From assembly GCA_002708845.1 (NCBI GenBank), contig PAPI01000022.1, forward strand, positions 124,001 through 188,000: 64,000 nt of DNA. The letters are read 5' to 3'. Below, piece by piece: positions 1 through 64,000 of the stretch; the stretch's first letter is position 1; each line of letters begins with the position of its first letter. The translations under genes and the position numbers were made by a program. This DNA is from Leeuwenhoekiella sp. (GTDB lineage Bacteria; Bacteroidota; Bacteroidia; Flavobacteriales; Flavobacteriaceae). The notes beneath the pieces are model-generated. The model was given only the letters and a program-made list of their open reading frames with translations, did no database searches and was not told the origin of the DNA.

Positions 1-511
1 GAATACGTATGCCCGAGAGCTAGGGCTTGATTTTGATAAAGACGGCGAACTGGCGCGTGGTGGTCGTATTAATGAGAAAGTGCTCGATCAACTTAATGCT
101 CTGGACTACTACACAAGGCCGACACCAAAATCACTTGGGCTTGAGTGGGTGCAGGAGCAGATTTTTCCAATTATGGAAAATTCAGACCTGGATGCGCAAG
201 ATTGTATTGCAACTTTTACCGAACATATGGCAGCGCAGATCGCCCGGAATTTGCGTCTTAGTGTAGCGGGCAAGAACAGTAAAAACATACTGATTACAGG
301 TGGAGGAGCTTATAATACCTATTTAATAGAACGTATCTCATCGCTTTCAGATTTGGCGCTTAACATACCTGATGCACAAACAATAGAATTCAAAGAAGCG
401 CTGATTTTTGCATTTATGGGCGCTTTACGCCTGCGCAATACCCCTAATGTATTGAGTTGTGTTACAGGCGCTCCACAGGATCACTGTGCCGGTATGGTCT
501 ATTCACCTTAA
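1..511 (+). CDS. anmK: Anhydro-N-acetylmuramic acid kinase, C-terminal part
   Basis: The gene enters from the left edge; the reading frame starts at base 2 and about 169 residues are present, under half of a normal AnmK. The enzyme phosphorylates and opens 1,6-anhydro-MurNAc to MurNAc-6-phosphate in cytoplasmic cell-wall recycling. The visible support is the C-terminal nucleotide-fold motif LITGGGAYNTYLIERI, and the family-like segments KSLGLEWVQ and KEALIFAFMGALRL near the end. Both fit the AnmK (ASKHA-type) family. It is followed by a promoter and the dehydrogenase gene, so it probably ends its own transcript. Truncation is only by the window edge. Confidence 0.88.
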   Translation, partial: NTYARELGLDFDKDGELARGGRINEKVLDQLNALDYYTRPTPKSLGLEWVQEQIFPIMENSDLDAQDCIATFTEHMAAQIARNLRLSVAGKNSKNILITGGGAYNTYLIERISSLSDLALNIPDAQTIEFKEALIFAFMGALRLRNTPNVLSCVTGAPQDHCAGMVYSP

Positions 512-549
512 ATTAATATCAAAATCATAGGGAAAACAGGCGAAGTCGT

Positions 550-557
550 TATATTTG
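550..557 (+). promoter_or_regulatory. Candidate -7 promoter element TATATTTG
   Basis: The octamer fits the Bacteroidota sigma-70-type -7 consensus TAnnTTTG and lies 20 bases before the ATG of the dehydrogenase at 578. No clear -33 TTG was identified at the ideal distance. The start site is expected at about 562-565, leaving a short leader. Confidence 0.45.
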
Positions 558-577
558 TCAACCTTCTAAATTATTTA

Positions 578-1804
578 ATGAAAGATTTACTACAACGTTA
601 CGAGAATAAAGAACCTGAAATTGTATTTCACTGGAATGATCCGGAGACCGAAGCCGAGGGCTGGACGGTAATCAATTCCCTTCGCGGAGGTGCAGCTGGA
701 GGTGGTACTCGAATGCGAAAGGGACTCGATCGCAATGAAGTATTGTCGCTTGCTAAAACTATGGAAGTTAAATTTACCGTTTCGGGGCCCGCAATTGGCG
801 GAGCTAAAAGCGGTATCAATTTTGACCCTTCAGACCCCCGCAAAAAAGGCGTGCTTGAGCGCTGGTATGCTGCAGTTTCACCATTGCTGAAAAGCTATTA
901 TGGTACTGGTGGCGACCTTAATGTTGATGAAATTCATGAAGTAATCCCAATTACGGAAGAAAGCGGCGTTTGGCATCCTCAGGAAGGTGTTTTTAACGGC
1001 CATTTTAGACCTACCGAAGCCGATAAGATAAATCGAATTGGTCAGTTGCGCCAGGGTGTTATTAAAGTACTTGAAAATCCGGCATATTCTCCTGATGTAT
1101 CCCGCAAATATACTGTTGCTGATATGATCACCGGCTACGGAGTAGCTGAGGCCGCACGTCATTTTTATGATATTTACGGTGGAGATTTAAAAGGAAAACG
1201 TGCTGTGATTCAGGGATTTGGAAATGTAGGTGCCGCAGCAGCCTATTATTTATCTCACGAAGGAGCTAAAATTGTAGGTATTATAGATGCAACCGGCGGA
1301 CTAATTAATGAAGATGGCTTTAGTTTTGAAGAAATTAAAAACTTATTTTTAGCAAAGCAGGGAAATAAGCTTGCTTCGTCAGATTTAATTCCTTTCGAGG
1401 AAGCGAACGAACGCGTCTGGAATTTGAAAACCGAGATGTTTTTGCCTTGCGCAGCTTCTAGATTGGTTACTCAGGAACAAATAGATGCAATGATTGAAAA
1501 TGGTCTTGAGGTTATATCATGTGGCGCGAATGTGCCTTTTGCAGATAAAGAGATTTTCTTCGGCCCAATTATGGAGCATACCGATGAGCGGGTTTCTGTA
1601 ATACCTGATTTTATATCAAATTGCGGGATGGCACGCGTTTTTGCTTATTTTATGGAGCGTCGAGTGCAAATGACTGATGAAGCGATTTTTAATGACACCT
1701 CGCTCACTATTAAAAACGCTATTGAGAAAACATACAAGCACAACAGCAGTAAGCAAAATATTAGCCGTACTGCTTTTGAGTTGGCTTTACAGCAACTCGT
1801 ATAA
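578..1804 (+). CDS. Glu/Leu/Phe/Val dehydrogenase family protein
   Basis: 408 residues. This is an NAD(P)-dependent amino acid dehydrogenase of the ELFV superfamily, acting in the cytoplasm in oxidative deamination or reductive amination. The N-terminal dimerization/catalytic domain shows a glycine-rich stretch GGAAGGGTRMRKGL with a downstream catalytic-lysine region (VSGPAIGGAKSGI). The Rossmann domain in the second half has GFGNVG. Substrate (Glu, Leu, Phe or Val) cannot be read from the sequence; in flavobacteria such proteins are usually annotated only at family level. It lies 26 bases before the nhaB-like gene on the same strand, so co-transcription is likely. The start at 578 follows the promoter element closely. 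Confidence 0.9.
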   Translation: MKDLLQRYENKEPEIVFHWNDPETEAEGWTVINSLRGGAAGGGTRMRKGLDRNEVLSLAKTMEVKFTVSGPAIGGAKSGINFDPSDPRKKGVLERWYAAVSPLLKSYYGTGGDLNVDEIHEVIPITEESGVWHPQEGVFNGHFRPTEADKINRIGQLRQGVIKVLENPAYSPDVSRKYTVADMITGYGVAEAARHFYDIYGGDLKGKRAVIQGFGNVGAAAAYYLSHEGAKIVGIIDATGGLINEDGFSFEEIKNLFLAKQGNKLASSDLIPFEEANERVWNLKTEMFLPCAASRLVTQEQIDAMIENGLEVISCGANVPFADKEIFFGPIMEHTDERVSVIPDFISNCGMARVFAYFMERRVQMTDEAIFNDTSLTIKNAIEKTYKHNSSKQNISRTAFELALQQLV

Positions 1805-1830
1805 CTAAATAATAACCAACACAAAGACAC

Positions 1831-3312
1831 ATGTTAAAATACTTTTTAGGCAGCAGCCCGAGATGGTTTAAGTTAGCGATGATCGCTTTTCTAATCATTA
1901 ATATTTTCACATATTATTTACTTGGCCCGATGGGTCCGATGATAACCGCGTGGTTATTCATAGGAGAATTCATTTTTACGCTAGCAATGGCACTTAAATG
2001 TTATCCGCTTCAGTCGGGAGGAATCCTGGCTTTAGAGGCTTTAATCCTCGGGCTTACCAGTCCAGAGGCAGCCTATGAAGAAGTTGACCAAAACTTGGAG
2101 GTAGTATTACTTCTGGTATTTATGGTTGCCGGTATTTACTTTATGAAGCCTATGCTGATGTACATCTTTTCAAAGGTGTTTACCAAAATCAAATCTAAGG
2201 TCGTACTGTCTATGCTCTTCGTGTTTCTGGCAGCTGTACTTTCAGCTTTCTTAGACGCGCTTACCGTAACTGCGGTTTTGATAAGTGTTGCAGTAGGTTT
2301 CTATGGGGTATATCATAAAATTCATTCGATGGAGAATGCTGATTATGATGAAGATCAGGTGCCAGACCGCCAGGCTTTGAGTGGAGAAACCTTAGAGCAG
2401 TTCAGAAGCTTTTTGCGTAGCCTAATTATGCACGGTGTGGTAGGTACTGCTCTGGGTGGTGTTTGTACACTGGTAGGAGAGCCTCAGAACCTGCTGATTG
2501 GTGAAAAGATGGGCTGGGAATTTGTTGAATTCTTTCAGCGTATGGCGCCTATTACCATTCCTGTTTTAATCGCTGGTCTTCTCACCACTTTTATACTTGA
2601 AAAAACCAAAATTTTTGGATTTGGCGCGAAGCTTCCGGATGTAGCTCGCGGTATTATCGAGAATTACACCAAAGAAGTTGATGAAAAACGTACCAAGAAG
2701 GAAACTTACGGACTTTGGGTTCAGGGTATTTCTGCGATCCTTCTCATTTTAAGTTTAGCGCTTCACCTGGCGCCGGTAGGATTTATTGGTTTATTCCTCA
2801 TTGTTGTCCAAACTGCATTTATGGGTATTACCGATGAACACAGCTTAGGAAAAGCATTTGAGGAAGCACTTCCGTTTACGGGATTACTGGTTGTGTTCTT
2901 TGTAATTGTGGCAATGATTCACGATCAACATTTGTTTACACCAATCATAGATTATGTGTTGACGCTTCCCGTAGAGACACAGCCCTCTATGTTTTATCTG
3001 GCGAATGGTATTCTCTCGATGATTAGTGACAATGTATTTGTGGCTACAGTTTATATTAATGAAGTAGAGGTAGCTTATACAGCAGGTAATATTACCCGTG
3101 AACAGTTTAATCATCTTGCTGTAGCGATCAATACAGGTACAAACCTGCCTAGTGTTGCAACGCCTAACGGGCAGGCTGCATTTCTGTTTTTGCTAACCTC
3201 TTCACTGGCTCCACTTATCAATTTATCATATGGTAAAATGGTAAAAATGGCGTTGCCTTATACCATCGTTTTGGGCGGTATAGGACTACTTGGGGTCTAT
3301 ATGGTCTTATAA
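1831..3312 (+). CDS. nhaB: NhaB-type Na+/H+ antiporter
   Basis: 493 residues, highly hydrophobic with about a dozen predicted membrane segments. The beginning ([13 protein letters not shown]) and the segment [22 protein letters not shown] resemble the NhaB family, as do [16 protein letters not shown] and the late stretch [19 protein letters not shown], where polar residues in broken helices are typical of ion translocation. NhaB exports Na+ in exchange for H+ across the inner membrane, for pH and sodium homeostasis. The length is close to the bacterial family (about 500). It is transcribed with the upstream dehydrogenase, and a hairpin terminator follows at 3333. The presence of several sodium-handling proteins in the window is consistent with a marine organism, but this is inference. 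Confidence 0.88.
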
Positions 3313-3332
3313 TTTAATCACTAAAATCAAAT

Positions 3333-3363
3333 AAGCAGCATATAATTTTATGCTGCTTTATGC
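3333..3363 (+). terminator. Hairpin after nhaB
   Basis: A perfect 10-bp inverted repeat (AAGCAGCATA / TATGCTGCTT, 6-base loop) 20 bases past the stop codon. The T tail is short (TTTAT), so termination may be partial. Confidence 0.55.
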
Positions 3364-3392
3364 GTTAACCTCATATCTAATCTAAGAACACT

Positions 3393-4097
3393 ATGTTGAC
3401 AACCTTGTTGCAGGAAGGTGCAGAAAATTTACCTTCACTTGCCGCCGAAGAGGAGCCGGTAGAAAAAACCCTTTCCCTATTTGATTTATTGATGAGCGGA
3501 GGGATCTCCGGTCAAATTATAATTATCGTTCTTTTTGTATTGCTTTTTGTAGCTATCTACATCTATTTTGAGCGTTTGTTTGCAATCAAAGCCGCCAGTG
3601 GTATTGACAGCAACTTTATGAATCAGATTAAAGACCACGTAGCCAATGGGAATATTGAAGCTGCAAAGATCTTATGTGCGCAGCAAAACAGTCCGGTATC
3701 GCGATTAACTGCAAAAGGTATTAGCCGTATAGGAAGCCCCCTTGAAGACATCAACACCGCTATAGAAAACTCAGGCCGTCTCGAAGTATATCGTCTGGAG
3801 AAAAATGTAAGTGTACTGGCTACTATCGCCGGTGCTGGCCCTATGATTGGGTTTTTAGGTACCGTAATTGGGATGGTTTTGGCATTCCACCAGTTGGCTA
3901 CCAGTAGTGGTCAGGCTGAGATGGGAAATCTTGCAGAAGGTATTTATACGGCAATGACAACAACAGTCGCCGGTTTGATCGTGGGTATTGTTGCCTATAT
4001 TGGCTATAACCACCTTGTGGTGCGCACCGATAAAGTGGTGCACCAGATGGAGGCAACCGCAGTTGACTTTTTAGACCTTTTAAACGAACCCGCCTAA
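3393..4097 (+). CDS. exbB: ExbB/TolQ/MotA-family proton channel protein
   Basis: 234 residues. It forms with ExbD the inner-membrane proton-driven motor that energizes TonB. There are three hydrophobic segments: about residues 37-60 (IIIIVLFVLLFVAIYIYFERLF), 140-165 and 185-207. The conserved second-half core GAGPMIGFLGTVIGMVLAF and the stretch TAMTTTVAGLIVGIVAYIGYN are hallmarks of the family. exbD begins two bases after its stop and a tonB-like gene follows, giving a compact ExbB-ExbD-TonB cluster. The N-terminal 30 residues (acidic, before the first helix) are longer than in enterobacterial ExbB. The ATG at 3393 is the first start after the upstream terminator. Confidence 0.93.
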   Translation: MLTTLLQEGAENLPSLAAEEEPVEKTLSLFDLLMSGGISGQIIIIVLFVLLFVAIYIYFERLFAIKAASGIDSNFMNQIKDHVANGNIEAAKILCAQQNSPVSRLTAKGISRIGSPLEDINTAIENSGRLEVYRLEKNVSVLATIAGAGPMIGFLGTVIGMVLAFHQLATSSGQAEMGNLAEGIYTAMTTTVAGLIVGIVAYIGYNHLVVRTDKVVHQMEATAVDFLDLLNEPA

Positions 4098-4098
4098 G

Positions 4099-4491
4099 AT
4101 GAATTTACGCGGAAGAAATAAAGTAAGCCCTGAGTTTAGTATGAGCTCCATGACAGATATAGTGTTTCTGTTACTGGTGTTTTTCCTGCTTACCTCTCCG
4201 GCAATAACGCCCGATGCGCTTGATCTCATTTTGCCAAAAGCAAAAGGAAAGACCAGCAATCAGCAAAATCTTTCGGTGAGTATTACCAAAGATTTAGACT
4301 TTTACGTCAACAAAGAGCGGGTGACCGAAAATAATCTGGAAGCGTTCATTCAAAATGAACTTCAGGGCGTGGAGGAGCCGGTAATTATTCTTCGGGCAGA
4401 AGAAGGAGTGCCTATTGAAGAAGCCGTTGCGGTGATGGATATCGCAAACCGCAACCGGTATAAGATCGTTTTAGCGGTTCGGCCTAATTAA
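4099..4491 (+). CDS. exbD: ExbD/TolR-family biopolymer transport protein
   Basis: 130 residues, the usual size. One transmembrane helix near residues 15-38 begins MTDIVFLLLVFFLLTS and contains the conserved proton-conducting Asp (SMTDIVF) expected in ExbD/TolR. The remainder is a periplasmic domain. It starts two bases after exbB and is surely co-translated with it. The complex supplies proton motive force to TonB-dependent outer-membrane transport, including SusC-type importers such as the one at 24-27 kb, although the physical link is inference. Confidence 0.93.
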   Translation: MNLRGRNKVSPEFSMSSMTDIVFLLLVFFLLTSPAITPDALDLILPKAKGKTSNQQNLSVSITKDLDFYVNKERVTENNLEAFIQNELQGVEEPVIILRAEEGVPIEEAVAVMDIANRNRYKIVLAVRPN

Positions 4492-4496
4492 GTTTT

Positions 4497-4576
4497 GGGC
4501 GTTCCGGCTGTCGCCGTCAGGCTTTCAGCTCTATCCCCGATAAAAAATCGGGGGATGCCGCTTCAATCCTTAACGC
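4497..4576. repeat. Palindromic intergenic repeat element (flavobacterial type)
   Basis: An 80-base unit between exbD and tonB. It begins GGGCGTT and ends AACGC (inverted ends GCGTT/AACGC), and contains GGCTTTCAGCT and CGCTTCAATCC on either side of a central 7-bp hairpin CCCCGAT/ATCGGGG (4535-4541 with 4547-4553). From memory, very similar elements with these termini recur in many Flavobacteriaceae genomes; only this copy is seen here. It lacks a T-run after the hairpin, so it is not a simple terminator. Function unknown. Confidence 0.55.
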
Positions 4577-4632
4577 ATATTTCAATAATGGATCAGATTT
4601 TGTAACAATCATACTATTATAAATAACAGGCC

Positions 4633-5463
4633 TTGAGTTTTTTAGATACCAAACATAAGCGAAAATCATTCACCCTAACTACGGTGATTTATGCGCTTTT
4701 ACTCGTTTTGTTGTTTTTTGCAGGCCTGAAATACCTTGATCCGCCGCCTGAAAGTGGTATAGCGATAAACTTTGGAACCTCAGATGTAGGCTCCGGGAAC
4801 ATTCAGCCTAAAGCAGCTATCCAATCGGCTCCCCGTAATACTACTCCTGAGCCACAGGTTCAAAAATCTTCTGAAATCAAGGAAGAAGTAGTAACTCAGG
4901 ATGCAGAAGAGGCGCCGGTTATTAAAAACGAGCCTAAAAAAGACATCAAAAAGCAGGTTACTGAGCAGCCTAAACAAACTACAACTAAACCTGTAGAAGC
5001 TAAGAAACCAGACCCCAAACCCGATAAATCAACTACTGATGCCTTGTCAAGCATCCTCAACGGACCCAAAAGTTCGGGTACGGCGAGTGGAGGAGAGGGA
5101 GATACCAATCAGGCCGGAGACAAAGGTGATCCAAACGGTGATCCCAATGCATCGAGTTATTACGGAACCGGCAAAGGTTTAGACGGTGACGGTAATTATC
5201 AGTTGGGTGGCCGTAAAGCTTTAAGTAAGCCTAAGCGTGTTCAGGACTGTAATGAAGCAGGTATTGTGGTGGTGAGTATCGAGGTTGATCGTAATGGTAA
5301 TGTTATAAAAGCCGTTCCGGGAGTACGTGGTACTACAAACAACAGCCGTTGCCTGCTTGATCCTGCAAAGGCCGCTGCACTAGCGACTAAATTCAACAGC
5401 GACACCGACGCACCTTCGCGTCAAATAGGTAAAATCATATACAAGTTTAGCCTTTCAGAATAA
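4633..5463 (+). CDS. TonB-like energy transducer
   Basis: 276 residues from a TTG start; there is no suitable ATG nearby. It has a single N-terminal membrane helix (residues about 14-33, LTTVIYALLLVLLFFAGL). A long Pro/Lys/Glu-rich linker (residues about 60-135) is typical of TonB spanning the periplasm, followed by a Gly/Asp-rich stretch and a C-terminal region (IVVVSIEVDRNGNVIKAVPG) that resembles the TonB/TonB-like C-terminal domain. It presumably couples the ExbB/ExbD motor to outer-membrane receptors. It lies 141 bases after exbD, separated by a repeat element, and overlaps folC by one base. Confidence 0.8.
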   Translation: MSFLDTKHKRKSFTLTTVIYALLLVLLFFAGLKYLDPPPESGIAINFGTSDVGSGNIQPKAAIQSAPRNTTPEPQVQKSSEIKEEVVTQDAEEAPVIKNEPKKDIKKQVTEQPKQTTTKPVEAKKPDPKPDKSTTDALSSILNGPKSSGTASGGEGDTNQAGDKGDPNGDPNASSYYGTGKGLDGDGNYQLGGRKALSKPKRVQDCNEAGIVVVSIEVDRNGNVIKAVPGVRGTTNNSRCLLDPAKAAALATKFNSDTDAPSRQIGKIIYKFSLSE

Positions 5464-6686
5464 TGACCTACGATCAAACGGTACAGTGGATGTTTAACCG
5501 TCTTCCTATGTATCAACGTCAGGGAGCTTCAGCCTTTAGAAAAGATCTTTCCAATACCATTCTGCTTGACGAGCATCTTGGGAACCCGCACACGGTTTTT
5601 AAGACCATTCATGTCGCAGGGACTAATGGTAAAGGTTCAACCAGTCATATGCTTGCTTCGGTATTGCAGGAAGCCGGTTATAAAGTGGGTTTGTATACTT
5701 CTCCGCATTTAAAAGACTTTAGAGAGCGCATACGCATAAACGGTGAGATGTGCACTCAGGATTATGTTGTGAGCTTTATAGACGAGCATAAAACCTTTCT
5801 GGAGCAGCATCAACTGTCGTTCTTTGAACTGACCGTGGGCATGGCTTTTCAATACTTTAAAAACGAGCGGGTAGACGTTGCGGTAATTGAAGTGGGAATG
5901 GGTGGCAGGCTTGATTCTACCAATATCATAACACCTATACTATCTATTATTACCAACATTGGGATGGATCATACCGCATTTCTTGGAAATACGTTGGCTG
6001 AAATTGCGGGTGAAAAAGCCGGAGTCATCAAACCTCACATACCTATAGTTATAGGCGAACGCCAAGAAGAAACTACCGCAGTTTTTGAAGAAAAAGCTGC
6101 TCGCGAGCAGGCACCTCTGTTTTTTGCAAGTGATGAGGCTTTTCCCGGTTTGGAAAGTGAGCTTAAAGGACGCTATCAAACTCATAACATAAAAACAGTA
6201 CAGAAAGCGGTTGAAGTACTGCGCTTGTTTAGCGATCTTGAAATAGGGGAGCAGCATTTAATAAATGGCTTAGCTCGGGTGGTTACTAATACCGGGTTGA
6301 CGGGCAGGTGGCAGATTTTACAGGATTCAGGTCCAAGAATTATATGTGATACTGGTCATAACAAAGAGGGGCTATTACAGGTTTTTGCGCAACTTACTCA
6401 GGAAAAGTTTGAACAGCTGCATATTGTTTTGGGCGTGGTTTCAGATAAGGATCTGGAAAGTGTTTTGCCGCTGTTTCCGGTACAGGCATATTATTACTTT
6501 AGCAAGCCGGATGTTCCGCGAGGTTTGGATGCGGGGATTTTGCAAGATCAGGCTGCGCAATTTGGCCTAAACGGAAAAAAATATAAAACTATTTCAGAAG
6601 CTTTAGAAGCGGCTAAACGTTCGGCAACTGTTGAGGATCTGATCTTTATAGGTGGAAGCACTTTTGTAGTGGCCGAAATAGTTTAA
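5463..6686 (+). CDS. folC: Bifunctional folylpolyglutamate synthase / dihydrofolate synthase
   Basis: 407 residues, a normal FolC length. The ATP-dependent Mur-ligase fold is recognizable from VAGTNGKGSTSHMLASVL (P-loop, about residues 51-68), YTSPHLKDFRERIRING, and the central VGMGGRLDSTNII and NIGMDHTAFLGNT motifs. It adds glutamate to dihydropteroate and folates in the cytoplasm. The ATG overlaps the last base of the tonB-like stop codon, so the two are translationally coupled. The strange coupling of a TonB gene and folC is common in this phylum as far as I recall, and need not mean a functional link. Confidence 0.93.
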   Translation: MTYDQTVQWMFNRLPMYQRQGASAFRKDLSNTILLDEHLGNPHTVFKTIHVAGTNGKGSTSHMLASVLQEAGYKVGLYTSPHLKDFRERIRINGEMCTQDYVVSFIDEHKTFLEQHQLSFFELTVGMAFQYFKNERVDVAVIEVGMGGRLDSTNIITPILSIITNIGMDHTAFLGNTLAEIAGEKAGVIKPHIPIVIGERQEETTAVFEEKAAREQAPLFFASDEAFPGLESELKGRYQTHNIKTVQKAVEVLRLFSDLEIGEQHLINGLARVVTNTGLTGRWQILQDSGPRIICDTGHNKEGLLQVFAQLTQEKFEQLHIVLGVVSDKDLESVLPLFPVQAYYYFSKPDVPRGLDAGILQDQAAQFGLNGKKYKTISEALEAAKRSATVEDLIFIGGSTFVVAEIV

Positions 6687-6704
6687 TTATTTTTCAAAAA
6701 GTGT

Positions 6705-6734
6705 TTTGCAGTCTTAAATATTGGTTTATATTTG
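6705..6734 (+). promoter_or_regulatory. Promoter of tRNA-Val
   Basis: TTTG at 6705-6708 and TATATTTG at 6727-6734 with an 18-base gap match the Bacteroidota -33/-7 layout (TTG ... TAnnTTTG). The tRNA begins 17 bases downstream. Confidence 0.6.
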
Positions 6735-6750
6735 CATCCGCTAACGAGAA

Positions 6751-6825
6751 GGGCAATTAGCTCAGTTGGTTCAGAGCACCTCGTTTACACCGAGGGGGTC
6801 GGGGGTTCGAATCCCTCATTGCCCA
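6751..6825 (+). tRNA. tRNA-Val, anticodon UAC
   Basis: 75 bases fold into a full cloverleaf. The acceptor stem is GGGCAAT/ATTGCCC, the anticodon stem CCTCG/CGAGG closes the loop TTTACAC (anticodon TAC, reading GUA), and the T arm is GGGGG-TTCGAAT-CCCTC. The discriminator base is A, and CCA is not encoded. Its last 14 bases plus one are the left attachment site of the mobile element; the tRNA remains intact because the element restores or keeps the 3' end. Confidence 0.97.
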
Positions 6826-6826
6826 C
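6812..6826 (+). repeat. attL core of the integrated element
   Basis: The 15-base sequence TCCCTCATTGCCCAC covers the 3' half of the tRNA-Val T-arm and acceptor. It is repeated exactly and in the same orientation at 18268-18282; flanking bases differ on both sides. Confidence 0.85.
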
Positions 6827-6850
6827 TTAATAGGAATCAAATTCCATCAA

Positions 6851-6884
6851 AAACCCGCAAACATCAGTGTTTGCGGGTTTTTTC
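6851..6884 (+). terminator. Rho-independent terminator after tRNA-Val
   Basis: A perfect 13-bp stem, AAACCCGCAAACA with TGTTTGCGGGTTT and a 4-base loop, followed by a T-run. It lies inside the element's left end, replacing the original chromosomal terminator at 18283. Confidence 0.85.
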
Positions 6885-6927
6885 ATTTTTATTGCCGTCC
6901 TTTAATATCATTCAAAATCAATTTTAA

Positions 6928-6949
6928 CGGGAGTAATTCGGGAGCTCAA
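6928..6949 (+). repeat. Left copy of a 22-bp end repeat (possible integrase arm site)
   Basis: Two tandem CGGGAG boxes, CGGGAGTAATT then CGGGAGCTCAA. The same 22 bases with one mismatch (T for G at position 7) occur at 18190-18211 near the other end. A further CGGGAG box starts at 6960. The location just inside both element ends suggests arm-type binding sites for the integrase or excisionase. Confidence 0.5.
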
Positions 6950-7070
6950 AAAATTTAATCGGGAGCCCAAAATTTCGTCGAAAAAAGCTGTTATCCTTTG
7001 ATATTACTGATTTTGCTCATTTTTTTAAATCAATAAAAAATTTTAATTTGGAAAGGAATTAAAATTTAAA

Positions 7071-8294
7071 ATGAGCTATTTACTATCCATATTGTTCACA
7101 GTTCGTAAGTCCAAAGGCAAATTGGAAGGTTATGGAGGTATATATTGTAGAATAACGGTAAATGGTAAAAGAACGGAAATAAGTGTTGGTAGAAAAGTTT
7201 TGACAAGTAAATGGGATGCTTCAGCTGAAAGGGTAAAGGGTATCTCGTCAGAGGCAAGAGAAATAAATGAACTACTAACAAATATTCGTTCCAAACTTCT
7301 CGAAAAACAGCAAGAATTCATAAGACAAGGTATTCCATTTACCGCAATCAGTCTCAGAGATTCGTATTTGGGGAAAGATAGAGTTCTAAGAACGGTATTA
7401 GAATTGTTTAAGGAACACAATCAAAAAATACTTGACCTAATTAAAACAGGAGAGTATGCTATAGGCACCTACAAGCGCTATGATACTGTTTTCAATCATC
7501 TTCAAGAATATATCCGATTAAATTTTGAACGTGAAGATATTGCGCTTAAAGACGTTGACTTTCAGTTTATCGATGGATTTGCATTTTACCTAAAGTCAAA
7601 AAAAGCATGTGCTAACAATACCACTTTAAAATACATTCGAAATTTTAAAAAAGTAATACGTATTGCTCAAGCGCGTAATTATATCCAAAAAGATCCGTTC
7701 ATCAATTGGAAAATGAAAAAGAAGGTGGTTAATAGAGAGTTTTTGACTGAAATGGAAATTAAACGAATGTCAAAGAAAGCTTTTGAAATGGATCGCTTAA
7801 GTCAGGTTAGGGATATTTTCATTTTCTCCTGTTTTACTGGTTTAGCTTATGTAGATGTCCAGAAATTAACCAAAGACGATATAAGGCAGAGTTCTGATGG
7901 TATGAGCTGGATCAAAATCAAAAGAGCTAAAACAGATACCCCAAGTAGTATTCCCATTTTACCTGAAGCGCAATTAATAATCGATAAATATTCTGATAAA
8001 GATTTTGAAATTGATAACAAATTACTTCCCGTAGCTAGCAACCAGAAAGTAAATGCTTATCTAAAAGAGATTGCGGTACTTTGTAAAATAAAAAAGAAGT
8101 TAACTTTTCACCTTGCGCGTCACACTTTTGCAACTACAGTAACACTGGGTAGGGGTGTACCTATTGAAACGGTTAGTAAGATGCTAGGCCATACTAATCT
8201 TACTACAACTCAACATTATGCTAAGGTGTTGGATCTTAAAATAAGTCAGGACATGCAGCTTTTGAAATCTAAAGGAAGTTTTTTGAAAGTTTAA
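7071..8294 (+). CDS. int: Tyrosine recombinase/integrase of the element
   Basis: 407 residues, the standard length for Bacteroidota integrases. It has an N-terminal arm-DNA-binding region (about 1-95), a SAM-like core-binding domain (about 105-210), and a C-terminal catalytic domain. Catalytic residues visible are the first Arg region in DIFIFSCFTGLAYVDV, Lys in KIKRAKT, HLARHTFA (His and Arg), LGHTNLTTTQHYAKV (His and the nucleophilic Tyr). It should catalyse site-specific integration at tRNA-Val and, with the HTH protein at 17.5 kb, excision. It lies 245 bases from attL and reads away from the tRNA, the usual arrangement for tRNA-targeted elements. Confidence 0.94.
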   Translation: MSYLLSILFTVRKSKGKLEGYGGIYCRITVNGKRTEISVGRKVLTSKWDASAERVKGISSEAREINELLTNIRSKLLEKQQEFIRQGIPFTAISLRDSYLGKDRVLRTVLELFKEHNQKILDLIKTGEYAIGTYKRYDTVFNHLQEYIRLNFEREDIALKDVDFQFIDGFAFYLKSKKACANNTTLKYIRNFKKVIRIAQARNYIQKDPFINWKMKKKVVNREFLTEMEIKRMSKKAFEMDRLSQVRDIFIFSCFTGLAYVDVQKLTKDDIRQSSDGMSWIKIKRAKTDTPSSIPILPEAQLIIDKYSDKDFEIDNKLLPVASNQKVNAYLKEIAVLCKIKKKLTFHLARHTFATTVTLGRGVPIETVSKMLGHTNLTTTQHYAKVLDLKISQDMQLLKSKGSFLKV

Positions 8295-8369
8295 AGTTGC
8301 TAATTATCTGTATTTAGAAATTTGTAAATATCATTTTATATTTCTAGAATTTTCATTGCGGATCCTTAA

Positions 8370-8630
8370 GTCACTAGAGCTAGTATTAAAAGGGTCAACC
8401 ACACTTTTAGCCGACATTTAAAAAATATCGCAAAGCATCTTCAAATTTCTAAAAATCTAAGTATACATATTGCTCGTCATAGCTTTGGAAATATTTCAGG
8501 TAGTAAGATTCCAATTCAAATGTTACAAAAACTGTATCGCCATTCATCTGTAACTACTACAATCATGTATCAATCAAATTTTATGCAGGATGATGTAGAT
8601 GATGCACTAGACAATGTGGCTAATTTTTAA
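8370..8630 (+). pseudogene. Tyrosine recombinase C-terminal remnant
   Basis: In the frame from 8370, after an in-frame stop at 8367-8369, translation gives about 86 residues that include IHIARHSFGN, KLYRHSSVTTT and IMYQSN. These are the His/Arg box, the second His box and the tyrosine nucleophile of an integrase C-terminus. No start codon or N-terminal domains precede it. It differs clearly from the intact integrase (HLARHTFA, LGHTNLTTT), so it is the relic of another recombinase, perhaps an older element at this site. Confidence 0.8.
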
Positions 8631-8812
8631 AGTTATTCCTAACATAGATTTTCACATATATTATTTGAAAATCCGAAGATAGATTTAATTTTTTCCTTGT
8701 ATTTGATAGAAAAAAACATTTTTTGATGAATTCCGTAAAATGGTTAGAAATCAATATTTTAAATTTAAAGTATTAAAAAATTGCTTCTAAATTTCTTAGA
8801 CCCCAAAACACT

Positions 8813-9355
8813 ATGAAAAATATATTCTTTCACCTCTTTTTAATATTCTCATTATTAGCTTGTAAAAAAGATGATGATAGCGATCTTCCCCCTATTGAGC
8901 AACTCCCTCCCCAGACTACTGTAGGCGCTAACACAGCAGGTTGTTTGGTAAATGGTGAAGTATTGGTGCCCAAAGGGAGTAATAACTCTTCTTCAACTTT
9001 GAGATGTCAATATGCTAAAAGACAAGGTGCTTATAATTTCGGTCTTAGTTTTCACGATAAAGAACAAGAATTTGTTAAAAGCATTCTATTACGAACAGAA
9101 AACATAAAATTAGAACAAGGGAAATCTTATAAATTTTTTGAAAGATCCAATATTTGTTGGGGAGAATATTCAATCGAAGCGGGTATCATTGATTCATTCG
9201 AAACTGATTCAAATCATTCGGGTATTTTACATATCACGCATCTTGATGAAGATCAAAGAATTATTTCCGGTACTTTCTCATTTATAGCCCTCAATGATCA
9301 AGGCGAAACTATTGAGGTAACGGATGGTCGCTTTGATATGCGCTATATTCCTTAA
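8813..9355 (+). CDS. DUF6252-like lipoprotein, copy 1
   Basis: 180 residues. A short hydrophobic signal ends in a lipobox (SLLACKK, Cys at about 17), followed by an Asp-rich tether and the conserved segment LPPIEQLPPQTTVGANTAGC. This opening is typical of small Bacteroidota lipoproteins that I would place in DUF6252 from memory. It should be anchored in the outer or inner membrane. Copy 2 at 9696 shares the first 50 residues and the last 35 (ending GRFDMRYIP) almost identically, while the middle (about residues 55-140) differs strongly. A truncated copy of the large secreted hydrolase follows 18 bases after its stop. Function unknown; possible partner or immunity-like protein of the hydrolase. 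Confidence 0.75.
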   Translation: MKNIFFHLFLIFSLLACKKDDDSDLPPIEQLPPQTTVGANTAGCLVNGEVLVPKGSNNSSSTLRCQYAKRQGAYNFGLSFHDKEQEFVKSILLRTENIKLEQGKSYKFFERSNICWGEYSIEAGIIDSFETDSNHSGILHITHLDEDQRIISGTFSFIALNDQGETIEVTDGRFDMRYIP

Positions 9356-9373
9356 TTGCTAACATTCTATTTT

Positions 9374-9577
9374 ATGCATCAAAAACTATTTACGCTACTT
9401 CTATTTTTACTTACCTGTTTTAGTCAGCACGCCCAAGGAACTATAGACATTAATACGGATTTGGAAGATGAATTTAAAACCATTTTTGAGAATATAGACA
9501 AATCCAAAATACCTTACGGCCTATTAAAGGACGCAGCCTATGAATTTACCGAGTTAAAGGATCATCGCAAAGAGTGA
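9374..9577 (+). pseudogene. Truncated 5' copy of the secreted hydrolase
   Basis: From ATG 9374 it encodes 67 residues: a signal peptide and then a stretch matching the first 62 or so residues of the 1087-residue protein at 10270 (shared KIPYGLLK and AAYEFTEL). It then diverges and stops. The 18 bases between the preceding lipoprotein stop and this ATG are also nearly the same as at 10251-10269. It is therefore a deleted copy of a lipoprotein-hydrolase pair. It could still be secreted as a short peptide, but no function is evident. Confidence 0.78.
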
Positions 9578-9695
9578 TAGATAATACGAAATTTTATAAA
9601 ATATTTTCAGGTTTAATATGCTTAACAAAATATATTATTAATACTAAATTAACTTAAACCAAGATATAATTCATAATTTTAGAAAAATAGTCGTT

Positions 9696-10250
9696 ATGAA
9701 AAGTTTTTGTTTTATGCTATTACTGGCATTCACAGGTGTTTGTTGTTCTTGTCAAAAAGATGATGATAGCGATCTTCCCCCCATCGAGCAACTTCCTCCC
9801 CAGACCACAGTAGGCGCTAATACAGCAGGTTGTTTGGTGAACGGTGAAGTTTTGATACCAAAGGGAAATGCAAATGAATCTACATTAAGATGTCAATATG
9901 CAAAAAGAGGAGATGAATATACTTTTGGCATATTTATAAACGAAAATTCAAATCCTACTAAATCTGTACGTATTTTATATAATAAGAAAAAAGAGCCGTT
10001 GCCTATTAATAAACCAATTCTTTTAACCATTCCAAACATTGACGAATCTAGTTGGGGGGATTATTTAATCGAAGCCGGTGTACTTGATAGATTTTCTACT
10101 AATGGACAAACTAACGGCGAACTATTAATTCTGGCTTTGGATGAGGCAAAGCGAATAATATCTGGAACTTTCAAATTTACAGCTATCAATGATCAAGGTG
10201 AAACGGTTGAGATAACTGATGGTCGCTTTGATATGCGCTATATTCCTTAA
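9696..10250 (+). CDS. DUF6252-like lipoprotein, copy 2
   Basis: 184 residues with a signal ending in a cysteine-rich lipobox (GVCCSCQKD), then the same DDDSDLPPIEQLPPQTTVG opening as copy 1. The conserved ends and divergent centre relative to copy 1 point to selection or recombination acting on the core. The centre includes SSWGDYLIEAGVLDRF, partly matching WGEYSIEAGIIDSF in copy 1. The gene ends 19 bases before the intact hydrolase and is probably co-transcribed with it. Function unknown; see copy 1. Confidence 0.78.
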   Translation: MKSFCFMLLLAFTGVCCSCQKDDDSDLPPIEQLPPQTTVGANTAGCLVNGEVLIPKGNANESTLRCQYAKRGDEYTFGIFINENSNPTKSVRILYNKKKEPLPINKPILLTIPNIDESSWGDYLIEAGVLDRFSTNGQTNGELLILALDEAKRIISGTFKFTAINDQGETVEITDGRFDMRYIP

Positions 10251-10269
10251 TTAGCTAACATTCTATTTT

Positions 10270-13200
10270 ATGCAACAAAAACTACTCACGCTACTTCTAT
10301 TTTTATTTACCTGCTTTATTCAGCACGCCCAGGGAACTATAGATATTAATACGGGTCTGGAAGTTGAACTCGAAACTATATTTCAGAATATAGATAAAAC
10401 GAAGATACCTTATGGTCTGTTAAAAGAGGCAGCCTATGAATTTACCGAGTTAAATGAATATGATGGTAATTTAACCGATAGTTCGTTTGTGCATCCAGGC
10501 ACGTTGAAACAGATATACAAAACCCTATTAATGTCCCGTATGCGGGATAATGTTACTTCAGGATTTATTCAGTATCAGGATTTTATTGACAATTGGCAAA
10601 ATGCACGCGCAAAAAATAAAATAGTTCTATCTGGGGTATATTTCAAATACAGCCGGTATAAAAGCAACGCCCAGAATTACGTCACCATAAGTAACAACAA
10701 GGTTTATGACAAATATGTATCCGGTAATTGGCAAAATCCTTATGAGACAGGAGAGGTCTTTGCGATTTCTCCCAGCACAGTATATCATAAGGGTTATGAC
10801 TTAAAGGTAAAGCTCCCCGCTAATCTATGGTATACAAATGATGGAACAAATGTACAACAAGTACAAATAGACCTTGACGATGGTCAAGGATATCGTAACA
10901 TCAATTTTGGTCAGGAATTATCTTTAAGCTACACCTCCTCTGGCGTAAAAACCTGGAAGTTTAAACTTATTCGATCAACTGGCTCCGCACTTTATGGTCA
11001 TACTCAGATTGCCATTGAAGAGATGCCAGGTTTATCATTGTATAATGGCTCAACACCTCCATTACAACTCAAGGGAGAGCAGACTATGAATCGGAATCAT
11101 AATAACGGATTAGACACTATTCATATTCAAGGAACACGGAATTATTTGGGTAAAGCAAATGGAGCCACCCTGGCAATTAGATATTCAGGTACGGTTGAGG
11201 AAATAAGAAATCCTTTAATAATAGTGGAAGGCTTTGATCCTGGTGCCGTAACCAGTCCAGAGGAAATTTTTGGAGATAACGACTTGACAGATTTTATATT
11301 GGATGTTACAGAGTCTTTAAGCGCTGATTTAGATAACTTAATTAATAATGATTACGATCTCATATACGTAAATTGGGATAAGGGTACAGATGTCATCCAA
11401 CGTAACGCTTATCTTCTTGAGGAAATTATAGAATGGGTAAATGACGAGAAAGTTGATAACACCATACAGAATGTCATTTTGGGTCAAAGTATGGGCGGTC
11501 TTGTTGCGCGGTATGCGCTTAAGGATATGGAGGATCATAATGAGGATCACGATACCCGATTGTACATAAGTCATGATTCTCCCCATCTCGGGGCCAACGT
11601 GCCGCTTGCTTATCAGGCAGCAGCAAGGCACGCCAGAAGACAGTATATCAGATCACCTTATCAATTACTGGCAGGAGAACTTGTTGTCCCACTATTTAAT
11701 GAAGGAGTTTCAGTTAATGACTATCTCAACCTTATTGATGAACAAGCTGTTAAGCAAATGCTCTATCAATGGATGGAAACCGACTATAGTATCAATAACA
11801 CTATTCATCAACAATGGCAAACAGAACTTGCAGGTTTAGGCTTCCCCGAAGACACCCGTAATATTTCGATCGCAAACGGCGATCAATGTGCTAATAATCA
11901 CGGCTTTTTACCAAGTGAGAACCTACTCTCCATTGATGGGCAGTATAGAACTTCTTGGCTTAGTGACATTCTTTCAAATACTATTGGGTTTACGGTTCAA
12001 GCGTCTATTTTTTCCCAATTGAGTTTATTTACTTTTAATCCCGGTTTTCTTATCGGTGTTTTGCCAGGAGGGAATAAACTTACAGCTGATATAAAATTTA
12101 ATGCAGCACCCTCGCCAGGAAATACTGGTAGGGTTTATAAAGGAAAAATAACGTTTACAAAAAAATTACTTTTTTTTATAAATATCAATGTAGATCTTAT
12201 TAATAAGAGTGTGTATGCCCCGGCATCCAACTATTCACTGGATTATTATCCCGGAGGGTTTTATGATACAGGTGTTGAAAGCTCAACAGGACAAAGTAAT
12301 AATGTATTTTACAATCATAATATAACTGTAGAAAGTAATCCTGCTTTTGGTTTTGTACCTGTGGCAAGTGCTTTAGCGGTTGGTGAAGGTACAACAACCC
12401 TAAACGATTTGGATTACAGGAGGAGTTATGCTAGTGGAAACACCCCTACAGGGCAGAAAAATATTCCATTCCATAATTACATTACATCTTATGACCCAGT
12501 GGGGTTTCCGGTAGATTTCATAATAGAAAGCAATGTGGTGGTTGATACTATTCTCAATCGAAATGATAAGCATATTAATTTATATCTGGATAATGCAGAT
12601 TGGTTGTCGGCAGAACTTGATACAAGCGTGCAGCCTATCGAATTTAATTGTAGTTATATATGCAATGCTACATCGGCTTATACAATGAATGGCCCAACAG
12701 CAATTTGTGGAATTACGGGTAGCTATAGTGTTGATACGCCAACCAATGCGGTTGTAACATGGGAATCCAGCAATAATGAGGCTGTTACAATTTCAGCATC
12801 TGGTAATTCAGCATCTGTTAGTAGAGTTGATAATTTTAGGGGAGATGTTGATATTACAGCGACTATTATTTTGACAGGTCCCTGTGGTGATACTGAAGCA
12901 ATTACAGTATCTAAAACCATTGTATTAGGTAAACCAGAAATGTACCCACAAGGTTTTTCTGATCCGGGATTTCCTCCAAATCCTTTTTTCAGTTTATGCC
13001 AAACTTACGAATGGGAGGAAGACAATTGGATCTATCTTTTTGCACACGGTAGTCAGCCGGATTCTGATTATGAATTTGAATCACTTTCTGGTAATAACTT
13101 TCATTGGAGGAACTTAGAGGGGAATTTATTAAAAATAAGACCTTGGCAAACAGGTACCATATCATTTCGCGTTCGAGCCAGTAATGATTGTGGTTGGTCG

Positions 13201-13533
13201 GACTGGAAAACCTATACGTATCAAGTCACAGACTGTTCGGGCGGTGGAGGTCCATTTTTCGCAGCTTATCCCAACCCAAGTTCTGATGAAATTACGGTCA
13301 CAAGAACAGATTCAGAAACAGATGATACTTCAACGAATAAGAGTTTCTCAAAAAAATCTTCATCTAAGGTTAAGATTACGTATGAAATAATTAATACAGA
13401 AGGCTATTTAGTGGGAAAAGGAGAAATATTAAATAAAGAAAAAATAAGGGTTAGCAAATTTGCTCCTGGTGTGTATGTCCTTAGACTTATTACTGAAGAT
13501 TTGGTCGAAACAAAACAAATTATTATTAATTAG
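10270..13533 (+). CDS. T9SS-secreted alpha/beta-hydrolase (lipase/PGAP1-like)
   Basis: 1087 residues. A signal peptide (about 1-20, ending QHAQ) is followed by a region of unknown fold. An alpha/beta-hydrolase-like domain (about 315-480) carries PLIIVEGFDPGA, the nucleophile elbow GQSMGG with Ser407, and YISHDSPHLGANVP, which resembles PGAP1/lipase families. Cys-containing PKD-like segments occupy about 800-990. The last 85 residues (AYPNPSSDEITV to the end, with GVYVLRLI) form a type-A T9SS sorting domain. It should be exported through the type IX system and displayed or released as an esterase or lipase; the substrate is unknown. It is cargo of the mobile element and is paired with a lipoprotein gene. 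The acid and His of the triad were not assigned. Confidence 0.8.
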   Translation: MQQKLLTLLLFLFTCFIQHAQGTIDINTGLEVELETIFQNIDKTKIPYGLLKEAAYEFTELNEYDGNLTDSSFVHPGTLKQIYKTLLMSRMRDNVTSGFIQYQDFIDNWQNARAKNKIVLSGVYFKYSRYKSNAQNYVTISNNKVYDKYVSGNWQNPYETGEVFAISPSTVYHKGYDLKVKLPANLWYTNDGTNVQQVQIDLDDGQGYRNINFGQELSLSYTSSGVKTWKFKLIRSTGSALYGHTQIAIEEMPGLSLYNGSTPPLQLKGEQTMNRNHNNGLDTIHIQGTRNYLGKANGATLAIRYSGTVEEIRNPLIIVEGFDPGAVTSPEEIFGDNDLTDFILDVTESLSADLDNLINNDYDLIYVNWDKGTDVIQRNAYLLEEIIEWVNDEKVDNTIQNVILGQSMGGLVARYALKDMEDHNEDHDTRLYISHDSPHLGANVPLAYQAAARHARRQYIRSPYQLLAGELVVPLFNEGVSVNDYLNLIDEQAVKQMLYQWMETDYSINNTIHQQWQTELAGLGFPEDTRNISIANGDQCANNHGFLPSENLLSIDGQYRTSWLSDILSNTIGFTVQASIFSQLSLFTFNPGFLIGVLPGGNKLTADIKFNAAPSPGNTGRVYKGKITFTKKLLFFININVDLINKSVYAPASNYSLDYYPGGFYDTGVESSTGQSNNVFYNHNITVESNPAFGFVPVASALAVGEGTTTLNDLDYRRSYASGNTPTGQKNIPFHNYITSYDPVGFPVDFIIESNVVVDTILNRNDKHINLYLDNADWLSAELDTSVQPIEFNCSYICNATSAYTMNGPTAICGITGSYSVDTPTNAVVTWESSNNEAVTISASGNSASVSRVDNFRGDVDITATIILTGPCGDTEAITVSKTIVLGKPEMYPQGFSDPGFPPNPFFSLCQTYEWEEDNWIYLFAHGSQPDSDYEFESLSGNNFHWRNLEGNLLKIRPWQTGTISFRVRASNDCGWSDWKTYTYQVTDCSGGGGPFFAAYPNPSSDEITVTRTDSETDDTSTNKSFSKKSSSKVKITYEIINTEGYLVGKGEILNKEKIRVSKFAPGVYVLRLITEDLVETKQIIIN

Positions 13534-13646
13534 AGCAAGATTAATCATTTTATATTAACAAACCCTTCCAATAATTTTTTCTTTCGAAAAGGCCTTCACA
13601 AAAGACAGGTTTTTTTGAATGAAAAAATTAATTCTACTTTTTCCAA

Positions 13647-13961
13647 TTAGCACAGCAGTAGATAGATAATGGCGAATGCTTGTGAAAGAAAAAGAAGAAA
13701 AGCAAGAATAGTGAGCCAATTTGGAATGTTTCGCGAGTGCCTGATCAGCTTCAAGATTTTGTTTCGATTTTCCAGTTCAGCAGTTTGATGAGCATTTAGT
13801 TTTCTAAGGTGCTCTTCGATTAGCTTTTCAATGTGTGTGCTATCCGCTGTTATGGTTGTTTTCTTTAGATTTTTTTCGATTTGTTCCAGGCGTGTAACTT
13901 CCTGCTTAAAGCTGTGTAGTTCTTCTACGAGCAATTCTGAAAGTAGTTCTAATTTGGTCAT
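13647..13961 (-). CDS. Small coiled-coil membrane protein of the mobilization module
   Basis: 104 residues. It has a helical, charged N-terminal part (Glu/Lys/Leu-rich, likely coiled coil, residues about 5-75) and a single C-terminal membrane helix (WLTILAFLLFLSQAFAIIYLLL). The start overlaps the relaxase stop by four bases, so it is translationally coupled to it. Such small proteins often follow relaxase genes in Bacteroidota mobile elements (I recall a DUF6730 label but cannot verify it). It might tether the relaxosome to the membrane; this is inference. Confidence 0.7.
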   Translation of the reverse strand: MTKLELLSELLVEELHSFKQEVTRLEQIEKNLKKTTITADSTHIEKLIEEHLRKLNAHQTAELENRNKILKLIRHSRNIPNWLTILAFLLFLSQAFAIIYLLLC

Positions 13962-14785
13962 ATCCCTATTCCTTTATCGATTACGATTTTGATTATTTTT
14001 TTAGCTACTGCTTTGGCCAGGCTTGGAGCAATGGGAATTTTACTTCCATTAATTGCGAGGCTTTTTTCAGGGCTCAGGGACCTTAGTAAATTACTGGCCG
14101 ACATGGATCGGTGTATGGCACTTCCTTTAAAACTTTGTCCCTTGAACTCAAAGCGAAAACCCTGAAGTTGATTTGATTTGTTAAATACCGGAATCACCTT
14201 TACCTGATGTTCCCGCATCCGGTTGATGTACGTCTGAAGATCTTTGGTTCTATCCTGACTACTTGTTTTTTGATGCAGATTCAGCAGTTCGCTTCGCATA
14301 TTGTTCAGCGCAACACTTTTATCATACTGCACCTTTTTTACAGTTTGAATACCCAGTTCTCTGGCTGTTTGTTCAGCGGCCAGCTGGCTTTGTTTCCCGA
14401 TATAACTGTCCTTGTATGCCCGGCCATTCAAATCAATACGATTTACATAAAGATGTACGTGGGTATGCTCCTTATCCCGATGCACAAAAGCGACGGCTTG
14501 GCGTTCTGTTAACTTCATGTGTTCCAGAAAAACTTTAGTTAGTCTTGCTAGATCCTCCTTACTCATATTGGCGCCGTCTTTTATGGTGGGACTTAGAATA
14601 AAACTTAAGGTATTGCGCTCACAGTTTTGATTGAGTTGCTGTACGGCTCTAAACTCCTGGGTGATTTCTTCCGGAGTTTCACCAACGATTAAATGACTGT
14701 ATATCTGCTCAGCTTCTTTCTCCATTTTATTACCGTATCTCAAAGCTCCTAGTGTACTTGATATAGAACTTCCTTTGCCAATCAT
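13958..14785 (-). CDS. Relaxase (MobB/MobP-like)
   Basis: 275 residues, containing only the relaxase domain and a short tail. The metal-binding histidine motif is clear (HTHVHLYVN: His107, His109, His111), and the N-terminus carries GSSISSTLGALRYGNK with candidate catalytic Tyr17 or Tyr29. It should nick one strand at oriT and pilot it into a helper's conjugation channel. The start overlaps the mobC-like stop by four bases (ATGA), and the next gene overlaps its own stop, giving a three-gene coupled operon. It is of the type seen in Bacteroidota mobilizable elements. Confidence 0.9.
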   Translation of the reverse strand: MIGKGSSISSTLGALRYGNKMEKEAEQIYSHLIVGETPEEITQEFRAVQQLNQNCERNTLSFILSPTIKDGANMSKEDLARLTKVFLEHMKLTERQAVAFVHRDKEHTHVHLYVNRIDLNGRAYKDSYIGKQSQLAAEQTARELGIQTVKKVQYDKSVALNNMRSELLNLHQKTSSQDRTKDLQTYINRMREHQVKVIPVFNKSNQLQGFRFEFKGQSFKGSAIHRSMSASNLLRSLSPEKSLAINGSKIPIAPSLAKAVAKKIIKIVIDKGIGI

Positions 14786-15078
14786 GGGATGATGCTTTTA
14801 AGATGTTTCTTGATTTCTTCAGCCACCAGAACTACTTCCTGAGACAGTTTTGGATTTCCTTTTTTATACATATTCCCGATGCGTTTAAAGTTATTGTGAT
14901 ATTTCACCAACATTTTATAGGTGTTGATATGCTCTTCATTCATCCGCTCTATGATCTGTTGATCCATTAGGCTATTTCGGCAAAAAGCACTCAGGCTTGA
15001 GCCTGCAGCTTTTGCTTTTACCTGCAGCAGTTTTTTCTCATATACGCTGCATCTGAATTTGATAAGTGCTCGTTTCAT
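14782..15078 (-). CDS. MobC/MobA-like relaxosome accessory protein
   Basis: 98 residues from the ATG at 15078 (MKRALIKFRC). An in-frame ATG further upstream at 15138 would run back through the palindrome and is rejected. The sequence shows a ribbon-helix-helix-like start (IKFRCSVYEKKLLQVKAKAAGSSLSAF), the hallmark of plasmid mobilization proteins that bind oriT and load the relaxase. The palindrome at 15108-15152 immediately upstream is the likely target. Translation is coupled to the relaxase gene. Confidence 0.85.
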   Translation of the reverse strand: MKRALIKFRCSVYEKKLLQVKAKAAGSSLSAFCRNSLMDQQIIERMNEEHINTYKMLVKYHNNFKRIGNMYKKGNPKLSQEVVLVAEEIKKHLKSIIP

Positions 15079-15107
15079 CGTTTGTATTTTTTCTTTGCAA
15101 CCATCGG

Positions 15108-15152
15108 GAGCAAAGCAAGATTGTGGCCACAGCCACACATCTTGCCCTGCTC
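15108..15152. other. Candidate oriT palindrome
   Basis: An imperfect 45-base inverted repeat directly upstream of the mobC-like start. Its arms are GAGCA, GCAAGAT and GTGGC on the left and GCCAC, ATCTTGC and TGCTC on the right, with small bulges and a CACA loop. It lies between the primase and mob genes. Read on the minus strand it is followed by A-rich, not T-rich, sequence, so it is not a terminator. This position and structure suit an origin of transfer. Confidence 0.6.
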
Positions 15153-15166
15153 TCCAGAAATCAGTT

Positions 15167-16021
15167 TTATTTCCTTTTCATCAGCCAGACATTCAGGTCT
15201 TTTTCAGCAGAATAGAATTCAGATTTATCAATGCATTTTGAAGTTGAATTCAAGAAGAAAGCTGTGGTTTTTCTTCCGGCCTCATCCCGATCGAGATACA
15301 ACTGAATAACATCGTACAGATCAAAATAGGGGAGTGCTTTATTCGTAAAAGCAATGGAATTTAAAATCAGAAAATCAGCTTCACGTTTAAGATTTGGATA
15401 GATTGTATTGAGTGACAGGAGATCAAACATGCCTTCCAGAACTATCAAATGCTGAGATTCATTTTTAATCCAAGTCAGGTCTTTTGGTGAACTGGATGAT
15501 TTGAAATAGGTGTTTCTAAGTTCCCAACCTGCAGACTTGTTTTTGAGTCCAATGGAAAAACCGTATTTATCTTTAATCGTATAGTGAACCTCCCTACAAA
15601 AGATATTAGCTATTGTCCGGCTGATTTTTCGTTTGTTCAAATACTGTACTAGAGCCGGATGCTGGATGAACTGTACCTTTTTGATTTCAATTCCAGATTC
15701 CTTTGAATTATTTTGTTCTCGTATTGAAAGTTTATCATTCGCGGTATTAACCTGAGCTAAAATTTCTAAGGCACCGCTGACAGATACCTTGGAGAGTTCA
15801 CAAACAAGATCGATACAGTTTCCACCTTTACCGAGTCCGTGATCGTACCAGCAGTTCAATGTTTTGGAAACTTTAAAGGATGCCTGAGTTTCTGACCGCA
15901 GGGGACTCAGAAACCAGGCTTCCTTTTCCGAATTGCGAGTGGGAAGGTGTCCTAAAAATCCCAGCGCCTTAACGATGGGAATTTTTCGGGCACTTTCACA
16001 CGATAGTTTTTTTCTTTTCAT
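15167..16021 (-). CDS. CHC2/TOPRIM-type primase of the element
   Basis: 284 residues. The N-terminal part (residues 1-95) resembles the DnaG-like zinc-finger region in its layout (WFLSPLRSETQASFKVSKTLNCWYDHG, then GGNCIDLVCELS), although not all cysteine ligands are obvious. The C-terminal half looks like a TOPRIM fold, with LIVLEGMFDLLSL giving the catalytic Glu and QLYLDRDEAGRKT giving the DxD-like motif. It would prime DNA synthesis during replication or transfer of the element. A 240-base repeat-rich gap separates it from the VapE-type ATPase. Confidence 0.82.
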   Translation of the reverse strand: MKRKKLSCESARKIPIVKALGFLGHLPTRNSEKEAWFLSPLRSETQASFKVSKTLNCWYDHGLGKGGNCIDLVCELSKVSVSGALEILAQVNTANDKLSIREQNNSKESGIEIKKVQFIQHPALVQYLNKRKISRTIANIFCREVHYTIKDKYGFSIGLKNKSAGWELRNTYFKSSSSPKDLTWIKNESQHLIVLEGMFDLLSLNTIYPNLKREADFLILNSIAFTNKALPYFDLYDVIQLYLDRDEAGRKTTAFFLNSTSKCIDKSEFYSAEKDLNVWLMKRK

Positions 16022-16048
16022 CTGTAAATAGTTTTAAAATCTCAAAAC

Positions 16049-16235
16049 ATCCTACCATCTTACCCATCCCAGTAAATATGGGGTTTAAGAAGCGGGGTAG
16101 GTTGCTTTTTCATCCTACCCATCCTACCATACAATTGTGGTAAGTTGGGTAGGATTGTGGTAAGATGGTTTCTAAAGATCCTACCACAAATGAGCCTACT
16201 GTTTATAGGGTCTTAGAAGATTTGTGGTAAGATGG
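16049..16235. repeat. Iteron-like cluster, candidate replication origin
   Basis: TTGTGGTAAG occurs at 16135, 16155 and 16222, twice extended to TTGTGGTAAGATGG (16155-16168 and 16222-16235). The complementary motif CCTACCA or CCTACCC occurs at 16051, 16114, 16123 and 16180 (CCTACCACAAA). Together they make many direct and inverted repeats in the gap between primase and VapE-type ATPase. Such a cluster is expected for binding of a replication initiator. A regulatory role is the alternative. Confidence 0.55.
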
Positions 16236-16261
16236 TAAGAGGATTTACTCTTTTTTTTTCA

Positions 16262-17440
16262 TCAGCTTAATTCATAGGGTGATTCTATAAACTTTCGCTT
16301 TGCTAAATAGCCGTAAATTCTACGTTTGGGGTGTTTGATCTTTTGAAAACCAAAGCCTGAGAGGGCGCGTCCCAGATTGATCTGACTGATGCGTATATTC
16401 AGACAGTTAAGACTTACCATAATATCTGTTGCCGTAACAAAATCCTTTTGATCGGTAGACTTTTCGTAGTACTTCGCAATGAGTTCCTGTTCAGTAGTCA
16501 TTTTAGTGTACTTCTGATTGCGCTCCTCATTTTCATTCACATCCTTTACCGTTAATTCCGGATTGAAATTTGGATCTCTATAGGCCAGATGATAAGCCTG
16601 ACTCCAAACGTCAGCAATAACAACTTCCTTTTTATAGTTGAAGTCAATAGGGCCCATTAGTTCAAAACAGAGCCAGCGTACCGAACCGGTCTCATCATTT
16701 AAGAAGGAAGACATATTGGTCGAACCCACAAAAGAGCAAATGCGTGGTAGAATGGTGTTCTTTCGGTCATAAGGCAAACGTTCATTGATAAAGGTTTTTG
16801 AGAAAAAAGCTTTGAGGGCATTGACATCATTTTTTGAAAGTACAGCCAGTTCATCGAGATTGTAGAGAAAATTTCTACAGAGCTGAATACGCGCGTCTTT
16901 ATCACTATTGATATCTTCCGCCATATATTCTGCTAATTCCGGAGGGCAGAGGTAGCGGCACCAGGTTGATTTACCTGAGCTCTGACCACTATGGCTGATG
17001 ATCAGGGCCTGCTTGTTGAAATAAGCAGGCTCCAGAGCGCATTTGATAGCTCTTACCAGCCATTTTTTGAAGTGATACACAAATACCTCGTGTTCATAAA
17101 GCGGAACAAAAGAAGCGAGCTTTTCGATATAATCCTGACCATCCCAACTCTGAAGAGATTCAAAATATTCCCTTATCGGATTATAGGTTTCGATAAGTTC
17201 GGATTTAATTAGAATCTCCAGCTTTGAAGTACTGATGTCAATCCCGGCTTTGGTCAGTTCGATAATAAGCGAATTCAAGTTTAGATAGCTCCAGTGCTTT
17301 TTTTGTTTCAGCGATATTTGAAAATCGTGAGAAATCTCGTTGTAAAGGATGTCGTATTTCTCAAACAGATATTCGCTGGCATAATCGTAAACGGTCTTCT
17401 TTTTAGGATCCGTAACCTGATAGAGTTTATTGTTTTCCAT
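16262..17440 (-). CDS. VapE-family P-loop ATPase
   Basis: 392 residues. A Walker A motif GQSSGKSTWCRYLCP is followed by YNLDELAVLSK (Walker B-like) and FVGSTNMSSFLND (sensor-like), an order seen in virulence-associated E and SF3-like replicative helicases of phage satellites and mobile islands. The N-terminal 110 residues are helical. With the neighbouring primase it probably unwinds the repeat-rich origin at 16.05-16.24 kb for replication of the excised element. The start at 17440 is 18 bases after the stop of the HTH gene, so these form one transcript. The C-terminal 90 residues may be a winged-helix region. Confidence 0.88.
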   Translation of the reverse strand: MENNKLYQVTDPKKKTVYDYASEYLFEKYDILYNEISHDFQISLKQKKHWSYLNLNSLIIELTKAGIDISTSKLEILIKSELIETYNPIREYFESLQSWDGQDYIEKLASFVPLYEHEVFVYHFKKWLVRAIKCALEPAYFNKQALIISHSGQSSGKSTWCRYLCPPELAEYMAEDINSDKDARIQLCRNFLYNLDELAVLSKNDVNALKAFFSKTFINERLPYDRKNTILPRICSFVGSTNMSSFLNDETGSVRWLCFELMGPIDFNYKKEVVIADVWSQAYHLAYRDPNFNPELTVKDVNENEERNQKYTKMTTEQELIAKYYEKSTDQKDFVTATDIMVSLNCLNIRISQINLGRALSGFGFQKIKHPKRRIYGYLAKRKFIESPYELS

Positions 17441-17458
17441 AGCTCTTGTTTTACGGGT

Positions 17459-17743
17459 CTATGAAATATCTGGACTCTTTGAATAGGTAGAAGAATCTTT
17501 AGAACTGGTTTCGCAGTTCTTTTTGTTCTGTAATAACCACTGCTCGAGCGCTTCGCGTTCAAAATAGACAAGCTTACCACTGGGCTTACTGTGCGGAATA
17601 ATACCCGAAGAAGTTAATCTGTACAAATAGCTCCGAGACATACCTGTATAGTCACAGGCTTCATCAAGGGTGAGTACCTTTTTGTTGGCTAGTAATAGCG
17701 ATTCAATGCGTGCCAGCCTTTCGTCTAAATTAATGTTGTTCAT
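17459..17743 (-). CDS. Excisionase-like helix-turn-helix protein
   Basis: 94 residues. The motif LTLDEACDYTGMSRSYLYRLTSSGIIP (residues about 24-50) and SGKLVYFEREALEQWL are characteristic of the MerR-like/AlpA/excisionase fold. The N-terminus has a short helix (LDERLARIESLLLANK) that may dimerize. It heads the replication operon (HTH, VapE, primase) on the minus strand and lies near attR, as usual for a recombination directionality factor that could also regulate the operon. DNA targets might be the CGGGAG repeats near the ends. Confidence 0.85.
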   Translation of the reverse strand: MNNINLDERLARIESLLLANKKVLTLDEACDYTGMSRSYLYRLTSSGIIPHSKPSGKLVYFEREALEQWLLQNKKNCETSSKDSSTYSKSPDIS

Positions 17744-18189
17744 CGTATTCGGTTTTAAAGTGAATAGAGAACAAAGCGCTTTGTCTGTTTATGTTTGAAT
17801 TCTAGGAATAAAAGTAAAAAAGGGGACAATGTAATACCGTTTTTGAATGAAGTAGTTATTTACAAATGAATGATCGAATAGAAAATAAATTATAGGGATT
17901 ATTGAAATTTTCTAATATCAAATCTTATCAAATATAATTATACAGAATAGGTTTTGAAGACTTATTAACAAGAAAAGACCATTTTGATCGAAAATCAGGA
18001 GTTCCAAAGTAGAGATTATGGGCGATTTTGAATAAAAAAATGATTTAGCGTAGTTAGGATAGCATATCAATGGTGAATTATAAAAAACCACAAGAGGGAA
18101 TCTTTATCAAATAAAATTTAAATGAATTTGATTCAAAAAGGCTTACTAAAATCAGTTACGAGTGTTAAAAATGTTAAAATTTGGATGTT
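17744..18189. other. Non-coding right end of the element
   Basis: About 450 AT-rich bases upstream of the excisionase gene with no supportable gene. It should hold the promoter for the minus-strand replication operon. An open frame from 18162 crosses attR and has no recognizable features; it is not called. Confidence 0.5.
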
Positions 18190-18211
18190 CGGGAGGAATT
18201 CGGGAGCTCAA
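18190..18211 (+). repeat. Right copy of the 22-bp end repeat
   Basis: Two CGGGAG boxes, CGGGAGGAATT then CGGGAGCTCAA. It is identical to 6928-6949 apart from one base, in the same orientation, and starts 78 bases inside attR. Confidence 0.5.
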
Positions 18212-18267
18212 TGATTTTCGATGCTTTGTAAGCCTTATAAACAGGCCAAAATTCAAAAATTGGTTGT

Positions 18268-18282
18268 TCCCTCATTGCCCAC
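18268..18282 (+). repeat. attR core of the integrated element
   Basis: An exact 15-base copy of the tRNA-Val 3' end (TCCCTCATTGCCCAC). Immediately beyond it lies a tRNA-type terminator, which was the original downstream context of the tRNA. Confidence 0.85.
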
Positions 18283-18314
18283 AAAGGCTTCACAGATATG
18301 TGAAGCCTTTTTTT
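18283..18314 (+). terminator. Displaced tRNA-Val terminator
   Basis: A 12-bp stem AAAGGCTTCACA / TGTGAAGCCTTT with loop GATA, followed by a T-run, abutting attR. In the uninterrupted chromosome it would have directly followed the tRNA. Confidence 0.75.
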
Positions 18315-18769
18315 GTTTTATATCTTTCGATTTATAAATATCTCAGGATTTCTAGTCATTCGTTGATATCTAGTTTTGCATTCTTTTTTTAATCTCCTTT
18401 CCTTAAAATGGTGTTTTTGTGCTAATTAAGACAATAGGCAGGTGTGTCAATTGTTAAAGTTTAAAATCATTAGCGCTTTGATATACTAAAGCGACAATTT
18501 CCTTGTTGAACAGTTAAACAAATTAACGTTTTTGGTATATATTTAAGAATTTAACTGTAAGTTTAAATCCTACAAATATTGTCATAACAAAGTTTCCTAT
18601 TTAAATAGTTTTTATTAGAAATAGTATTTGGTGAACAGCATTTACTGGTTTCTTTTTAAAGAAAAGCCTTGAAGATTTATATTAATTTTAAATTATTATG
18701 CACTTAAACGTTTTTATATGTTTTTTGACGTATATTCGAAACGTTTAATAGAATAACCCCAACTTCAAA
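18315..18769. other. AT-rich intergenic region upstream of the serine hydrolase
   Basis: 455 bases without a supportable gene. It contains two identical palindromes AAACGTTT (18706-18713 and 18739-18746, 33 bases apart) around a weak -7-like TATATTCG at 18731. These could be a regulator's binding sites for the downstream gene. Confidence 0.35.
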
Positions 18770-20065
18770 ATGATTGTTAAAAAGCCTCTCGTATTTGGTA
18801 CGATACTCATATTAATGTCCTCTTTTGCGATTTTTAGTTCCAATCAGTTCAAATCCCCAAAACCCAAACTTCCTTCTGCAGAATTTGTAAATCCACTTAA
18901 AGCCAAAGAAGAAAAGCGCGCATCACAAGCCTTTGAAACCCGCAAAAAACTTTTGGAAGAAGTGATCACGGCTTATTTTGAGGATGCCATTAAGAAGCGT
19001 CTTATAATTGGGGCGGGTGTAAATATTGTTGCCGGAGATTCGGTGATGTTTCAGGGAGGTTTCGGCAAGCGTAATGTTTATAATTCCGCAGATACTGTTA
19101 ATGCCGGTACTGTTTTTAGGTTGGGCTCCCTTTCTAAAGGTTTTGCTGGAGTTTTAGCGGGTATAGAGGTTAAAGAAGGAGCACTGTCCTGGGATGATAA
19201 ACTTATTGATGCCGTACCTGAGTTTGATTTAAAAAATAAAAATCATGCCCGTGCAATTACTTTGCGGGAAGTGTTGTCACATTCAACGGGCGTACCCTAC
19301 CATTGTTATACAAACCTTATTGAAGACGGGCTTTCTTTAACTGAAATCGCTTCACGTTTTCGTATAATAAATACCTATACCAAACCCGGTGAGATCTATA
19401 ATTACCAGAATGCCATGTTTGCCTATAGCGGCAGTATGATGGAGGCTGCAACCGGAAGCTCAATTCAACAACTTTTACAAAATAAATTGTTTACTCCACT
19501 TCATATGAATACGGTTTCTACCGACTATGAAGGTATGGTAAATACCGGAAACTATGCTTTTCCGCATAAAAGTACCTGGAAGGGCTGGAAGCGCTTACCG
19601 GTAAATAAAAAATACTTTAATGCAGTGCCCGCTGGTGGTATTAATGCAAGCGCAGACGATATGGGTAAATGGATGCGTTTTCTGCTGGGTCATAAAGAAG
19701 AAGTACTTGATAAAGAAGGTCTCGCAGAAGTTTTTAAACCGCAGATTGAATTGCCCGATGAGCGTAAGTATTACCAGCGCTGGAAAGGTCATTTGCGATC
19801 ATCCTATGCCTACGGATGGCGGGTACACGAATTTGTAGATGCCGAAACCGGCACGCAAAGTAAAATGATACACCACGGCGGAAGCGTAAGTGATTTTAGA
19901 AATGAAATCGCGCTTTTCCCCGGAGAAGATTTAGGCATTTGTGTTTTATTCAACAGTCTAACCCCATTGGCAAGTCAGGTAATTCCCGATTTACATAAAG
20001 TCGTTAGAGAGATTATGGAAATGCCAATCAATGAAATCGAACTCGATCGTATCGCAAGTCTTTAA
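18770..20065 (+). CDS. Beta-lactamase-related serine hydrolase
   Basis: 431 residues with an N-terminal hydrophobic segment (about 7-24) acting as a signal or anchor. It has the class C/PBP-like (DUF302-free, Beta-lactamase family) motif set: SxxK as Ser120-Leu-Ser-Lys123, a Tyr-x-Asn motif near residue 207 (NYQNAMF), and HHGGS near residue 370. It probably acts in the periplasm as an esterase, D-aminopeptidase or peptidoglycan/penicillin-related hydrolase; the substrate is not determinable. It ends in a bidirectional terminator shared with the convergent GH2 gene. It lies just outside the integrated element. Confidence 0.88.
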   Translation: MIVKKPLVFGTILILMSSFAIFSSNQFKSPKPKLPSAEFVNPLKAKEEKRASQAFETRKKLLEEVITAYFEDAIKKRLIIGAGVNIVAGDSVMFQGGFGKRNVYNSADTVNAGTVFRLGSLSKGFAGVLAGIEVKEGALSWDDKLIDAVPEFDLKNKNHARAITLREVLSHSTGVPYHCYTNLIEDGLSLTEIASRFRIINTYTKPGEIYNYQNAMFAYSGSMMEAATGSSIQQLLQNKLFTPLHMNTVSTDYEGMVNTGNYAFPHKSTWKGWKRLPVNKKYFNAVPAGGINASADDMGKWMRFLLGHKEEVLDKEGLAEVFKPQIELPDERKYYQRWKGHLRSSYAYGWRVHEFVDAETGTQSKMIHHGGSVSDFRNEIALFPGEDLGICVLFNSLTPLASQVIPDLHKVVREIMEMPINEIELDRIASL

Positions 20066-20105
20066 ATAAAAATGGCCGCTTGATCTCAAGAGGCCATTTT
20101 TATTT
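20064..20105. terminator. Bidirectional terminator
   Basis: Long hairpin: AAATAAAAATGGCC pairs with GGCCATTTTTATTT around an inner CTTGA/TCAAG stem. It separates the convergent serine hydrolase and GH2 genes, with A/T-rich outer arms giving U-tails both ways. Confidence 0.8.
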
Positions 20106-20117
20106 ATGCATAAGACG

Positions 20118-22538
20118 TTATTTAACTGTGTAGCTCAGTGTTTTTAATTTCTTATTTTTTGGAATGATTTTCAACTCCCCGGCTTTACCGGTTTTTTTGA
20201 AGTAGGCTCTAAGTTTTCCCTTGTAGGTAGACTGCGTGGTATCAGTATACGAACGGTGATTGCTTTGGTCTGCATTTTCAACTCCAAGCAGGTTGAGAGA
20301 TTCATCAACGATAAAGTCTACTTCCTCATCTTTCCCGTTTAAAAGCGTTCCATTCTTATCAACGAGTTCCAAATCGATTATTAAAACTGAAGGGTCTTCG
20401 ATAACTCTTGGCAAAGCAGCTGTTGTAAGCTTTATTTTTTTCAATTCGCGCGGTGTTTCAAGAAGGGTGTGAGCCACTACGATCCCGTTAACATAAGCGC
20501 GAGCTTCAAGCCTTCCATCCTGATACGGGACTTTGAAGTAGGGCATCGCATCATCGGCATAAACCACCTGCTGTTTACCCAAAGATTTTCCATTTAATAT
20601 GAGTTCCACTTCTTCGGCATTGCTGTAAAAGGAAACGTAATTGGATGTTCCCTCGTCGCCAGACCATTCTGCTTTCAAATTACGTCGTTTACGAGCGTTT
20701 TCTTCGGTATTGGTGACGCCGATGTAAACCATCGGCTTTTCACTCCAGAAACTTTGTCTGAAAAAGAAATCAGGTTTTGGCTTTCCTGCCAGATCCAGAA
20801 TTCCCGCTTCGCTACCGCGTTTAGGCCAGGGGCGCGCTTCTCCTATAAAATCAAATGCCGTCCAGATAAACTGGGATGCGATATAGGGATTGTCTGTAAC
20901 GGCTTTCCAGGCCGAATAAGCGTCTCCGTTCTCACTTCCATAAATGATTCGATCGGGATAGTTCTGATGATCTTCCGCATAACGGTATTCCTGGTAGTTG
21001 TAGCCAACTATATCCAATGATTCGGGATAAGTTGTTTCATTAGACATAGGCACGCCGGCTAGTGCCGCAGTGATCGGTCTGGTGGTGTCTATGGCTTTTG
21101 CAGCTGCGACCAGTTCTTTAGCTAAAACGCCTAAATCTTCTGCGGCAGGATTTCCGGGTTTAAACCCACGGCCAAAAATCTGTGGATTACGCCCCGTGTC
21201 TAAAACAGGATGGGTATAGGGGTCATTGGGATAATCAATTTCGTTGCCAATGCTCCACATAATGATCGAGGGATGATTACGGTTGCGCTTAATCATATCC
21301 TGTACGTCCCGTTTTCCCCACTCAGAAAAATCTATGTAAGAGCCATCATTTCCGGGAGTACCTACATTCCAGCCTTCAATCCACTTGTTTTTCCCCCGTG
21401 CCCATTCGTCAAAAGCTTCGTCCTGAACTAAAAAGCCCATCTCATCGCAAAGCTCATAAAGGTAATCTTGATGTGGATAATGACTCATGCGTATGGCATT
21501 ACAGCCCAAATCTTTGAGTGTTTGAAGCCGTTCTGCCCACACTTCTTTTGGCACAGCCGCACCCAGGGCGCCGGCATCGTGGTGTATACAAACCCCTTTA
21601 AGGAGCGCGTTTTTACCGTTAAGGGTAAACCCGGTATCAGCATCAAAATTAAAACTTCTAAACCCGACCTGTTGCGTTTGGGAGTCTATTGGTTTTCCGC
21701 TTTCTATAAGATCTAAGCTTAAGGTATAGAGATGGGGTTTTTCTGGAGACCAAAGCTCGGGCTTTTGGATCATTCCTTTTAAGGTTACTGCTGCGGAAGA
21801 ATTCGCATTGGCTTCTGCCGGTAATTTTTCCGTATAAACCGTATGGCCTGATGCATCTTTAAGACTGGCCTGTAACTCCACATTGGCTGAAGCATTTGCG
21901 GTGTTTTGAAATTCGACAGTTATCAAAAAGTGAGCCTGTTCTGGAGTAACCTCCGGAGTTTGGAAACTGATACCCCAGGTTTTAAAATGAATAGGTGCTT
22001 TTGTTTTTAAATACACGTTGCGGTAAATACCAGAACCGGTGTAGTAACGGGAGTCTGCATACTGCGCGTGATCTACACGTACTAAAATCTCATTGTCGTT
22101 TTGTTTGAGGTAAGGAGTCAGATCATATTCAAAGGGAATAAAACCATTAGGTCTTCTGCCAATCCAATTACCGTTGATCCAAACATCAGAATTTTTATAG
22201 ACCCCGTCAAAATAGATTGCATAGCGCATTTTAGGGTCGTACCAGTCTACATTAAAGCTTTTGCGATACCATGCAATGCCTCCGGGTAAAAAGCCTGTTC
22301 CGCTGGCCCATTTTGAGTCAAAAGGACCTTCAATGCTCCAGTCGTGCGGCAACGTCACATCGCGCCAATTTAGAGTTTTTAAGTCTTGCTCCTTCAGATC
22401 TATATTTCCTTTGTGAAATTGCCAATCTTCATTGAAAAGGCTTTTGCCTTCTTCAGAAGTCTGTGCATGAGCCGATACACTGCAAACTAGTAAGCAGATG
22501 CAAGCAGCAAGTGTTTTATATATAAGTTTTGTTTTCAT
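20118..22538 (-). CDS. Glycoside hydrolase family 2 (beta-galactosidase-like)
   Basis: 806 residues with a signal peptide (ending SAHAQ). The order is sugar-binding jelly roll (about 30-190), immunoglobulin-like domain (about 190-300), TIM barrel (about 300-590), then C-terminal domains of the DUF4982 kind. The catalytic acid/base is Glu433 (WSIGNEID) and the nucleophile Glu536 (YGSENGD); MSHYPH is the other GH2 signature. Beta-galactosidase is the usual annotation, but beta-glucuronidase or beta-mannosidase specificity cannot be excluded. It is the only catabolic enzyme directly joined to susD and susC, and a terminator-like hairpin precedes it. It is exported to the periplasm or cell surface. 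Confidence 0.92.
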   Translation of the reverse strand: MKTKLIYKTLAACICLLVCSVSAHAQTSEEGKSLFNEDWQFHKGNIDLKEQDLKTLNWRDVTLPHDWSIEGPFDSKWASGTGFLPGGIAWYRKSFNVDWYDPKMRYAIYFDGVYKNSDVWINGNWIGRRPNGFIPFEYDLTPYLKQNDNEILVRVDHAQYADSRYYTGSGIYRNVYLKTKAPIHFKTWGISFQTPEVTPEQAHFLITVEFQNTANASANVELQASLKDASGHTVYTEKLPAEANANSSAAVTLKGMIQKPELWSPEKPHLYTLSLDLIESGKPIDSQTQQVGFRSFNFDADTGFTLNGKNALLKGVCIHHDAGALGAAVPKEVWAERLQTLKDLGCNAIRMSHYPHQDYLYELCDEMGFLVQDEAFDEWARGKNKWIEGWNVGTPGNDGSYIDFSEWGKRDVQDMIKRNRNHPSIIMWSIGNEIDYPNDPYTHPVLDTGRNPQIFGRGFKPGNPAAEDLGVLAKELVAAAKAIDTTRPITAALAGVPMSNETTYPESLDIVGYNYQEYRYAEDHQNYPDRIIYGSENGDAYSAWKAVTDNPYIASQFIWTAFDFIGEARPWPKRGSEAGILDLAGKPKPDFFFRQSFWSEKPMVYIGVTNTEENARKRRNLKAEWSGDEGTSNYVSFYSNAEEVELILNGKSLGKQQVVYADDAMPYFKVPYQDGRLEARAYVNGIVVAHTLLETPRELKKIKLTTAALPRVIEDPSVLIIDLELVDKNGTLLNGKDEEVDFIVDESLNLLGVENADQSNHRSYTDTTQSTYKGKLRAYFKKTGKAGELKIIPKNKKLKTLSYTVK

Positions 22539-22555
22539 CGTTGACCGGTTTAATT

Positions 22556-22591
22556 AAAAAAAGGGAAGGAATGATTTTCCTTCCCTTTTTT
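22556..22591 (-). terminator. Intercistronic terminator between susD and the GH2 gene
   Basis: In the direction of transcription GGGAAGGA pairs with TCCTTCCC (8 bp, extended by A/U pairs) and is followed by a U-run. It would reduce read-through from susCD into the GH2 gene, as is often seen behind highly expressed susCD pairs. Confidence 0.7.
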
Positions 22592-22611
22592 GGAAATTAT
22601 TATACGGGATT

Positions 22612-24318
22612 TTAATACCCGGGATTCTGCTCCAGCTTACCACCTGATGCGGTGATATCACTAAGCGGGATGGGGAACCAGTAATGCTTCTCTTCAAACT
22701 TCTTACCCTCAAGGGCAATGCCTTCCTCGTAAGTTAGAGAGCCATTACCGGCCCTGGTAATCTCTATAGATTTTGCTGGTTCGTTTTCAACATCCATCGC
22801 GATCATCCAACGACGTACATCAAAATAGCGGTGCTCCTCATATGCTAATTCCACACGTCTTTCTTGCTGTAGTGCTTCACGCATTTGATCTTTTGTGAGT
22901 CCGCTTAATACAGGCATTCCTGCGCGCTGACGTACTGCATTTACGGCATCGTAAACAGACTGGTCTGGCCCTGAGGCTTCGTTTTGCGCTTCAGCATAAT
23001 TGAGGAGAATTTCGGCATATCTAAAATACCTCCAAGGAGAGGCCCCCATATTGTTCCAGTCATTCAGGGTAATATCTTCCTGAATAAATTTACGCATCAA
23101 GTAACCGGTAGGAGAGGTGTTCCAGGGCTCATTACCGTCAGGACTATCCTTTCCGTTAGGAACAAAAGACTCGTAAGCACGGTCTCTGAGCATAGAACCG
23201 TTGTAAACTACGGTAGCATAAAAACGAGGATCACGATTTACATACGGGTTTTGAGGATCGTATCCTGAGCCGGCGTCCTCAATATCAGAACCGTCTATCA
23301 TCTCAAAGTCATCTACCAGGTTTTGCATCGGGCAGTTACCTCCCCAACCTCCAGAACCATTTGGTCCATTCATGCGCTCAATAGGAATGGCACGACCGCC
23401 GCTGTTGCTGGCAGGCATGTAAAAGCGCATAAAGATGTCTTCGCTGGTCATATTGCGGGTAACAAAGAGCTTTCTGAAGTTTTCAGAAGGGTCTGAATCC
23501 AGATTGGTAACCAGGCTAAAGCGATTAAGATCCATCACGTCTTTTGCAGCCTGTGCGGCTTTGGTCCACTTTGCAGTGTCATCGGCACCATCTGTAAACA
23601 ATGGGCTCGCTGCATACAATAACAGGCGTGATTTAAGGGCCATTGCAGCAGCATCTGTAGCACGCGCACCATTTGAAGCCGGTAACAGGTTTATGGCCTG
23701 GTCGATCTCACTTTCAATATAGGCAACCACTTCTTCTTTACTTTTTCTATCGTAAAGCGCATCAAAATTGCTGGTAAGGTCGTAAACCTCGTCTCCCATT
23801 AACGGGACTTCGCCAAAACCGCGTAATAATTCAAAATATCTAAAAGCGCGTATAAAGTGTAACTCACCCACTAAAAGATCTTTGGTTTCCTGGTCAAAAG
23901 GAGAAGCTTCTGTGTCAATATTGGAAAGCGCCAGGTTTATCTCACGAATATTACGGAAACTGCGTCCCCAGGTGGTGCTCATAAAGCCATAGTTACTTGG
24001 GCTCATTTGACCGCGTTGCACCAAGTAGGTGGCATCGTCGTTACTATAAATGGCTTCGTCAGAAACTGAAGCCCACATCGCCCAGTGAAAACCACGTCCA
24101 AAGCCCGCCGGGGTATCCCCGCCGTTGTGACCCGGCTCTTTGTCTGCCAAGCGTACTCCGGTGTAAAGGCCTCTTACAAAAGCCTCGGCTAATACGGGAT
24201 CTGCCCATACTGCCTGGTCTGTCAAACTTGTACTTTCTACGTCCAGTAAGTCCTGATCACAGCTCAGATGAACCAATGAAAGACTTCCCAGAGCTAACAT
24301 CATTATATATTTCTTCAT
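22612..24318 (-). CDS. SusD/RagB family nutrient-binding outer-membrane lipoprotein
   Basis: 568 residues from ATG 24318; a GTG immediately before it is an alternative. The lipobox HLSCDQD places the anchor Cys near residue 19. Typical SusD features are DQAVWADP and VRGLYTG near the start and the helical repeats with GELHFIRAFRYFELLRGFGEVPL and MALKSRLLLYAASPLF. The C-terminal signature is YAEAQNE and ERRVELAYEEHRYFDVRRW. It caps the SusC barrel and binds the oligosaccharide at the cell surface. It starts three bases after the susC stop. Confidence 0.95.
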   Translation of the reverse strand: MKKYIMMLALGSLSLVHLSCDQDLLDVESTSLTDQAVWADPVLAEAFVRGLYTGVRLADKEPGHNGGDTPAGFGRGFHWAMWASVSDEAIYSNDDATYLVQRGQMSPSNYGFMSTTWGRSFRNIREINLALSNIDTEASPFDQETKDLLVGELHFIRAFRYFELLRGFGEVPLMGDEVYDLTSNFDALYDRKSKEEVVAYIESEIDQAINLLPASNGARATDAAAMALKSRLLLYAASPLFTDGADDTAKWTKAAQAAKDVMDLNRFSLVTNLDSDPSENFRKLFVTRNMTSEDIFMRFYMPASNSGGRAIPIERMNGPNGSGGWGGNCPMQNLVDDFEMIDGSDIEDAGSGYDPQNPYVNRDPRFYATVVYNGSMLRDRAYESFVPNGKDSPDGNEPWNTSPTGYLMRKFIQEDITLNDWNNMGASPWRYFRYAEILLNYAEAQNEASGPDQSVYDAVNAVRQRAGMPVLSGLTKDQMREALQQERRVELAYEEHRYFDVRRWMIAMDVENEPAKSIEITRAGNGSLTYEEGIALEGKKFEEKHYWFPIPLSDITASGGKLEQNPGY

Positions 24319-24321
24319 CAC

Positions 24322-27300
24322 TTAAAAGTTAACGTTAATTCCTATGTTATATGTTTTTAATTGCGGGTAAAACTGCCCGTTATTGCTGGCTCCTTCAGGG
24401 TCGACATCTTTAGATTCGGTAAAGGTGACCAGATTGTAACCACTGGCGTAAACCCGAGCCGAAGTTATTCCTAAAAAGGAAAGACTACTTTCAGGCAGGC
24501 TGTAACCTAACTCCACGTTTTTAAGCCTTAAAAATGAGGTATTAACCAGCCAAAAGTCATTTCTAAACAATCCTTCGTTTATACTTGAAGATGTACGCAC
24601 ATCAACTCTGGGATAACTTCCGTTAGGGTTTGTTGGACTCCAGCGATTGTCTGCCCAGGTGCTAAAGAAGTTACCTACTTCTCCAGATTCTGGCGCCACG
24701 TACTGTACAGAACGTGCCTGACCCTGCCATAAGACAGTTAGATCAAAGTTTTTATAATTGGCTCCTAAAGTTAAACCATAGACGATTTGCGGAACGTTAG
24801 TAAGTTCCTGACGTACACGATCAAGTTCAGTAATTTCCCCGTCGCCATCCACATCGCGATAAATCAGGTCACCCAATTGCTGCCCGGGAAGTGTCACGTT
24901 GTTGTCAAGATCTTCCTGAGTTCTAAATATACCAATTGCTTCATAAAGCAGTTGTGAGCCTAGCGGTTTTCCTTTTGATAATTGGTAATCTGGAATACCC
25001 TGCGGATCGTCTAAGAATACAACTTCATTTTTGTTGAACGTAAAGTTCGCATCAGCAAAGAAATTAAACTCACCCCAGGTTTTATCGTAACCCAAAACGG
25101 CTTCAAAACCACGGTTTTTTACTTCACCTATATTTTCCTGCGGAATGATTGCATCTAAACCAAATTCATTTACAATACCCGATACAAAAGGTAAGGAGCC
25201 GCTACGTGCGGTTAACAAATCGCTACGTACTTCGTGGAAGTAATCCAGTTCAATACTAAAGCTGTTAAATAGGTCTGCGCTTACACCTATATCCAGTTTT
25301 CTGGCAGTTTCCCAGGTGATAGTGGGGTTTGCCAACTGGTTGATGATAAAAATAGGGAGTGGCGTTCCGTTAGGATCTACAAAATCGGTAGGACGTAACG
25401 CATAAGTATTTAAATACTGAAACGGATCGATTCTATCATTACCCAGCAACCCGTAAGAAGCTTTCACTTTTAAATTGCTTACGTTTTCAGAATTAAACCA
25501 TTCTTCAGCTGAAATTCTCCAACCCGCAGAAATACTTGGGAAAAAGCCATAGCGATTACCTTCGGCAAAACGGGAAGAGCCATCATATCTGGCCTGTACT
25601 TCGGCAAGGTATTTTTGGTCATAATCATAAGAAATTCGGCTAAAATAGTTGCGACGGGTAAAACGCTGACTAAAACCACTGTTGGTGCTTTGCTCTGGCT
25701 CGCCGCCACCCAGGTTAAACTCGGGGATTTCAGCAGAGATAAAACCACTGCGGAAAGCATCAAAATAGCTGCGGTCACTTTCCTGTTGCTCATAAGCGAT
25801 AAAGGAATTGATGTGGTGCAGACCAAAACTACGCTCAAAGTTGAGTCGTATGTTTGCCGTTTGAAGTTGTCTGTTATCCTGAGCCTGAAGCAATTCAGGA
25901 GTTCTGGAATCAGGACCTGCGACCACTTCATTAAATGTTGCAGGACTGGTTGAGTTGTCGATCTGATAAACCGTAAAAGGGATAGCAAAGCGCTTGCGAG
26001 CTGCAAAGCTGCGGTCTTCAGAATAGAACCCTTTAATAGACAAACCTTCTATAGGAAGTTTATAGTCTAGCGTAATGGTTGAGTTTAATACTGTTGTGGG
26101 TTGTACATCAGTCCCCGGAATTCCGGTAGGGATGATAATAGGATTCTGTCCTTGCTCTACCCCTGCAGAAGGTAATCCGTTAGAATAACGGGCAGGGATG
26201 GTTGGATAGGTTCTATAGATTGCTCTAAAGATGTCCCCCGCACTGCGTGTTGGGAATAAACGGTCTTCTTTACGGTAGTTGAGGTCAACACCCAAAGTTA
26301 GGTTTGAGGTTACATCAACATCCAGATTTGCACGCAGGTTTACCTGCTTGTAATTGTTGATTCCGCTTTTATAGATACCATCCTGATTGGTGCGCCCTAA
26401 AGAGGTAAAATATCTGAAATTCTCACCACCACCTCTAATAGAGACATTTTCGTTGTCCTGTAAAGACCAATCACTAATTGCTTCGTCGGTCCAGCTTGTA
26501 TTTGGGTATACATCGGGATTACTTCCGTTGGCAAAAAGAGTTATTTCTTCTTCTGTATAAATCTGATTCATACCTCCGCTTGGATTCCTGTAGAAGTTGA
26601 TTTCATTAAGAATTCGGGCATACGTAGGAGAATCTGCCAATCCCGGTAAGTTTGCCGGCGTAGAGAAGCCCTGATTTGCAGTTACGCTAAATGTTGGTTT
26701 GCCCAGTTTACCTCGTTTGGTGGTAATTAAAATAACACCATTTGCTGCCTGCGCTCCATAAATGGCGGCAGAAGCATCTTTAAGTACGGTAATGTTTTCT
26801 ACATCATTGGGGTTAAGACGCTCCAGACCGCCCAGACGGTTAGGGATACCATCTATTACTACCAGTGGGTTATTGTCTCCCGTAGTACTGATACCACGTA
26901 TGCGTATGGTAGCGCCATCTGCTCCCGGCTCACCGGAGCGGTTGTTGGCTACAACCCCAGATAGCCTTCCTGCAAAGGAGTTTGACAGGTTAGGTTGGGG
27001 GCTCTTAACTAGTTCCTCACCTTTAACGGTAGAAACTGAGCCGGTAAGTGTGGTTTTAGATTTCTGACCATAACCTACGAGTACAACCTCGCTAAGTTCG
27101 GCAACATTTTCTTTAAGGGAGACATTTATTGACGTCTTGTTTCCAACAGTGATTTCCTGCTCATCAAAACCTACATAGGAGAATACTAAAATGTCCTGAG
27201 GGGTTGCGGTAATACTATAATCTCCGTCAAAACCGGTAACTGCTCCGGTAGTGGTGCCCTTTACCAATACGCTTACACCGGGTAAAGGGGTGTTATTCAT

Positions 27301-27414
27301 ATCGGTTACTACACCAGTTATTTGTGTTTCCTGTGCAGCGACACTAAAGGAAAACAGAAAAAGCAGCATACTGTAGAGAACAGTGGCCTTTTTAGTCAAA
27401 TAATAATTAGTCAT
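24322..27414 (-). CDS. SusC/RagA family TonB-linked outer-membrane importer
   Basis: 1030 residues. I chose the ATG at 27414 (TNYYLTKKATVLYSM) because it opens a proper signal peptide (ending SVAAQ); an upstream frame start at 27492 would add 26 unsupported residues. The order is a carboxypeptidase-regulatory-like domain (ITGVVTDMNNTPLPGV), then the plug (VVLVGYGQKSKTTLTGSVS, VIDGIPNRLGGLERLNPND, KDASAAIYGAQAANGVILI), then a beta barrel ending GINVNF. It imports oligosaccharide with energy from TonB. The divergent hybrid regulator at 27639 should control it. Confidence 0.96.
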   Translation of the reverse strand: MTNYYLTKKATVLYSMLLFLFSFSVAAQETQITGVVTDMNNTPLPGVSVLVKGTTTGAVTGFDGDYSITATPQDILVFSYVGFDEQEITVGNKTSINVSLKENVAELSEVVLVGYGQKSKTTLTGSVSTVKGEELVKSPQPNLSNSFAGRLSGVVANNRSGEPGADGATIRIRGISTTGDNNPLVVIDGIPNRLGGLERLNPNDVENITVLKDASAAIYGAQAANGVILITTKRGKLGKPTFSVTANQGFSTPANLPGLADSPTYARILNEINFYRNPSGGMNQIYTEEEITLFANGSNPDVYPNTSWTDEAISDWSLQDNENVSIRGGGENFRYFTSLGRTNQDGIYKSGINNYKQVNLRANLDVDVTSNLTLGVDLNYRKEDRLFPTRSAGDIFRAIYRTYPTIPARYSNGLPSAGVEQGQNPIIIPTGIPGTDVQPTTVLNSTITLDYKLPIEGLSIKGFYSEDRSFAARKRFAIPFTVYQIDNSTSPATFNEVVAGPDSRTPELLQAQDNRQLQTANIRLNFERSFGLHHINSFIAYEQQESDRSYFDAFRSGFISAEIPEFNLGGGEPEQSTNSGFSQRFTRRNYFSRISYDYDQKYLAEVQARYDGSSRFAEGNRYGFFPSISAGWRISAEEWFNSENVSNLKVKASYGLLGNDRIDPFQYLNTYALRPTDFVDPNGTPLPIFIINQLANPTITWETARKLDIGVSADLFNSFSIELDYFHEVRSDLLTARSGSLPFVSGIVNEFGLDAIIPQENIGEVKNRGFEAVLGYDKTWGEFNFFADANFTFNKNEVVFLDDPQGIPDYQLSKGKPLGSQLLYEAIGIFRTQEDLDNNVTLPGQQLGDLIYRDVDGDGEITELDRVRQELTNVPQIVYGLTLGANYKNFDLTVLWQGQARSVQYVAPESGEVGNFFSTWADNRWSPTNPNGSYPRVDVRTSSSINEGLFRNDFWLVNTSFLRLKNVELGYSLPESSLSFLGITSARVYASGYNLVTFTESKDVDPEGASNNGQFYPQLKTYNIGINVNF

Positions 27415-27454
27415 ACATTCGTGTTTTAGTTGTTTTAAAGACGTTATAGCGCTT

Positions 27455-27470
27455 ACGTAATCGTTTGCGT
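27455..27470. promoter_or_regulatory. Imperfect palindrome in the susC/regulator gap
   Basis: ACGTAATCGTTTGCGT has 12 of 16 positions paired in dyad symmetry and lies 41 bases upstream of the susC ATG. It resembles LacI-type operators around a CG centre, but may equally be a site for the AraC domain of the neighbouring regulator. Confidence 0.3.
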
Positions 27471-27638
27471 TGACTATACAATTTTCTGACAATTTTATGT
27501 TAAATAGCGGGTGGTCACTGTCATTTTAGGGGGTACAAAATGGTAATTATATAGAATAAGCTCTTATTTTTAGTAATGTGGCAAGATTTCAACACTGAAA
27601 TTGTAAATTTGATAATTGTTAAGAATATCATAAATCAA

Positions 27639-30600
27639 ATGAAACTACTCAACTTGCTTTTTGCGGTTTTTCTAAGCTGCACCCTCTACGGGCAAGTGGG
27701 CTGCAAGCCTGTCGAAAATATTGATGAGCAACTCACTTTTTACAATTTTGATTTATCAAGTGGGATTTCAAACAGTTACATAAATAGCATAGCACAGGAT
27801 GAATCCGGTTTTATCTGGGTGGGTACAATTGATGGTCTCAACCGGTATGACGGTCGTGATTTTAAAGTATACAGACGCCGCAATACAGATACAACCAGTT
27901 TATACAACAATTATGTAGAGAAAATTACCAGTCAGGGCAATGGAGATTTACTGGTGTTGACTGATGATGGGTTAGATTTCTACTCAGCAGAAACCGATTC
28001 TTTTAAAAAAGGCCGTGCATTTGACCAGTCGTCAGACAATTTGCGAGTGGTTGTAAAAGGAGCAGACGGTACCTTTTATGTGGGTTATAGTAATTCGGGC
28101 ATACGGGTATTTGATGCTAATCACAGGCAACAGGCTGCTTACAGACATCAACCCGGAAATCCTGAATCACTCAGCTACAATGAAGTGTCGAGTATGTTGA
28201 TTCAGGGTGATTCTATTCTTTGGGTTGGGACGTATCGTAAAGGTTTAAACCGAATTGACTTAAAAGCTAAAACTGTTAGCCGCGTTTATTTTGAAGAATT
28301 ACCTAAGAATCAGGAACAGGCCGGGGTGCAGGCGCTTCATTTAGATGAAGACCAAAATTTATGGATTGGTTCGCAAAACGGACTCTTTGTATTGCGGAAT
28401 GATGGGGTGATTCGGGCTCTTGGCACGGGACCCGAAGCTGCATTAAGTGATGAGGAAATTTTATGTTTTGAAGAAGATAATCAGGGCCGAATGTGGATAG
28501 GCACTCGTAACGGAGGTCTCAATATCTTGAATATGAAATCGTTTATTGAGGATCGCGGGCAACCTCAGGTATTGCAGTATTTGCCACGTAGAGACGGAAG
28601 TAGCGTGTTTAACCGCTCGGTTTCAGCCCTTAAACTAGACCGTGGCGGTAATATGTGGATAGGCACCAGTAACGGACTCAACTTTGTAAATCCCAGAGGG
28701 GAGCCCATTAAACTTATCAATGAAGAATCTTCAGTACGAGGCCTGTTGTCTCATGATCGAATAGCCTCTTTGGCCAATAGTCGTAAAGGCAATGTTTACA
28801 TAGGTACAGATGGAGGAGGGATCGACCTGTACAACGCATCAACAGGAAAAATAAAGGCTTTTGCATCCAGCGATCAATCGGGGCTGAGCAATGATTATGT
28901 GCTGGCTCTTCGCGAAGATTCAAAAGGGCGCTTATGGGCAGGTACGTATAAAGGTGGTCTTAATAAATTGCAAAATGGGAAATGGTCACATTACCTTCAG
29001 GAAAGTCAGGCTGCTGGTAATGACGTGCGTGCAATATTTGAAGACACCAGCACGAATATTTGGGTAGGTACAAATCGGGGTGGGCTCTACAAATACGATG
29101 AGGCAAAAGACGCATTTGAATACGTTGAAATATTAGGTAAACGCGATATCAGAGCGATTGCTCAGGATAAACAGGGTAATTTCTGGATGGCTACCTACGG
29201 TGATGGTATTTTAAAATACAATCCTATAACCCGACAGTATGTTTTTTACAATTCACAGCGGCTCAAAGGTCTGCCGTCTGACATTTTTTTCTCGCTTATT
29301 TTATTGAATGATCACGATCTGCTGGCAGGAAGTCGTTTTGGCGGACTTGTACATTTTGATACTCGTAAAATGAGCTTTGATGTGATAAATGAAGAAGACG
29401 GGTTGCCTAATACTACAGTAAACAGTATCGTAAGCTACACAGATGAAGAAGTCTGGTTGAGTACAAATAATGGCTTGTCTTCCTACAATTTCAAGACCAA
29501 TCAGTTGGTAAATCTGATGGATCCCAGAGCGGTGCAGCGGAGTGAGTTTAATATAGGAGCATCGCTTAAAGACCAGCGTGGTAATTTATGGTTTGGTGGA
29601 AACAAAGGCCTGAATATTTTTAAGCCCGAAAATCTCTATGGGGAAGACAAGCAATACGGTATCGTATTTCAGGGGTTGAATGTCAACAACCAGCAGGTGC
29701 CCATACAGCCCGAATTGGAAGACGCTTTGCTTAGCAAAAGTCTCAATAATCTGGATGCGCTTGAACTCAGCTACCGGGAAAAACTATTTTCGCTAGATTT
29801 CACTCTGGTCAAATACCCTTTTTCTCAGGATGTGAAATATTCCTATCTGCTGAAGGGCTTTAGTAATAATTGGGTTGAGCTGGGAACTAATGGTCATATC
29901 AACTTTACAAATCTTCCGTCCGGAAAATACAAGCTACTCATTAAAGCAACGGAGCAATCCGGTAACGTTACCACACGTGAACTACCGCTGACCATTGTGC
30001 CTCCGTTTTGGCTAACGATGCCTGCGTATCTGCTCTATTTCATTCTGGTTGTAGTATTGATCTATATAGGTTTCACGTATTATTCTGAACGATTAAAGCT
30101 TAAAAACTCGCTGCTTTTTGAAAAACGCCAACGTCAGCTTGAACACGAGTTTAATGAGGAACGTATGCGTTTCTACTCCGGCTTTTCGCACGAACTAAAA
30201 ACTCCATTAACCCTTATTTTAGCACCGCTTGAACTTTTGGCTCAGGAGCTTAAAACAACACGCCACAATGCCCGCGTAGATCTGATTAAAAAAAATGCAG
30301 CGGAACTTTTGGCATCTATAAACAGACTTCTCGATTTTAGAAAGACCGAAGAAGGTTTAAGTATTCTTCACGTGCAGATCTATGATTTGGTTCAGGTGCT
30401 GGAAGAGTGGATGCAGTTGCACGCTAATGCGGCAGAGGTGAAAAATATAAACCTCCGTTTTGAGCCTGAAGTGACTGAGCTTAGCGTTACCAATGATATG
30501 GATAAGCTTCAGATTATTTTCAATAACCTGATGAGTAATGCTCTTAAATATACTCTGGCAAATGGAAGCGTTACGGTAAATCTTTCAACTCGAGAAGATA

Positions 30601-31742
30601 CCTATCAAATAGCAGTGAAGGACACAGGAGTTGGAATTTTACCTGAAGAATTTGAGCATATCTTTAATTGGTTTTATCATTCAAACAGCACGGTCAAACG
30701 CAATGGTTCGGGAATTGGCCTGTCGCTTTCCAGACGCTTTGCAGAATTGCATCAAGGCAGTCTAAGTGTAAATAGTAAACCGGGAGAAGGAAGCATATTT
30801 ACTATTGAGCTGCCTTTTGACCTTTCGCAGATCGCCCCTGAAAAAATAAAATATACTTCTGCAGAGATCTCTTCAGAAAAGCAACGTACAGGGCCTATAG
30901 CCGCCTACGTGCGTGATTTGGGTGTCAAAACCTATGATAAAAAAGCAATTCTTAATGGAGATAAAAAGCGCGAACTGGTTTTGCTGGTAGAAGACAATCC
31001 AGATATACTTACGCTCTTAGATGATATTTTAAGCGAAAAATACGATCTGCTGCATGCTGAAAATGGTGACGTGGGAATAGAAATGGCTGGTAAGTTTTTA
31101 CCCGATTTGATTATTACCGACGTGATGATGCCGGTAAAAGATGGGATAGATTTGTGTCACGAGCTCAAGTCAAATACTGAAACTTCCCATATTCCTATAA
31201 TTATGCTTTCTGCTAAAACCGATACAGCTGTAAAAGTGAGTGGTTTTAAAGAGGGTGCAGACGATTATCTTACTAAGCCCTTTGAGCCAGAACTTATTAA
31301 GGCACGCGTTCGCAATTTGCTTGACGGCAGGTTGTTGTTGCAAAACTATTTTAAGGGTGCCGGAAACAAGGAAGAACTGAGTTCTACCGAGACGCGCGTG
31401 CTTGATAAGGAGAAAGCTTTTCTTGCAGAATTTGAGAAAGCCGTACTTAAGTTTAAAGATTCAGAAGGATCAATTATTCTTAAATTAACTCGCGAACTTG
31501 GGATGAGTAGAACCTCACTTTATAAGAAAATAACGGTTTTAACCGGGGAAAATATTAACAGCTACGTGCGTATCATCAAGGTAAATAAGGCGAGTCAGCT
31601 TATGAGCGAGGAAGGTTACAGTGTATCTGAGGCAGCTTCTGCTGTAGGCTTTAACAGCCCCAAATATTTCCGTAAGATATTTAAGGAGCAGTTTGGTAAG
31701 CTTCCGTCTGAGTTTACCACTTCTTTACATAAATTGCTTTAA
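27639..31742 (+). CDS. Hybrid two-component system sensor/regulator (HTCS)
   Basis: 1367 residues from ATG 27639 (MKLLNLLFAVF); an upstream in-frame ATG at 27576 lacks a signal-like start. It has a signal peptide, a two-propeller periplasmic sensor with many Reg_prop repeats (WVGT and LWIG units, about 40-700), and a Y_Y_Y domain (about 700-785). One membrane helix follows near 792-815, then a histidine kinase with His851 (FSHELKTPLTL), an ATPase domain (NNLMSNALKYT), a receiver with Asp1161 (ITDVMMPVKDG), and an AraC-type HTH at the end. It senses an oligosaccharide in the periplasm and activates the divergent susC-susD-GH2 operon. Confidence 0.96.
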   Translation: MKLLNLLFAVFLSCTLYGQVGCKPVENIDEQLTFYNFDLSSGISNSYINSIAQDESGFIWVGTIDGLNRYDGRDFKVYRRRNTDTTSLYNNYVEKITSQGNGDLLVLTDDGLDFYSAETDSFKKGRAFDQSSDNLRVVVKGADGTFYVGYSNSGIRVFDANHRQQAAYRHQPGNPESLSYNEVSSMLIQGDSILWVGTYRKGLNRIDLKAKTVSRVYFEELPKNQEQAGVQALHLDEDQNLWIGSQNGLFVLRNDGVIRALGTGPEAALSDEEILCFEEDNQGRMWIGTRNGGLNILNMKSFIEDRGQPQVLQYLPRRDGSSVFNRSVSALKLDRGGNMWIGTSNGLNFVNPRGEPIKLINEESSVRGLLSHDRIASLANSRKGNVYIGTDGGGIDLYNASTGKIKAFASSDQSGLSNDYVLALREDSKGRLWAGTYKGGLNKLQNGKWSHYLQESQAAGNDVRAIFEDTSTNIWVGTNRGGLYKYDEAKDAFEYVEILGKRDIRAIAQDKQGNFWMATYGDGILKYNPITRQYVFYNSQRLKGLPSDIFFSLILLNDHDLLAGSRFGGLVHFDTRKMSFDVINEEDGLPNTTVNSIVSYTDEEVWLSTNNGLSSYNFKTNQLVNLMDPRAVQRSEFNIGASLKDQRGNLWFGGNKGLNIFKPENLYGEDKQYGIVFQGLNVNNQQVPIQPELEDALLSKSLNNLDALELSYREKLFSLDFTLVKYPFSQDVKYSYLLKGFSNNWVELGTNGHINFTNLPSGKYKLLIKATEQSGNVTTRELPLTIVPPFWLTMPAYLLYFILVVVLIYIGFTYYSERLKLKNSLLFEKRQRQLEHEFNEERMRFYSGFSHELKTPLTLILAPLELLAQELKTTRHNARVDLIKKNAAELLASINRLLDFRKTEEGLSILHVQIYDLVQVLEEWMQLHANAAEVKNINLRFEPEVTELSVTNDMDKLQIIFNNLMSNALKYTLANGSVTVNLSTREDTYQIAVKDTGVGILPEEFEHIFNWFYHSNSTVKRNGSGIGLSLSRRFAELHQGSLSVNSKPGEGSIFTIELPFDLSQIAPEKIKYTSAEISSEKQRTGPIAAYVRDLGVKTYDKKAILNGDKKRELVLLVEDNPDILTLLDDILSEKYDLLHAENGDVGIEMAGKFLPDLIITDVMMPVKDGIDLCHELKSNTETSHIPIIMLSAKTDTAVKVSGFKEGADDYLTKPFEPELIKARVRNLLDGRLLLQNYFKGAGNKEELSSTETRVLDKEKAFLAEFEKAVLKFKDSEGSIILKLTRELGMSRTSLYKKITVLTGENINSYVRIIKVNKASQLMSEEGYSVSEAASAVGFNSPKYFRKIFKEQFGKLPSEFTTSLHKLL

Positions 31743-31937
31743 CAAATTAAACGGGTCTCCTTGCGTTTTTGTCAGTTAAAGAGTAAATTTTCAAGAAATT
31801 CACAAGATTTGGAGCGAGAACTGTGAGGTTGAGAAATTCACATAGAGCTCAATTATAAAATACGTTAATCCTTTGTTGAACGAACAGGTATTGGTTTAAA
31901 TTAGGGGATTGTTAAGTATTTTAGTAAACAAAAAAAT

Positions 31938-32756
31938 ATGCAAAAACCCAACGAGCGATTAAAAGGCCAGACTGCTATTGTAACCGGCTCAAGCACTGGT
32001 ATTGGAGCAGCAGTGGCCCTAGCATTGGGCCGTGACGGAGCAAATGTAGTAGTTAATTACAATTCTTCTGAAAAGGAAGCTCAGGAAGTCGCAGCACAGA
32101 TAAATAAGGAAACTATTTGTGGAAAGGCCATTGTGATACAGTGTGACGTTAGCAAAGAAGATGAGGTGCAGGCAATGTTCAAACAAACTATAGAAAAGTT
32201 TGGAACTGTAGATATACTTGTAGCTAACTCCGGTCTTCAGAAAGACGCGCCACTTCACGAAATGAAACTCAAAGACTGGCAGCTGGTTATAGATGTAAAT
32301 CTTACCGGTCAGTTTTTATGTGCCCGCGAGGCCCTGCGCGAGTTTATGCGCAGAGGGATACGGGAAGGCGTTTCAAAATCGCTTGGCAAAATAATTCACA
32401 TGAGCTCTGTTCACCAGATAATTCCCTGGGCCGGCCATACCAATTATGCCGCGTCAAAAGGCGCACTGGTCATGTTGATGGAGAGCATTTGTCAGGAGTA
32501 TGCACCCCTTAAAGTACGTTGCAACAGCATTGCTCCGGGTGCGATAAAGACCGATATCAACCGGGATGCCTGGGAAACCCAGGAAGCGCTTAATAAATTA
32601 AATGAACTTATACCCTACAAACGAATAGGTGTTCCAGAAGATATAGGCAGTGTAGCTGCCTGGCTTGCATCAGACGAGTCAGAATATATCAACGGTACTA
32701 CCATCTTTGTTGATGGTGGAATGACATGCTATCCAGGATTTACAGAAAATGGCTAA
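31938..32756 (+). CDS. Short-chain dehydrogenase (glucose 1-dehydrogenase-like)
   Basis: 272 residues, a classical SDR. The cofactor motif TGSSTGIG is near residue 16, VANSG takes the place of the usual NNAG, the catalytic Ser is in IHMSSVHQ, and Tyr/Lys in TNYAASKGAL. The C-terminal stretch INGTTIFVDGGMTCYPGF fits glucose or sugar dehydrogenases. It overlaps the start of the GH63-like gene by eight bases, so the products are likely made together. A role in oxidizing the sugar released by that hydrolase is inference; the specific substrate is not determinable. Confidence 0.9.
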   Translation: MQKPNERLKGQTAIVTGSSTGIGAAVALALGRDGANVVVNYNSSEKEAQEVAAQINKETICGKAIVIQCDVSKEDEVQAMFKQTIEKFGTVDILVANSGLQKDAPLHEMKLKDWQLVIDVNLTGQFLCAREALREFMRRGIREGVSKSLGKIIHMSSVHQIIPWAGHTNYAASKGALVMLMESICQEYAPLKVRCNSIAPGAIKTDINRDAWETQEALNKLNELIPYKRIGVPEDIGSVAAWLASDESEYINGTTIFVDGGMTCYPGFTENG

Positions 32757-35385
32757 AAAAAATACTGAAGAACAAAAAAGACTCGATTCACATTATAATC
32801 AGGAAGAAGATTGGTTGCACTGGGGTCCCTACCTAAGTGAGCGCCAATGGGGAACCGTACGCGAAGATTACAGTTCAAATGGTGATGCCTGGGGCTATTT
32901 TCCGCACGATCACGCCCGCAGTAGAATGTACCGCTGGGGAGAAGATGGGCTGGCTGGTTTTACAGACCGGTATTGCAACGTGTGTTTTGGTCTTGCACTG
33001 TGGAATGGTAAAGACAACATTTTAAAGGAACGCCTGTTCGGACTTACCGGCCCTGAGGGGAATCACGGTGAGGATGTGAAGGAGTTGTATTATTACCTGG
33101 AAAATACCCCGACGCATTCGTATATGAAGCATTTGTATAAATATCCGCAAAATGCTTTTCCTTACGACGAAATGGTTGCTAAGAACAGAAGCCGCGATCG
33201 TAAGCAGCAGGAATACGAATTACTGGATACTGGGCTTTTTGATAACAATGAGTATTTTGATGTCGTAACCGAATATGCAAAGGCCTCGCCGGAAGATATT
33301 TGCATTAAAATTTCGGTGACTAACCGAAATTCTAAAGCGGCTGAATTACACGTCTTACCTACATTGTGGATTCGCAATTTCTGGAGCATTCGTGATATGC
33401 CGTTTAAACCTCAAATCACTCAAAACAAAAAGAGTCAGACACCTTCCGTACATATCCATCATCCTTATACCGGGGAGTATAATTTTTATTTTGAAAATCC
33501 GGAACACCTGCTTTTTACGGAAAATGAAACAAACGATCAGAAACTTTACGGGCAACCCAACGACCACCCGTATAAGAAAGATTTCTTTCACGATACCCTA
33601 GTCCAGGGCAAATACAAGCTTGCTAAAAAAAAGAAAGAGGGTACCAAGTTTGCGCCGCATTACCAAAGAGAGGTAGCTGCGGGAGAAACCGTAGTTTTTA
33701 AATTAAGACTTGCCAAAGGACAACTTGACGCTGCTTTTAATGAAGATTTTGACAATACGTTTACAGCCAGGTATCAGGAGTGTTTAGATTTTTATGAGGG
33801 CATAAATGAGATTAAAGATCCTCAGGCAAAGGCTATTCAGCGTCAGGCTTTCGCTGGCTTACTTTGGACCAAACAATACTATAATTATGAAGTAGAACAG
33901 TGGTTAAAGGGAGACCCAAAAGTTTCAACACCTCCACAAAGCCGGAGACAGGGTCGTAATCACAACTGGAAAACCCTAAGAAACCACGATATTCATCTGA
34001 TGCCAGACAAGTGGGAGTATCCCTGGTATGCTGCCTGGGATAGTGCATTTCATTGCATCACGATGGCCTACATAGATCACGAGTTTGCAAAAAAGCAACT
34101 GTTGCTGTTTACTAAAGAATGGTATATGGCCCCCAATGGTCAAATCCCGGCTTATGAGTGGAATTTTAGTGATGTGAATCCACCCACTCAGGCCTTTGCA
34201 GCACTTCAGATTTATAAGATAGAACGCGATAGCACCGGCTACGAAGACATTGATTTCTTAAAACGAATTTTCAATAAACTCTCGCTCAATTTTACCTGGT
34301 GGGTTAATCAGGAAGACAAGCGACAAAACAATGTTTTTCAGGGAGGTTTCCTGGGTCTTGATAATATTGGGGTTTTTGACCGCAGTAGTGGGATACCGGG
34401 TAATGCCACACTAGAACAGGTTGATGGAACTTCTTGGATGGCGCTATACTGCCTCAATATGCTCGAAATTGCGATTAAAATAGCCCTGGTTGATCCTTCT
34501 TACGAAGAAATGGCAACCAAGTTTTTTGGGCATTTCATTTTTATTGCAGAAGCACTCAATAAACTCAATGAGAAATATGAGGGAACCTGGGATGAGCAGG
34601 AAGGCTTTTTCTATGATAAACTGGTATTTGAGGATGGTACCTTTCAACCCATAAAAGTACGATCTATTGTAGGGTTGATGTCTCTCGTGGCTGTTTTACA
34701 TATAAGTAAAAGTACTTTAGATCGCTTACCTAATTTTAAGAATAGTATCAACTGGTTTAGAAAATATCGGAAAGAAAATCTCAAATATCCAGTAATTCAG
34801 GAATATTCCGAGGATTCTGATTTGCTTTTGGCACTGGTACCTAAAGAACGAGTAGAAATAATGCTTAGTGCTGTTTTTGATGAAAATGAATTTTTAAGCA
34901 ATCACGGGCTGAGATCTCTATCTAAGGTCCATGAAAAAACATATAAAATAGACATTAAAGGTACCAATTACGAGATTAAGTATGAGCCTGCTGAGTCTGA
35001 ATCTTCCATGTTTGGGGGTAACTCAAACTGGCGCGGCCCCGTTTGGATACCCTTTAATTATCTGTTTATAACGGCGATTAAGGAGTTTAGAGATTATTAC
35101 GGTAAGAATCTGGAAGTTGAGTATCCCAAAGGGAGCGGTAAAATTTTGGGACTTAACGATATTAGAAACGATTTGATGAAGCGGTTATTAAGTCTTTTTC
35201 AGGAAGATGAGAACGGAAACCGACCGGTAAACGAGAATTATGAAAAAGTGTATCAGGATCCCAACTTTAGAGACTTGGTTCTTTTTTACGAATATTTTCA
35301 CGGAGATACGGGTAGGGGACTTGGAGCTTCCCATCAAACCGGATGGACTGCCTTAATCGCAAATATGATTCATGAAATTTATTGA
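32749..35385 (+). CDS. GH63/MGH1-like glycoside hydrolase
   Basis: 878 residues without a signal peptide, so cytoplasmic. The N-terminal segment (SERQWGTVREDYSSNGDAW, PHDHARSRMYRWGEDGLAG) and the (alpha/alpha)6 part (YPWYAAWDSAFHCITM, NGQIPAYEWNFSDVNPPTQAFA, GNSNWRGPVWIPFNYLFI) are those of the MGH1-type group related to GH63. Candidate catalytic acids are Asp in AAWDSAF and Glu in AYEWNF. It should hydrolyse alpha-glucosides, possibly glucosyl- or mannosyl-glycerate or trehalose-like solutes; this is open. Start and stop overlap or abut the neighbours in a four-gene operon. Confidence 0.87.
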   Translation: MAKKNTEEQKRLDSHYNQEEDWLHWGPYLSERQWGTVREDYSSNGDAWGYFPHDHARSRMYRWGEDGLAGFTDRYCNVCFGLALWNGKDNILKERLFGLTGPEGNHGEDVKELYYYLENTPTHSYMKHLYKYPQNAFPYDEMVAKNRSRDRKQQEYELLDTGLFDNNEYFDVVTEYAKASPEDICIKISVTNRNSKAAELHVLPTLWIRNFWSIRDMPFKPQITQNKKSQTPSVHIHHPYTGEYNFYFENPEHLLFTENETNDQKLYGQPNDHPYKKDFFHDTLVQGKYKLAKKKKEGTKFAPHYQREVAAGETVVFKLRLAKGQLDAAFNEDFDNTFTARYQECLDFYEGINEIKDPQAKAIQRQAFAGLLWTKQYYNYEVEQWLKGDPKVSTPPQSRRQGRNHNWKTLRNHDIHLMPDKWEYPWYAAWDSAFHCITMAYIDHEFAKKQLLLFTKEWYMAPNGQIPAYEWNFSDVNPPTQAFAALQIYKIERDSTGYEDIDFLKRIFNKLSLNFTWWVNQEDKRQNNVFQGGFLGLDNIGVFDRSSGIPGNATLEQVDGTSWMALYCLNMLEIAIKIALVDPSYEEMATKFFGHFIFIAEALNKLNEKYEGTWDEQEGFFYDKLVFEDGTFQPIKVRSIVGLMSLVAVLHISKSTLDRLPNFKNSINWFRKYRKENLKYPVIQEYSEDSDLLLALVPKERVEIMLSAVFDENEFLSNHGLRSLSKVHEKTYKIDIKGTNYEIKYEPAESESSMFGGNSNWRGPVWIPFNYLFITAIKEFRDYYGKNLEVEYPKGSGKILGLNDIRNDLMKRLLSLFQEDENGNRPVNENYEKVYQDPNFRDLVLFYEYFHGDTGRGLGASHQTGWTALIANMIHEIY

Positions 35386-35386
35386 T

Positions 35387-35839
35387 ATGAGCGCCTTAAA
35401 AATTTTATTCAACACGGCAGTAATACTTTTAGTTATGCAGACAGCAAATGCCCAGCAGTTTACCTTCACCAAAGATCACGACGCGCTGTTAGTTAAAGAC
35501 CTCAACAGTGCTGCTGATTTTTACAGCGAAATATTAGGACTGAAGGAAATTGATAACGCAGGTCTTGGTCCTAAATTCAGGTGGTTTGAGCTCGATAACA
35601 AGGTTCAGATTCACTTGATTGAGAGCGAGGAAGCATTTACTCCGCATAAAGGGGTGCACCTGGCACTTAACGTGGATGATTTGGATGGTTTTATGAAATT
35701 TTTGAAGGAAAAAAATGTGCCTTTTGAAAATTGGCCCGGTGAAGTCGGCACTACAAATACCCGTCCTGACGGAGTACGCCAGATCTACCTGAGAGATCCT
35801 GACGGCTATTGGATCGAAGTAAATACGAATAAGCTTTAA
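35387..35839 (+). CDS. VOC (glyoxalase/bleomycin resistance) family protein with signal peptide
   Basis: 150 residues from ATG 35387, two bases after the GH63-like stop; an upstream ATG at 35372 adds only five residues. A clear signal peptide (ending TANAQQF) is unusual for this fold, so it is periplasmic or secreted. The VOC core has HDALLVKDLNSAADFYSEIL, FELDNKVQIHLIE with a metal-type His/Glu, HKGVHLALNVDDL and IYLRDPDGYWIEVN, which contains the final Glu. The biochemical role is not determinable. Confidence 0.85.
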   Translation: MSALKILFNTAVILLVMQTANAQQFTFTKDHDALLVKDLNSAADFYSEILGLKEIDNAGLGPKFRWFELDNKVQIHLIESEEAFTPHKGVHLALNVDDLDGFMKFLKEKNVPFENWPGEVGTTNTRPDGVRQIYLRDPDGYWIEVNTNKL

Positions 35840-35845
35840 GAACAA

Positions 35846-37123
35846 ATGTCTATGGATTTTTACTTGATTTGTACTATTCTAATCGTTCTCGCTGCTATCT
35901 TTGGGTACCTTAATGTACGTTTTCTAAAATTGCCCAATACCATTGGTCTAATGATTATAACCTTGCTGTTTACACTTGGAGCAGTGGGTTTAAGTCATTT
36001 TAATGATGCGCTACTTGTGGCCGAAAAAGAATTGATAACCAGTATAAATTTTGAAAAAGTCCTTCTTGACGGGATGCTCAGTTTCTTGCTCTTTGCAGGA
36101 GCTTTACATACCAATTTTGAACAGCTCAGAGTACAGCGCGGACCGGTACTGGCATTTGCCACAATTGGGGTGCTTACATCCACCTTTTTGGTTGGTGGTG
36201 CGCTTTATCTCATTTTAATGGTTTTAGGTATTCCGGTAGAATTTATTTACTGTCTACTTTTTGGTGCTCTCATTTCGCCCACAGATCCTATTGCCGTGCT
36301 GGGAATTTTAAAAAAAGCGGGAGCTCCAAAGCAATTGGAGACCAAAATTGTTGGCGAGTCTCTGTTTAATGATGGAGTAGGTGTTGTTATTTTCTTAACC
36401 CTATTTCAAATTGCCGGTTCAACCGAACCGGTGACGGCATTTGACGTAATTAAATTATTTGGTATTGAGGTTATTGGAGGTGTTATATTAGGTCTGATTG
36501 TGGGTTATATCACGTATAAATTACTCAAAAGTATCGATGATTATGATATCGAAGTGATTATCACCCTGGCAGCGGTAATGGGGGGGACGGTTATAGCACA
36601 AAAGTTACATACTTCGGCACCTTTAGCGATGGTTACTGCAGGCCTCCTGGTAGGTAATGACACTTCTCGAAAAAATACTATGTCGCATTTGACACAGACT
36701 TATGTAGATAAGTTTTGGGAATTGCTTGATATTTTGCTAAATACGGTTCTTTTTGTACTCATCGGTATGGAATTATTAATTCTCACTTTTGAGTTGAGTG
36801 CAATTATAGCAGGTTTAGTTGCCGTACCTGTTGTTTTGGTCTGTCGTTATATAGCCTTGCTACTGCCCATTTCATATTTTTCCAAAAAGCTGAATTTCGT
36901 ACCGCGCACCAATGCCATTATGACCTGGGGCGGTTTACGCGGAGGAATATCAATTGCCTTGGCACTGAGTTTAACTGCAAATATGCATCGGGATTTATTT
37001 CTGATCATCACTTACATTATTGTTGTTTTTTCCATAATCGTTCAGGGACTTACGGTAGGGAAAGTAATAAAGAAATTTGGCTTAAGTACTGCTTCAGGTG
37101 ATGAGCTTGAGGTGAAAGAATAG
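35846..37123 (+). CDS. CPA1-type Na+/H+ antiporter
   Basis: 425 residues and 11-12 membrane helices. The family motifs are the DPIAV segment ([14 protein letters not shown]), [13 protein letters not shown] with the ND ion-binding pair, and [16 protein letters not shown] near the end. These identify the NhaP/CPA1 group. It exchanges Na+ (or K+) for H+ across the inner membrane. It begins seven bases after the VOC gene, closing the SDR-GH63-VOC-antiporter operon. A link between alpha-glucoside metabolism and ion balance (for example compatible-solute turnover) is inference. Confidence 0.9.
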
Positions 37124-37455
37124 CTTTGAAAAAATAAAAACTGCTCTTAAAAGAAACTTTCTAATTTTGACTAACCGTCTAAATCGTCTGTATATTTATT
37201 CTACTTGCGGATAATTTGGACCATACCATTTTTTGCCGTTTGATATAAGTATAGGTATGAAATGTTCATTCTTCTATAAAATAATTGCTATTAGTAAGTA
37301 AATCAATTGTATTTCTAGTGGATTGCACTCGAAATGGGGTGATAAAACTAAATGTTTTAGAGATCCCTAATTTAAAAAAAGACAAGAAGTTTTATACAAG
37401 TAATATTTATTGAATAATTATATTATTTTTGAAAATATAATTCAAAATAGTTTAG

Positions 37456-37463
37456 TATATTTG
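37456..37463 (+). promoter_or_regulatory. -7 promoter element of a small-RNA candidate
   Basis: TATATTTG is a full match to TAnnTTTG, far from any ORF on the plus strand: the preceding antiporter ends 333 bases upstream and no plus-strand gene follows within the next 2 kb. Confidence 0.5.
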
Positions 37464-37467
37464 GCAA

Positions 37468-37624
37468 CGAAAAGAATTGTTGGCTCTCTTGTTGTCCATA
37501 TTTGGTTTTAAAGTGTTAGTTGAGAGTAGTCATTAAAGTAATGTCAGATTGGGTTTAGGGACTAGTTCAGCAATGAACGCTTAATTCTGACAATCAAGCC
37601 TCCGAAAGGAGGCTTTCTTTTTTT
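37468..37624 (+). ncRNA. Candidate structured small RNA
   Basis: About 155 bases between an ideal -7 promoter element and a strong Rho-independent terminator, with no ORF. Predicted helices by eye are GCTCTC/GAGAGT (37483-37488 with 37522-37527), GTCAGA/TCTGAC (37543-37548 with 37586-37591), which encloses GTTCA-GCAA-TGAAC (37565-37578), and the terminal hairpin at 37596. This is the layout of an independent RNA gene; it may match a known family I cannot search. The surrounding 569-base gap holds nothing else. Confidence 0.5.
37596..37624 (+). terminator. Terminator of the small-RNA candidate
   Basis: An 8-bp GC-rich stem AAGCCTCC/GGAGGCTT closed by a GAAA tetraloop, followed by TTCTTTTTTT. 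Confidence 0.85.
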
Positions 37625-37692
37625 AAATAATTTTAAAATACTCATTTTTAGTATTTTAAAATATTTTTTCCTTGTTTTGTTTGCGTGTAATA

Positions 37693-38748
37693 TTATTCTG
37701 CACGTTCGATTCCTTCTTGAATTCGCTCTTCAACTTCTTCATTAGTCTCTTCGTCAATTTCAGGTTTTTCTGTTTTTCTAAATTCTTCGAGCCAAAACGT
37801 GAAATACATGGGAAAGTGATCTGAGCCAATAAATCCAAGGCGCTCCATATTATTTACGGTAATATTTTTAGAATGAAAGAGGTGATCGATGGGAAATCTC
37901 AAATACCAGTAATCGGCGTGAAATGTGGGGAATAGTCCTCTTCCTATGCGTGGATCAATCAGGCCTGTGATGCGGGCAAACAGTTTGCTCACCCGTGACC
38001 AGACTACATCATTAAGGTCTCCGCACACAATTACCTGAGCATCATCATCCAGTTCACGTACCGCTTTACCAACAATCAACAATTCTGCATCGCGCTCTTC
38101 GCTGGTTTCATTTTCGGTAGGGCTGGGAGGTGCCGGGTGAACACAAATAAGGTTTAAAGGTTTGTAGCCCCCGTAGTGGACTTTTGTAAATATGGAAGGC
38201 ACGTCTTTTTCAACCAGATAATTTACCTGAGTTTCTGAAAGCTCCATTTTACTATACAGGTGCATTCCATATAAATTGTCTAAAGGTACGCGAACCACAT
38301 GCGGATAGTCTTTTTCAAAAGGTTGTAAAGCTTCTTCCCACTTTGAATCGGTTTCCATCACTAAAAACAGATCGGGATCTTTTCGTTTTATTTCCTGAAT
38401 AAGCTTTTCATAATCCCTGTTGGTTTGAAGTACGTTACTGCTTATCAAACTTATTTGTTTTAAGTGATCAGAATTTTTCGGTTTTGACTGACTTAGCGGA
38501 TAATATTTTGAGTAGGGAAAAACGACAAAAAACTGAAAAACAAATGCAGCAATTAGACTTATGAGTGTAACATACTGCCAGGATTCTCTCGGATATTCAA
38601 GAGTAAAAAGCAGAACTATAATTAGAAGTTGCAAAAAGCTTGTTTGAACGCGAATAAAATCCCAACCCCTTATGATCCAATGTGTGCCACGTGTTAGGGG
38701 AAGCAGCGCAATTACAATAAGGAAAACGGCAAAGCTGTAAAGAATCAT
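37693..38748 (-). CDS. Endonuclease/exonuclease/phosphatase-family membrane protein
   Basis: 351 residues. Three hydrophobic helices at the N-terminus (within about residues 1-75) are followed by an EEP domain: ISSNVLQTNRDYEKL, FLVMETDSKW, ICVHPAPPSP, VVCGDLNDVVWS and a terminal GSDHFPMYF. Catalytic residues expected from the family (Asn, Glu, Asp/Asn, His) are visible. Phosphodiesterase or phospholipase activity at the outer face of the inner membrane is plausible. It begins eight bases after gldA on the same strand. The C-terminus is a short Glu-rich tail. Confidence 0.88.
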   Translation of the reverse strand: MILYSFAVFLIVIALLPLTRGTHWIIRGWDFIRVQTSFLQLLIIVLLFTLEYPRESWQYVTLISLIAAFVFQFFVVFPYSKYYPLSQSKPKNSDHLKQISLISSNVLQTNRDYEKLIQEIKRKDPDLFLVMETDSKWEEALQPFEKDYPHVVRVPLDNLYGMHLYSKMELSETQVNYLVEKDVPSIFTKVHYGGYKPLNLICVHPAPPSPTENETSEERDAELLIVGKAVRELDDDAQVIVCGDLNDVVWSRVSKLFARITGLIDPRIGRGLFPTFHADYWYLRFPIDHLFHSKNITVNNMERLGFIGSDHFPMYFTFWLEEFRKTEKPEIDEETNEEVEERIQEGIERAE

Positions 38749-38756
38749 AGGTCAGA

Positions 38757-39653
38757 TTAGTTGCTGGTAAGCTCGTGAAACAATTGTTCAAGCGTGAGGT
38801 TTTTTCGATTGAGTTGCAGGGTTTTTAGTCCGTTATCATGGGCGAAATCAAATAGTGCAGGCCTCATGTCTTTGCTGGTGTTGAACGTAATCTCGTATAC
38901 AAATCCCTTTGTATTTTTAATAGATTCTACATAAGGCAACTTTTTAAGTGCCACTTCTTCAACCCGATAATCAAATTCAACCTCAATAAGCTGGTCTGCA
39001 GCTTCGGTTAGTTCTTTAAGATTTCTATCTGCTACGATTTTACCTTTATTGATGATGATTACCCGGTCACACATAGCTTCCACTTCCTGCATTACATGTG
39101 TCGAGAGTAATACGGTTTTGTCTTTACCAATAGTGCGTATAAGTTGTCTGATGTCCCGCAGCTGATTGGGGTCTAGCCCGGTTGTGGGTTCATCAAGAAT
39201 AAGAACCTCAGGATCATGCAGTAAAGCTGCCGCAAGGCCCACGCGTTGTTTGTATCCTTTGCTCAGTTGCTTTATTTTTTTAGAGATTTCCTGAGTAAGA
39301 CCAGTCATTTCGATAACCGTATCAATGCGTTGAGCCGGTGCTTTGCTCAGATTTGCCATGAGCTTAAGGTATTCTCTGACATACATGTCGGGGTACAGCG
39401 GATTGTTTTCAGCCAGATATCCTACGTTTTGCTGCACATTTGGCGAGGAGTCTTCAACTGAAAACCCGGTTACGATCGCTTTACCCGAAGTGGGTTTTAG
39501 CAAGGTCGTGAGTATTTTCATCAAAGTGCTTTTGCCTGCACCATTTGGTCCTAAAAAACCCGTGATTTCTCCTTTTTTAATTTCAAAGTTAACCCCATCA
39601 AGAGCTTTTTGTGCTCCATAGTTTTTTGAAATATCCTGAACCTGTATTGACAT
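38757..39653 (-). CDS. gldA: Gliding-motility-associated ABC transporter ATPase GldA
   Basis: 298 residues from ATG 39653 (MSIQVQDISKNYGAQKAL); the frame extends upstream to 39686 without support. ABC motifs are Walker A GPNGAGKSTLMKIL, signature LSKGYKQRVG, Walker B VLILDEPTTGLDP and a switch His in LLSTHVMQE. The opening and the HELTSN-type end are typical of GldA in flavobacteria. GldA pairs with GldF and GldG, which are not in the window. It is needed for gliding in some species. It is transcribed together with the EEP gene. Confidence 0.9.
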   Translation of the reverse strand: MSIQVQDISKNYGAQKALDGVNFEIKKGEITGFLGPNGAGKSTLMKILTTLLKPTSGKAIVTGFSVEDSSPNVQQNVGYLAENNPLYPDMYVREYLKLMANLSKAPAQRIDTVIEMTGLTQEISKKIKQLSKGYKQRVGLAAALLHDPEVLILDEPTTGLDPNQLRDIRQLIRTIGKDKTVLLSTHVMQEVEAMCDRVIIINKGKIVADRNLKELTEAADQLIEVEFDYRVEEVALKKLPYVESIKNTKGFVYEITFNTSKDMRPALFDFAHDNGLKTLQLNRKNLTLEQLFHELTSN

Positions 39654-39917
39654 AGTTTTTTGATACGTAGTGCTAAAATTACTCAATTAGAGAGGAGTCT
39701 CTTCTATATTAAAACTTAAAATTAAAAGGGAATAGTAAATATCAAGAGATTAAAATGATCGAGTGTAATGATATTTCTAACAAACGGTCCCAAATTAGAG
39801 TGCACTTTGTAATTCATTTAAAAAAAACAGCTGTTTTATTGAATATATGCAAAAGTTGTATGTTCTTCTAGCTGTTCTTAATTATTTAAGTACTTTAGCT
39901 GCGTAAAAATCAAGACA

Positions 39918-39989
39918 ATGATCAATTTTGGTTACTTCTTTAATCGCTATTACTTCTTTTTCTTTTGGAAAGAGACGGGACCGCTTTAG
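39918..39989 (+). CDS. Phe/Tyr-rich leader peptide of the aromatic operon
   Basis: A 23-codon ORF from ATG to TAG with seven Phe, three Tyr and one Trp codons (11 of 23), including the run YYFFFFW. It precedes pheA by about 100 bases. Its last codons contain CGGGACC (39976-39982), which can pair with GGTCCCG at 40017-40023. It is too short for usual gene callers. The role is ribosome-stalling control of the downstream operon. Confidence 0.85.
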   Translation: MINFGYFFNRYYFFFFWKETGPL

Positions 39990-40048
39990 AGTAACTTATA
40001 GTATATAACACACTGAGGTCCCGATTTAATAAATCGGGATTTTTTTTT
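39976..40048 (+). promoter_or_regulatory. Transcription attenuator (antiterminator/terminator) of pheA
   Basis: The terminator is TCCCGATTT/AAATCGGGA (40019-40027 with 40031-40039) followed by nine T residues (40040-40048). Its left arm is also complementary to CGGGACC inside the leader ORF (39976-39982 with 40017-40023). When ribosomes stall at Phe/Tyr codons this upstream segment is free and the antiterminator forms. When translation reaches the stop, the ribosome covers it and the terminator forms. This is a classical amino-acid attenuator. Confidence 0.85.
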
Positions 40049-40092
40049 GCCGGATTGAGATTGATAGCTAACAGTTAAATAACAGTAATACA

Positions 40093-40917
40093 TTGAAACA
40101 TACAGTTGCCATACAGGGAATACGAGGTTCTTTTCACCACAAAGTGGCGCAGGACTTTTTTGGTGAAGATGTTGATGTGGTGGCTTGTAGTAGTTTTCAG
40201 GATGTGGTTAACAGTTTGCTTAAAGACACAGCGACAGATGCAGTGATGGCTATCGAAAATTCAATCGCCGGAAGCATCATTCCCAATTACGCATTGATCG
40301 ATAAAAATAATCTCAATATTGAAGGTGAGCGTTATTTAGAGATAAGTCAGAATCTTATGGCAATGCCTGGTCAAAAGCTGGCAGACCTTAAGGAAGTGTG
40401 GTCGCACCCAATGGCATTGTTGCAGTGTAATGATTTTTTTCAGGACCACGAGCATATACGTCTCGTTGAGCAGGACGATACGGCCGCAGCAGCTATGCGC
40501 ATCGCCGAATCTGGAACAACAGGGGTGGGCGCTATTGCGAGTAAAACGGCGGCTCAGATTTATGGACTTGAGCTACTTGCAGAAGATATACAAACCATTA
40601 AGGCAAATTCCACACGTTTTTTTGTGTTGAATACTAACGGTCGCACAGAGGCCGATGTTCCTGATAAAGCTTCAGTTAAATTTCTGACTGATCATAAAAG
40701 AGGTAGCCTTGCAGCTGTACTCAACGTGATGAGTGATTGCCGTCTTAATTTGACAAAAATCCAATCACTACCTGTTATTGAAACACCCTGGAAATATGCT
40801 TTTTTTGTTGATGTAACTTTTGAGAATTACGAAGACTTTGAGAAGGCAAAAAAGCTTCTAGCTATTATGGCTCAGGAATTTAAAGTATTGGGCGAATATA
40901 AAAACCGAAAATCATGA
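40093..40917 (+). CDS. pheA: Prephenate dehydratase
   Basis: 274 residues from a TTG start; no ATG lies upstream in frame. It converts prephenate to phenylpyruvate in Phe synthesis. The N-terminal GIRGSFHHKVAQDFF and MAIENSIAGSIIPNY and the motif NSTRFFVLN are prephenate dehydratase signatures. A C-terminal ACT domain (about 193-274, DHKRGSLAAVLNVMSDCRLNLTKIQSLP) allows Phe feedback inhibition. It is first in the operon behind the attenuator and overlaps the aminotransferase by four bases. No chorismate mutase domain is fused; that activity is at the operon end. Confidence 0.94.
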   Translation: MKHTVAIQGIRGSFHHKVAQDFFGEDVDVVACSSFQDVVNSLLKDTATDAVMAIENSIAGSIIPNYALIDKNNLNIEGERYLEISQNLMAMPGQKLADLKEVWSHPMALLQCNDFFQDHEHIRLVEQDDTAAAAMRIAESGTTGVGAIASKTAAQIYGLELLAEDIQTIKANSTRFFVLNTNGRTEADVPDKASVKFLTDHKRGSLAAVLNVMSDCRLNLTKIQSLPVIETPWKYAFFVDVTFENYEDFEKAKKLLAIMAQEFKVLGEYKNRKS

Positions 40918-42068
40918 TTATAGATTCGGCAAACCGACTAAATCAAACCGCAGAGTACTACTTTTCGCGTAAACTAAAAGAAGTGCGTGCGCTTGCTGCC
41001 CAGGGAAAACCCATTATTAATATGGGTATCGGCAGTCCAGATTTACCACCACCACCTCATGTTATTGAGGCACTTACCAATTCATTGGTTGATGGTCCTG
41101 CGCATCAATACCAGAGTTATAAGGGATTGCCAGAGCTTACTGCTGCAATGTCAACGTTTTACGAAAACCAATATGGGGTAAAACTAGATGCTGAAAGCGA
41201 AATTTTACCGCTTATGGGGTCTAAAGAAGGCATCATGCACATCAGCATGGCTTTTTTGAATCCAGGAGATGAGGTGTTGATTCCTAATCCAGGTTATCCT
41301 ACCTATACTTCGGTAACCCGTTTAGTTGAGGCCGAGCCGGTGTATTACAATTTAGATGCTTCAAACAATTGGATGCCTGATTACGATGCTTTGGCGCAGC
41401 GTGATTTGAGTAAGGTAAAATTGATGTGGGTAAACTATCCGCATATGCCTACCGGAGCAAAAGCTACAAAGGCTGATTTTGAAAACCTAATTGCTTTCGC
41501 GAAAGCAAACCAAATACTATTGGTAAATGACAATCCGTATAGCTTTATTCTTAACGAAAATCCCCAAAGTATTCTCGCTGTTGAAGGAGCAAAAGATGTG
41601 GCTATAGAGCTCAATTCGCTGAGTAAATCGTTCAATATGTCAGGCTGGCGCGTAGGTATGTTGCTTGGAGCTTCAGACTACATCAATACGGTTCTTACCG
41701 TAAAGAGTAATATGGATAGCGGTATGTTTTACGGCATACAAAAAGGAGCCGCTGCAGTTTTAAAAGAAGGAAAAGAGTGGTTTGATTCGTTAAATACGGT
41801 ATATCAAAAACGCAGGGAACTGGCTTGGCAACTGGCAGATCTTTTAAACTGTGAATACAGCAAAGACACAGCGGGTATGTTTGTTTGGGCCAAATTGCCA
41901 GAAGGAGCCGGTGATGCTGAAGCTTTTATTGACGATATTCTTATCAACAAAAGCATATTCATTACTCCCGGAAGTATTTTTGGTTCTCAGGGAGCCGGCT
42001 ATATCCGCTTTTCGCTTTGCGTAACCGAAGATAAAATCAAAGAAGCAATAAGTAGACTCAAGAACTAG
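40914..42068 (+). CDS. PLP-dependent aminotransferase (class I/II)
   Basis: 384 residues, fold type I. The PLP lysine lies in NSLSKSFNMSGWRVG, and NDNPYSFIL carries the family Asp/Tyr. Its position between pheA and tyrA suggests it transaminates phenylpyruvate and hydroxyphenylpyruvate to Phe and Tyr, though aspartate or diaminopimelate specificities share the fold. The ATG overlaps the pheA stop by four bases (ATGA) and the last base overlaps the tyrA start, so the operon is tightly coupled. Confidence 0.9.
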   Translation: MIIDSANRLNQTAEYYFSRKLKEVRALAAQGKPIINMGIGSPDLPPPPHVIEALTNSLVDGPAHQYQSYKGLPELTAAMSTFYENQYGVKLDAESEILPLMGSKEGIMHISMAFLNPGDEVLIPNPGYPTYTSVTRLVEAEPVYYNLDASNNWMPDYDALAQRDLSKVKLMWVNYPHMPTGAKATKADFENLIAFAKANQILLVNDNPYSFILNENPQSILAVEGAKDVAIELNSLSKSFNMSGWRVGMLLGASDYINTVLTVKSNMDSGMFYGIQKGAAAVLKEGKEWFDSLNTVYQKRRELAWQLADLLNCEYSKDTAGMFVWAKLPEGAGDAEAFIDDILINKSIFITPGSIFGSQGAGYIRFSLCVTEDKIKEAISRLKN

Positions 42069-42928
42069 TGGAAGAATTTAAAAACATATTTGTTTTAGGG
42101 ATAGGTCTTATAGGCGGCTCAATGGCACGCGATTTAAGACGCATTTTACCTCAGGCAACCTTTTATGGGATTGATGCTAACGACGACCATCTTGACGAAG
42201 CGGTAGGTCTGGGCGTTATTGATCATTCCAGCAGGATTGAAGCCTTAAGTCAGGCAGATCTGGTTATCCTTTCGATTCCTGTAGATCAGGCCAATTTGTT
42301 TCTTCCGGCGGTTTTAGATGCTGTTGAATCGCAGGCTTTAGTACTAGATGTTGGTTCTACAAAGGGCAGTGTTTGCGATGCGGTTAAAGATCATCCCAAA
42401 CGCAGTCAGTTTCTTGCAGCACATCCTATTGCAGGAACCGAATTTTCAGGACCTTCAGCAGCTATTGAATACTTGTTTCAGCATAAAACCATGATTCTTT
42501 GCGAAGTAGAACAAACCCGCGAAGATCTTCTAGATAAGGCGATGCAGGTTTTTGAAGCCCTTGAAATGAATATTCGCTATATGAATCCGCATTCACACGA
42601 TAAGCATATTGCGTATGTATCGCATTTATCACACATAAGTAGTTTTATGCTGGGTAAAACTGTGATTGAAAAGGAGAAAAATGAGAAGGATATTTTTGAT
42701 ATGGCGGGTAGTGGTTTTGCTTCTACCGTGCGCCTGGCCAAAAGTAACCCGGCTACCTGGACGCCCATTTTTAAAGAAAATAAGGCCAATGTGCTTGAAA
42801 GCTTGACAGAGTATATAAATAATTTAACGCATTTTAAAAACGTTCTCGAAGCAGATGATTTTGAGGAGGTTTATAACGAAATGCACAATACAAACCACAT
42901 AAAATCAATTCTTAAAGGATTATCGTAA
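42068..42928 (+). CDS. tyrA: Prephenate dehydrogenase
   Basis: 286 residues, GTG start sharing a base with the aminotransferase stop. The Rossmann motif FVLGIGLIGGSMARDL near the N-terminus, LDVGSTKGSVCDAV and FLAAHPIAGTEFSGPSAA are TyrA signatures. It oxidatively decarboxylates prephenate to 4-hydroxyphenylpyruvate. There is no ACT domain, so feedback regulation may rest on the attenuator and on the DAHP synthase. It lies in the pheA operon. Confidence 0.93.
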   Translation: MEEFKNIFVLGIGLIGGSMARDLRRILPQATFYGIDANDDHLDEAVGLGVIDHSSRIEALSQADLVILSIPVDQANLFLPAVLDAVESQALVLDVGSTKGSVCDAVKDHPKRSQFLAAHPIAGTEFSGPSAAIEYLFQHKTMILCEVEQTREDLLDKAMQVFEALEMNIRYMNPHSHDKHIAYVSHLSHISSFMLGKTVIEKEKNEKDIFDMAGSGFASTVRLAKSNPATWTPIFKENKANVLESLTEYINNLTHFKNVLEADDFEEVYNEMHNTNHIKSILKGLS

Positions 42929-42956
42929 CCGGCTAAAAGCTGTAAATTTGTTGAAT

Positions 42957-44048
42957 ATGGAAAATAAGAAAGAACTTAGAAACTGGTTAGATGCATTCAA
43001 TCTGGACCACCCGCTTGTAATAGCCGGTCCATGTAGTGCAGAAACTGAAGAGCAGGTGCTTAAAATCGCACACGAGCTTAAAGACACTGATGCAACTGTT
43101 TTTAGAGCAGGTATCTGGAAACCACGTACCCGTCCCGGAATGTTTGAGGGTGTAGGTGCTTTGGGTCTGAAGTGGATGCAAAAAGCCAAAGAAGAAACCG
43201 GAATGCTTACCACGACTGAGGTAGCAAACCCAAATCACGTTGAGCTTGCGCTTAAGCATGACATCGATATTTTATGGATTGGTGCCCGTACTACAGTTTC
43301 TCCATTTAATATTCAGGAGATTGCAGAAGCTTTGAAAGGTACCGATAAGGTAGTTCTGATTAAAAACCCGGTTAACCCGGATTTGGCACTTTGGTTAGGA
43401 GCTGTAGAGCGTTTCTACACGCAAGACGTGAAAAATCTTGGTGTGATTCACAGAGGTTTTTCTACTTATGAAAAGACCAAATACCGTAACAATCCAGAGT
43501 GGCAATTGGCTGTAGATCTTCAGAATAAATTCCCGGATCTTCCATTAATTCTTGATCCATCGCATATTGCAGGGCGTCGTGATATCATTTTTGATTTGTG
43601 CCAGACCGGTCTTGATTTGAACTATGATGGGATTATGGTAGAAACCCATTACGATCCAGACAATGCATGGAGTGATGCCAAGCAGCAAATCACACCATCT
43701 ACTTTGGTTCAGATTATGAAAGACCTTAAAATCCGTAAGGAAGAAGGTACTGCGGCAGAATTTAATAATAAGCTAAATACCCTACGTACTCAGATTGATG
43801 TGGTAGACCATCAGTTGATTGAAAGTCTTGGGAAGCGTATGAAAATCGCCGATGCAATCGGGGAACTGAAAACGCAAAATAACGTAGCGATTTTACAATC
43901 TAAGCGTTGGAATGAGATCCTTGGAGCGATGATTCTTGAAGGAGAACAACACAACCTGAGTGAAGAATTTATTCTTCGTGTGTTTAAAGCGATTCACCAG
44001 GAGTCAATCAACCACCAGAAAAAAATCTCCAGAATGGAGGAAGCTTAG
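42957..44048 (+). CDS. Bifunctional DAHP synthase / chorismate mutase
   Basis: 363 residues. The start ATG 42957 (MENKKELRNW) was chosen over two preceding in-frame TTG codons. The N-terminal 265 residues are a type I-beta-like DAHP synthase (LVIAGPCSAETEEQV, FRAGIWKPRTRPG, LIKNPVNPDL, LDPSHIAGRRDI). Residues about 275-360 form an AroQ-type chorismate mutase (TLRTQIDVVDHQLIESLGKR, EEFILRVFKAIHQESI). It thus provides the first step of the shikimate pathway and the branch point to Phe/Tyr. Domain fusion in this order is known from Bacteroidota. A -7-like TAAATTTG just upstream might give a second internal promoter. Confidence 0.93.
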   Translation: MENKKELRNWLDAFNLDHPLVIAGPCSAETEEQVLKIAHELKDTDATVFRAGIWKPRTRPGMFEGVGALGLKWMQKAKEETGMLTTTEVANPNHVELALKHDIDILWIGARTTVSPFNIQEIAEALKGTDKVVLIKNPVNPDLALWLGAVERFYTQDVKNLGVIHRGFSTYEKTKYRNNPEWQLAVDLQNKFPDLPLILDPSHIAGRRDIIFDLCQTGLDLNYDGIMVETHYDPDNAWSDAKQQITPSTLVQIMKDLKIRKEEGTAAEFNNKLNTLRTQIDVVDHQLIESLGKRMKIADAIGELKTQNNVAILQSKRWNEILGAMILEGEQHNLSEEFILRVFKAIHQESINHQKKISRMEEA

Positions 44049-44061
44049 GATTTAAGCTCAT

Positions 44062-44092
44062 AAAAAAAGGCGCTCACTGAGCGCCTTTTTTT
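44062..44092. terminator. Bidirectional terminator after the aromatic operon
   Basis: GGCGCTC/GAGCGCC (7 bp, 3-base loop) flanked by seven A on one side and a run of T on the other. It serves both the operon and the convergent secreted-protein gene that ends at 44091. Confidence 0.88.
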
Positions 44093-44549
44093 ATTCCTGT
44101 TTTGCTCTTTTAAAGATGTATCGGGTAACATAAATACCATTTTCATCACCATCACCGCCATAACTTTCAACTCCGCTATTTACAAAAGCGAGCTCCCAGC
44201 CTTCTTCGGCCATGGCATTTATTTTTGAAGTCACAACAGCATCATTAGCCGCGATATTTTGAAAACGAATGCCGCCTATGTTGAAGAAGTTTAAAAGTTT
44301 GGTCTCTTCAAAATTCTTAAGTCGAATATCGCTTCGGTCTGACTTATTGCGAGAATCGTCTTCTTCAGAACGTTCTGAGGTAAATTCTTTATAATTCCGG
44401 CTTTCAAGCGTTGAGATCATACGTGATCTGCCCAGACCATTGGGAATAATTGATTCAATAACGGTTACCGTTTGATACTCAAAAACCTGGGCAATCAGGC
44501 TCAGGTTAAAGCTTACAAACAATAAAAATAAGAACGTAGATTTTTTCAT
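44091..44549 (-). CDS. Secreted protein of unknown function
   Basis: 152 residues with a signal peptide (about 1-20, ending LIAQ). The mature part starts VFEYQTVTVIESI and ends with a small domain containing INAMAEEGWELAFVNSGVES, which resembles the DUF4177 type (a beta-sheet followed by GWEL). The central section is charged and probably disordered. No catalytic motif is visible. It stands alone between the aromatic operon and rsgA; its stop overlaps the shared terminator. Confidence 0.75.
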   Translation of the reverse strand: MKKSTFLFLLFVSFNLSLIAQVFEYQTVTVIESIIPNGLGRSRMISTLESRNYKEFTSERSEEDDSRNKSDRSDIRLKNFEETKLLNFFNIGGIRFQNIAANDAVVTSKINAMAEEGWELAFVNSGVESYGGDGDENGIYVTRYIFKRAKQE

Positions 44550-44628
44550 AATAGGAATTTGAGGTTTAAGGAATTTGATTCATTTAAAATAAAGTAGTTT
44601 TACATTTCTAAAATAGTAAAAATACCAT

Positions 44629-45582
44629 TTGAAAGGAACCGTTTACAAATCAACCGGAAGCTGGTATAGCGTCAAGGCCGAAGATGGCACGTTCTACGAT
44701 TGCCGTATAAAAGGGCGTTTCCGAATTCAAGGGATTAAAAGTACCAATCCGGTGGCTGTGGGCGACAAGGTGATTTTTGAGCTGGAGCAAACCAGTGATG
44801 CAGTTACAGGTGTCATAAAAGACATTGAAGATCGCGAGAACTACGTCATTCGTAAGTCGGTTAATCTTTCCAAGCAGACCCACATCATTGCCGCCAATGT
44901 TGATTTATGTTTTTTGGTCATTACGCTAAATAACCCACCTACATTTACTGCTTTTATAGACCGTTTTCTAGTCACCTGTGAAGCTTATCATATCGAGGCA
45001 GTCCTGCTTTTTAATAAAGTTGATACCTTAAGCGATGAAGAATTTGGCGAAGTAAAATATTTAGCCGATATGTACCGGGAGATCGGGTATACCTGTATAG
45101 GTGTTTCAGCATTGACGGGTAAAAATGTTGATCAGGTAAAAGAACTGATGTTGAATAAAACCAGCATTTTCTCTGGTCATAGCGGGGTTGGTAAATCTAC
45201 TTTAGTTAATGCTATTGAGCCTGTGTTAGATTTGAAGACCAAGGCCATTAGTGATCAACATATGCAGGGGCAACATACCACCACCTTTGCCGAAATGTTT
45301 GATCTTGATTTTGGAGCACGAATTATCGACACGCCTGGAATAAAAGGTTTTGGTGTGGTTGATATGGAAAGGGAAGAAGTTGGCGATTATTTCCCTGAAT
45401 TTTTTGAACTGAAAGATCAGTGTAAGTTTAATAATTGTCTGCATCTCGAAGAACCGCATTGCGCTGTAAAAGCTGCTTTAGAAGAAGATAAATTATACTG
45501 GTCGAGATATCAAAGCTATCGCCAGATTCTCGAAGGTGATGATGAAAACTACAGAAGGACTAATTACGATTCCAATCTTTAA
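44629..45582 (+). CDS. rsgA: Ribosome small-subunit-dependent GTPase
   Basis: 317 residues from a TTG start. It is a circularly permuted GTPase: an N-terminal OB fold (GRFRIQGIKSTNPVAVGDKV), G4 LFNKVD, then G1 SGHSGVGKSTLVNAI, G3 DTPGIKGFG, and a C-terminal zinc region CKFNNCLHLEEPHCAV. It assists maturation of the 30S subunit. It overlaps no gene, but dtd follows 17 bases after its stop, suggesting one transcript. Confidence 0.94.
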   Translation: MKGTVYKSTGSWYSVKAEDGTFYDCRIKGRFRIQGIKSTNPVAVGDKVIFELEQTSDAVTGVIKDIEDRENYVIRKSVNLSKQTHIIAANVDLCFLVITLNNPPTFTAFIDRFLVTCEAYHIEAVLLFNKVDTLSDEEFGEVKYLADMYREIGYTCIGVSALTGKNVDQVKELMLNKTSIFSGHSGVGKSTLVNAIEPVLDLKTKAISDQHMQGQHTTTFAEMFDLDFGARIIDTPGIKGFGVVDMEREEVGDYFPEFFELKDQCKFNNCLHLEEPHCAVKAALEEDKLYWSRYQSYRQILEGDDENYRRTNYDSNL

Positions 45583-45598
45583 AAATTTAAGAAATTTA

Positions 45599-46051
45599 AT
45601 GCGAGTAATTATTCAACGTGTCAGCGAAGCTTCAGTAACTGTAGATAATGTTATAACCGGTAAAATAGCAAAGGGATTTTTAGTTTTACTCGGGATAGAG
45701 GAGGAGGATACGGAAGACGATATCCAATGGCTCACTTCAAAAATTTGCGGTTTGCGTGTTTTTAGCGATGCTGAGGGATTAATGAATGAAAGTGTTCTCG
45801 ATCAGGATGGTGAAATTTTATTGATAAGTCAGTTTACACTTTTTGCTTCTACCAAGAAGGGAAACAGACCTTCGTTCTTGAGAGCTGCAAAGCCTGATTT
45901 GGCTATACCTCTGTATGAAAAATTCCACAGCGAACTCTCTAAAAAATTACACAAGCAGGTCAAAACCGGAGTTTTTGGAGCAGATATGAAAGTGGCTCTT
46001 GTAAATGATGGGCCAGTGACAATTTTTATAGATTCAAAAAATAAAGAATAG
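45599..46051 (+). CDS. dtd: D-aminoacyl-tRNA deacylase
   Basis: 150 residues, standard for Dtd, starting at ATG 45599 (MRVIIQRVSEASV); an upstream frame start at 45536 is rejected as it lies inside rsgA and adds unrelated residues. The motifs SQFTLFASTKKGNRPSF and the GP-containing NDGPVTIFIDS are the active-site elements. It hydrolyses D-amino acids mischarged on tRNA. Confidence 0.95.
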   Translation: MRVIIQRVSEASVTVDNVITGKIAKGFLVLLGIEEEDTEDDIQWLTSKICGLRVFSDAEGLMNESVLDQDGEILLISQFTLFASTKKGNRPSFLRAAKPDLAIPLYEKFHSELSKKLHKQVKTGVFGADMKVALVNDGPVTIFIDSKNKE

Positions 46052-46087
46052 CTTTTAACAATATTTTAGTATATTGGCAACTTTCTT

Positions 46088-47995
46088 ATGATGATTAGAA
46101 CGTTAGCCTTATTCCTATTTGTTACCCCCCTACTAGCATTTAGTCAAAACCAAGAAGATTTTTCCGCTTTGAGTGTAGATTCTGCACTTTCAAAGGGCGC
46201 AGATAGCGTATTGCGTTTTGAAGACATTACCCTCGATTTCTCTGATGAGGGAAAATTAAAAACTACAATAGATCGTGTCGTGACGGTTTACAATAAAACC
46301 GGTATGCGTGATGTGAGGGCCATTGCGGGATACGACAATAATTCAAAAGTTACCGATATCGAAGCCATTATCTACGATTTGATGGGTAATGAGCAGGAGA
46401 AAATTAAAAAGCGGGATTTTAAAGATTATAGTGCAGTAGACGGGGGTACACTCTATGCTGATAATCGGGTTCTTGTTTTAGATTATACTCCTACAAGGTA
46501 TCCCTTTACGATTCGTTTTACTGCAGAAAGCGTTTCAGAAACCACAGCTTTTGTCAGGCCCTGGATGCCTGTCTTTACCTACGATAGTGGGACTCAATAT
46601 TCTAAATATTCAATCATACATAAACCTGAAGATAGCCTTCATGTTAAAGCCACAAATTTTGAAGGTTATGATATTGAATATATAAAAACACCTGAGCAGT
46701 CTGTTTGGATTGCTCGCGATATAAAACCCGTGTCTTACGAGTATAAATCCCCTGCTCTTGATAAGCGTGTTCCACGAGTAAAAGCCTATTTTGACAAATT
46801 CTATCTAGCTGGTGTGCCTGGGGTGGGAGGAACCTGGGAAGCATTTGGCAAGTGGATGTATGATGATTTGATTAAAGACACCCAGCAACTCGATGCGTCA
46901 GTTATTACCGAAGTGCAAAACCTGGTCAAAGATTTACCTGATGATGAAGCAAAAGTAAAAGCGGTATATCAATACCTTCAGGATAAAGTGCGCTATATCA
47001 GCGTTCAGGTTGAGATAGGTGGCTGGAAACCTATGCCTGCGGCAGATGTGCACCGTCTGAGCTATGGCGATTGTAAAGCCTTAAGTAACTATATGCAAAG
47101 TTTGCTTAATGCTGTTGGAGTCAAGTCGTATTATACCGTATTATATGGTGATCCTGATAAGGAATCACTAGACACAGACGTAGTAGCCATGCAAGGCAAT
47201 CACGTTATTTTGGGAGTGCAGTTGGGGGACGAGATTAAATTTTTAGAATGTACCAGCCAGCAGAGCCCTTTTGGTTATATGGGTACATTTACAGACGATC
47301 GAGATGTGCTTTTGCTTACCCCAGAGGGCGGTAAACTGGCACGCACCACAAAGTACAATCAGGAAGATAATTTTGAGCAGATTGTGGCTCATATAGAATT
47401 GGATGCAGAAGGAAATCTACAGGGAGATTATACCGAAACTTCAAAGGGAATTTTCTATTCCTCAAAAATGAGTTTAGAAAGTAAAGATCAGAAAGACCTT
47501 AGTGATCATTATTACGAAAACTTTTCAGGTATAAAAAGTCTTTCTGTTTCAGATATTAAATTACAGAATGACCGGGATCGGGTGATGTATGAAGAGCATC
47601 TAAAACTTAATGCTCGCAATTATGCCTCAAAAATAGGAGACGATTTTCTGGCAAAAATAAACCCATTTTCCTGGTCTAACGAGATGATTCCGCCCCGCTA
47701 TACAGACCGAAAATCTGATTTTGTAATCCTAAGAGGCCATATACGTCAACACGAAATCACCTTCAAAATCCCGGAAGGATATAAGTTGGGAGCAATTGCA
47801 GAACCAGTTGCCTTAGAAGAAGACTTTGCCAGCTACAAAACCGAAATACATGTTGAAGGTGATACCGTTAATTACAAACGAATTTTCAAATTAAACGAAG
47901 GCAGCTATGCCGTTGATGCCTATGAAGCTTACCGCGATTTCTACAAAAATGTGGTGCGAGAAGACAATCAGAAATTATTTATCGAAAAATTATAG
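46088..47995 (+). CDS. DUF3857/transglutaminase-like protein, copy A
   Basis: 635 residues with a signal peptide (LLAFSQNQ). The N-terminal half is DUF3857-like, a transglutaminase-like core sits in the middle and a DUF3858-like beta domain ends it. The core keeps the nucleophile in SYGDCKALSNYM and the His in GNHVILGV, but the third member is Glu (FLECTSQ) rather than the usual Asp. It is likely periplasmic or surface-attached; function unknown. A -7-like element TATATTGG lies 10 bases before the ATG. It is the first of three adjacent paralogs. Confidence 0.85.
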   Translation: MMIRTLALFLFVTPLLAFSQNQEDFSALSVDSALSKGADSVLRFEDITLDFSDEGKLKTTIDRVVTVYNKTGMRDVRAIAGYDNNSKVTDIEAIIYDLMGNEQEKIKKRDFKDYSAVDGGTLYADNRVLVLDYTPTRYPFTIRFTAESVSETTAFVRPWMPVFTYDSGTQYSKYSIIHKPEDSLHVKATNFEGYDIEYIKTPEQSVWIARDIKPVSYEYKSPALDKRVPRVKAYFDKFYLAGVPGVGGTWEAFGKWMYDDLIKDTQQLDASVITEVQNLVKDLPDDEAKVKAVYQYLQDKVRYISVQVEIGGWKPMPAADVHRLSYGDCKALSNYMQSLLNAVGVKSYYTVLYGDPDKESLDTDVVAMQGNHVILGVQLGDEIKFLECTSQQSPFGYMGTFTDDRDVLLLTPEGGKLARTTKYNQEDNFEQIVAHIELDAEGNLQGDYTETSKGIFYSSKMSLESKDQKDLSDHYYENFSGIKSLSVSDIKLQNDRDRVMYEEHLKLNARNYASKIGDDFLAKINPFSWSNEMIPPRYTDRKSDFVILRGHIRQHEITFKIPEGYKLGAIAEPVALEEDFASYKTEIHVEGDTVNYKRIFKLNEGSYAVDAYEAYRDFYKNVVREDNQKLFIEKL

Positions 47996-47998
47996 AAT

Positions 47999-50014
47999 AT
48001 GCGAAAAATTACATTAGCTGTCTTATTGATGCTTAACGCTTTGATTTATGGCCAGGATTTTAGATTTGGTAAAGTTTCAGAAGAAGAATTGCAGGAAGAA
48101 GCTCATCCTAAAGACCCTGATGCTAATGCGGCTGTTCTTTACAGGGAGCAATACTCGCACATCGAGTATTCGCCTAATGACGGTTTTACCCTGACTACTG
48201 AAATTTTTCAGCGCATAAAAATCTATAACAAAGATGGTTTTGACTGGGGAACACACGTTATCCCCGTTTTTGTTGGAGGAGCCAAAGATGAAAACGTCTC
48301 CAATTTAAGAGCCGTTACCTATACACTTGAAAATGGAAAAATAGAAGAGTATAAATTGGGTAATGACGGAATTTTCAAGGAAGAACGCAGCAAGAATTTT
48401 AATGTAGAAAAATTCACCATGCCAAATCTTCAGCCAGGCTGCATTGTTGAATTTAGATACAAGTTTTTCTCCCCTTATTTGTCAACGATTGATAAAATCA
48501 GGTTTCAGGAGGAAATTCCGGTTAATAAGGCAGAACTGACTTTTGAAAGTCCTGAGTGGCTGGTTTTTCAGTTGCATCGCAAAGGTTTATTTCCTTTGGA
48601 TATACAGGAAAAAAACAAGGCAGATAAAATTAACTTTACTTCTCGGGTAGGCGCCTATAGCGCAGGGCTTCAGGGAGGAAGCAGGGGGACTTTACAGTCA
48701 CAAAGTATTGATTTGATGAATAAAACCTATTCAATCAAGGTGGAGGATGTACCTGCTATGCGAGAAGAAGCCTTCTCGTCAAATATTGACAACTACAGAG
48801 CAGCTGTAAGTTTCGAACTTTCGTATACTAAATTTCCCAACGAACCCATTGAAACAGTTACCAGCAGTTGGGAGGCAGTTTGTAAAACGATCTATGACTC
48901 TGAAAATTTTGGAGGTCAGCTTAAGAGTGACCGCTATTTTGATGATGATATAGATGAAATCCTGCGAGGAGTAAGCGATTCTAAAGAGAAACTTGTGCGC
49001 ATTTTTGAGTACGCAAAACGAAGAATGACTTGGAATGGTTATTTGGGTATTTATGCAGATGAGGGCACCCGAAGTGCTTATAAGAACGGATCTGGAAATA
49101 GCGGAGACATCAATCTGAATCTGGTTAATATGCTACGTTACGCCGGGCTCGATGCAAATCCCGTAATTCTAAGTACACGTGATAACGGTATTCCTATATT
49201 TCCTACCCGCAATGGTTTTAACCATGTTATTGCCGGGGTGGTTTTAGATGGAAATGTGTTGTTGATGGATGCCACTAATAAAATTGGAGCAGTTAATCTA
49301 CTTGAGGAGGGCTTGTTAAACTGGAATGGCAGACTAATTCGTGAAGATGGTACTTCGGGATGGGTAAGTCTAAACCCAAGTAGTCATGCACTGGAAAACA
49401 CTATGGTAAATGCTGAAATTGATGAAAATTTTGCATTGAATACTAAAGTGAGAAGTCAATTTACAGGGCATTACGGCTTGCGTCATCGCAAAAATCTTGG
49501 GGGTAAGGATGAGCAGGAGCAGTTAGAGGCTTTTGAGGAGAAATACTCTGGTATTGAGCTTAACAAAATAGAAATAAAAAATCTGGAGAACCCTTACGAG
49601 CCTGTTCAGGTAAGTTATGATTTTGCGATGGAGAATGGCGTTGAGCGTGTGGGAGACAAGGTGTTTATCAGTCCGTTAATGCATTTGGCAAGTCAGGAAA
49701 CACCCTTTAAGTCTGAGCAGCGACAGCATCCTGTAGATTTTGGATACCCTTGGAAAGACAGGTACATAATCACCATTAAACTACCTGAAGGTTACAATGT
49801 AGAAACTTTACCGGAAAACGGGATTTACACTTTTGGGGACGATATGGGTTCATTTAAATACCTCATTTCGAGTACGAACAATACCATTCAGGTTTCGACA
49901 GAAATGGTGATTAACAGCTCTATAATCACTCCTGATCTGTATAAGGGCTTAAAAGAGTTCTACACTATGGTGGTTTCTAAAGAAAACGAAAAAGTAGTTT
50001 TAATAAAAATATAG
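47999..50014 (+). CDS. DUF3857/transglutaminase-like protein, copy B (nucleophile lost)
   Basis: 671 residues with a signal peptide (ALIYGQDF). Same domain order as copy A. The position of the nucleophilic Cys is Ile (NSGDINLNLV), while the His (FNHVIAGV) and Asp (LLMDATNK) are kept. As a protease or transglutaminase it is probably inactive and may be a binding protein. It starts four bases after copy A, so the two are co-transcribed. It is much more like copy C (same length) than copy A. Confidence 0.85.
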   Translation: MRKITLAVLLMLNALIYGQDFRFGKVSEEELQEEAHPKDPDANAAVLYREQYSHIEYSPNDGFTLTTEIFQRIKIYNKDGFDWGTHVIPVFVGGAKDENVSNLRAVTYTLENGKIEEYKLGNDGIFKEERSKNFNVEKFTMPNLQPGCIVEFRYKFFSPYLSTIDKIRFQEEIPVNKAELTFESPEWLVFQLHRKGLFPLDIQEKNKADKINFTSRVGAYSAGLQGGSRGTLQSQSIDLMNKTYSIKVEDVPAMREEAFSSNIDNYRAAVSFELSYTKFPNEPIETVTSSWEAVCKTIYDSENFGGQLKSDRYFDDDIDEILRGVSDSKEKLVRIFEYAKRRMTWNGYLGIYADEGTRSAYKNGSGNSGDINLNLVNMLRYAGLDANPVILSTRDNGIPIFPTRNGFNHVIAGVVLDGNVLLMDATNKIGAVNLLEEGLLNWNGRLIREDGTSGWVSLNPSSHALENTMVNAEIDENFALNTKVRSQFTGHYGLRHRKNLGGKDEQEQLEAFEEKYSGIELNKIEIKNLENPYEPVQVSYDFAMENGVERVGDKVFISPLMHLASQETPFKSEQRQHPVDFGYPWKDRYIITIKLPEGYNVETLPENGIYTFGDDMGSFKYLISSTNNTIQVSTEMVINSSIITPDLYKGLKEFYTMVVSKENEKVVLIKI

Positions 50015-50019
50015 AAGAT

Positions 50020-52035
50020 TTGAATTGGTATAGGTTTTACACTGCGCTATTGTGCCTTGGAGTTTTGTTTTCAGTCGAAGCGTACAGTCAAAAAAGCCCT
50101 TTAGATAAAGTTTCTGAAGAGCAATTGAAGATGACCATTTATGAAAAAGATACTTCAGCAGCCGCTGTTTATCTCAATAAGCATAGGGAGACCTATTTCG
50201 ATTATACAGATAGAGATGGCTTTATCATTATCAATGAGTTTACAGAGCGTATTAAGATTCTCGATAAAGCAGGATTGGATTATGCTACCAAGAAGATCAG
50301 TTCTTACAAACGCGACGAAAGCAAAGAATTTGTAACCAAAGTTTGGGGTAACACTTACAACCTGGAAAATGGCAAGATTGACGTGGAAAAGCTTGACGAA
50401 TCAGCCATTTTTGAGCGTGAAGTATCCGAGCATTTTGATGAGACAGCCTTTACAATGCCTAATGCCAAAGTGGGTTCTGTTGTAGAATGGGGTTATAAGA
50501 CAGTCTCACCTTTCTATAAGGTAGACGATCTTGTTTTTCAGGAAGATATACCCGTTATGGCTTATCACGCCACCATTAGAACACCGGGGGCTTTTACGTT
50601 TAGAAGGATACGAAGAGGCTACTTTGAGGTGCAGCCCGAAGAGAAAATTGAAAAGCGTACGCTAGGGGTGAATTATAATATGCAAGGAGGTTACGGTACC
50701 AGTACCCAAAATTCCAGAAGTGCACGATTGTCATTTTCCGAACTTGTTGCTGTTTATGAAAAGGAAAATGTACCCGCCCTAAAAGATGAAATTTTTGTGA
50801 CTAACCCTCGCAGCTACCGAATGAGCGTAATCTATGAGTTGATTTCTACAGAATTTAACCGAGGTAATAAAAAGGAGTACGCCACTACCTGGGATGAAGT
50901 AGCCCGTACTATTTTTAAAGATTCCCGTTTCGGAGACCGGCTTGAGCGGACCCGATTTTTAAAGGGGATTAAGGAGAGTATTTTTGCCAAAAAACTTAGT
51001 GATCACGAAAAAATAGAATTTATTTTAGATCACGTCAAAACCAGAATGACCTGGGATGGAGAATATGGAAAATACGCTGAAGATGAACTGGATGAAGCTT
51101 ATGAAAGAGGCTCGGGCAGTGTGGCTGAGATCAATTTAATCCTCATTGCATTACTTAAGGAATGCGGGTTTGAAGTATACCCGGTGCTCTTAAGTTCAAA
51201 ACAATACGGCATTCCTTTATACCCTACTTTGGAAGGTTATAACTACGTCATTGCCGGGGTAAGAAACAAGGGTAAAATTATTCTTCTCGATGCAACCGAT
51301 AAAATGAGCAGTCCAAACATACTTCCTAACAGAGTTTATAATTGGACGGGACGCATGGTTAGTTTTCAGGGCGTATCACAGGAGATTGATTTATTTGAAA
51401 ATATTGCACCTGCTTCGACAGCTTTTTTAAAGGTTTCTTTAACTGAGGAAGGAATTCTTGAAGGTGAATACAAAGAACGCCTAAGCAGTCTGGAAGCCCT
51501 TAATTTGCGACATCGCTATTTTGCATACGATAAGTCTGAATGGGAAGATGAGGAGATAGAAAGATTTGGTATAAGTGAAATGTTAGATTATAATCTTGAA
51601 GGGGTAGAAGACCTGAATATTCCTATAGTAAGGTCGTTCAATTTTAAAGTTGAACGCGGTGTAGATCGGGTAGGAAACAAGATTTTTGTGAGTCCACTTG
51701 GGTTTTTGCGATTGTCAGAAAATCCGTTTAAATCAGATACGCGCCAGTTTCCTATCTCATTTGACTATCCGTTTTCAAAAGACATTACAATTAATATGGA
51801 ATTGCCTCAGGGATATAAAGTTTCTTCCTTGCCAGAAAGCACCAATTTAGGTTTGCCTGATGATTCCGGTACGTTCTTTTATTCCATCGCAGAAAATAAC
51901 GGCATACTGCAGGTAATGATGCGTTTTAAGCTAAAAAAGCACATCATTCCAGTAGAATACTACGAGTCCCTAAAAGAGTTTTTCAAACTTCGGGTAGATA
52001 AGGAAAACGAAAAGGTGGTATTAGAAAAGGTTTAA
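50020..52035 (+). CDS. DUF3857/transglutaminase-like protein, copy C (Cys and His lost)
   Basis: 671 residues from a TTG start, with a signal peptide (ending EAYSQ). The nucleophile is replaced (GSVAEINLILI) and the His is Tyr (YNYVIAGV), while the Asp is kept (ILLDATDK). It begins five bases after copy B and ends the operon. Progressive loss of catalytic residues from A to C suggests that the fold now binds rather than cuts. No partner is evident. Confidence 0.85.
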   Translation: MNWYRFYTALLCLGVLFSVEAYSQKSPLDKVSEEQLKMTIYEKDTSAAAVYLNKHRETYFDYTDRDGFIIINEFTERIKILDKAGLDYATKKISSYKRDESKEFVTKVWGNTYNLENGKIDVEKLDESAIFEREVSEHFDETAFTMPNAKVGSVVEWGYKTVSPFYKVDDLVFQEDIPVMAYHATIRTPGAFTFRRIRRGYFEVQPEEKIEKRTLGVNYNMQGGYGTSTQNSRSARLSFSELVAVYEKENVPALKDEIFVTNPRSYRMSVIYELISTEFNRGNKKEYATTWDEVARTIFKDSRFGDRLERTRFLKGIKESIFAKKLSDHEKIEFILDHVKTRMTWDGEYGKYAEDELDEAYERGSGSVAEINLILIALLKECGFEVYPVLLSSKQYGIPLYPTLEGYNYVIAGVRNKGKIILLDATDKMSSPNILPNRVYNWTGRMVSFQGVSQEIDLFENIAPASTAFLKVSLTEEGILEGEYKERLSSLEALNLRHRYFAYDKSEWEDEEIERFGISEMLDYNLEGVEDLNIPIVRSFNFKVERGVDRVGNKIFVSPLGFLRLSENPFKSDTRQFPISFDYPFSKDITINMELPQGYKVSSLPESTNLGLPDDSGTFFYSIAENNGILQVMMRFKLKKHIIPVEYYESLKEFFKLRVDKENEKVVLEKV

Positions 52036-52123
52036 ACCCTATAGATTTCAGTATTTGCCGGTCTTAAAAATGGGATAGTTGGGCGCTTTGCCTTAATTTA
52101 GCGCACTACTAATATCCCTTTTT

Positions 52124-52450
52124 ATGAAGATTGATCACGCTCAGAAAGCCGTTGACGAATGGATAAAAGCCCACGGAGTACGTTATTTTAACGAACTTAC
52201 CAATATGGCTCAACTCACCGAAGAAGTAGGTGAGGTGGCTCGTATCATAGCCCGTCGTTACGGGGAACAAAGTGAAAAAGAAAGCGATAAGAACAAAGAT
52301 TTGGGCGAAGAACTCGCCGATGTTCTTTTTGTAGTGCTTTGCCTGGCCAATCAAACCGGAATCGATCTTCAGGAAGCCTTCGATAAGAAATTGGATCTCA
52401 AAACCAAAAGGGATCACGACAGGCATCACGCAAATACCAAATTAAAATAA
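52124..52450 (+). CDS. MazG-like nucleotide pyrophosphohydrolase
   Basis: 108 residues, an all-helical NTP-PPase. The metal site is visible as EEVGEVARII and DLGEELADVLF (EExxE and ExxxD elements). It hydrolyses (d)NTPs, perhaps damaged or non-canonical ones. Transcription is with aroA 26 bases downstream. The size is that of the short single-domain members, half of full MazG. Confidence 0.88.
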   Translation: MKIDHAQKAVDEWIKAHGVRYFNELTNMAQLTEEVGEVARIIARRYGEQSEKESDKNKDLGEELADVLFVVLCLANQTGIDLQEAFDKKLDLKTKRDHDRHHANTKLK

Positions 52451-52475
52451 CAACCACGACCTTTATAACTGCATT

Positions 52476-53699
52476 TTGATTTTAAAACTTCAGCAAAAAC
52501 AACCCGAACTCAAAGGAACCGTACGTATTACCGGCTCCAAAAGTGAAAGTAACCGTCTACTTCTTTTACAGGCGCTTTTTGGTAATTTCGAAATTAAAAA
52601 CCTGTCTAATAGTGAAGACAGTGATATGATGCAACAGGCGCTCGCGTCGACCGAAAAAACAGTTGATATTCACCACGCGGGTACAGCTATGCGTTTTTTA
52701 ACTGCTTATTTTGCGGCTTATGAGGGGCGCGAGACCCTACTTACCGGGAGCAGTCGTATGCAGGAACGGCCTATTGGTCTTCTCGTAAATGCGCTTAACA
52801 GCCTGGGAGCAGATATCTCCTACGTAAAGAATGAAGGCTTTGCGCCGCTTTTGATTAAGGGTAAAAAACTGGAACAGAACAAAGTGGCTCTTGAGGCTAA
52901 TGTAAGCAGTCAGTACATTTCGGCTTTGATGATGGTGGGTGCTTCAATGCCTAACGGGATTGAAATCGAACTCATCGGGAAAATAACATCGGTGCCTTAC
53001 ATTGAGATGACCCGGTCTTTACTTACCCAGTTGGGAATTGAAAGTACTTTTGAAGGGCAAATCATTACGATCAAGCCTGTAACTTCGGTAGAAGTGAAAG
53101 AAATGGTCGTAGAGTCTGACTGGAGTAGCGCTTCCTATTATTACAGCCTTGCGGCGCTATGTGATTCAGCAGAGCTGAAATTATCAAGCTATAAGAAAAA
53201 CAGTCTGCAGGGCGATTCGGCACTGGCCGAAATTTACACGGAACTCGGCGTGGAAACCACTTTTTTAGAGAATGAAATTCTGCTGAAAAAAACAAAGGCA
53301 CCTAAATCTAAACGAGTTTCTTTTGATCTTGCAAATAGTCCAGACATTGCGCAAACCATAGCAGTGACTTGCTATGGTCTGGGTATTGGTTGTGAGTTAA
53401 CCGGTCTTCATACCCTCAAAATAAAGGAAACTGATCGTCTTGAGGCTTTAAAAGCAGAGCTTACTAAGCTGTGCGCTGAGATTACGGTGACTAATGATTC
53501 TTTGCATCTTAAACCCGGAACAAACTATCAGGGAGATGTTATTATAAAAACCTATCAGGACCATCGTATGGCAATGGCCTTTGCGCCAATGGCATTGCGT
53601 GTACCTATCGTTTTTGAAGATGCTGAAGTGGTAAATAAGTCCTATCCCGATTATTGGAATGACCTGAAATCGTTAGGTTTTGAAATAAGCGAGCTCTGA
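52476..53699 (+). CDS. aroA: 3-phosphoshikimate 1-carboxyvinyltransferase (EPSP synthase)
   Basis: 407 residues from a TTG start, somewhat shorter than enterobacterial AroA (about 427). The signatures are ITGSKSESNRLLLLQAL, HAGTAMRFLTAYFA, ANVSSQYISALMMVG, LKIKETDRLEALKAEL and TYQDHRMAMAFAPMALR. It adds the enolpyruvyl group in the shikimate pathway, upstream of the aromatic operon at 40-44 kb though separate from it. There is no attenuator in front of it. It is immediately behind the MazG-like gene. Confidence 0.95.
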   Translation: MILKLQQKQPELKGTVRITGSKSESNRLLLLQALFGNFEIKNLSNSEDSDMMQQALASTEKTVDIHHAGTAMRFLTAYFAAYEGRETLLTGSSRMQERPIGLLVNALNSLGADISYVKNEGFAPLLIKGKKLEQNKVALEANVSSQYISALMMVGASMPNGIEIELIGKITSVPYIEMTRSLLTQLGIESTFEGQIITIKPVTSVEVKEMVVESDWSSASYYYSLAALCDSAELKLSSYKKNSLQGDSALAEIYTELGVETTFLENEILLKKTKAPKSKRVSFDLANSPDIAQTIAVTCYGLGIGCELTGLHTLKIKETDRLEALKAELTKLCAEITVTNDSLHLKPGTNYQGDVIIKTYQDHRMAMAFAPMALRVPIVFEDAEVVNKSYPDYWNDLKSLGFEISEL

Positions 53700-53775
53700 T
53701 TTCTTCGGCTAAAGCCTTAAAATACCTGATGCTTCGGGTATAAGTCGCTGCGTCACAAATTAAACGCTGTTTTAC

Positions 53776-53807
53776 TTGACAACCCCTACCCTGAGGTTGT
53801 ATATTTG
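53776..53807 (+). promoter_or_regulatory. Promoter of queA
   Basis: TTG at 53776-53778 and TATATTTG at 53800-53807 with a 21-base gap match the Bacteroidota promoter layout. The start site would be near 53813, giving a leader of about 30 bases before the ATG at 53847. Confidence 0.6.
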
Positions 53808-53846
53808 CACGCTATTTTAAATACCTTAAAAAGACCGCTCATGGGA

Positions 53847-54896
53847 ATGAAACTTTCAAATTTCAATTTTGATTTGCCAAAAGAATTGTTGGCTGAATAT
53901 CCTGCAGAAAACCGGGATGAAGCACGCTTAATGGTTCTTAACCGCAAGACAAAAACAATAGAACATAAGTTATTCAAAGACCTTATTGATTATTTTGAGC
54001 CCGAAGATGTAATGGTGCTTAACAATACCAAGGTTTTTCCCGCTCGTCTTTACGGTAATAAAGAAAAAACCGGTGCCCGCATCGAGGTGTTTTTATTACG
54101 CGAATTGAATTCAGAAACCCGTCTATGGGATGTACTTGTAGATCCTGCACGTAAGATACGTATTGGGAACAAGCTGTATTTTGGTGATGATGAGAGTTTG
54201 GTTGCTGAAGTTATTGACAACACCACCAGCCGCGGTAGAACCTTACGCTTTTTATACGACGGTTCCTATCAGGAATTCAGAAATAAATTGACTGAATTGG
54301 GTGAAACTCCGCTTCCTAAATACATCAAGCGTGAGGTAGAGCCCGAAGATGCAGAGCGTTACCAGACAATCTTCGCAAAAGAAGAAGGTGCTGTCGCTGC
54401 GCCAACTGCCGGTTTGCACTTTAGCAAACACTTGCTTAAACGTCTTGAAATAAAAGGGGTGAATTTTGCCGAAGTTACACTTCACGTTGGTTTAGGAACC
54501 TTTAGCCCGGTTGAGGTTGAAGATCTTTCCAAGCATAAAATGGATAGCGAAGAAGCCTTTATACATAAACCTGCAACTCAGGTGATCAATAAAGCAATCG
54601 GTGAAAACCGAAGAGTTTGTGCCGTAGGTACTACAGTTATGCGTGCTTTAGAAAGTGCAGTAAGCTCAAACCATACCTTGAATGAGTTTGGCGGCTGGAC
54701 CAACAAATTCATTTTCCCTCCTTACGATTTCAGTATTGCAAATTGTATGATTACCAATTTCCATACGCCTAAGTCAACGCTTATGATGATGGTGTCTGCT
54801 TTTGCAGGTCATGAGTTTATGAAAGAGGCTTACGAGCTTGCTGTAAAAGAGAAATACAAATTCTACAGCTACGGTGATGCGATGCTTATCATCTAA
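53847..54896 (+). CDS. queA: tRNA preQ1(34) S-adenosylmethionine ribosyltransferase-isomerase
   Basis: 349 residues from ATG 53847 ([11 protein letters not shown]). The open frame continues upstream to a TTG inside the promoter, which is excluded; the ATG at 53841 is a near-alternative. The QueA signatures are [27 protein letters not shown] and [20 protein letters not shown]. It builds the epoxyqueuosine side chain in tRNA wobble modification. A strong terminator follows. No other queuosine genes are in the window. Confidence 0.94.
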
Positions 54897-54917
54897 ATCT
54901 AAATAAAATTAGAGTTT

Positions 54918-54955
54918 CAAAAAATCCCCGGTATGCTATATCGGGGATTTTTTTT
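54918..54955 (+). terminator. Terminator after queA
   Basis: AAAATCCCCG pairs with CGGGGATTTT across an 11-base loop, followed by five more T. Confidence 0.85.
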
Positions 54956-55095
54956 GGCTCCGCCAAAGGGTATAATACTTCGGAGATTACCCAGAAATCA
55001 AGGCTTTTTTTACTTGGGATACCTTGTGGGGTTATCCTGAGGTAGTTTATTGCTAAAAGTTTAAAAGGAATTTAAGCTAACAGCCTCTTAATTGG

Positions 55096-55103
55096 TAACT
55101 TTG
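55096..55103 (+). promoter_or_regulatory. -7 element TAACTTTG next to the rlmN start
   Basis: The element ends four bases before the GTG at 55108. Transcription would begin at or within a few bases of the start codon, pointing to a leaderless mRNA. Confidence 0.5.
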
Positions 55104-55107
55104 CAGC

Positions 55108-56151
55108 GTGAAAGACAGTAAGAAAGATATACGGGCATTATCACGCGAAGAATTGCGTGATTTTTTTGTGGAACAGGGCGAAAAAGCCTTTCGCGGAAAC
55201 CAGGTTTATGAATGGTTGTGGACTAAAGGAGCGCACGCTTTTGAGGATATGACCAATCTCTCAAAAGAAACCCGAAGCTTTCTCGACACCCATTTTGTGA
55301 TCAATCACATCAAGGTAGATCAGATGCAGCGCAGTAATGACGGTACGATAAAGAATGCTGTAAAATTACATGATGGTCTAACGGTTGAATCGGTATTGAT
55401 TCCTACTGCATCACGTACCACGGCTTGCGTTTCATCACAGGTAGGATGTAGTCTTAACTGTAAGTTTTGTGCAACTGCGCGTTTAAAGCGTATGCGTAAT
55501 TTAAATCCTGATGAAATCTTTGATCAGGTAGTGGCGATTGATCAGCAAAGCCGTTTGTATCACAACCGCCCTTTGTCAAACATTGTGTTTATGGGAATGG
55601 GTGAGCCGCTGATGAATTACAAAAACGTCGTAGCTTCCATTGAAAAAATCACTGCTCCAGATGGTCTCAATATGTCGCCGAAACGTATTACCGTTTCTAC
55701 TTCGGGTGTGCCCAAGATTATAAAGAAAATGGCTGATGATGAGGTGAAGTTTAAGCTTGCAGTTTCTCTGCATTCGGCTTTAGACGAGGTGCGAACCGAT
55801 ATTATGCCTTTTAATGAGCAAATGCCTTTGCACGAACTCAAAGAAGCCCTGCAATACTGGTATGTGAAGACTAAAAAGCGCATTACCTATGAATATGTGG
55901 TGTGGCGTGGGATTAACGATCAGGATAAGGATATTGAAGCCCTGATTGATTTTTGCCTGGCAGTACCCAGCAAGGTTAATCTCATTGAGTACAATCCCAT
56001 TGATGATGGCCAGTTTCAACAGGCAGATCCCGAAGCGATTAATCGTTACGTAGCCAAGCTTGAAGATCGCGGTATAACCGTTACCGTACGTCGCTCAAGA
56101 GGTAAAGATATTGATGCAGCCTGCGGACAGCTGGCAAATAAAAATGGCTAA
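55108..56151 (+). CDS. rlmN: 23S rRNA (adenine2503-C2) methyltransferase
   Basis: 347 residues from a GTG start. Radical-SAM cluster motif CSLNCKFCATARLKRMRN, catalytic Cys in GKDIDAACGQLA near the C-terminus, and MGMGEPLMNYKNV match RlmN. It methylates A2503 of 23S rRNA and A37 in tRNAs. It is followed 33 bases later by the polyprenyl synthase gene. The leader is absent or very short (promoter at 55096). Confidence 0.95.
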   Translation: MKDSKKDIRALSREELRDFFVEQGEKAFRGNQVYEWLWTKGAHAFEDMTNLSKETRSFLDTHFVINHIKVDQMQRSNDGTIKNAVKLHDGLTVESVLIPTASRTTACVSSQVGCSLNCKFCATARLKRMRNLNPDEIFDQVVAIDQQSRLYHNRPLSNIVFMGMGEPLMNYKNVVASIEKITAPDGLNMSPKRITVSTSGVPKIIKKMADDEVKFKLAVSLHSALDEVRTDIMPFNEQMPLHELKEALQYWYVKTKKRITYEYVVWRGINDQDKDIEALIDFCLAVPSKVNLIEYNPIDDGQFQQADPEAINRYVAKLEDRGITVTVRRSRGKDIDAACGQLANKNG

Positions 56152-56184
56152 TTAGAGCAATTTAAATAACAATAGAAATCGGAA

Positions 56185-57162
56185 TTGAAAGTAGTCGAAC
56201 AAATTAAGCAGCCTATTGCGCACGAAATGGAACTTTTTGAGCAAAAGTTCTCGCTTTCGATGAAATCAAAAGTACCCCTGCTCAACCGCATCACGCATTT
56301 TATTGTAAACCGAAAAGGCAAGCAAATGCGGCCTATGTTTGTGTTTCTGGTAGCCAAAATGCTGGGCGATGAGCGTCTCAACGACCGCACCTACCGTGGA
56401 GCTTCGGTTATAGAATTGATACATACTGCAACGCTTGTGCACGACGATGTGGTGGACGACAGTTACCGCCGGCGTGGTTTTTTCAGCCTTAATGCCCTTT
56501 GGAAAAATAAGATTGCGGTTCTGGTTGGTGATTTTCTGCTCTCAAAAGGATTGTTACTTTCCATTGACAACGAAGATTTTGATTTACTTCAAATAATTTC
56601 AGTGGCAGTACGGGAGATGAGCGAGGGCGAATTGCTACAAATCGAAAAAGCCCGTAAGCTGGATATCACCGAAGACATTTACTTTGAAATCATCCGCCAA
56701 AAAACGGCGACTTTAATCGCAGCCTGTTGTGCTATGGGCGCCTGTGCGGTTCACGCGAGCAAAAAAGAGGTGGAGAATATGCGCAAATTTGGTGAACTCA
56801 TCGGTCTGGCGTTTCAGATTAAAGATGATTTATTTGATTATGGTACGCAACGCATCGGGAAGCCTACCGGTATTGATATCAAAGAACAAAAGATGACTTT
56901 GCCGCTTATTTATGCGGTAAACAACAGTACTCCTGAAAAGCGTAAATGGCTCATCAATTCGGTTAAGAATCACAATAAGGATAAAACCAGAGTAAACGAA
57001 GTCATCGCTTATGTGAAAGAAATAGGAGGTCTGGATTATGCGGTTACCAAAATGAAAGCCTTACAGCAGGAAGCGCTAAACCTGCTCAAAAAATACCCTG
57101 CCTCACCCTACAAAGAATCCCTTATCCTGATGGTGAACTACGTGATTGAACGAAAAAAGTAA
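56185..57162 (+). CDS. Polyprenyl diphosphate synthase
   Basis: 325 residues from a TTG start. An all-helical trans-prenyltransferase with the first Asp-rich motif in VHDDVVDDSYRRRG and the second in QIKDDLFDYGTQ, plus KGKQMRPMFVFLVAKM near the N-terminus. It elongates allylic diphosphates with IPP; the probable product is the octaprenyl- or similar side chain for menaquinone, but chain length is not read directly. It is co-oriented with rlmN. Confidence 0.93.
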   Translation: MKVVEQIKQPIAHEMELFEQKFSLSMKSKVPLLNRITHFIVNRKGKQMRPMFVFLVAKMLGDERLNDRTYRGASVIELIHTATLVHDDVVDDSYRRRGFFSLNALWKNKIAVLVGDFLLSKGLLLSIDNEDFDLLQIISVAVREMSEGELLQIEKARKLDITEDIYFEIIRQKTATLIAACCAMGACAVHASKKEVENMRKFGELIGLAFQIKDDLFDYGTQRIGKPTGIDIKEQKMTLPLIYAVNNSTPEKRKWLINSVKNHNKDKTRVNEVIAYVKEIGGLDYAVTKMKALQQEALNLLKKYPASPYKESLILMVNYVIERKK

Positions 57163-57323
57163 TTTTTTTAAATTTTAAATTATTGATATTCAGTCAGTTT
57201 TTAAATTTATTGTAATTATTTTCATACCTCAGGCAACCATTTTCGAATTTCCTGCGTCTCTATATATGAAAGCAGCTTGATAAAGTGCAAATTAAAATTC
57301 AGGCTTACTAAATAACAGGTTTT

Positions 57324-57893
57324 GTGAAAGTCATTACATTCTTCAATAACGAAAAACAGCTTATCAAAAAAGCGGCAAATGGGCATCGCGAGGCTCAGCG
57401 AAGATTGTATGAAATTCACGCGCCTAAAATGCTCAGTGTCTGCAGAAGGTATTTAAGTGATATCATGCAGGCCGAAGAAGCGATGTGCAACGGCTTTTTG
57501 AAGGTTTTTCAGAACCTGCATACATTTAGGGATGAAGGTAGCTTTGAGGGTTGGATAAGACGTACTATGGTCAATGAGTCTATTTCATATCTGCGCAAGG
57601 TTCAGAAAATGAAGTTTACAGACTACGATCAGGAATGTGACGATGTGACGTACAGTCCACAGGATAGCAATCTGGAAGTTGAAGAGATTCAGGCGTTGAT
57701 TGATGCATTGCCCGAAGGTTATCGTGTCGTTTTTGTGATGTACGCGGTAGAAGGTTATAAGCACCAGGAAATCGCAGAAAAACTGAATATTTCAGAGAAC
57801 ACTTCAAAAAGTCAGTTATTTAAAGCCCGCAAGCTGCTTCAGCAAAAATTGAAAGAATTTAATACCTACAGCTATGGCACCGGTAAAATTTGA
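57324..57893 (+). CDS. ECF-type RNA polymerase sigma factor
   Basis: 189 residues from a GTG start. Region 2 covers about 25-95 (AQRRLYEIHAPKMLSVCRRY, GFLKVFQNLHTFRDEGSFEGWIRR) and region 4 about 130-180 (LPEGYRVVFVMYAVEGYKHQEIAEKLNIS, STSKSQLFKARKL-like). It directs transcription in response to an envelope or other signal. It overlaps the next gene by 20 bases, a typical sigma/anti-sigma pairing. A 160-base AT-rich gap precedes it. Confidence 0.92.
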   Translation: MKVITFFNNEKQLIKKAANGHREAQRRLYEIHAPKMLSVCRRYLSDIMQAEEAMCNGFLKVFQNLHTFRDEGSFEGWIRRTMVNESISYLRKVQKMKFTDYDQECDDVTYSPQDSNLEVEEIQALIDALPEGYRVVFVMYAVEGYKHQEIAEKLNISENTSKSQLFKARKLLQQKLKEFNTYSYGTGKI

Positions 57894-58605
57894 AGAAAAT
57901 ATTAGAGAAAAACTGGAGCAGCGCGAACTTAAACCTTCGGCTTCAGCCTGGGAACGCATTGAGCAGCGTTTAGATACTTCCGCAAAGCGGAAAACTAAAA
58001 AGGGATACGCGGTTTGGTTAGTAGCTGCAGGATTTATCGGGATTTTAATTCTGGCCGGAAAGTTTCTTTTTATAAATCCTGAAATAAACCAAAACCCGGT
58101 TGTGGCAGCTCCACCTGAAGAACCGGTAGAGCAAAACAAGCTACAACAAGAACTTTTTCAACCGCAAACAGAACAGCTTTTACCTCAGGAGCATGTGGTT
58201 TCAGAAGAAAAGACAGTAGTTGAAAATCAGAATCCTGCAGCAGAAAAGACTTTTAAAGAGTTTGATCAAAATACGAATAAAGCGTTGGCAGAAACTAAAC
58301 CGCTTGAAGAGCCGGTTCAGCAACAAGTAGATGCTGAAGTTGAAAAGCTTTTAAACAATATCACAGAGCAGCAAAATGCAGGTGTAGCCTATACAGATGC
58401 CGAAATCGACAAATTACTGCGTGATGCACAACGCGATATTATTTCGGAACAAATACTTGGCAGTGACCGCAATGCGGTAAGTGCAGAAGCCTTGCTTTAC
58501 GAGGTCGAAGAAGAACTCGACCCATCTTTTAAGGACCGCGTTTTTGAAGCGCTTAAAGAAGGCTTTCTTAAAGCGCGAGAGGCTGTGGCTTCGCGCAACG
58601 ATTAA
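57874..58605 (+). CDS. Probable anti-sigma factor-like membrane protein
   Basis: 243 residues. A cytoplasmic N-terminus (ELKPSASAWERIEQRLD), one membrane helix near residues 47-67 (VWLVAAGFIGILILAGKFLF), then a Gln/Glu/Pro-rich extracytoplasmic part. It overlaps the sigma factor by 20 bases, so the pair is translationally linked. It would hold the sigma factor at the membrane until a signal arrives; this is inference. No zinc motif of classical anti-sigmas is present. Confidence 0.72.
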   Translation: MAPVKFEENIREKLEQRELKPSASAWERIEQRLDTSAKRKTKKGYAVWLVAAGFIGILILAGKFLFINPEINQNPVVAAPPEEPVEQNKLQQELFQPQTEQLLPQEHVVSEEKTVVENQNPAAEKTFKEFDQNTNKALAETKPLEEPVQQQVDAEVEKLLNNITEQQNAGVAYTDAEIDKLLRDAQRDIISEQILGSDRNAVSAEALLYEVEEELDPSFKDRVFEALKEGFLKAREAVASRND

Positions 58606-58639
58606 CATACATTCATTCATCAATCTTTGGGAAACTGCT

Positions 58640-58658
58640 CTCCGCCCTTTCGGCGGAG
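58640..58658. repeat. GC-rich intercistronic hairpin
   Basis: CTCCGCC/GGCGGAG (7 bp, 5-base loop) between the anti-sigma-like gene and the barrel gene. There is no T-run, so termination is unlikely; mRNA stabilization or a repeat relic is possible. Confidence 0.5.
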
Positions 58659-58687
58659 GGAGGTGACCTGAAACTAAACTAAACATT

Positions 58688-59722
58688 ATGAGAACTTTAA
58701 TTTTACTATGTATCGCAGTTTTGGGATTTGCGACCCCAAAAATTCAGGCTCAGAGCGAGACCAGATCAGAAACTATTGAGCAATTAAATGCCCAGAAAGA
58801 GCAGGTAGTTATTGATGAGAAGCAGGCGCTGAAAATTGAAGTGCTTGCCATCAACAAACGCTTTGAAAATGGGGAAATCAGCAAAGAAGAGGCTGATCTT
58901 TTGAAGAAAGAAGCGGCGACCAAACACGCCCGAAACATCGAAGACAAGCTTGCGATTATTGAAAGCAAAATCGACTTGCTGGAGCGCAACGAAGATTCTA
59001 TCGAAGACGATTCAGTTTTTGGAATTTTTATTGGAAAAGAAAAATTAAAATTGGGCAGTGACAAGGAAGAAGTTGTTTATGATCGTCGTACCACCTCAGA
59101 CCTCGTATTAGGTATTGGTTTCAACAATGCCCTTAGTGATGGTCGTTCGCTTAACGATTCACCTTATAAAATAGGAGGGAGTCGGTTTTTTGAACTTGGT
59201 ATTGCCTGGAAAACCCGGGTGTTTGATAACACCAATTTTCTTAGATTGAAATACGGTTTCAGCTTTATGTTTAACGGTCTTAAGCTAGACAATAATCAGT
59301 ATTTTGTAGAAGATGGCGAGCAGACTGTTTTAGAAACGTATCCTATAAATCTTGATAAGTCAAAATTCAGAATGGATCATCTGGTGTTTCCGGTACATTT
59401 TGAAATAGGACCTTCAACTAAACGCACTGGTGACAATTACATCAGGTATTCTACAAAAGACCAGTTTAAACTAGGTTTGGGTGGATATGCTGGTTTCAAT
59501 TTACTGACCATCCAAAAGTTGAAGTATGAGGAAAACGGCGATGAGCGTAAAGATAAATTCAAGCAGAATTTTAATACCAATAATTTTATTTATGGTATCA
59601 GTGGCTACCTGGCTTTTGGTGATACCGCCCTATATGTCAAGTACGATCTCAACCCTATCTTTAAAGATAATCCTATTGAAGAGCGTAACTTCTCGGTAGG
59701 TTTGCGATTTGATATGGATTAG
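58688..59722 (+). CDS. Outer-membrane beta-barrel protein with coiled coil
   Basis: 344 residues with a signal peptide (ending KIQAQ). Residues about 26-105 are strongly charged and heptad-like, probably a periplasmic coiled coil. The remainder is made of beta strands with alternating hydrophobic residues (TSDLVLGIGFNNAL, FFELGIAWKTRVFD, FNLLTIQKLKYE) ending in an aromatic-rich strand (NFSVGLRFDMD). It looks like a small outer-membrane porin-like or PorT-like protein. It may be a target of the adjacent sigma/anti-sigma pair. Function unknown. Confidence 0.75.
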   Translation: MRTLILLCIAVLGFATPKIQAQSETRSETIEQLNAQKEQVVIDEKQALKIEVLAINKRFENGEISKEEADLLKKEAATKHARNIEDKLAIIESKIDLLERNEDSIEDDSVFGIFIGKEKLKLGSDKEEVVYDRRTTSDLVLGIGFNNALSDGRSLNDSPYKIGGSRFFELGIAWKTRVFDNTNFLRLKYGFSFMFNGLKLDNNQYFVEDGEQTVLETYPINLDKSKFRMDHLVFPVHFEIGPSTKRTGDNYIRYSTKDQFKLGLGGYAGFNLLTIQKLKYEENGDERKDKFKQNFNTNNFIYGISGYLAFGDTALYVKYDLNPIFKDNPIEERNFSVGLRFDMD

Positions 59723-59760
59723 TGCTTTCAGCATAGTCAAAGCCCGCAAGCGCAATCAAT

Positions 59761-59798
59761 AAAGCCCTGATAACTTCTTTTGAAGTTACCAGGGCTTT
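59761..59798. terminator. Bidirectional terminator
   Basis: A 17-position stem with one mismatch: AAAGCCCTG-A-TAACTTC pairs with GAAGTTA-C-CAGGGCTTT around a TTTT loop, between convergent genes. Confidence 0.85.
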
Positions 59799-59828
59799 AA
59801 TCTTTAAAATACAGTGAACTCTAAAGCT

Positions 59829-60215
59829 TCAATACGTTAAAACCGCCTTACCTTCTTGGCAAATCACACTGGTAGGTTCAACTGTTATAGCACAGTCACT
59901 GGCAATCCCCCATTTTTGGTTATAGATAGTTTGAGCTTCTATATGCTCTTCAATTTTTCGGAATAAGAGATCGGTATCAATATCTTTCGGGTAGGCAATA
60001 AAGCCGGTATATCCTCCGCAGACCTTATTACCGATGCCTGTAAAATCCCATTCCGCAGCATCTGAGCAATCTTTGCTACTTGCTAAAAGTTCAATTTCTA
60101 AAAGCAGTTCATTTAGAGATGCGAGATCTTGCTGCTGTGTTGATTCCTCTTCAGGATCACAAGAAGTCATCAAGCCTGCAAAAACGCCTATCGCAATAAC
60201 TAGTAGTGTTCTCAT
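59829..60215 (-). CDS. Small lipoprotein of unknown function
   Basis: 128 residues. The lipobox GLMTSCDPEEE puts the acylated Cys near residue 19. The mature part has six further cysteines or so (KDCSDAAEW, NKVCGGY, SDCAI, VICQEG), suggesting a disulfide-stabilized domain, with a GFIAYPKDIDTDLLF segment. No family is recognized. It is transcribed away from dnaG and ends at a shared terminator. Confidence 0.7.
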   Translation of the reverse strand: MRTLLVIAIGVFAGLMTSCDPEEESTQQQDLASLNELLLEIELLASSKDCSDAAEWDFTGIGNKVCGGYTGFIAYPKDIDTDLLFRKIEEHIEAQTIYNQKWGIASDCAITVEPTSVICQEGKAVLTY

Positions 60216-60318
60216 AATGTGGTTTATAAGTTAGATGCCGGTTTAAGTAATTGGTTGCGTGATGTTTGAAAATAATTTTTCAGCCGTGTTTCAAATCGTT
60301 CAGGAGTTTTTATTGTAG

Positions 60319-60326
60319 TAAATTTG
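60319..60326 (+). promoter_or_regulatory. -7 element of dnaG
   Basis: TAAATTTG matches TAnnTTTG and lies 69 bases before the TTG start. No -33 element was identified. Confidence 0.45.
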
Positions 60327-60394
60327 CATCCCTGTTTTATCTTTAGCAGAAAGCAAACTCCAATTTACGATTAACCGAAAAATTAACTACGCTT

Positions 60395-62356
60395 TTGATT
60401 TCAAAGACTACCATAGATAACGTGTTTGAGACCGCCCGTGTAGAGGAGGTAATTGGTGATTTTGTACAGTTAAAAAAATCGGGTTCCAATTTCAAGGGTT
60501 TAAGTCCGTTTTCTGACGAGCGAACACCCAGTTTTATGGTATCTCCCGTAAAGCAAATCTGGAAAGATTTCTCCAGTGGTAAAGGAGGTAATGCAGTCGC
60601 ATTCTTAATGGAGCACGAGCATTTCACCTACCCTGAAGCTATAAAATACCTGGCCAAAAAATACAATATTGAAATCGAGGAAACCGAGCAGACCGATGAG
60701 CAAAAAGAACTCGCCGGCGAACGGGAGAGTATGTATGTGGTGTCTGAGTTTGCCCGCGACTGGTTTCACAGAACCTTACTAAAAACGGAACAAGGTAAGG
60801 CAATAGGACTGACTTATTTTAAGGAGCGCGGTTTTACTGATGAGACCATTGCAAAATTTCAACTCGGCTATTCACCAGATCAATGGGAAGCATTCACCAG
60901 TGAAGCTTTGCGCAAAGGCTATAAACTGGAATTTCTAGAAAAAACAGGGCTCAGCATTGTAAAAGAGGAAAAGCAATTTGATCGCTTTAAAGGCCGCGTA
61001 ATGTTCCCGATACATTCGCTTAGCGGAAGGGTTTTGGGTTTTGGAGGTCGTATTTTGGGTAATGATAAAAAGGCAGCAAAATACCTCAACAGCCCGGAAA
61101 GCGAAATATACCACAAGTCTAAGGTGCTGTATGGGATATATTACGCCAAGCAGGCTATTGCCAAAGAAGATAATTGCTATCTAGTAGAAGGTTATACCGA
61201 TGTAATTCAAATGTATCAGCTGGGTATTGAGAACGTGGTGTCTTCTTCAGGAACTGCCCTAACACCTGAGCAAATACGGCTCATCAATCGTCTGACGCCA
61301 AATATCACTGTGCTTTTTGATGGGGATGCAGCCGGTCAGCGCGCCTCGCTTAGGGGAATTGATCTTATACTGGAACAGGGAATGAACGTGAAGGTATGCA
61401 GCTTCCCGGAAGGAGAGGATCCGGATAGCTTTTCGCGTAAGCATATCTTAACCGAAGTCGAAGATTTTCTCAAAGAAAACGCGAAAGATTTCATCCAGTA
61501 TAAGGCTTCTTTGCTTGTTGAAGAAGCAGCGGGAGACCCTATAAAGAAAGCCGGACTCGTTCGGGATATGGTTGAAAGTATCTCTAAAATTCCTGATGTA
61601 ATCAAGCGCGAAATCTACGTTCAGGAATGCGCCCGTATTATGGATATCAATGAGGCGGTACTTTTTAATACGTTGGCTCAGATGCGTAATGCTGGCAAAA
61701 AGGAGGAAGCTAGAGCGCAGGCAAAGCCTAATAAAGGTGAAATGCAGGTGGTGCAAAAAGACCAAAAGGTCGAAAAAATTGATCGTCAGTTTGTCTTAGA
61801 GCGTAAGCTTATAGAGCTTTTATTGCTTTACGGAAATCGAAAGGTTTCATTTGAAGATGTAATTGTAAATGAGACCGAAGACGGCGATTTGATTGAAGAA
61901 CCCATTGTGCTTGATCTGGATGTTTATGAAAAGATTTATCTTGATCTTCAGGAAGATGAGACTGAATTTGCTAACGAACGATTTCGGGTGCTTTATAAGA
62001 AGATTATAGATGCTTTGATGCAACAGCAGGAAAGCTTTAAAATAGATCAGTTTATAAACAACGTTGAGCCCGAAGAAGGAGCACTCATTTCTGACATTAT
62101 TTTGGAAGAAGAAAAATACAGCTTGCACCGCTGGGATTCACAGGAAATTTATGTCAAGCTTAAGGCACATAGTATTCCTCAGATGGTTTCGCAGACCATC
62201 TTATACCTGCGCCGTTTTTACATCACCCGCAAAATCGAAGAACTCGCCGAATCTATTAAGGAGCAGAACGAATCTGTACGTGATGTATTGGTGGAAATTA
62301 AAGATTACCAGGAACTCAATAAGTTAATAGCCCAGCGCCTTAACCGGGTAATTTAA
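60395..62356 (+). CDS. dnaG: DNA primase
   Basis: 653 residues from a TTG start (the next residues ISKTTIDNVFE are the usual DnaG opening). The zinc-binding CHC2 region is degenerate in its cysteine pattern: KGLSPFSDERTPSFMVSPVKQIWKDFSSGKGGNAV shows the family layout but no cysteines, as is common in this phylum. The TOPRIM domain holds CYLVEGYTDVIQMYQ and TVLFDGDAAGQRASLRG. The C-terminal part binds the helicase. It makes RNA primers for chromosome replication. Its stop overlaps the convergent regulator's stop (shared TTAA) without a terminator between. Confidence 0.96.
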   Translation: MISKTTIDNVFETARVEEVIGDFVQLKKSGSNFKGLSPFSDERTPSFMVSPVKQIWKDFSSGKGGNAVAFLMEHEHFTYPEAIKYLAKKYNIEIEETEQTDEQKELAGERESMYVVSEFARDWFHRTLLKTEQGKAIGLTYFKERGFTDETIAKFQLGYSPDQWEAFTSEALRKGYKLEFLEKTGLSIVKEEKQFDRFKGRVMFPIHSLSGRVLGFGGRILGNDKKAAKYLNSPESEIYHKSKVLYGIYYAKQAIAKEDNCYLVEGYTDVIQMYQLGIENVVSSSGTALTPEQIRLINRLTPNITVLFDGDAAGQRASLRGIDLILEQGMNVKVCSFPEGEDPDSFSRKHILTEVEDFLKENAKDFIQYKASLLVEEAAGDPIKKAGLVRDMVESISKIPDVIKREIYVQECARIMDINEAVLFNTLAQMRNAGKKEEARAQAKPNKGEMQVVQKDQKVEKIDRQFVLERKLIELLLLYGNRKVSFEDVIVNETEDGDLIEEPIVLDLDVYEKIYLDLQEDETEFANERFRVLYKKIIDALMQQQESFKIDQFINNVEPEEGALISDIILEEEKYSLHRWDSQEIYVKLKAHSIPQMVSQTILYLRRFYITRKIEELAESIKEQNESVRDVLVEIKDYQELNKLIAQRLNRVI

Positions 62357-62991
62357 AGGTCTGAAGTTTGCAATAAGCGCGCTTGCTGAATAAGCTCTGC
62401 CAGACTGCTCGCATCAAGTTTCTTAAGCAAGCGGGTTTTATAAGTGCTCACAGTTTTTTCGTTTATGTCTAGGGTTTCAGCAATGTCTTTATTGCGCTTT
62501 CCTGCTGAAAGCATGTTGAGTACTTCGGTTTCCCGGGTTGAAAGTTTCTTATACCGGTAAGCCAACGAATTATTTTTAGAAGGATCCGTATTTGATAACA
62601 TCTCAACCAGAGAGTTGTTGAGGTAAATCCCCCCACGGGCCACCTGTATCAATGCTTTAAGTATCACTTCAGAAGCTGCAGTCTTACATACATAACCCAT
62701 CGCACCAGCCTTGATGGCGCTTAAAGCATACATTTCTTCAGGATGTATACTGAGAACCATAATCTTGATTCCCGGGAAAAGTTTGCGCAATTCTTTAATA
62801 GCCGAAAGGCCCTGTAGGTTAGGCATATCGATTTCCATAACAACGAGGTCAGGCACCTGCTCTTCCAGAGATGGGATGAGGTCTTTACCTTCAACGATAG
62901 TGTCAATGATCTCGTGAGGAGTTTCTTTTAATATATGTGAAAGACCATCAATTATTATAGGATGATGATCTGCTATAGTAAGTGTAATCAT
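62353..62991 (-). CDS. LuxR-type response regulator with atypical receiver
   Basis: 212 residues: receiver (1-120) and LuxR/FixJ HTH (about 145-205, STRETEVLNMLSAGKRNKDIAETL). The phospho-acceptor position reads VVMEIDMP: Glu53 replaces Asp. The acidic pair near the start reads ADHHP with only one Asp (Asp8). The Lys of the switch region is kept (VCKTAA). It is therefore likely phosphorylation-independent, perhaps fixed in an active-like state. It has no kinase neighbour in the window. The gene meets dnaG tail to tail. Confidence 0.9.
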   Translation of the reverse strand: MITLTIADHHPIIIDGLSHILKETPHEIIDTIVEGKDLIPSLEEQVPDLVVMEIDMPNLQGLSAIKELRKLFPGIKIMVLSIHPEEMYALSAIKAGAMGYVCKTAASEVILKALIQVARGGIYLNNSLVEMLSNTDPSKNNSLAYRYKKLSTRETEVLNMLSAGKRNKDIAETLDINEKTVSTYKTRLLKKLDASSLAELIQQARLLQTSDL

Positions 62992-63087
62992 AGGGACTTC
63001 TGGATAGGTCTGTCCTCAAAAATAGGATGTAGATACTAATATACAAATGCTTTTCGCTGTAAGAATAAATTTACAGGTTAAACGTCA

Positions 63088-63879
63088 TTATTCCTTCAAA
63101 TTCTCCGGAATAATGCAAACGGGAATAGGTTCCATTTTATGTTTATTGGCTGTGTTGAAGCGCTTGTAAATCTCATAAACCTTTCGTTTATGGCCCTCAA
63201 AGTCGGCTGCAGTCTTACCTTTTTCATCCTGAAGCATAGCCCATTCCAAATCATCGTAACTGGCACCTATTTGATCTTCATCACTTCGGTCATCGCCCCA
63301 AAGTCCATCTGTAGGTTTTGCCTGTTGTATACTTTCGGGCACACCAAGTGCTGCTGCAAGTTTGTAAACTTCACTTTTCATCAAATCAGCGATAGGACTC
63401 AGATCTACACCACCGTCGCCATATTTGGTATAAAAGCCCACTCCAAAATCTTCTACCTTATTACCGGTTCCGGCAACGAGGTACTTGTGTAAACCTGCAA
63501 AATAATACAGGGTACTCATACGCAGACGTGCACGGGTATTTGCTAGCGAAAGAAATAAATCATCGCTCTCAGGCGCCATAGGAAGCGCAGATTTAAGGGT
63601 CTCAAAGGTATCTGTTAGGTTTACACGTACATCTGAAACATTGGCAAAGCGTTGTTTAAGTTGGGTTATATGTTCCTGAGCCCGGGTGACGTGACTAGGA
63701 GGCTGGTGTATGGGCATTTCTACACACAAAACACGCAGACCGGTTTTTGCACAAAGACTTGATGTGGTTGCACTGTCAATACCCCCACTGATACCTACAA
63801 CAAAACCACTAATATTTGCGTTTGTGGCATAGGTTTTTAACCAATCTACTATGTGATCGATGACTTTTTCGGTTTGCAT
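63088..63879 (-). CDS. nadE: NAD+ synthase (ammonia-dependent)
   Basis: 263 residues from ATG 63879 (MQTEKVIDHIVDWLK); the frame continues to 63924 without support. The ATP-pyrophosphatase loop GISGGIDSATTSSL is clear, as are GTGNKVEDFGVGFYTKYGDGGVDLSPI and AKPTDGLWGDDRSDEDQIG. It amidates nicotinic acid adenine dinucleotide to NAD+. There is no glutaminase domain, so ammonia is the donor. It is divergent from the partial gene at the window end. Confidence 0.94.
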   Translation of the reverse strand: MQTEKVIDHIVDWLKTYATNANISGFVVGISGGIDSATTSSLCAKTGLRVLCVEMPIHQPPSHVTRAQEHITQLKQRFANVSDVRVNLTDTFETLKSALPMAPESDDLFLSLANTRARLRMSTLYYFAGLHKYLVAGTGNKVEDFGVGFYTKYGDGGVDLSPIADLMKSEVYKLAAALGVPESIQQAKPTDGLWGDDRSDEDQIGASYDDLEWAMLQDEKGKTAADFEGHKRKVYEIYKRFNTANKHKMEPIPVCIIPENLKE

Positions 63880-63908
63880 AAGTAACAGGATTTGTGATTT
63901 GTAAATAG

Positions 63909-63916
63909 TACCTTTG
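63909..63916 (+). promoter_or_regulatory. Candidate -7 element before the last gene
   Basis: TACCTTTG fits TAnnTTTG and ends 13 bases before an ATG at 63930, in the nadE divergent gap. Confidence 0.4.
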
Positions 63917-63929
63917 CGGCGCAATTTTT

Positions 63930-64000
63930 ATGAGTGTGAATTTACTAAAATTAAAACGGTTAAACGGGCTGATGACCTCCGGACACGGTGTATTTAGCAT
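63930..64000 (+). CDS. Start of an unidentified gene, cut by the window edge
   Basis: An ATG behind a plausible promoter opens a frame that runs to the window end (about 23 residues, beginning MSVNLLKLKR). Nothing in it is diagnostic. In other flavobacteria gldB and gldC often lie beside nadE, but no lipoprotein signal is seen here, so gldB is only a guess. Confidence 0.35.
   Translation, partial: MSVNLLKLKRLNGLMTSGHGVFS

Follow-up and report, generated by a model that had tools for sequence, protein, structure and literature searches.

The window analysed here, a stretch of 64,000 nucleotides from a Leeuwenhoekiella genome, carries on its plus strand four genes for the synthesis of phenylalanine and tyrosine, and a short open reading frame and a hairpin lie between these genes and a divergent upstream neighbour. 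The features, in window positions, are as follows.

38757-39686, minus strand: GldA family gene, the divergent upstream neighbour (gene list and profile match)
39891-39898, plus strand: candidate promoter -7-like element TACTTTAG, one mismatch to TAnnTTTG (motif position in relatives)
39918-39989, plus strand: leader peptide ORF, 23 codons and a TAG stop (translation; layout kept in relatives)
39933-39965, plus strand: control codons 6-16, Tyr Phe Phe Asn Arg Tyr Tyr Phe Phe Phe Phe (genus leaders)
39966-39968, plus strand: Trp codon 17, directly 3' of the control codons
39955-39975, plus strand: possible hairpin P1, tentative, of the Phe-codon run and the purine-rich codons that follow (MFE fold)
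39976-39982, plus strand: S1, CGGGACC, 5' strand of the antiterminator, in the last leader codons (pairs and covaries with 40017-40023)
40017-40023, plus strand: GGTCCCG, shared strand, both 3' strand of the antiterminator and part of the terminator left arm (pairing, covariation)
40015-40043, plus strand: intrinsic terminator hairpin of 13 pairs, overlapping a run of nine T at 40040-40048 (terminator scan)
40093-40917, plus strand: pheA, prephenate dehydratase, TTG start (PF00800, E 3.6e-55)
40914-42068, plus strand: class I/II aminotransferase (PF00155)
42068-42928, plus strand: tyrA, prephenate dehydrogenase, GTG start (NF006307, above cut-off)
42948-44048, plus strand: DAHP synthase-chorismate mutase fusion, start as listed by the ORF program (PF00793 and PF01817)

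The best NCBIfam matches of pheA are prephenate dehydratases, at scores below their cut-offs; the gene is 97% identical to that of L. nanhaiensis, and the relatives L226-L231 and L233 share the position of its TTG start. The terminator with its nine T, as the preliminary description had it, is the sole site returned by a scan of 39000-41000, and it stands before the first structural gene, as in a ribosome-mediated attenuator. Taken alone it is unremarkable, since 2 kb of shuffled sequence contains a mean of 1.6 such sites against the one seen, and the region folds with an energy only slightly out of the ordinary (z -1.97); what lifts it above chance is conservation and covariation, with 97% of cells in the helix paired among 60 aligned leaders and double changes in 9 of the 9 pairs counted. 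That it might belong to the upstream gene can be ruled out: the GldA-family gene is on the minus strand, and the terminator therefore ends no upstream transcript.

The octamer TACTTTAG is one that we take to be a -7-like element of the Bacteroidota TAnnTTTG type. The relaxed form TAnnTT[A/T]G occurs 10-50 nt upstream of the leader ATG in 99 of 112 distinct leaders, against a mean of 9.1 and a maximum of 17 in 50 rounds of shuffling; the exact consensus gives a weak signal (15/112 within 80 nt of the ATG, shuffle rate 5.8%). No -33 element was identified upstream of the leader, and a sigma-70 promoter scan returned one minus-strand site and nothing useful. From the position of the relaxed motif, the transcript would have very little sequence 5' of the leader.

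The leader ORF translates as MINFGYFFNRYYFFFFWKETGPL followed by the stop, exactly the 23 codons with seven Phe, three Tyr and one Trp that had been described, and its end is 25 nt from the terminator. Of the short ORFs of 12-45 codons on either strand of the window, 2100 in all, it alone combines at least nine aromatic residues with an aromatic content of at least 40%. When the 406 nt upstream of pheA were dinucleotide-shuffled 5000 times, nine aromatic residues at 40% arose in eight shuffles and 11 at 45% in none. All 12 distinct leaders of the genus have aromatic residues at codons 6-8 and 11-16, with synonymous changes present, and codon 8 is only ever TTT, TAT or TGG (Phe, Tyr or Trp). 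Counted after the start, 23.6% of the residues in the 112 distinct leaders are Phe and 15.8% Tyr; every leader has Tyr, and 74 have Trp. The locus thus has the short ORF enriched in codons for the end products that is a mark of ribosome-mediated attenuators.

For the comparison across relatives, a strict call required an ATG start, at least six aromatic residues making up at least 25%, and a terminator within 90 nt. By this rule the layout stands upstream of pheA at 13/13 loci of the genus and 90/94 loci of other genera of the family, a count that took in 60 further family matches, not all of them, besides the initial loci. The preliminary description had looked to other Flavobacteriaceae for conserved aromatic codons and covarying helices; both are there, the codons at 103 of 107 family loci, and upstream regions devoid of leader ORF or compensatory pairing, which would have spoken against its reading, are not what the family shows. 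Outside the family the layout was called at 10 of 38 loci and failed at 28 (called at 4/15 in other families of the order, 4/9 in other orders of the class, 2/14 in other classes of the phylum). One called leader is a duplicate (L105 of L077), so that 112 of the 113 are distinct; relaxed starts flag 115 of 146 pheA loci; and at L053, L094, L126 and L134 a leader and a terminator can be seen by eye though the rule failed. Seven genomes of about 0.6 Mb from another family (L111, L113, L114, L117, L118, L119 and L121) have pheA without a called leader and account for 7 of the 11 misses in the order. Twenty additional stretches were kept out of the strict-call counts. Named loci have leader and terminator in 17 of 20, some of the Leeuwenhoekiella ones coming from the same genomes as the genus loci and therefore not being independent; uncultured Aquimarina L239 and L245 have a leader without a called terminator, and at Cyclobacterium L244 neither was called.

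An ordinary terminator behind a chance ORF would be in keeping with the one terminator-like site per 2 kb that chance provides, and with the scores of up to 37.5 bits that other terminators of the genome reach with the covariance model described below; against it stand the divergent upstream gene and the frequency of the ORF-terminator pair, called at 113 of 145 pheA loci but in only 1 of 1450 dinucleotide-shuffled regions and on 1 of 145 reverse strands. The probability that we leave to this explanation is negligible: the leader-terminator layout before pheA is a correct observation and is beyond chance.

Some relatives depart from the common arrangement downstream. In L200 (about 235-655) the gap between leader and pheA is 520 nt and holds, by eye, four similar repeats of about 110 nt, each with a GC-rich inverted repeat. 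In L197 (319-925) an ORF lies between the leader terminator and pheA that presumably encodes a transposase of IS200 or REP-associated type, which it resembles in the motif LPNHFHLVFR. Nine family genomes (L184, L187, L189-L195) have the leader, pheA and then DAHP synthase with no aminotransferase between them, and their leaders retain both Phe and Tyr codons.

The claimed complementarity of CGGGACC in the last leader codons to GGTCCCG in the terminator left arm is found at exactly these positions, and the pairing covaries across the family. S1 binds the left arm of its own species with -11.3 kcal/mol and that of other species with -8.5 kcal/mol (0/5000 permutations, n=112). Partner swapping gives z -18.9 for the terminator arms and z -14.8 for S1 with the left arm; these permutations ignore relatedness, and relatedness by itself may account for a z near 4, because pairings intended as controls reach -3.2 and -4.1. 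In a first alignment (A1) the S1-left arm helix was 73.1% paired and had 2 double-change pairs against 2.6 in shuffles (450/500 reach this), a weak result that we put down to one clade lying one column off. In a second alignment (A2) the part after the aromatic run was re-aligned and the register of the left arm taken from the terminator; here the helix is 95.6% paired against 90.6% after whole-arm swaps, with 21 double changes against 7.3 (0/2000 for each, n=60). Both alignments use 60 of the 112 distinct leaders, hand-chosen for spread, and the covariation of S1 with the left arm came out positive only after the alignment had been trimmed and the arms placed in the register of the terminator. 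So read, S1, the left arm and the right arm change together between species, and an antiterminator that would exclude the terminator has one strand within the leader ORF, with its covariation seen on A2 and not on A1. The possible hairpin P1 adjoins S1; its swap z is -8.5, against -3.2 and -4.1 for the control pairings, and a pause hairpin is one possible role, stacking on the antiterminator another.

A covariance model was built from 60 leaders, the window's own included. In the window's genome it finds one strong copy, at 101.7 bits, with the next match at 37.5; of 27 weaker matches 10 were inspected as candidate further copies and are, by eye, ordinary terminators. At E <=0.01 the model matches 134 of 149 family genomes, namely 127/130 of those with pheA, many of which also supplied leaders to the model, and 7/19 of those without (Fisher p 1.2e-10); at E <=1e-4 the numbers are 122/130 and 3/19 (p 4.9e-13). 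The three strong matches in genomes without pheA lie before phenylalanine hydroxylase (L188), before DAHP synthase (L186) and at a contig edge (L201). Among the best 80 of the 134 matches, 79 are on the strand and contig of pheA and the remaining one ends at a contig end; 77 are within 200 nt of pheA, with a median gap of 27.

This placement bears on whether the ORF could code for a functional small protein, or the leader, as terminated RNA or as peptide, act in trans, with read-through into the operon at a fixed rate. The peptide is conserved within the genus, as such a product might be, and a trp leader peptide acting in trans has been reported in Sinorhizobium (PMC7298713). Across genera, however, it is mainly the aromatic character of the leader that is kept, the tail codons follow the pairing of S1 (which in one clade lies in another reading frame, as read by eye from the alignments), and 79 of the best 80 model matches keep to the strand and contig of pheA. 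We regard a fixed read-through rate with such a product as very unlikely; the leader may have an extra role in trans.

The spacing of these parts agrees with control by a translating ribosome. From the first base of the last Phe or Tyr codon to S1 the median distance is 14 nt (interquartile range 12-14, n=112), and in the window the last Phe codon starts 13 nt before S1; the end of S1 precedes the stop codon by a median of 8.5 nt and in 9 of 112 leaders lies past the first base of the stop. We masked the RNA with an assumed footprint that, counted from the first base of the A-site codon, reaches 17 nt upstream and 11 nt downstream. With the ribosome at the middle aromatic codon, at the last Phe or Tyr codon and at the stop, the mean antiterminator probability is 0.94, 0.87 and 0.02, and for the window sequence it stays at 0.98-0.99 up to and including codon 16 before dropping to 0.67 at Trp codon 17 and 0.01 at codon 18; the sharpness of the fall comes from the assumed footprint, and the information lies in where the aromatic run ends. 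The control codons are thus placed, given these assumed edges, as an attenuator would have them relative to its antiterminator. In this modelled geometry Trp codon 17 is borderline as a control codon. Without a ribosome and before the right arm is made, the antiterminator has a mean probability of 0.60 (0.97 in the window), above 0.5 in 62% and below 0.1 in 16% of the 112 leaders. The full-length RNA at equilibrium prefers the terminator (0.93, with the ribosome at the stop or with none), and antitermination must therefore act during transcription.

The canonical four-segment attenuators of E. coli trp and pheA include a protector helix, 1:2, that hides the antiterminator strand if the leader is not translated. 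Here the candidate pairing of S1 with upstream sequence reaches z -4.1, hardly beyond a meaningless control at -3.2 in swaps that ignore relatedness, and a protector helix is not supported. With no supported helix to hide S1, the prediction for a leader that is not translated is read-through, contrary to the E. coli scheme.

The conserved and covarying codons, terminator and alternative pairing, together with their order and spacing, support the earlier reading of this layout as ribosome-mediated attenuation. We conclude that the element very probably is a transcription attenuator of pheA, the aminotransferase, tyrA and the DAHP synthase-chorismate mutase, responding to charged tRNA-Phe and tRNA-Tyr and perhaps also to tRNA-Trp. 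In this mechanism RNA polymerase would start a short distance upstream of the leader ATG, with a ribosome following in coupled translation. When Phe and Tyr are plentiful the ribosome would reach the TAG and cover S1 (39976-39982), leaving the left arm (40017-40023) to form the terminator, and transcription would stop near 40048. When Phe or Tyr is short the ribosome would stall among the aromatic codons, S1 would pair with the left arm and block the terminator, and the four genes would be transcribed together. The preliminary description had Phe and Tyr shortage acting together; we retain the sensing of both and replace the conjunction by shortage of either, because stalling at any Phe or Tyr codon should suffice.

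Leaders before other aromatic genes were compared as well. Of the 21 family genomes that gave no pheA match we took 20, in which PF00800 is likewise absent (0/20) and a DAHP synthase was found in 16. Fifteen DAHP synthase regions were counted, with L224 (upstream sequence unavailable) and L225 (second, distant DAHP synthase) left out and only 177 nt upstream available for L210. TGGTGG occurs in the 250 nt upstream of the lone DAHP synthase in 6 of the 15 (shuffles: mean 0.34, maximum 2), against 2 of 145 regions upstream of pheA, and Trp-Trp occurs in none of the 112 pheA leaders. In all six (L211, L212, L213, L214, L215 and L223) a short ORF with Trp-Trp is followed by a terminator-like hairpin; a seventh leader, L209, has one Trp codon, and such a leader is absent from the other 8 of the 15 regions. 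None of these seven has pheA, the aminotransferase or tyrA within the available stretch. Their alternative pairing is uneven and only partly convincing, with 0 to 56 of 200 shuffles doing as well: at most 12 for L209, L211, L213 and L215 (in L211 the pairing sits in the Trp codons), 16 for L223, 39 for L214 and 56 for L212.

Phenylalanine hydroxylase (PF00351) is present in 7 of 199 family genomes, and in three of the seven it is preceded by a leader with four or five Tyr codons and a terminator; the other four loci lack a Tyr-rich leader. The three leaders are:

L205: MKNLNNTYYYYPILTRRIGQ, Tyr-rich, before phenylalanine hydroxylase, in a genome without a pheA match
L208: MKTNRIYTIYMYTFYHRWRAR, Tyr-rich, before phenylalanine hydroxylase, in a genome without a pheA match
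L203: MINTNIYYYYYPLLNFRIG, Tyr-rich, GTG start, before phenylalanine hydroxylase, in a genome that also has pheA with a leader (L123)

Pairing between the ORF tail and the left arm is matched by 0, 4 and 0 of 200 shuffles in L205, L208 and L203, respectively. In these few genomes, some of them incomplete, codon identity appears to follow the downstream gene.

This, too, weighs on the idea that the leader RNA is a terminator-type riboswitch, a T-box or a protein-bound attenuator, with the short ORF incidental. Such systems, too, work through a terminator and an alternative pairing. Yet no Rfam 15 family matches the pheA leader at the gathering score (two weak sRNA families appear only at E <=1); from ATG to terminator end there are about 125 nt, over half of them coding; the aromatic codons are kept through synonymous change, with codon 8 swapping among Phe, Tyr and Trp; and codon identity tracks the downstream gene in the few genomes above. 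We consider an incidental ORF extremely unlikely, and return to attenuation by a translating ribosome.

Among the closest known systems is the enterobacterial pheA leader, pheL, in which a short Phe-rich leader ORF, a terminator and an alternative helix precede pheA, as here. The Leeuwenhoekiella element differs in its Phe and Tyr codons (often with one Trp), in its four-gene Phe/Tyr operon and in having no supported protector helix. Within the same phylum the Bacteroid-trp leader (RF01692) likewise combines a leader peptide with control codons and a terminator; its codons are Trp, and Rfam describes it as a tryptophan peptide leader. At its gathering score RF01692 leaves the window's pheA leader unmatched and, among 20 loci scanned, finds only the trp locus L181 of the window's own genome (221-334, contig C32), a Trp leader MKNRITNTWWWISQL with a terminator. 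In family genomes it matches 43 of 60 at E <=0.001 and is over its cut-off in 37 of 60. The window's genome also has a His leader, MKAKQLHHHHFYSRTQAR, in which four His codons stand in a row; a terminator comes next, just before hisG (L172, about 1191-1311, contig C24), and no Rfam family matches at the gathering score.

The preliminary description had placed the element on ground little studied in Bacteroidota; little described in the phylum it is, though not wholly unreported, with mentions in 2005 and 2021. For Bacteroides thetaiotaomicron, Table 7 of the 2005 study gives a putative attenuator before pheA > hisHb > aroAI-beta-aroQ > tyrA, an equivalent operon in the same phylum; the entry comes from a website of predicted attenuators, and the passages around it name no leader peptide (PMC1173090). 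In F. psychrophilum structured 5' elements were listed upstream of pheA and hisG, present in other genera and without an Rfam hit, and clues were noted for leader peptide attenuation upstream of amino acid operons; the main-text passages on the pheA element contain no leader sequence, codons, pairing or covariation (PMC9723704, 2021). Passages elsewhere list Bacteroid-trp (PMC2864571), place it in F. psychrophilum (PMC6414381) and mention short ORFs of B. thetaiotaomicron reminiscent of leader peptides (PMC7366714); the terms 'Bacteroid', 'Flavobacter' and 'Cytophaga' are absent from the main text of PMC2965389. Across the literature searched, mostly open papers in their main texts, there is no description of the leader sequence, its covariation or codon changes. 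The kind of element is known and was partly foreshadowed in print; codons that match the product of the downstream gene are an unusual strand of evidence.

Together, these results turn scattered hints, a table entry of 2005 and a transcriptome list of 2021, into a defined element with a covariance model, present at 103 of 107 family loci. The switch very probably lets the cell make phenylalanine and tyrosine only in shortage. On a wider proposition our judgement is evenly divided: that Bacteroidota have modular, probably protector-less leader-peptide attenuators in which the control codons have been adapted to what the aromatic gene downstream produces, with Phe/Tyr (often with one Trp) for the pheA operon, mainly Tyr for phenylalanine hydroxylase and Trp-Trp for a lone DAHP synthase in genomes without pheA. 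If such a protector-less family is real, failed translation would switch the operon on rather than off. Where the downstream gene differs, the codons do too, and this natural experiment opens codon-specific sensing to a direct test. Bacteroidota probably rely little on Shine-Dalgarno signals to initiate translation, and since the mechanism assumes that transcription and translation are coupled under just these circumstances, the element might be used to assay coupling in the phylum.
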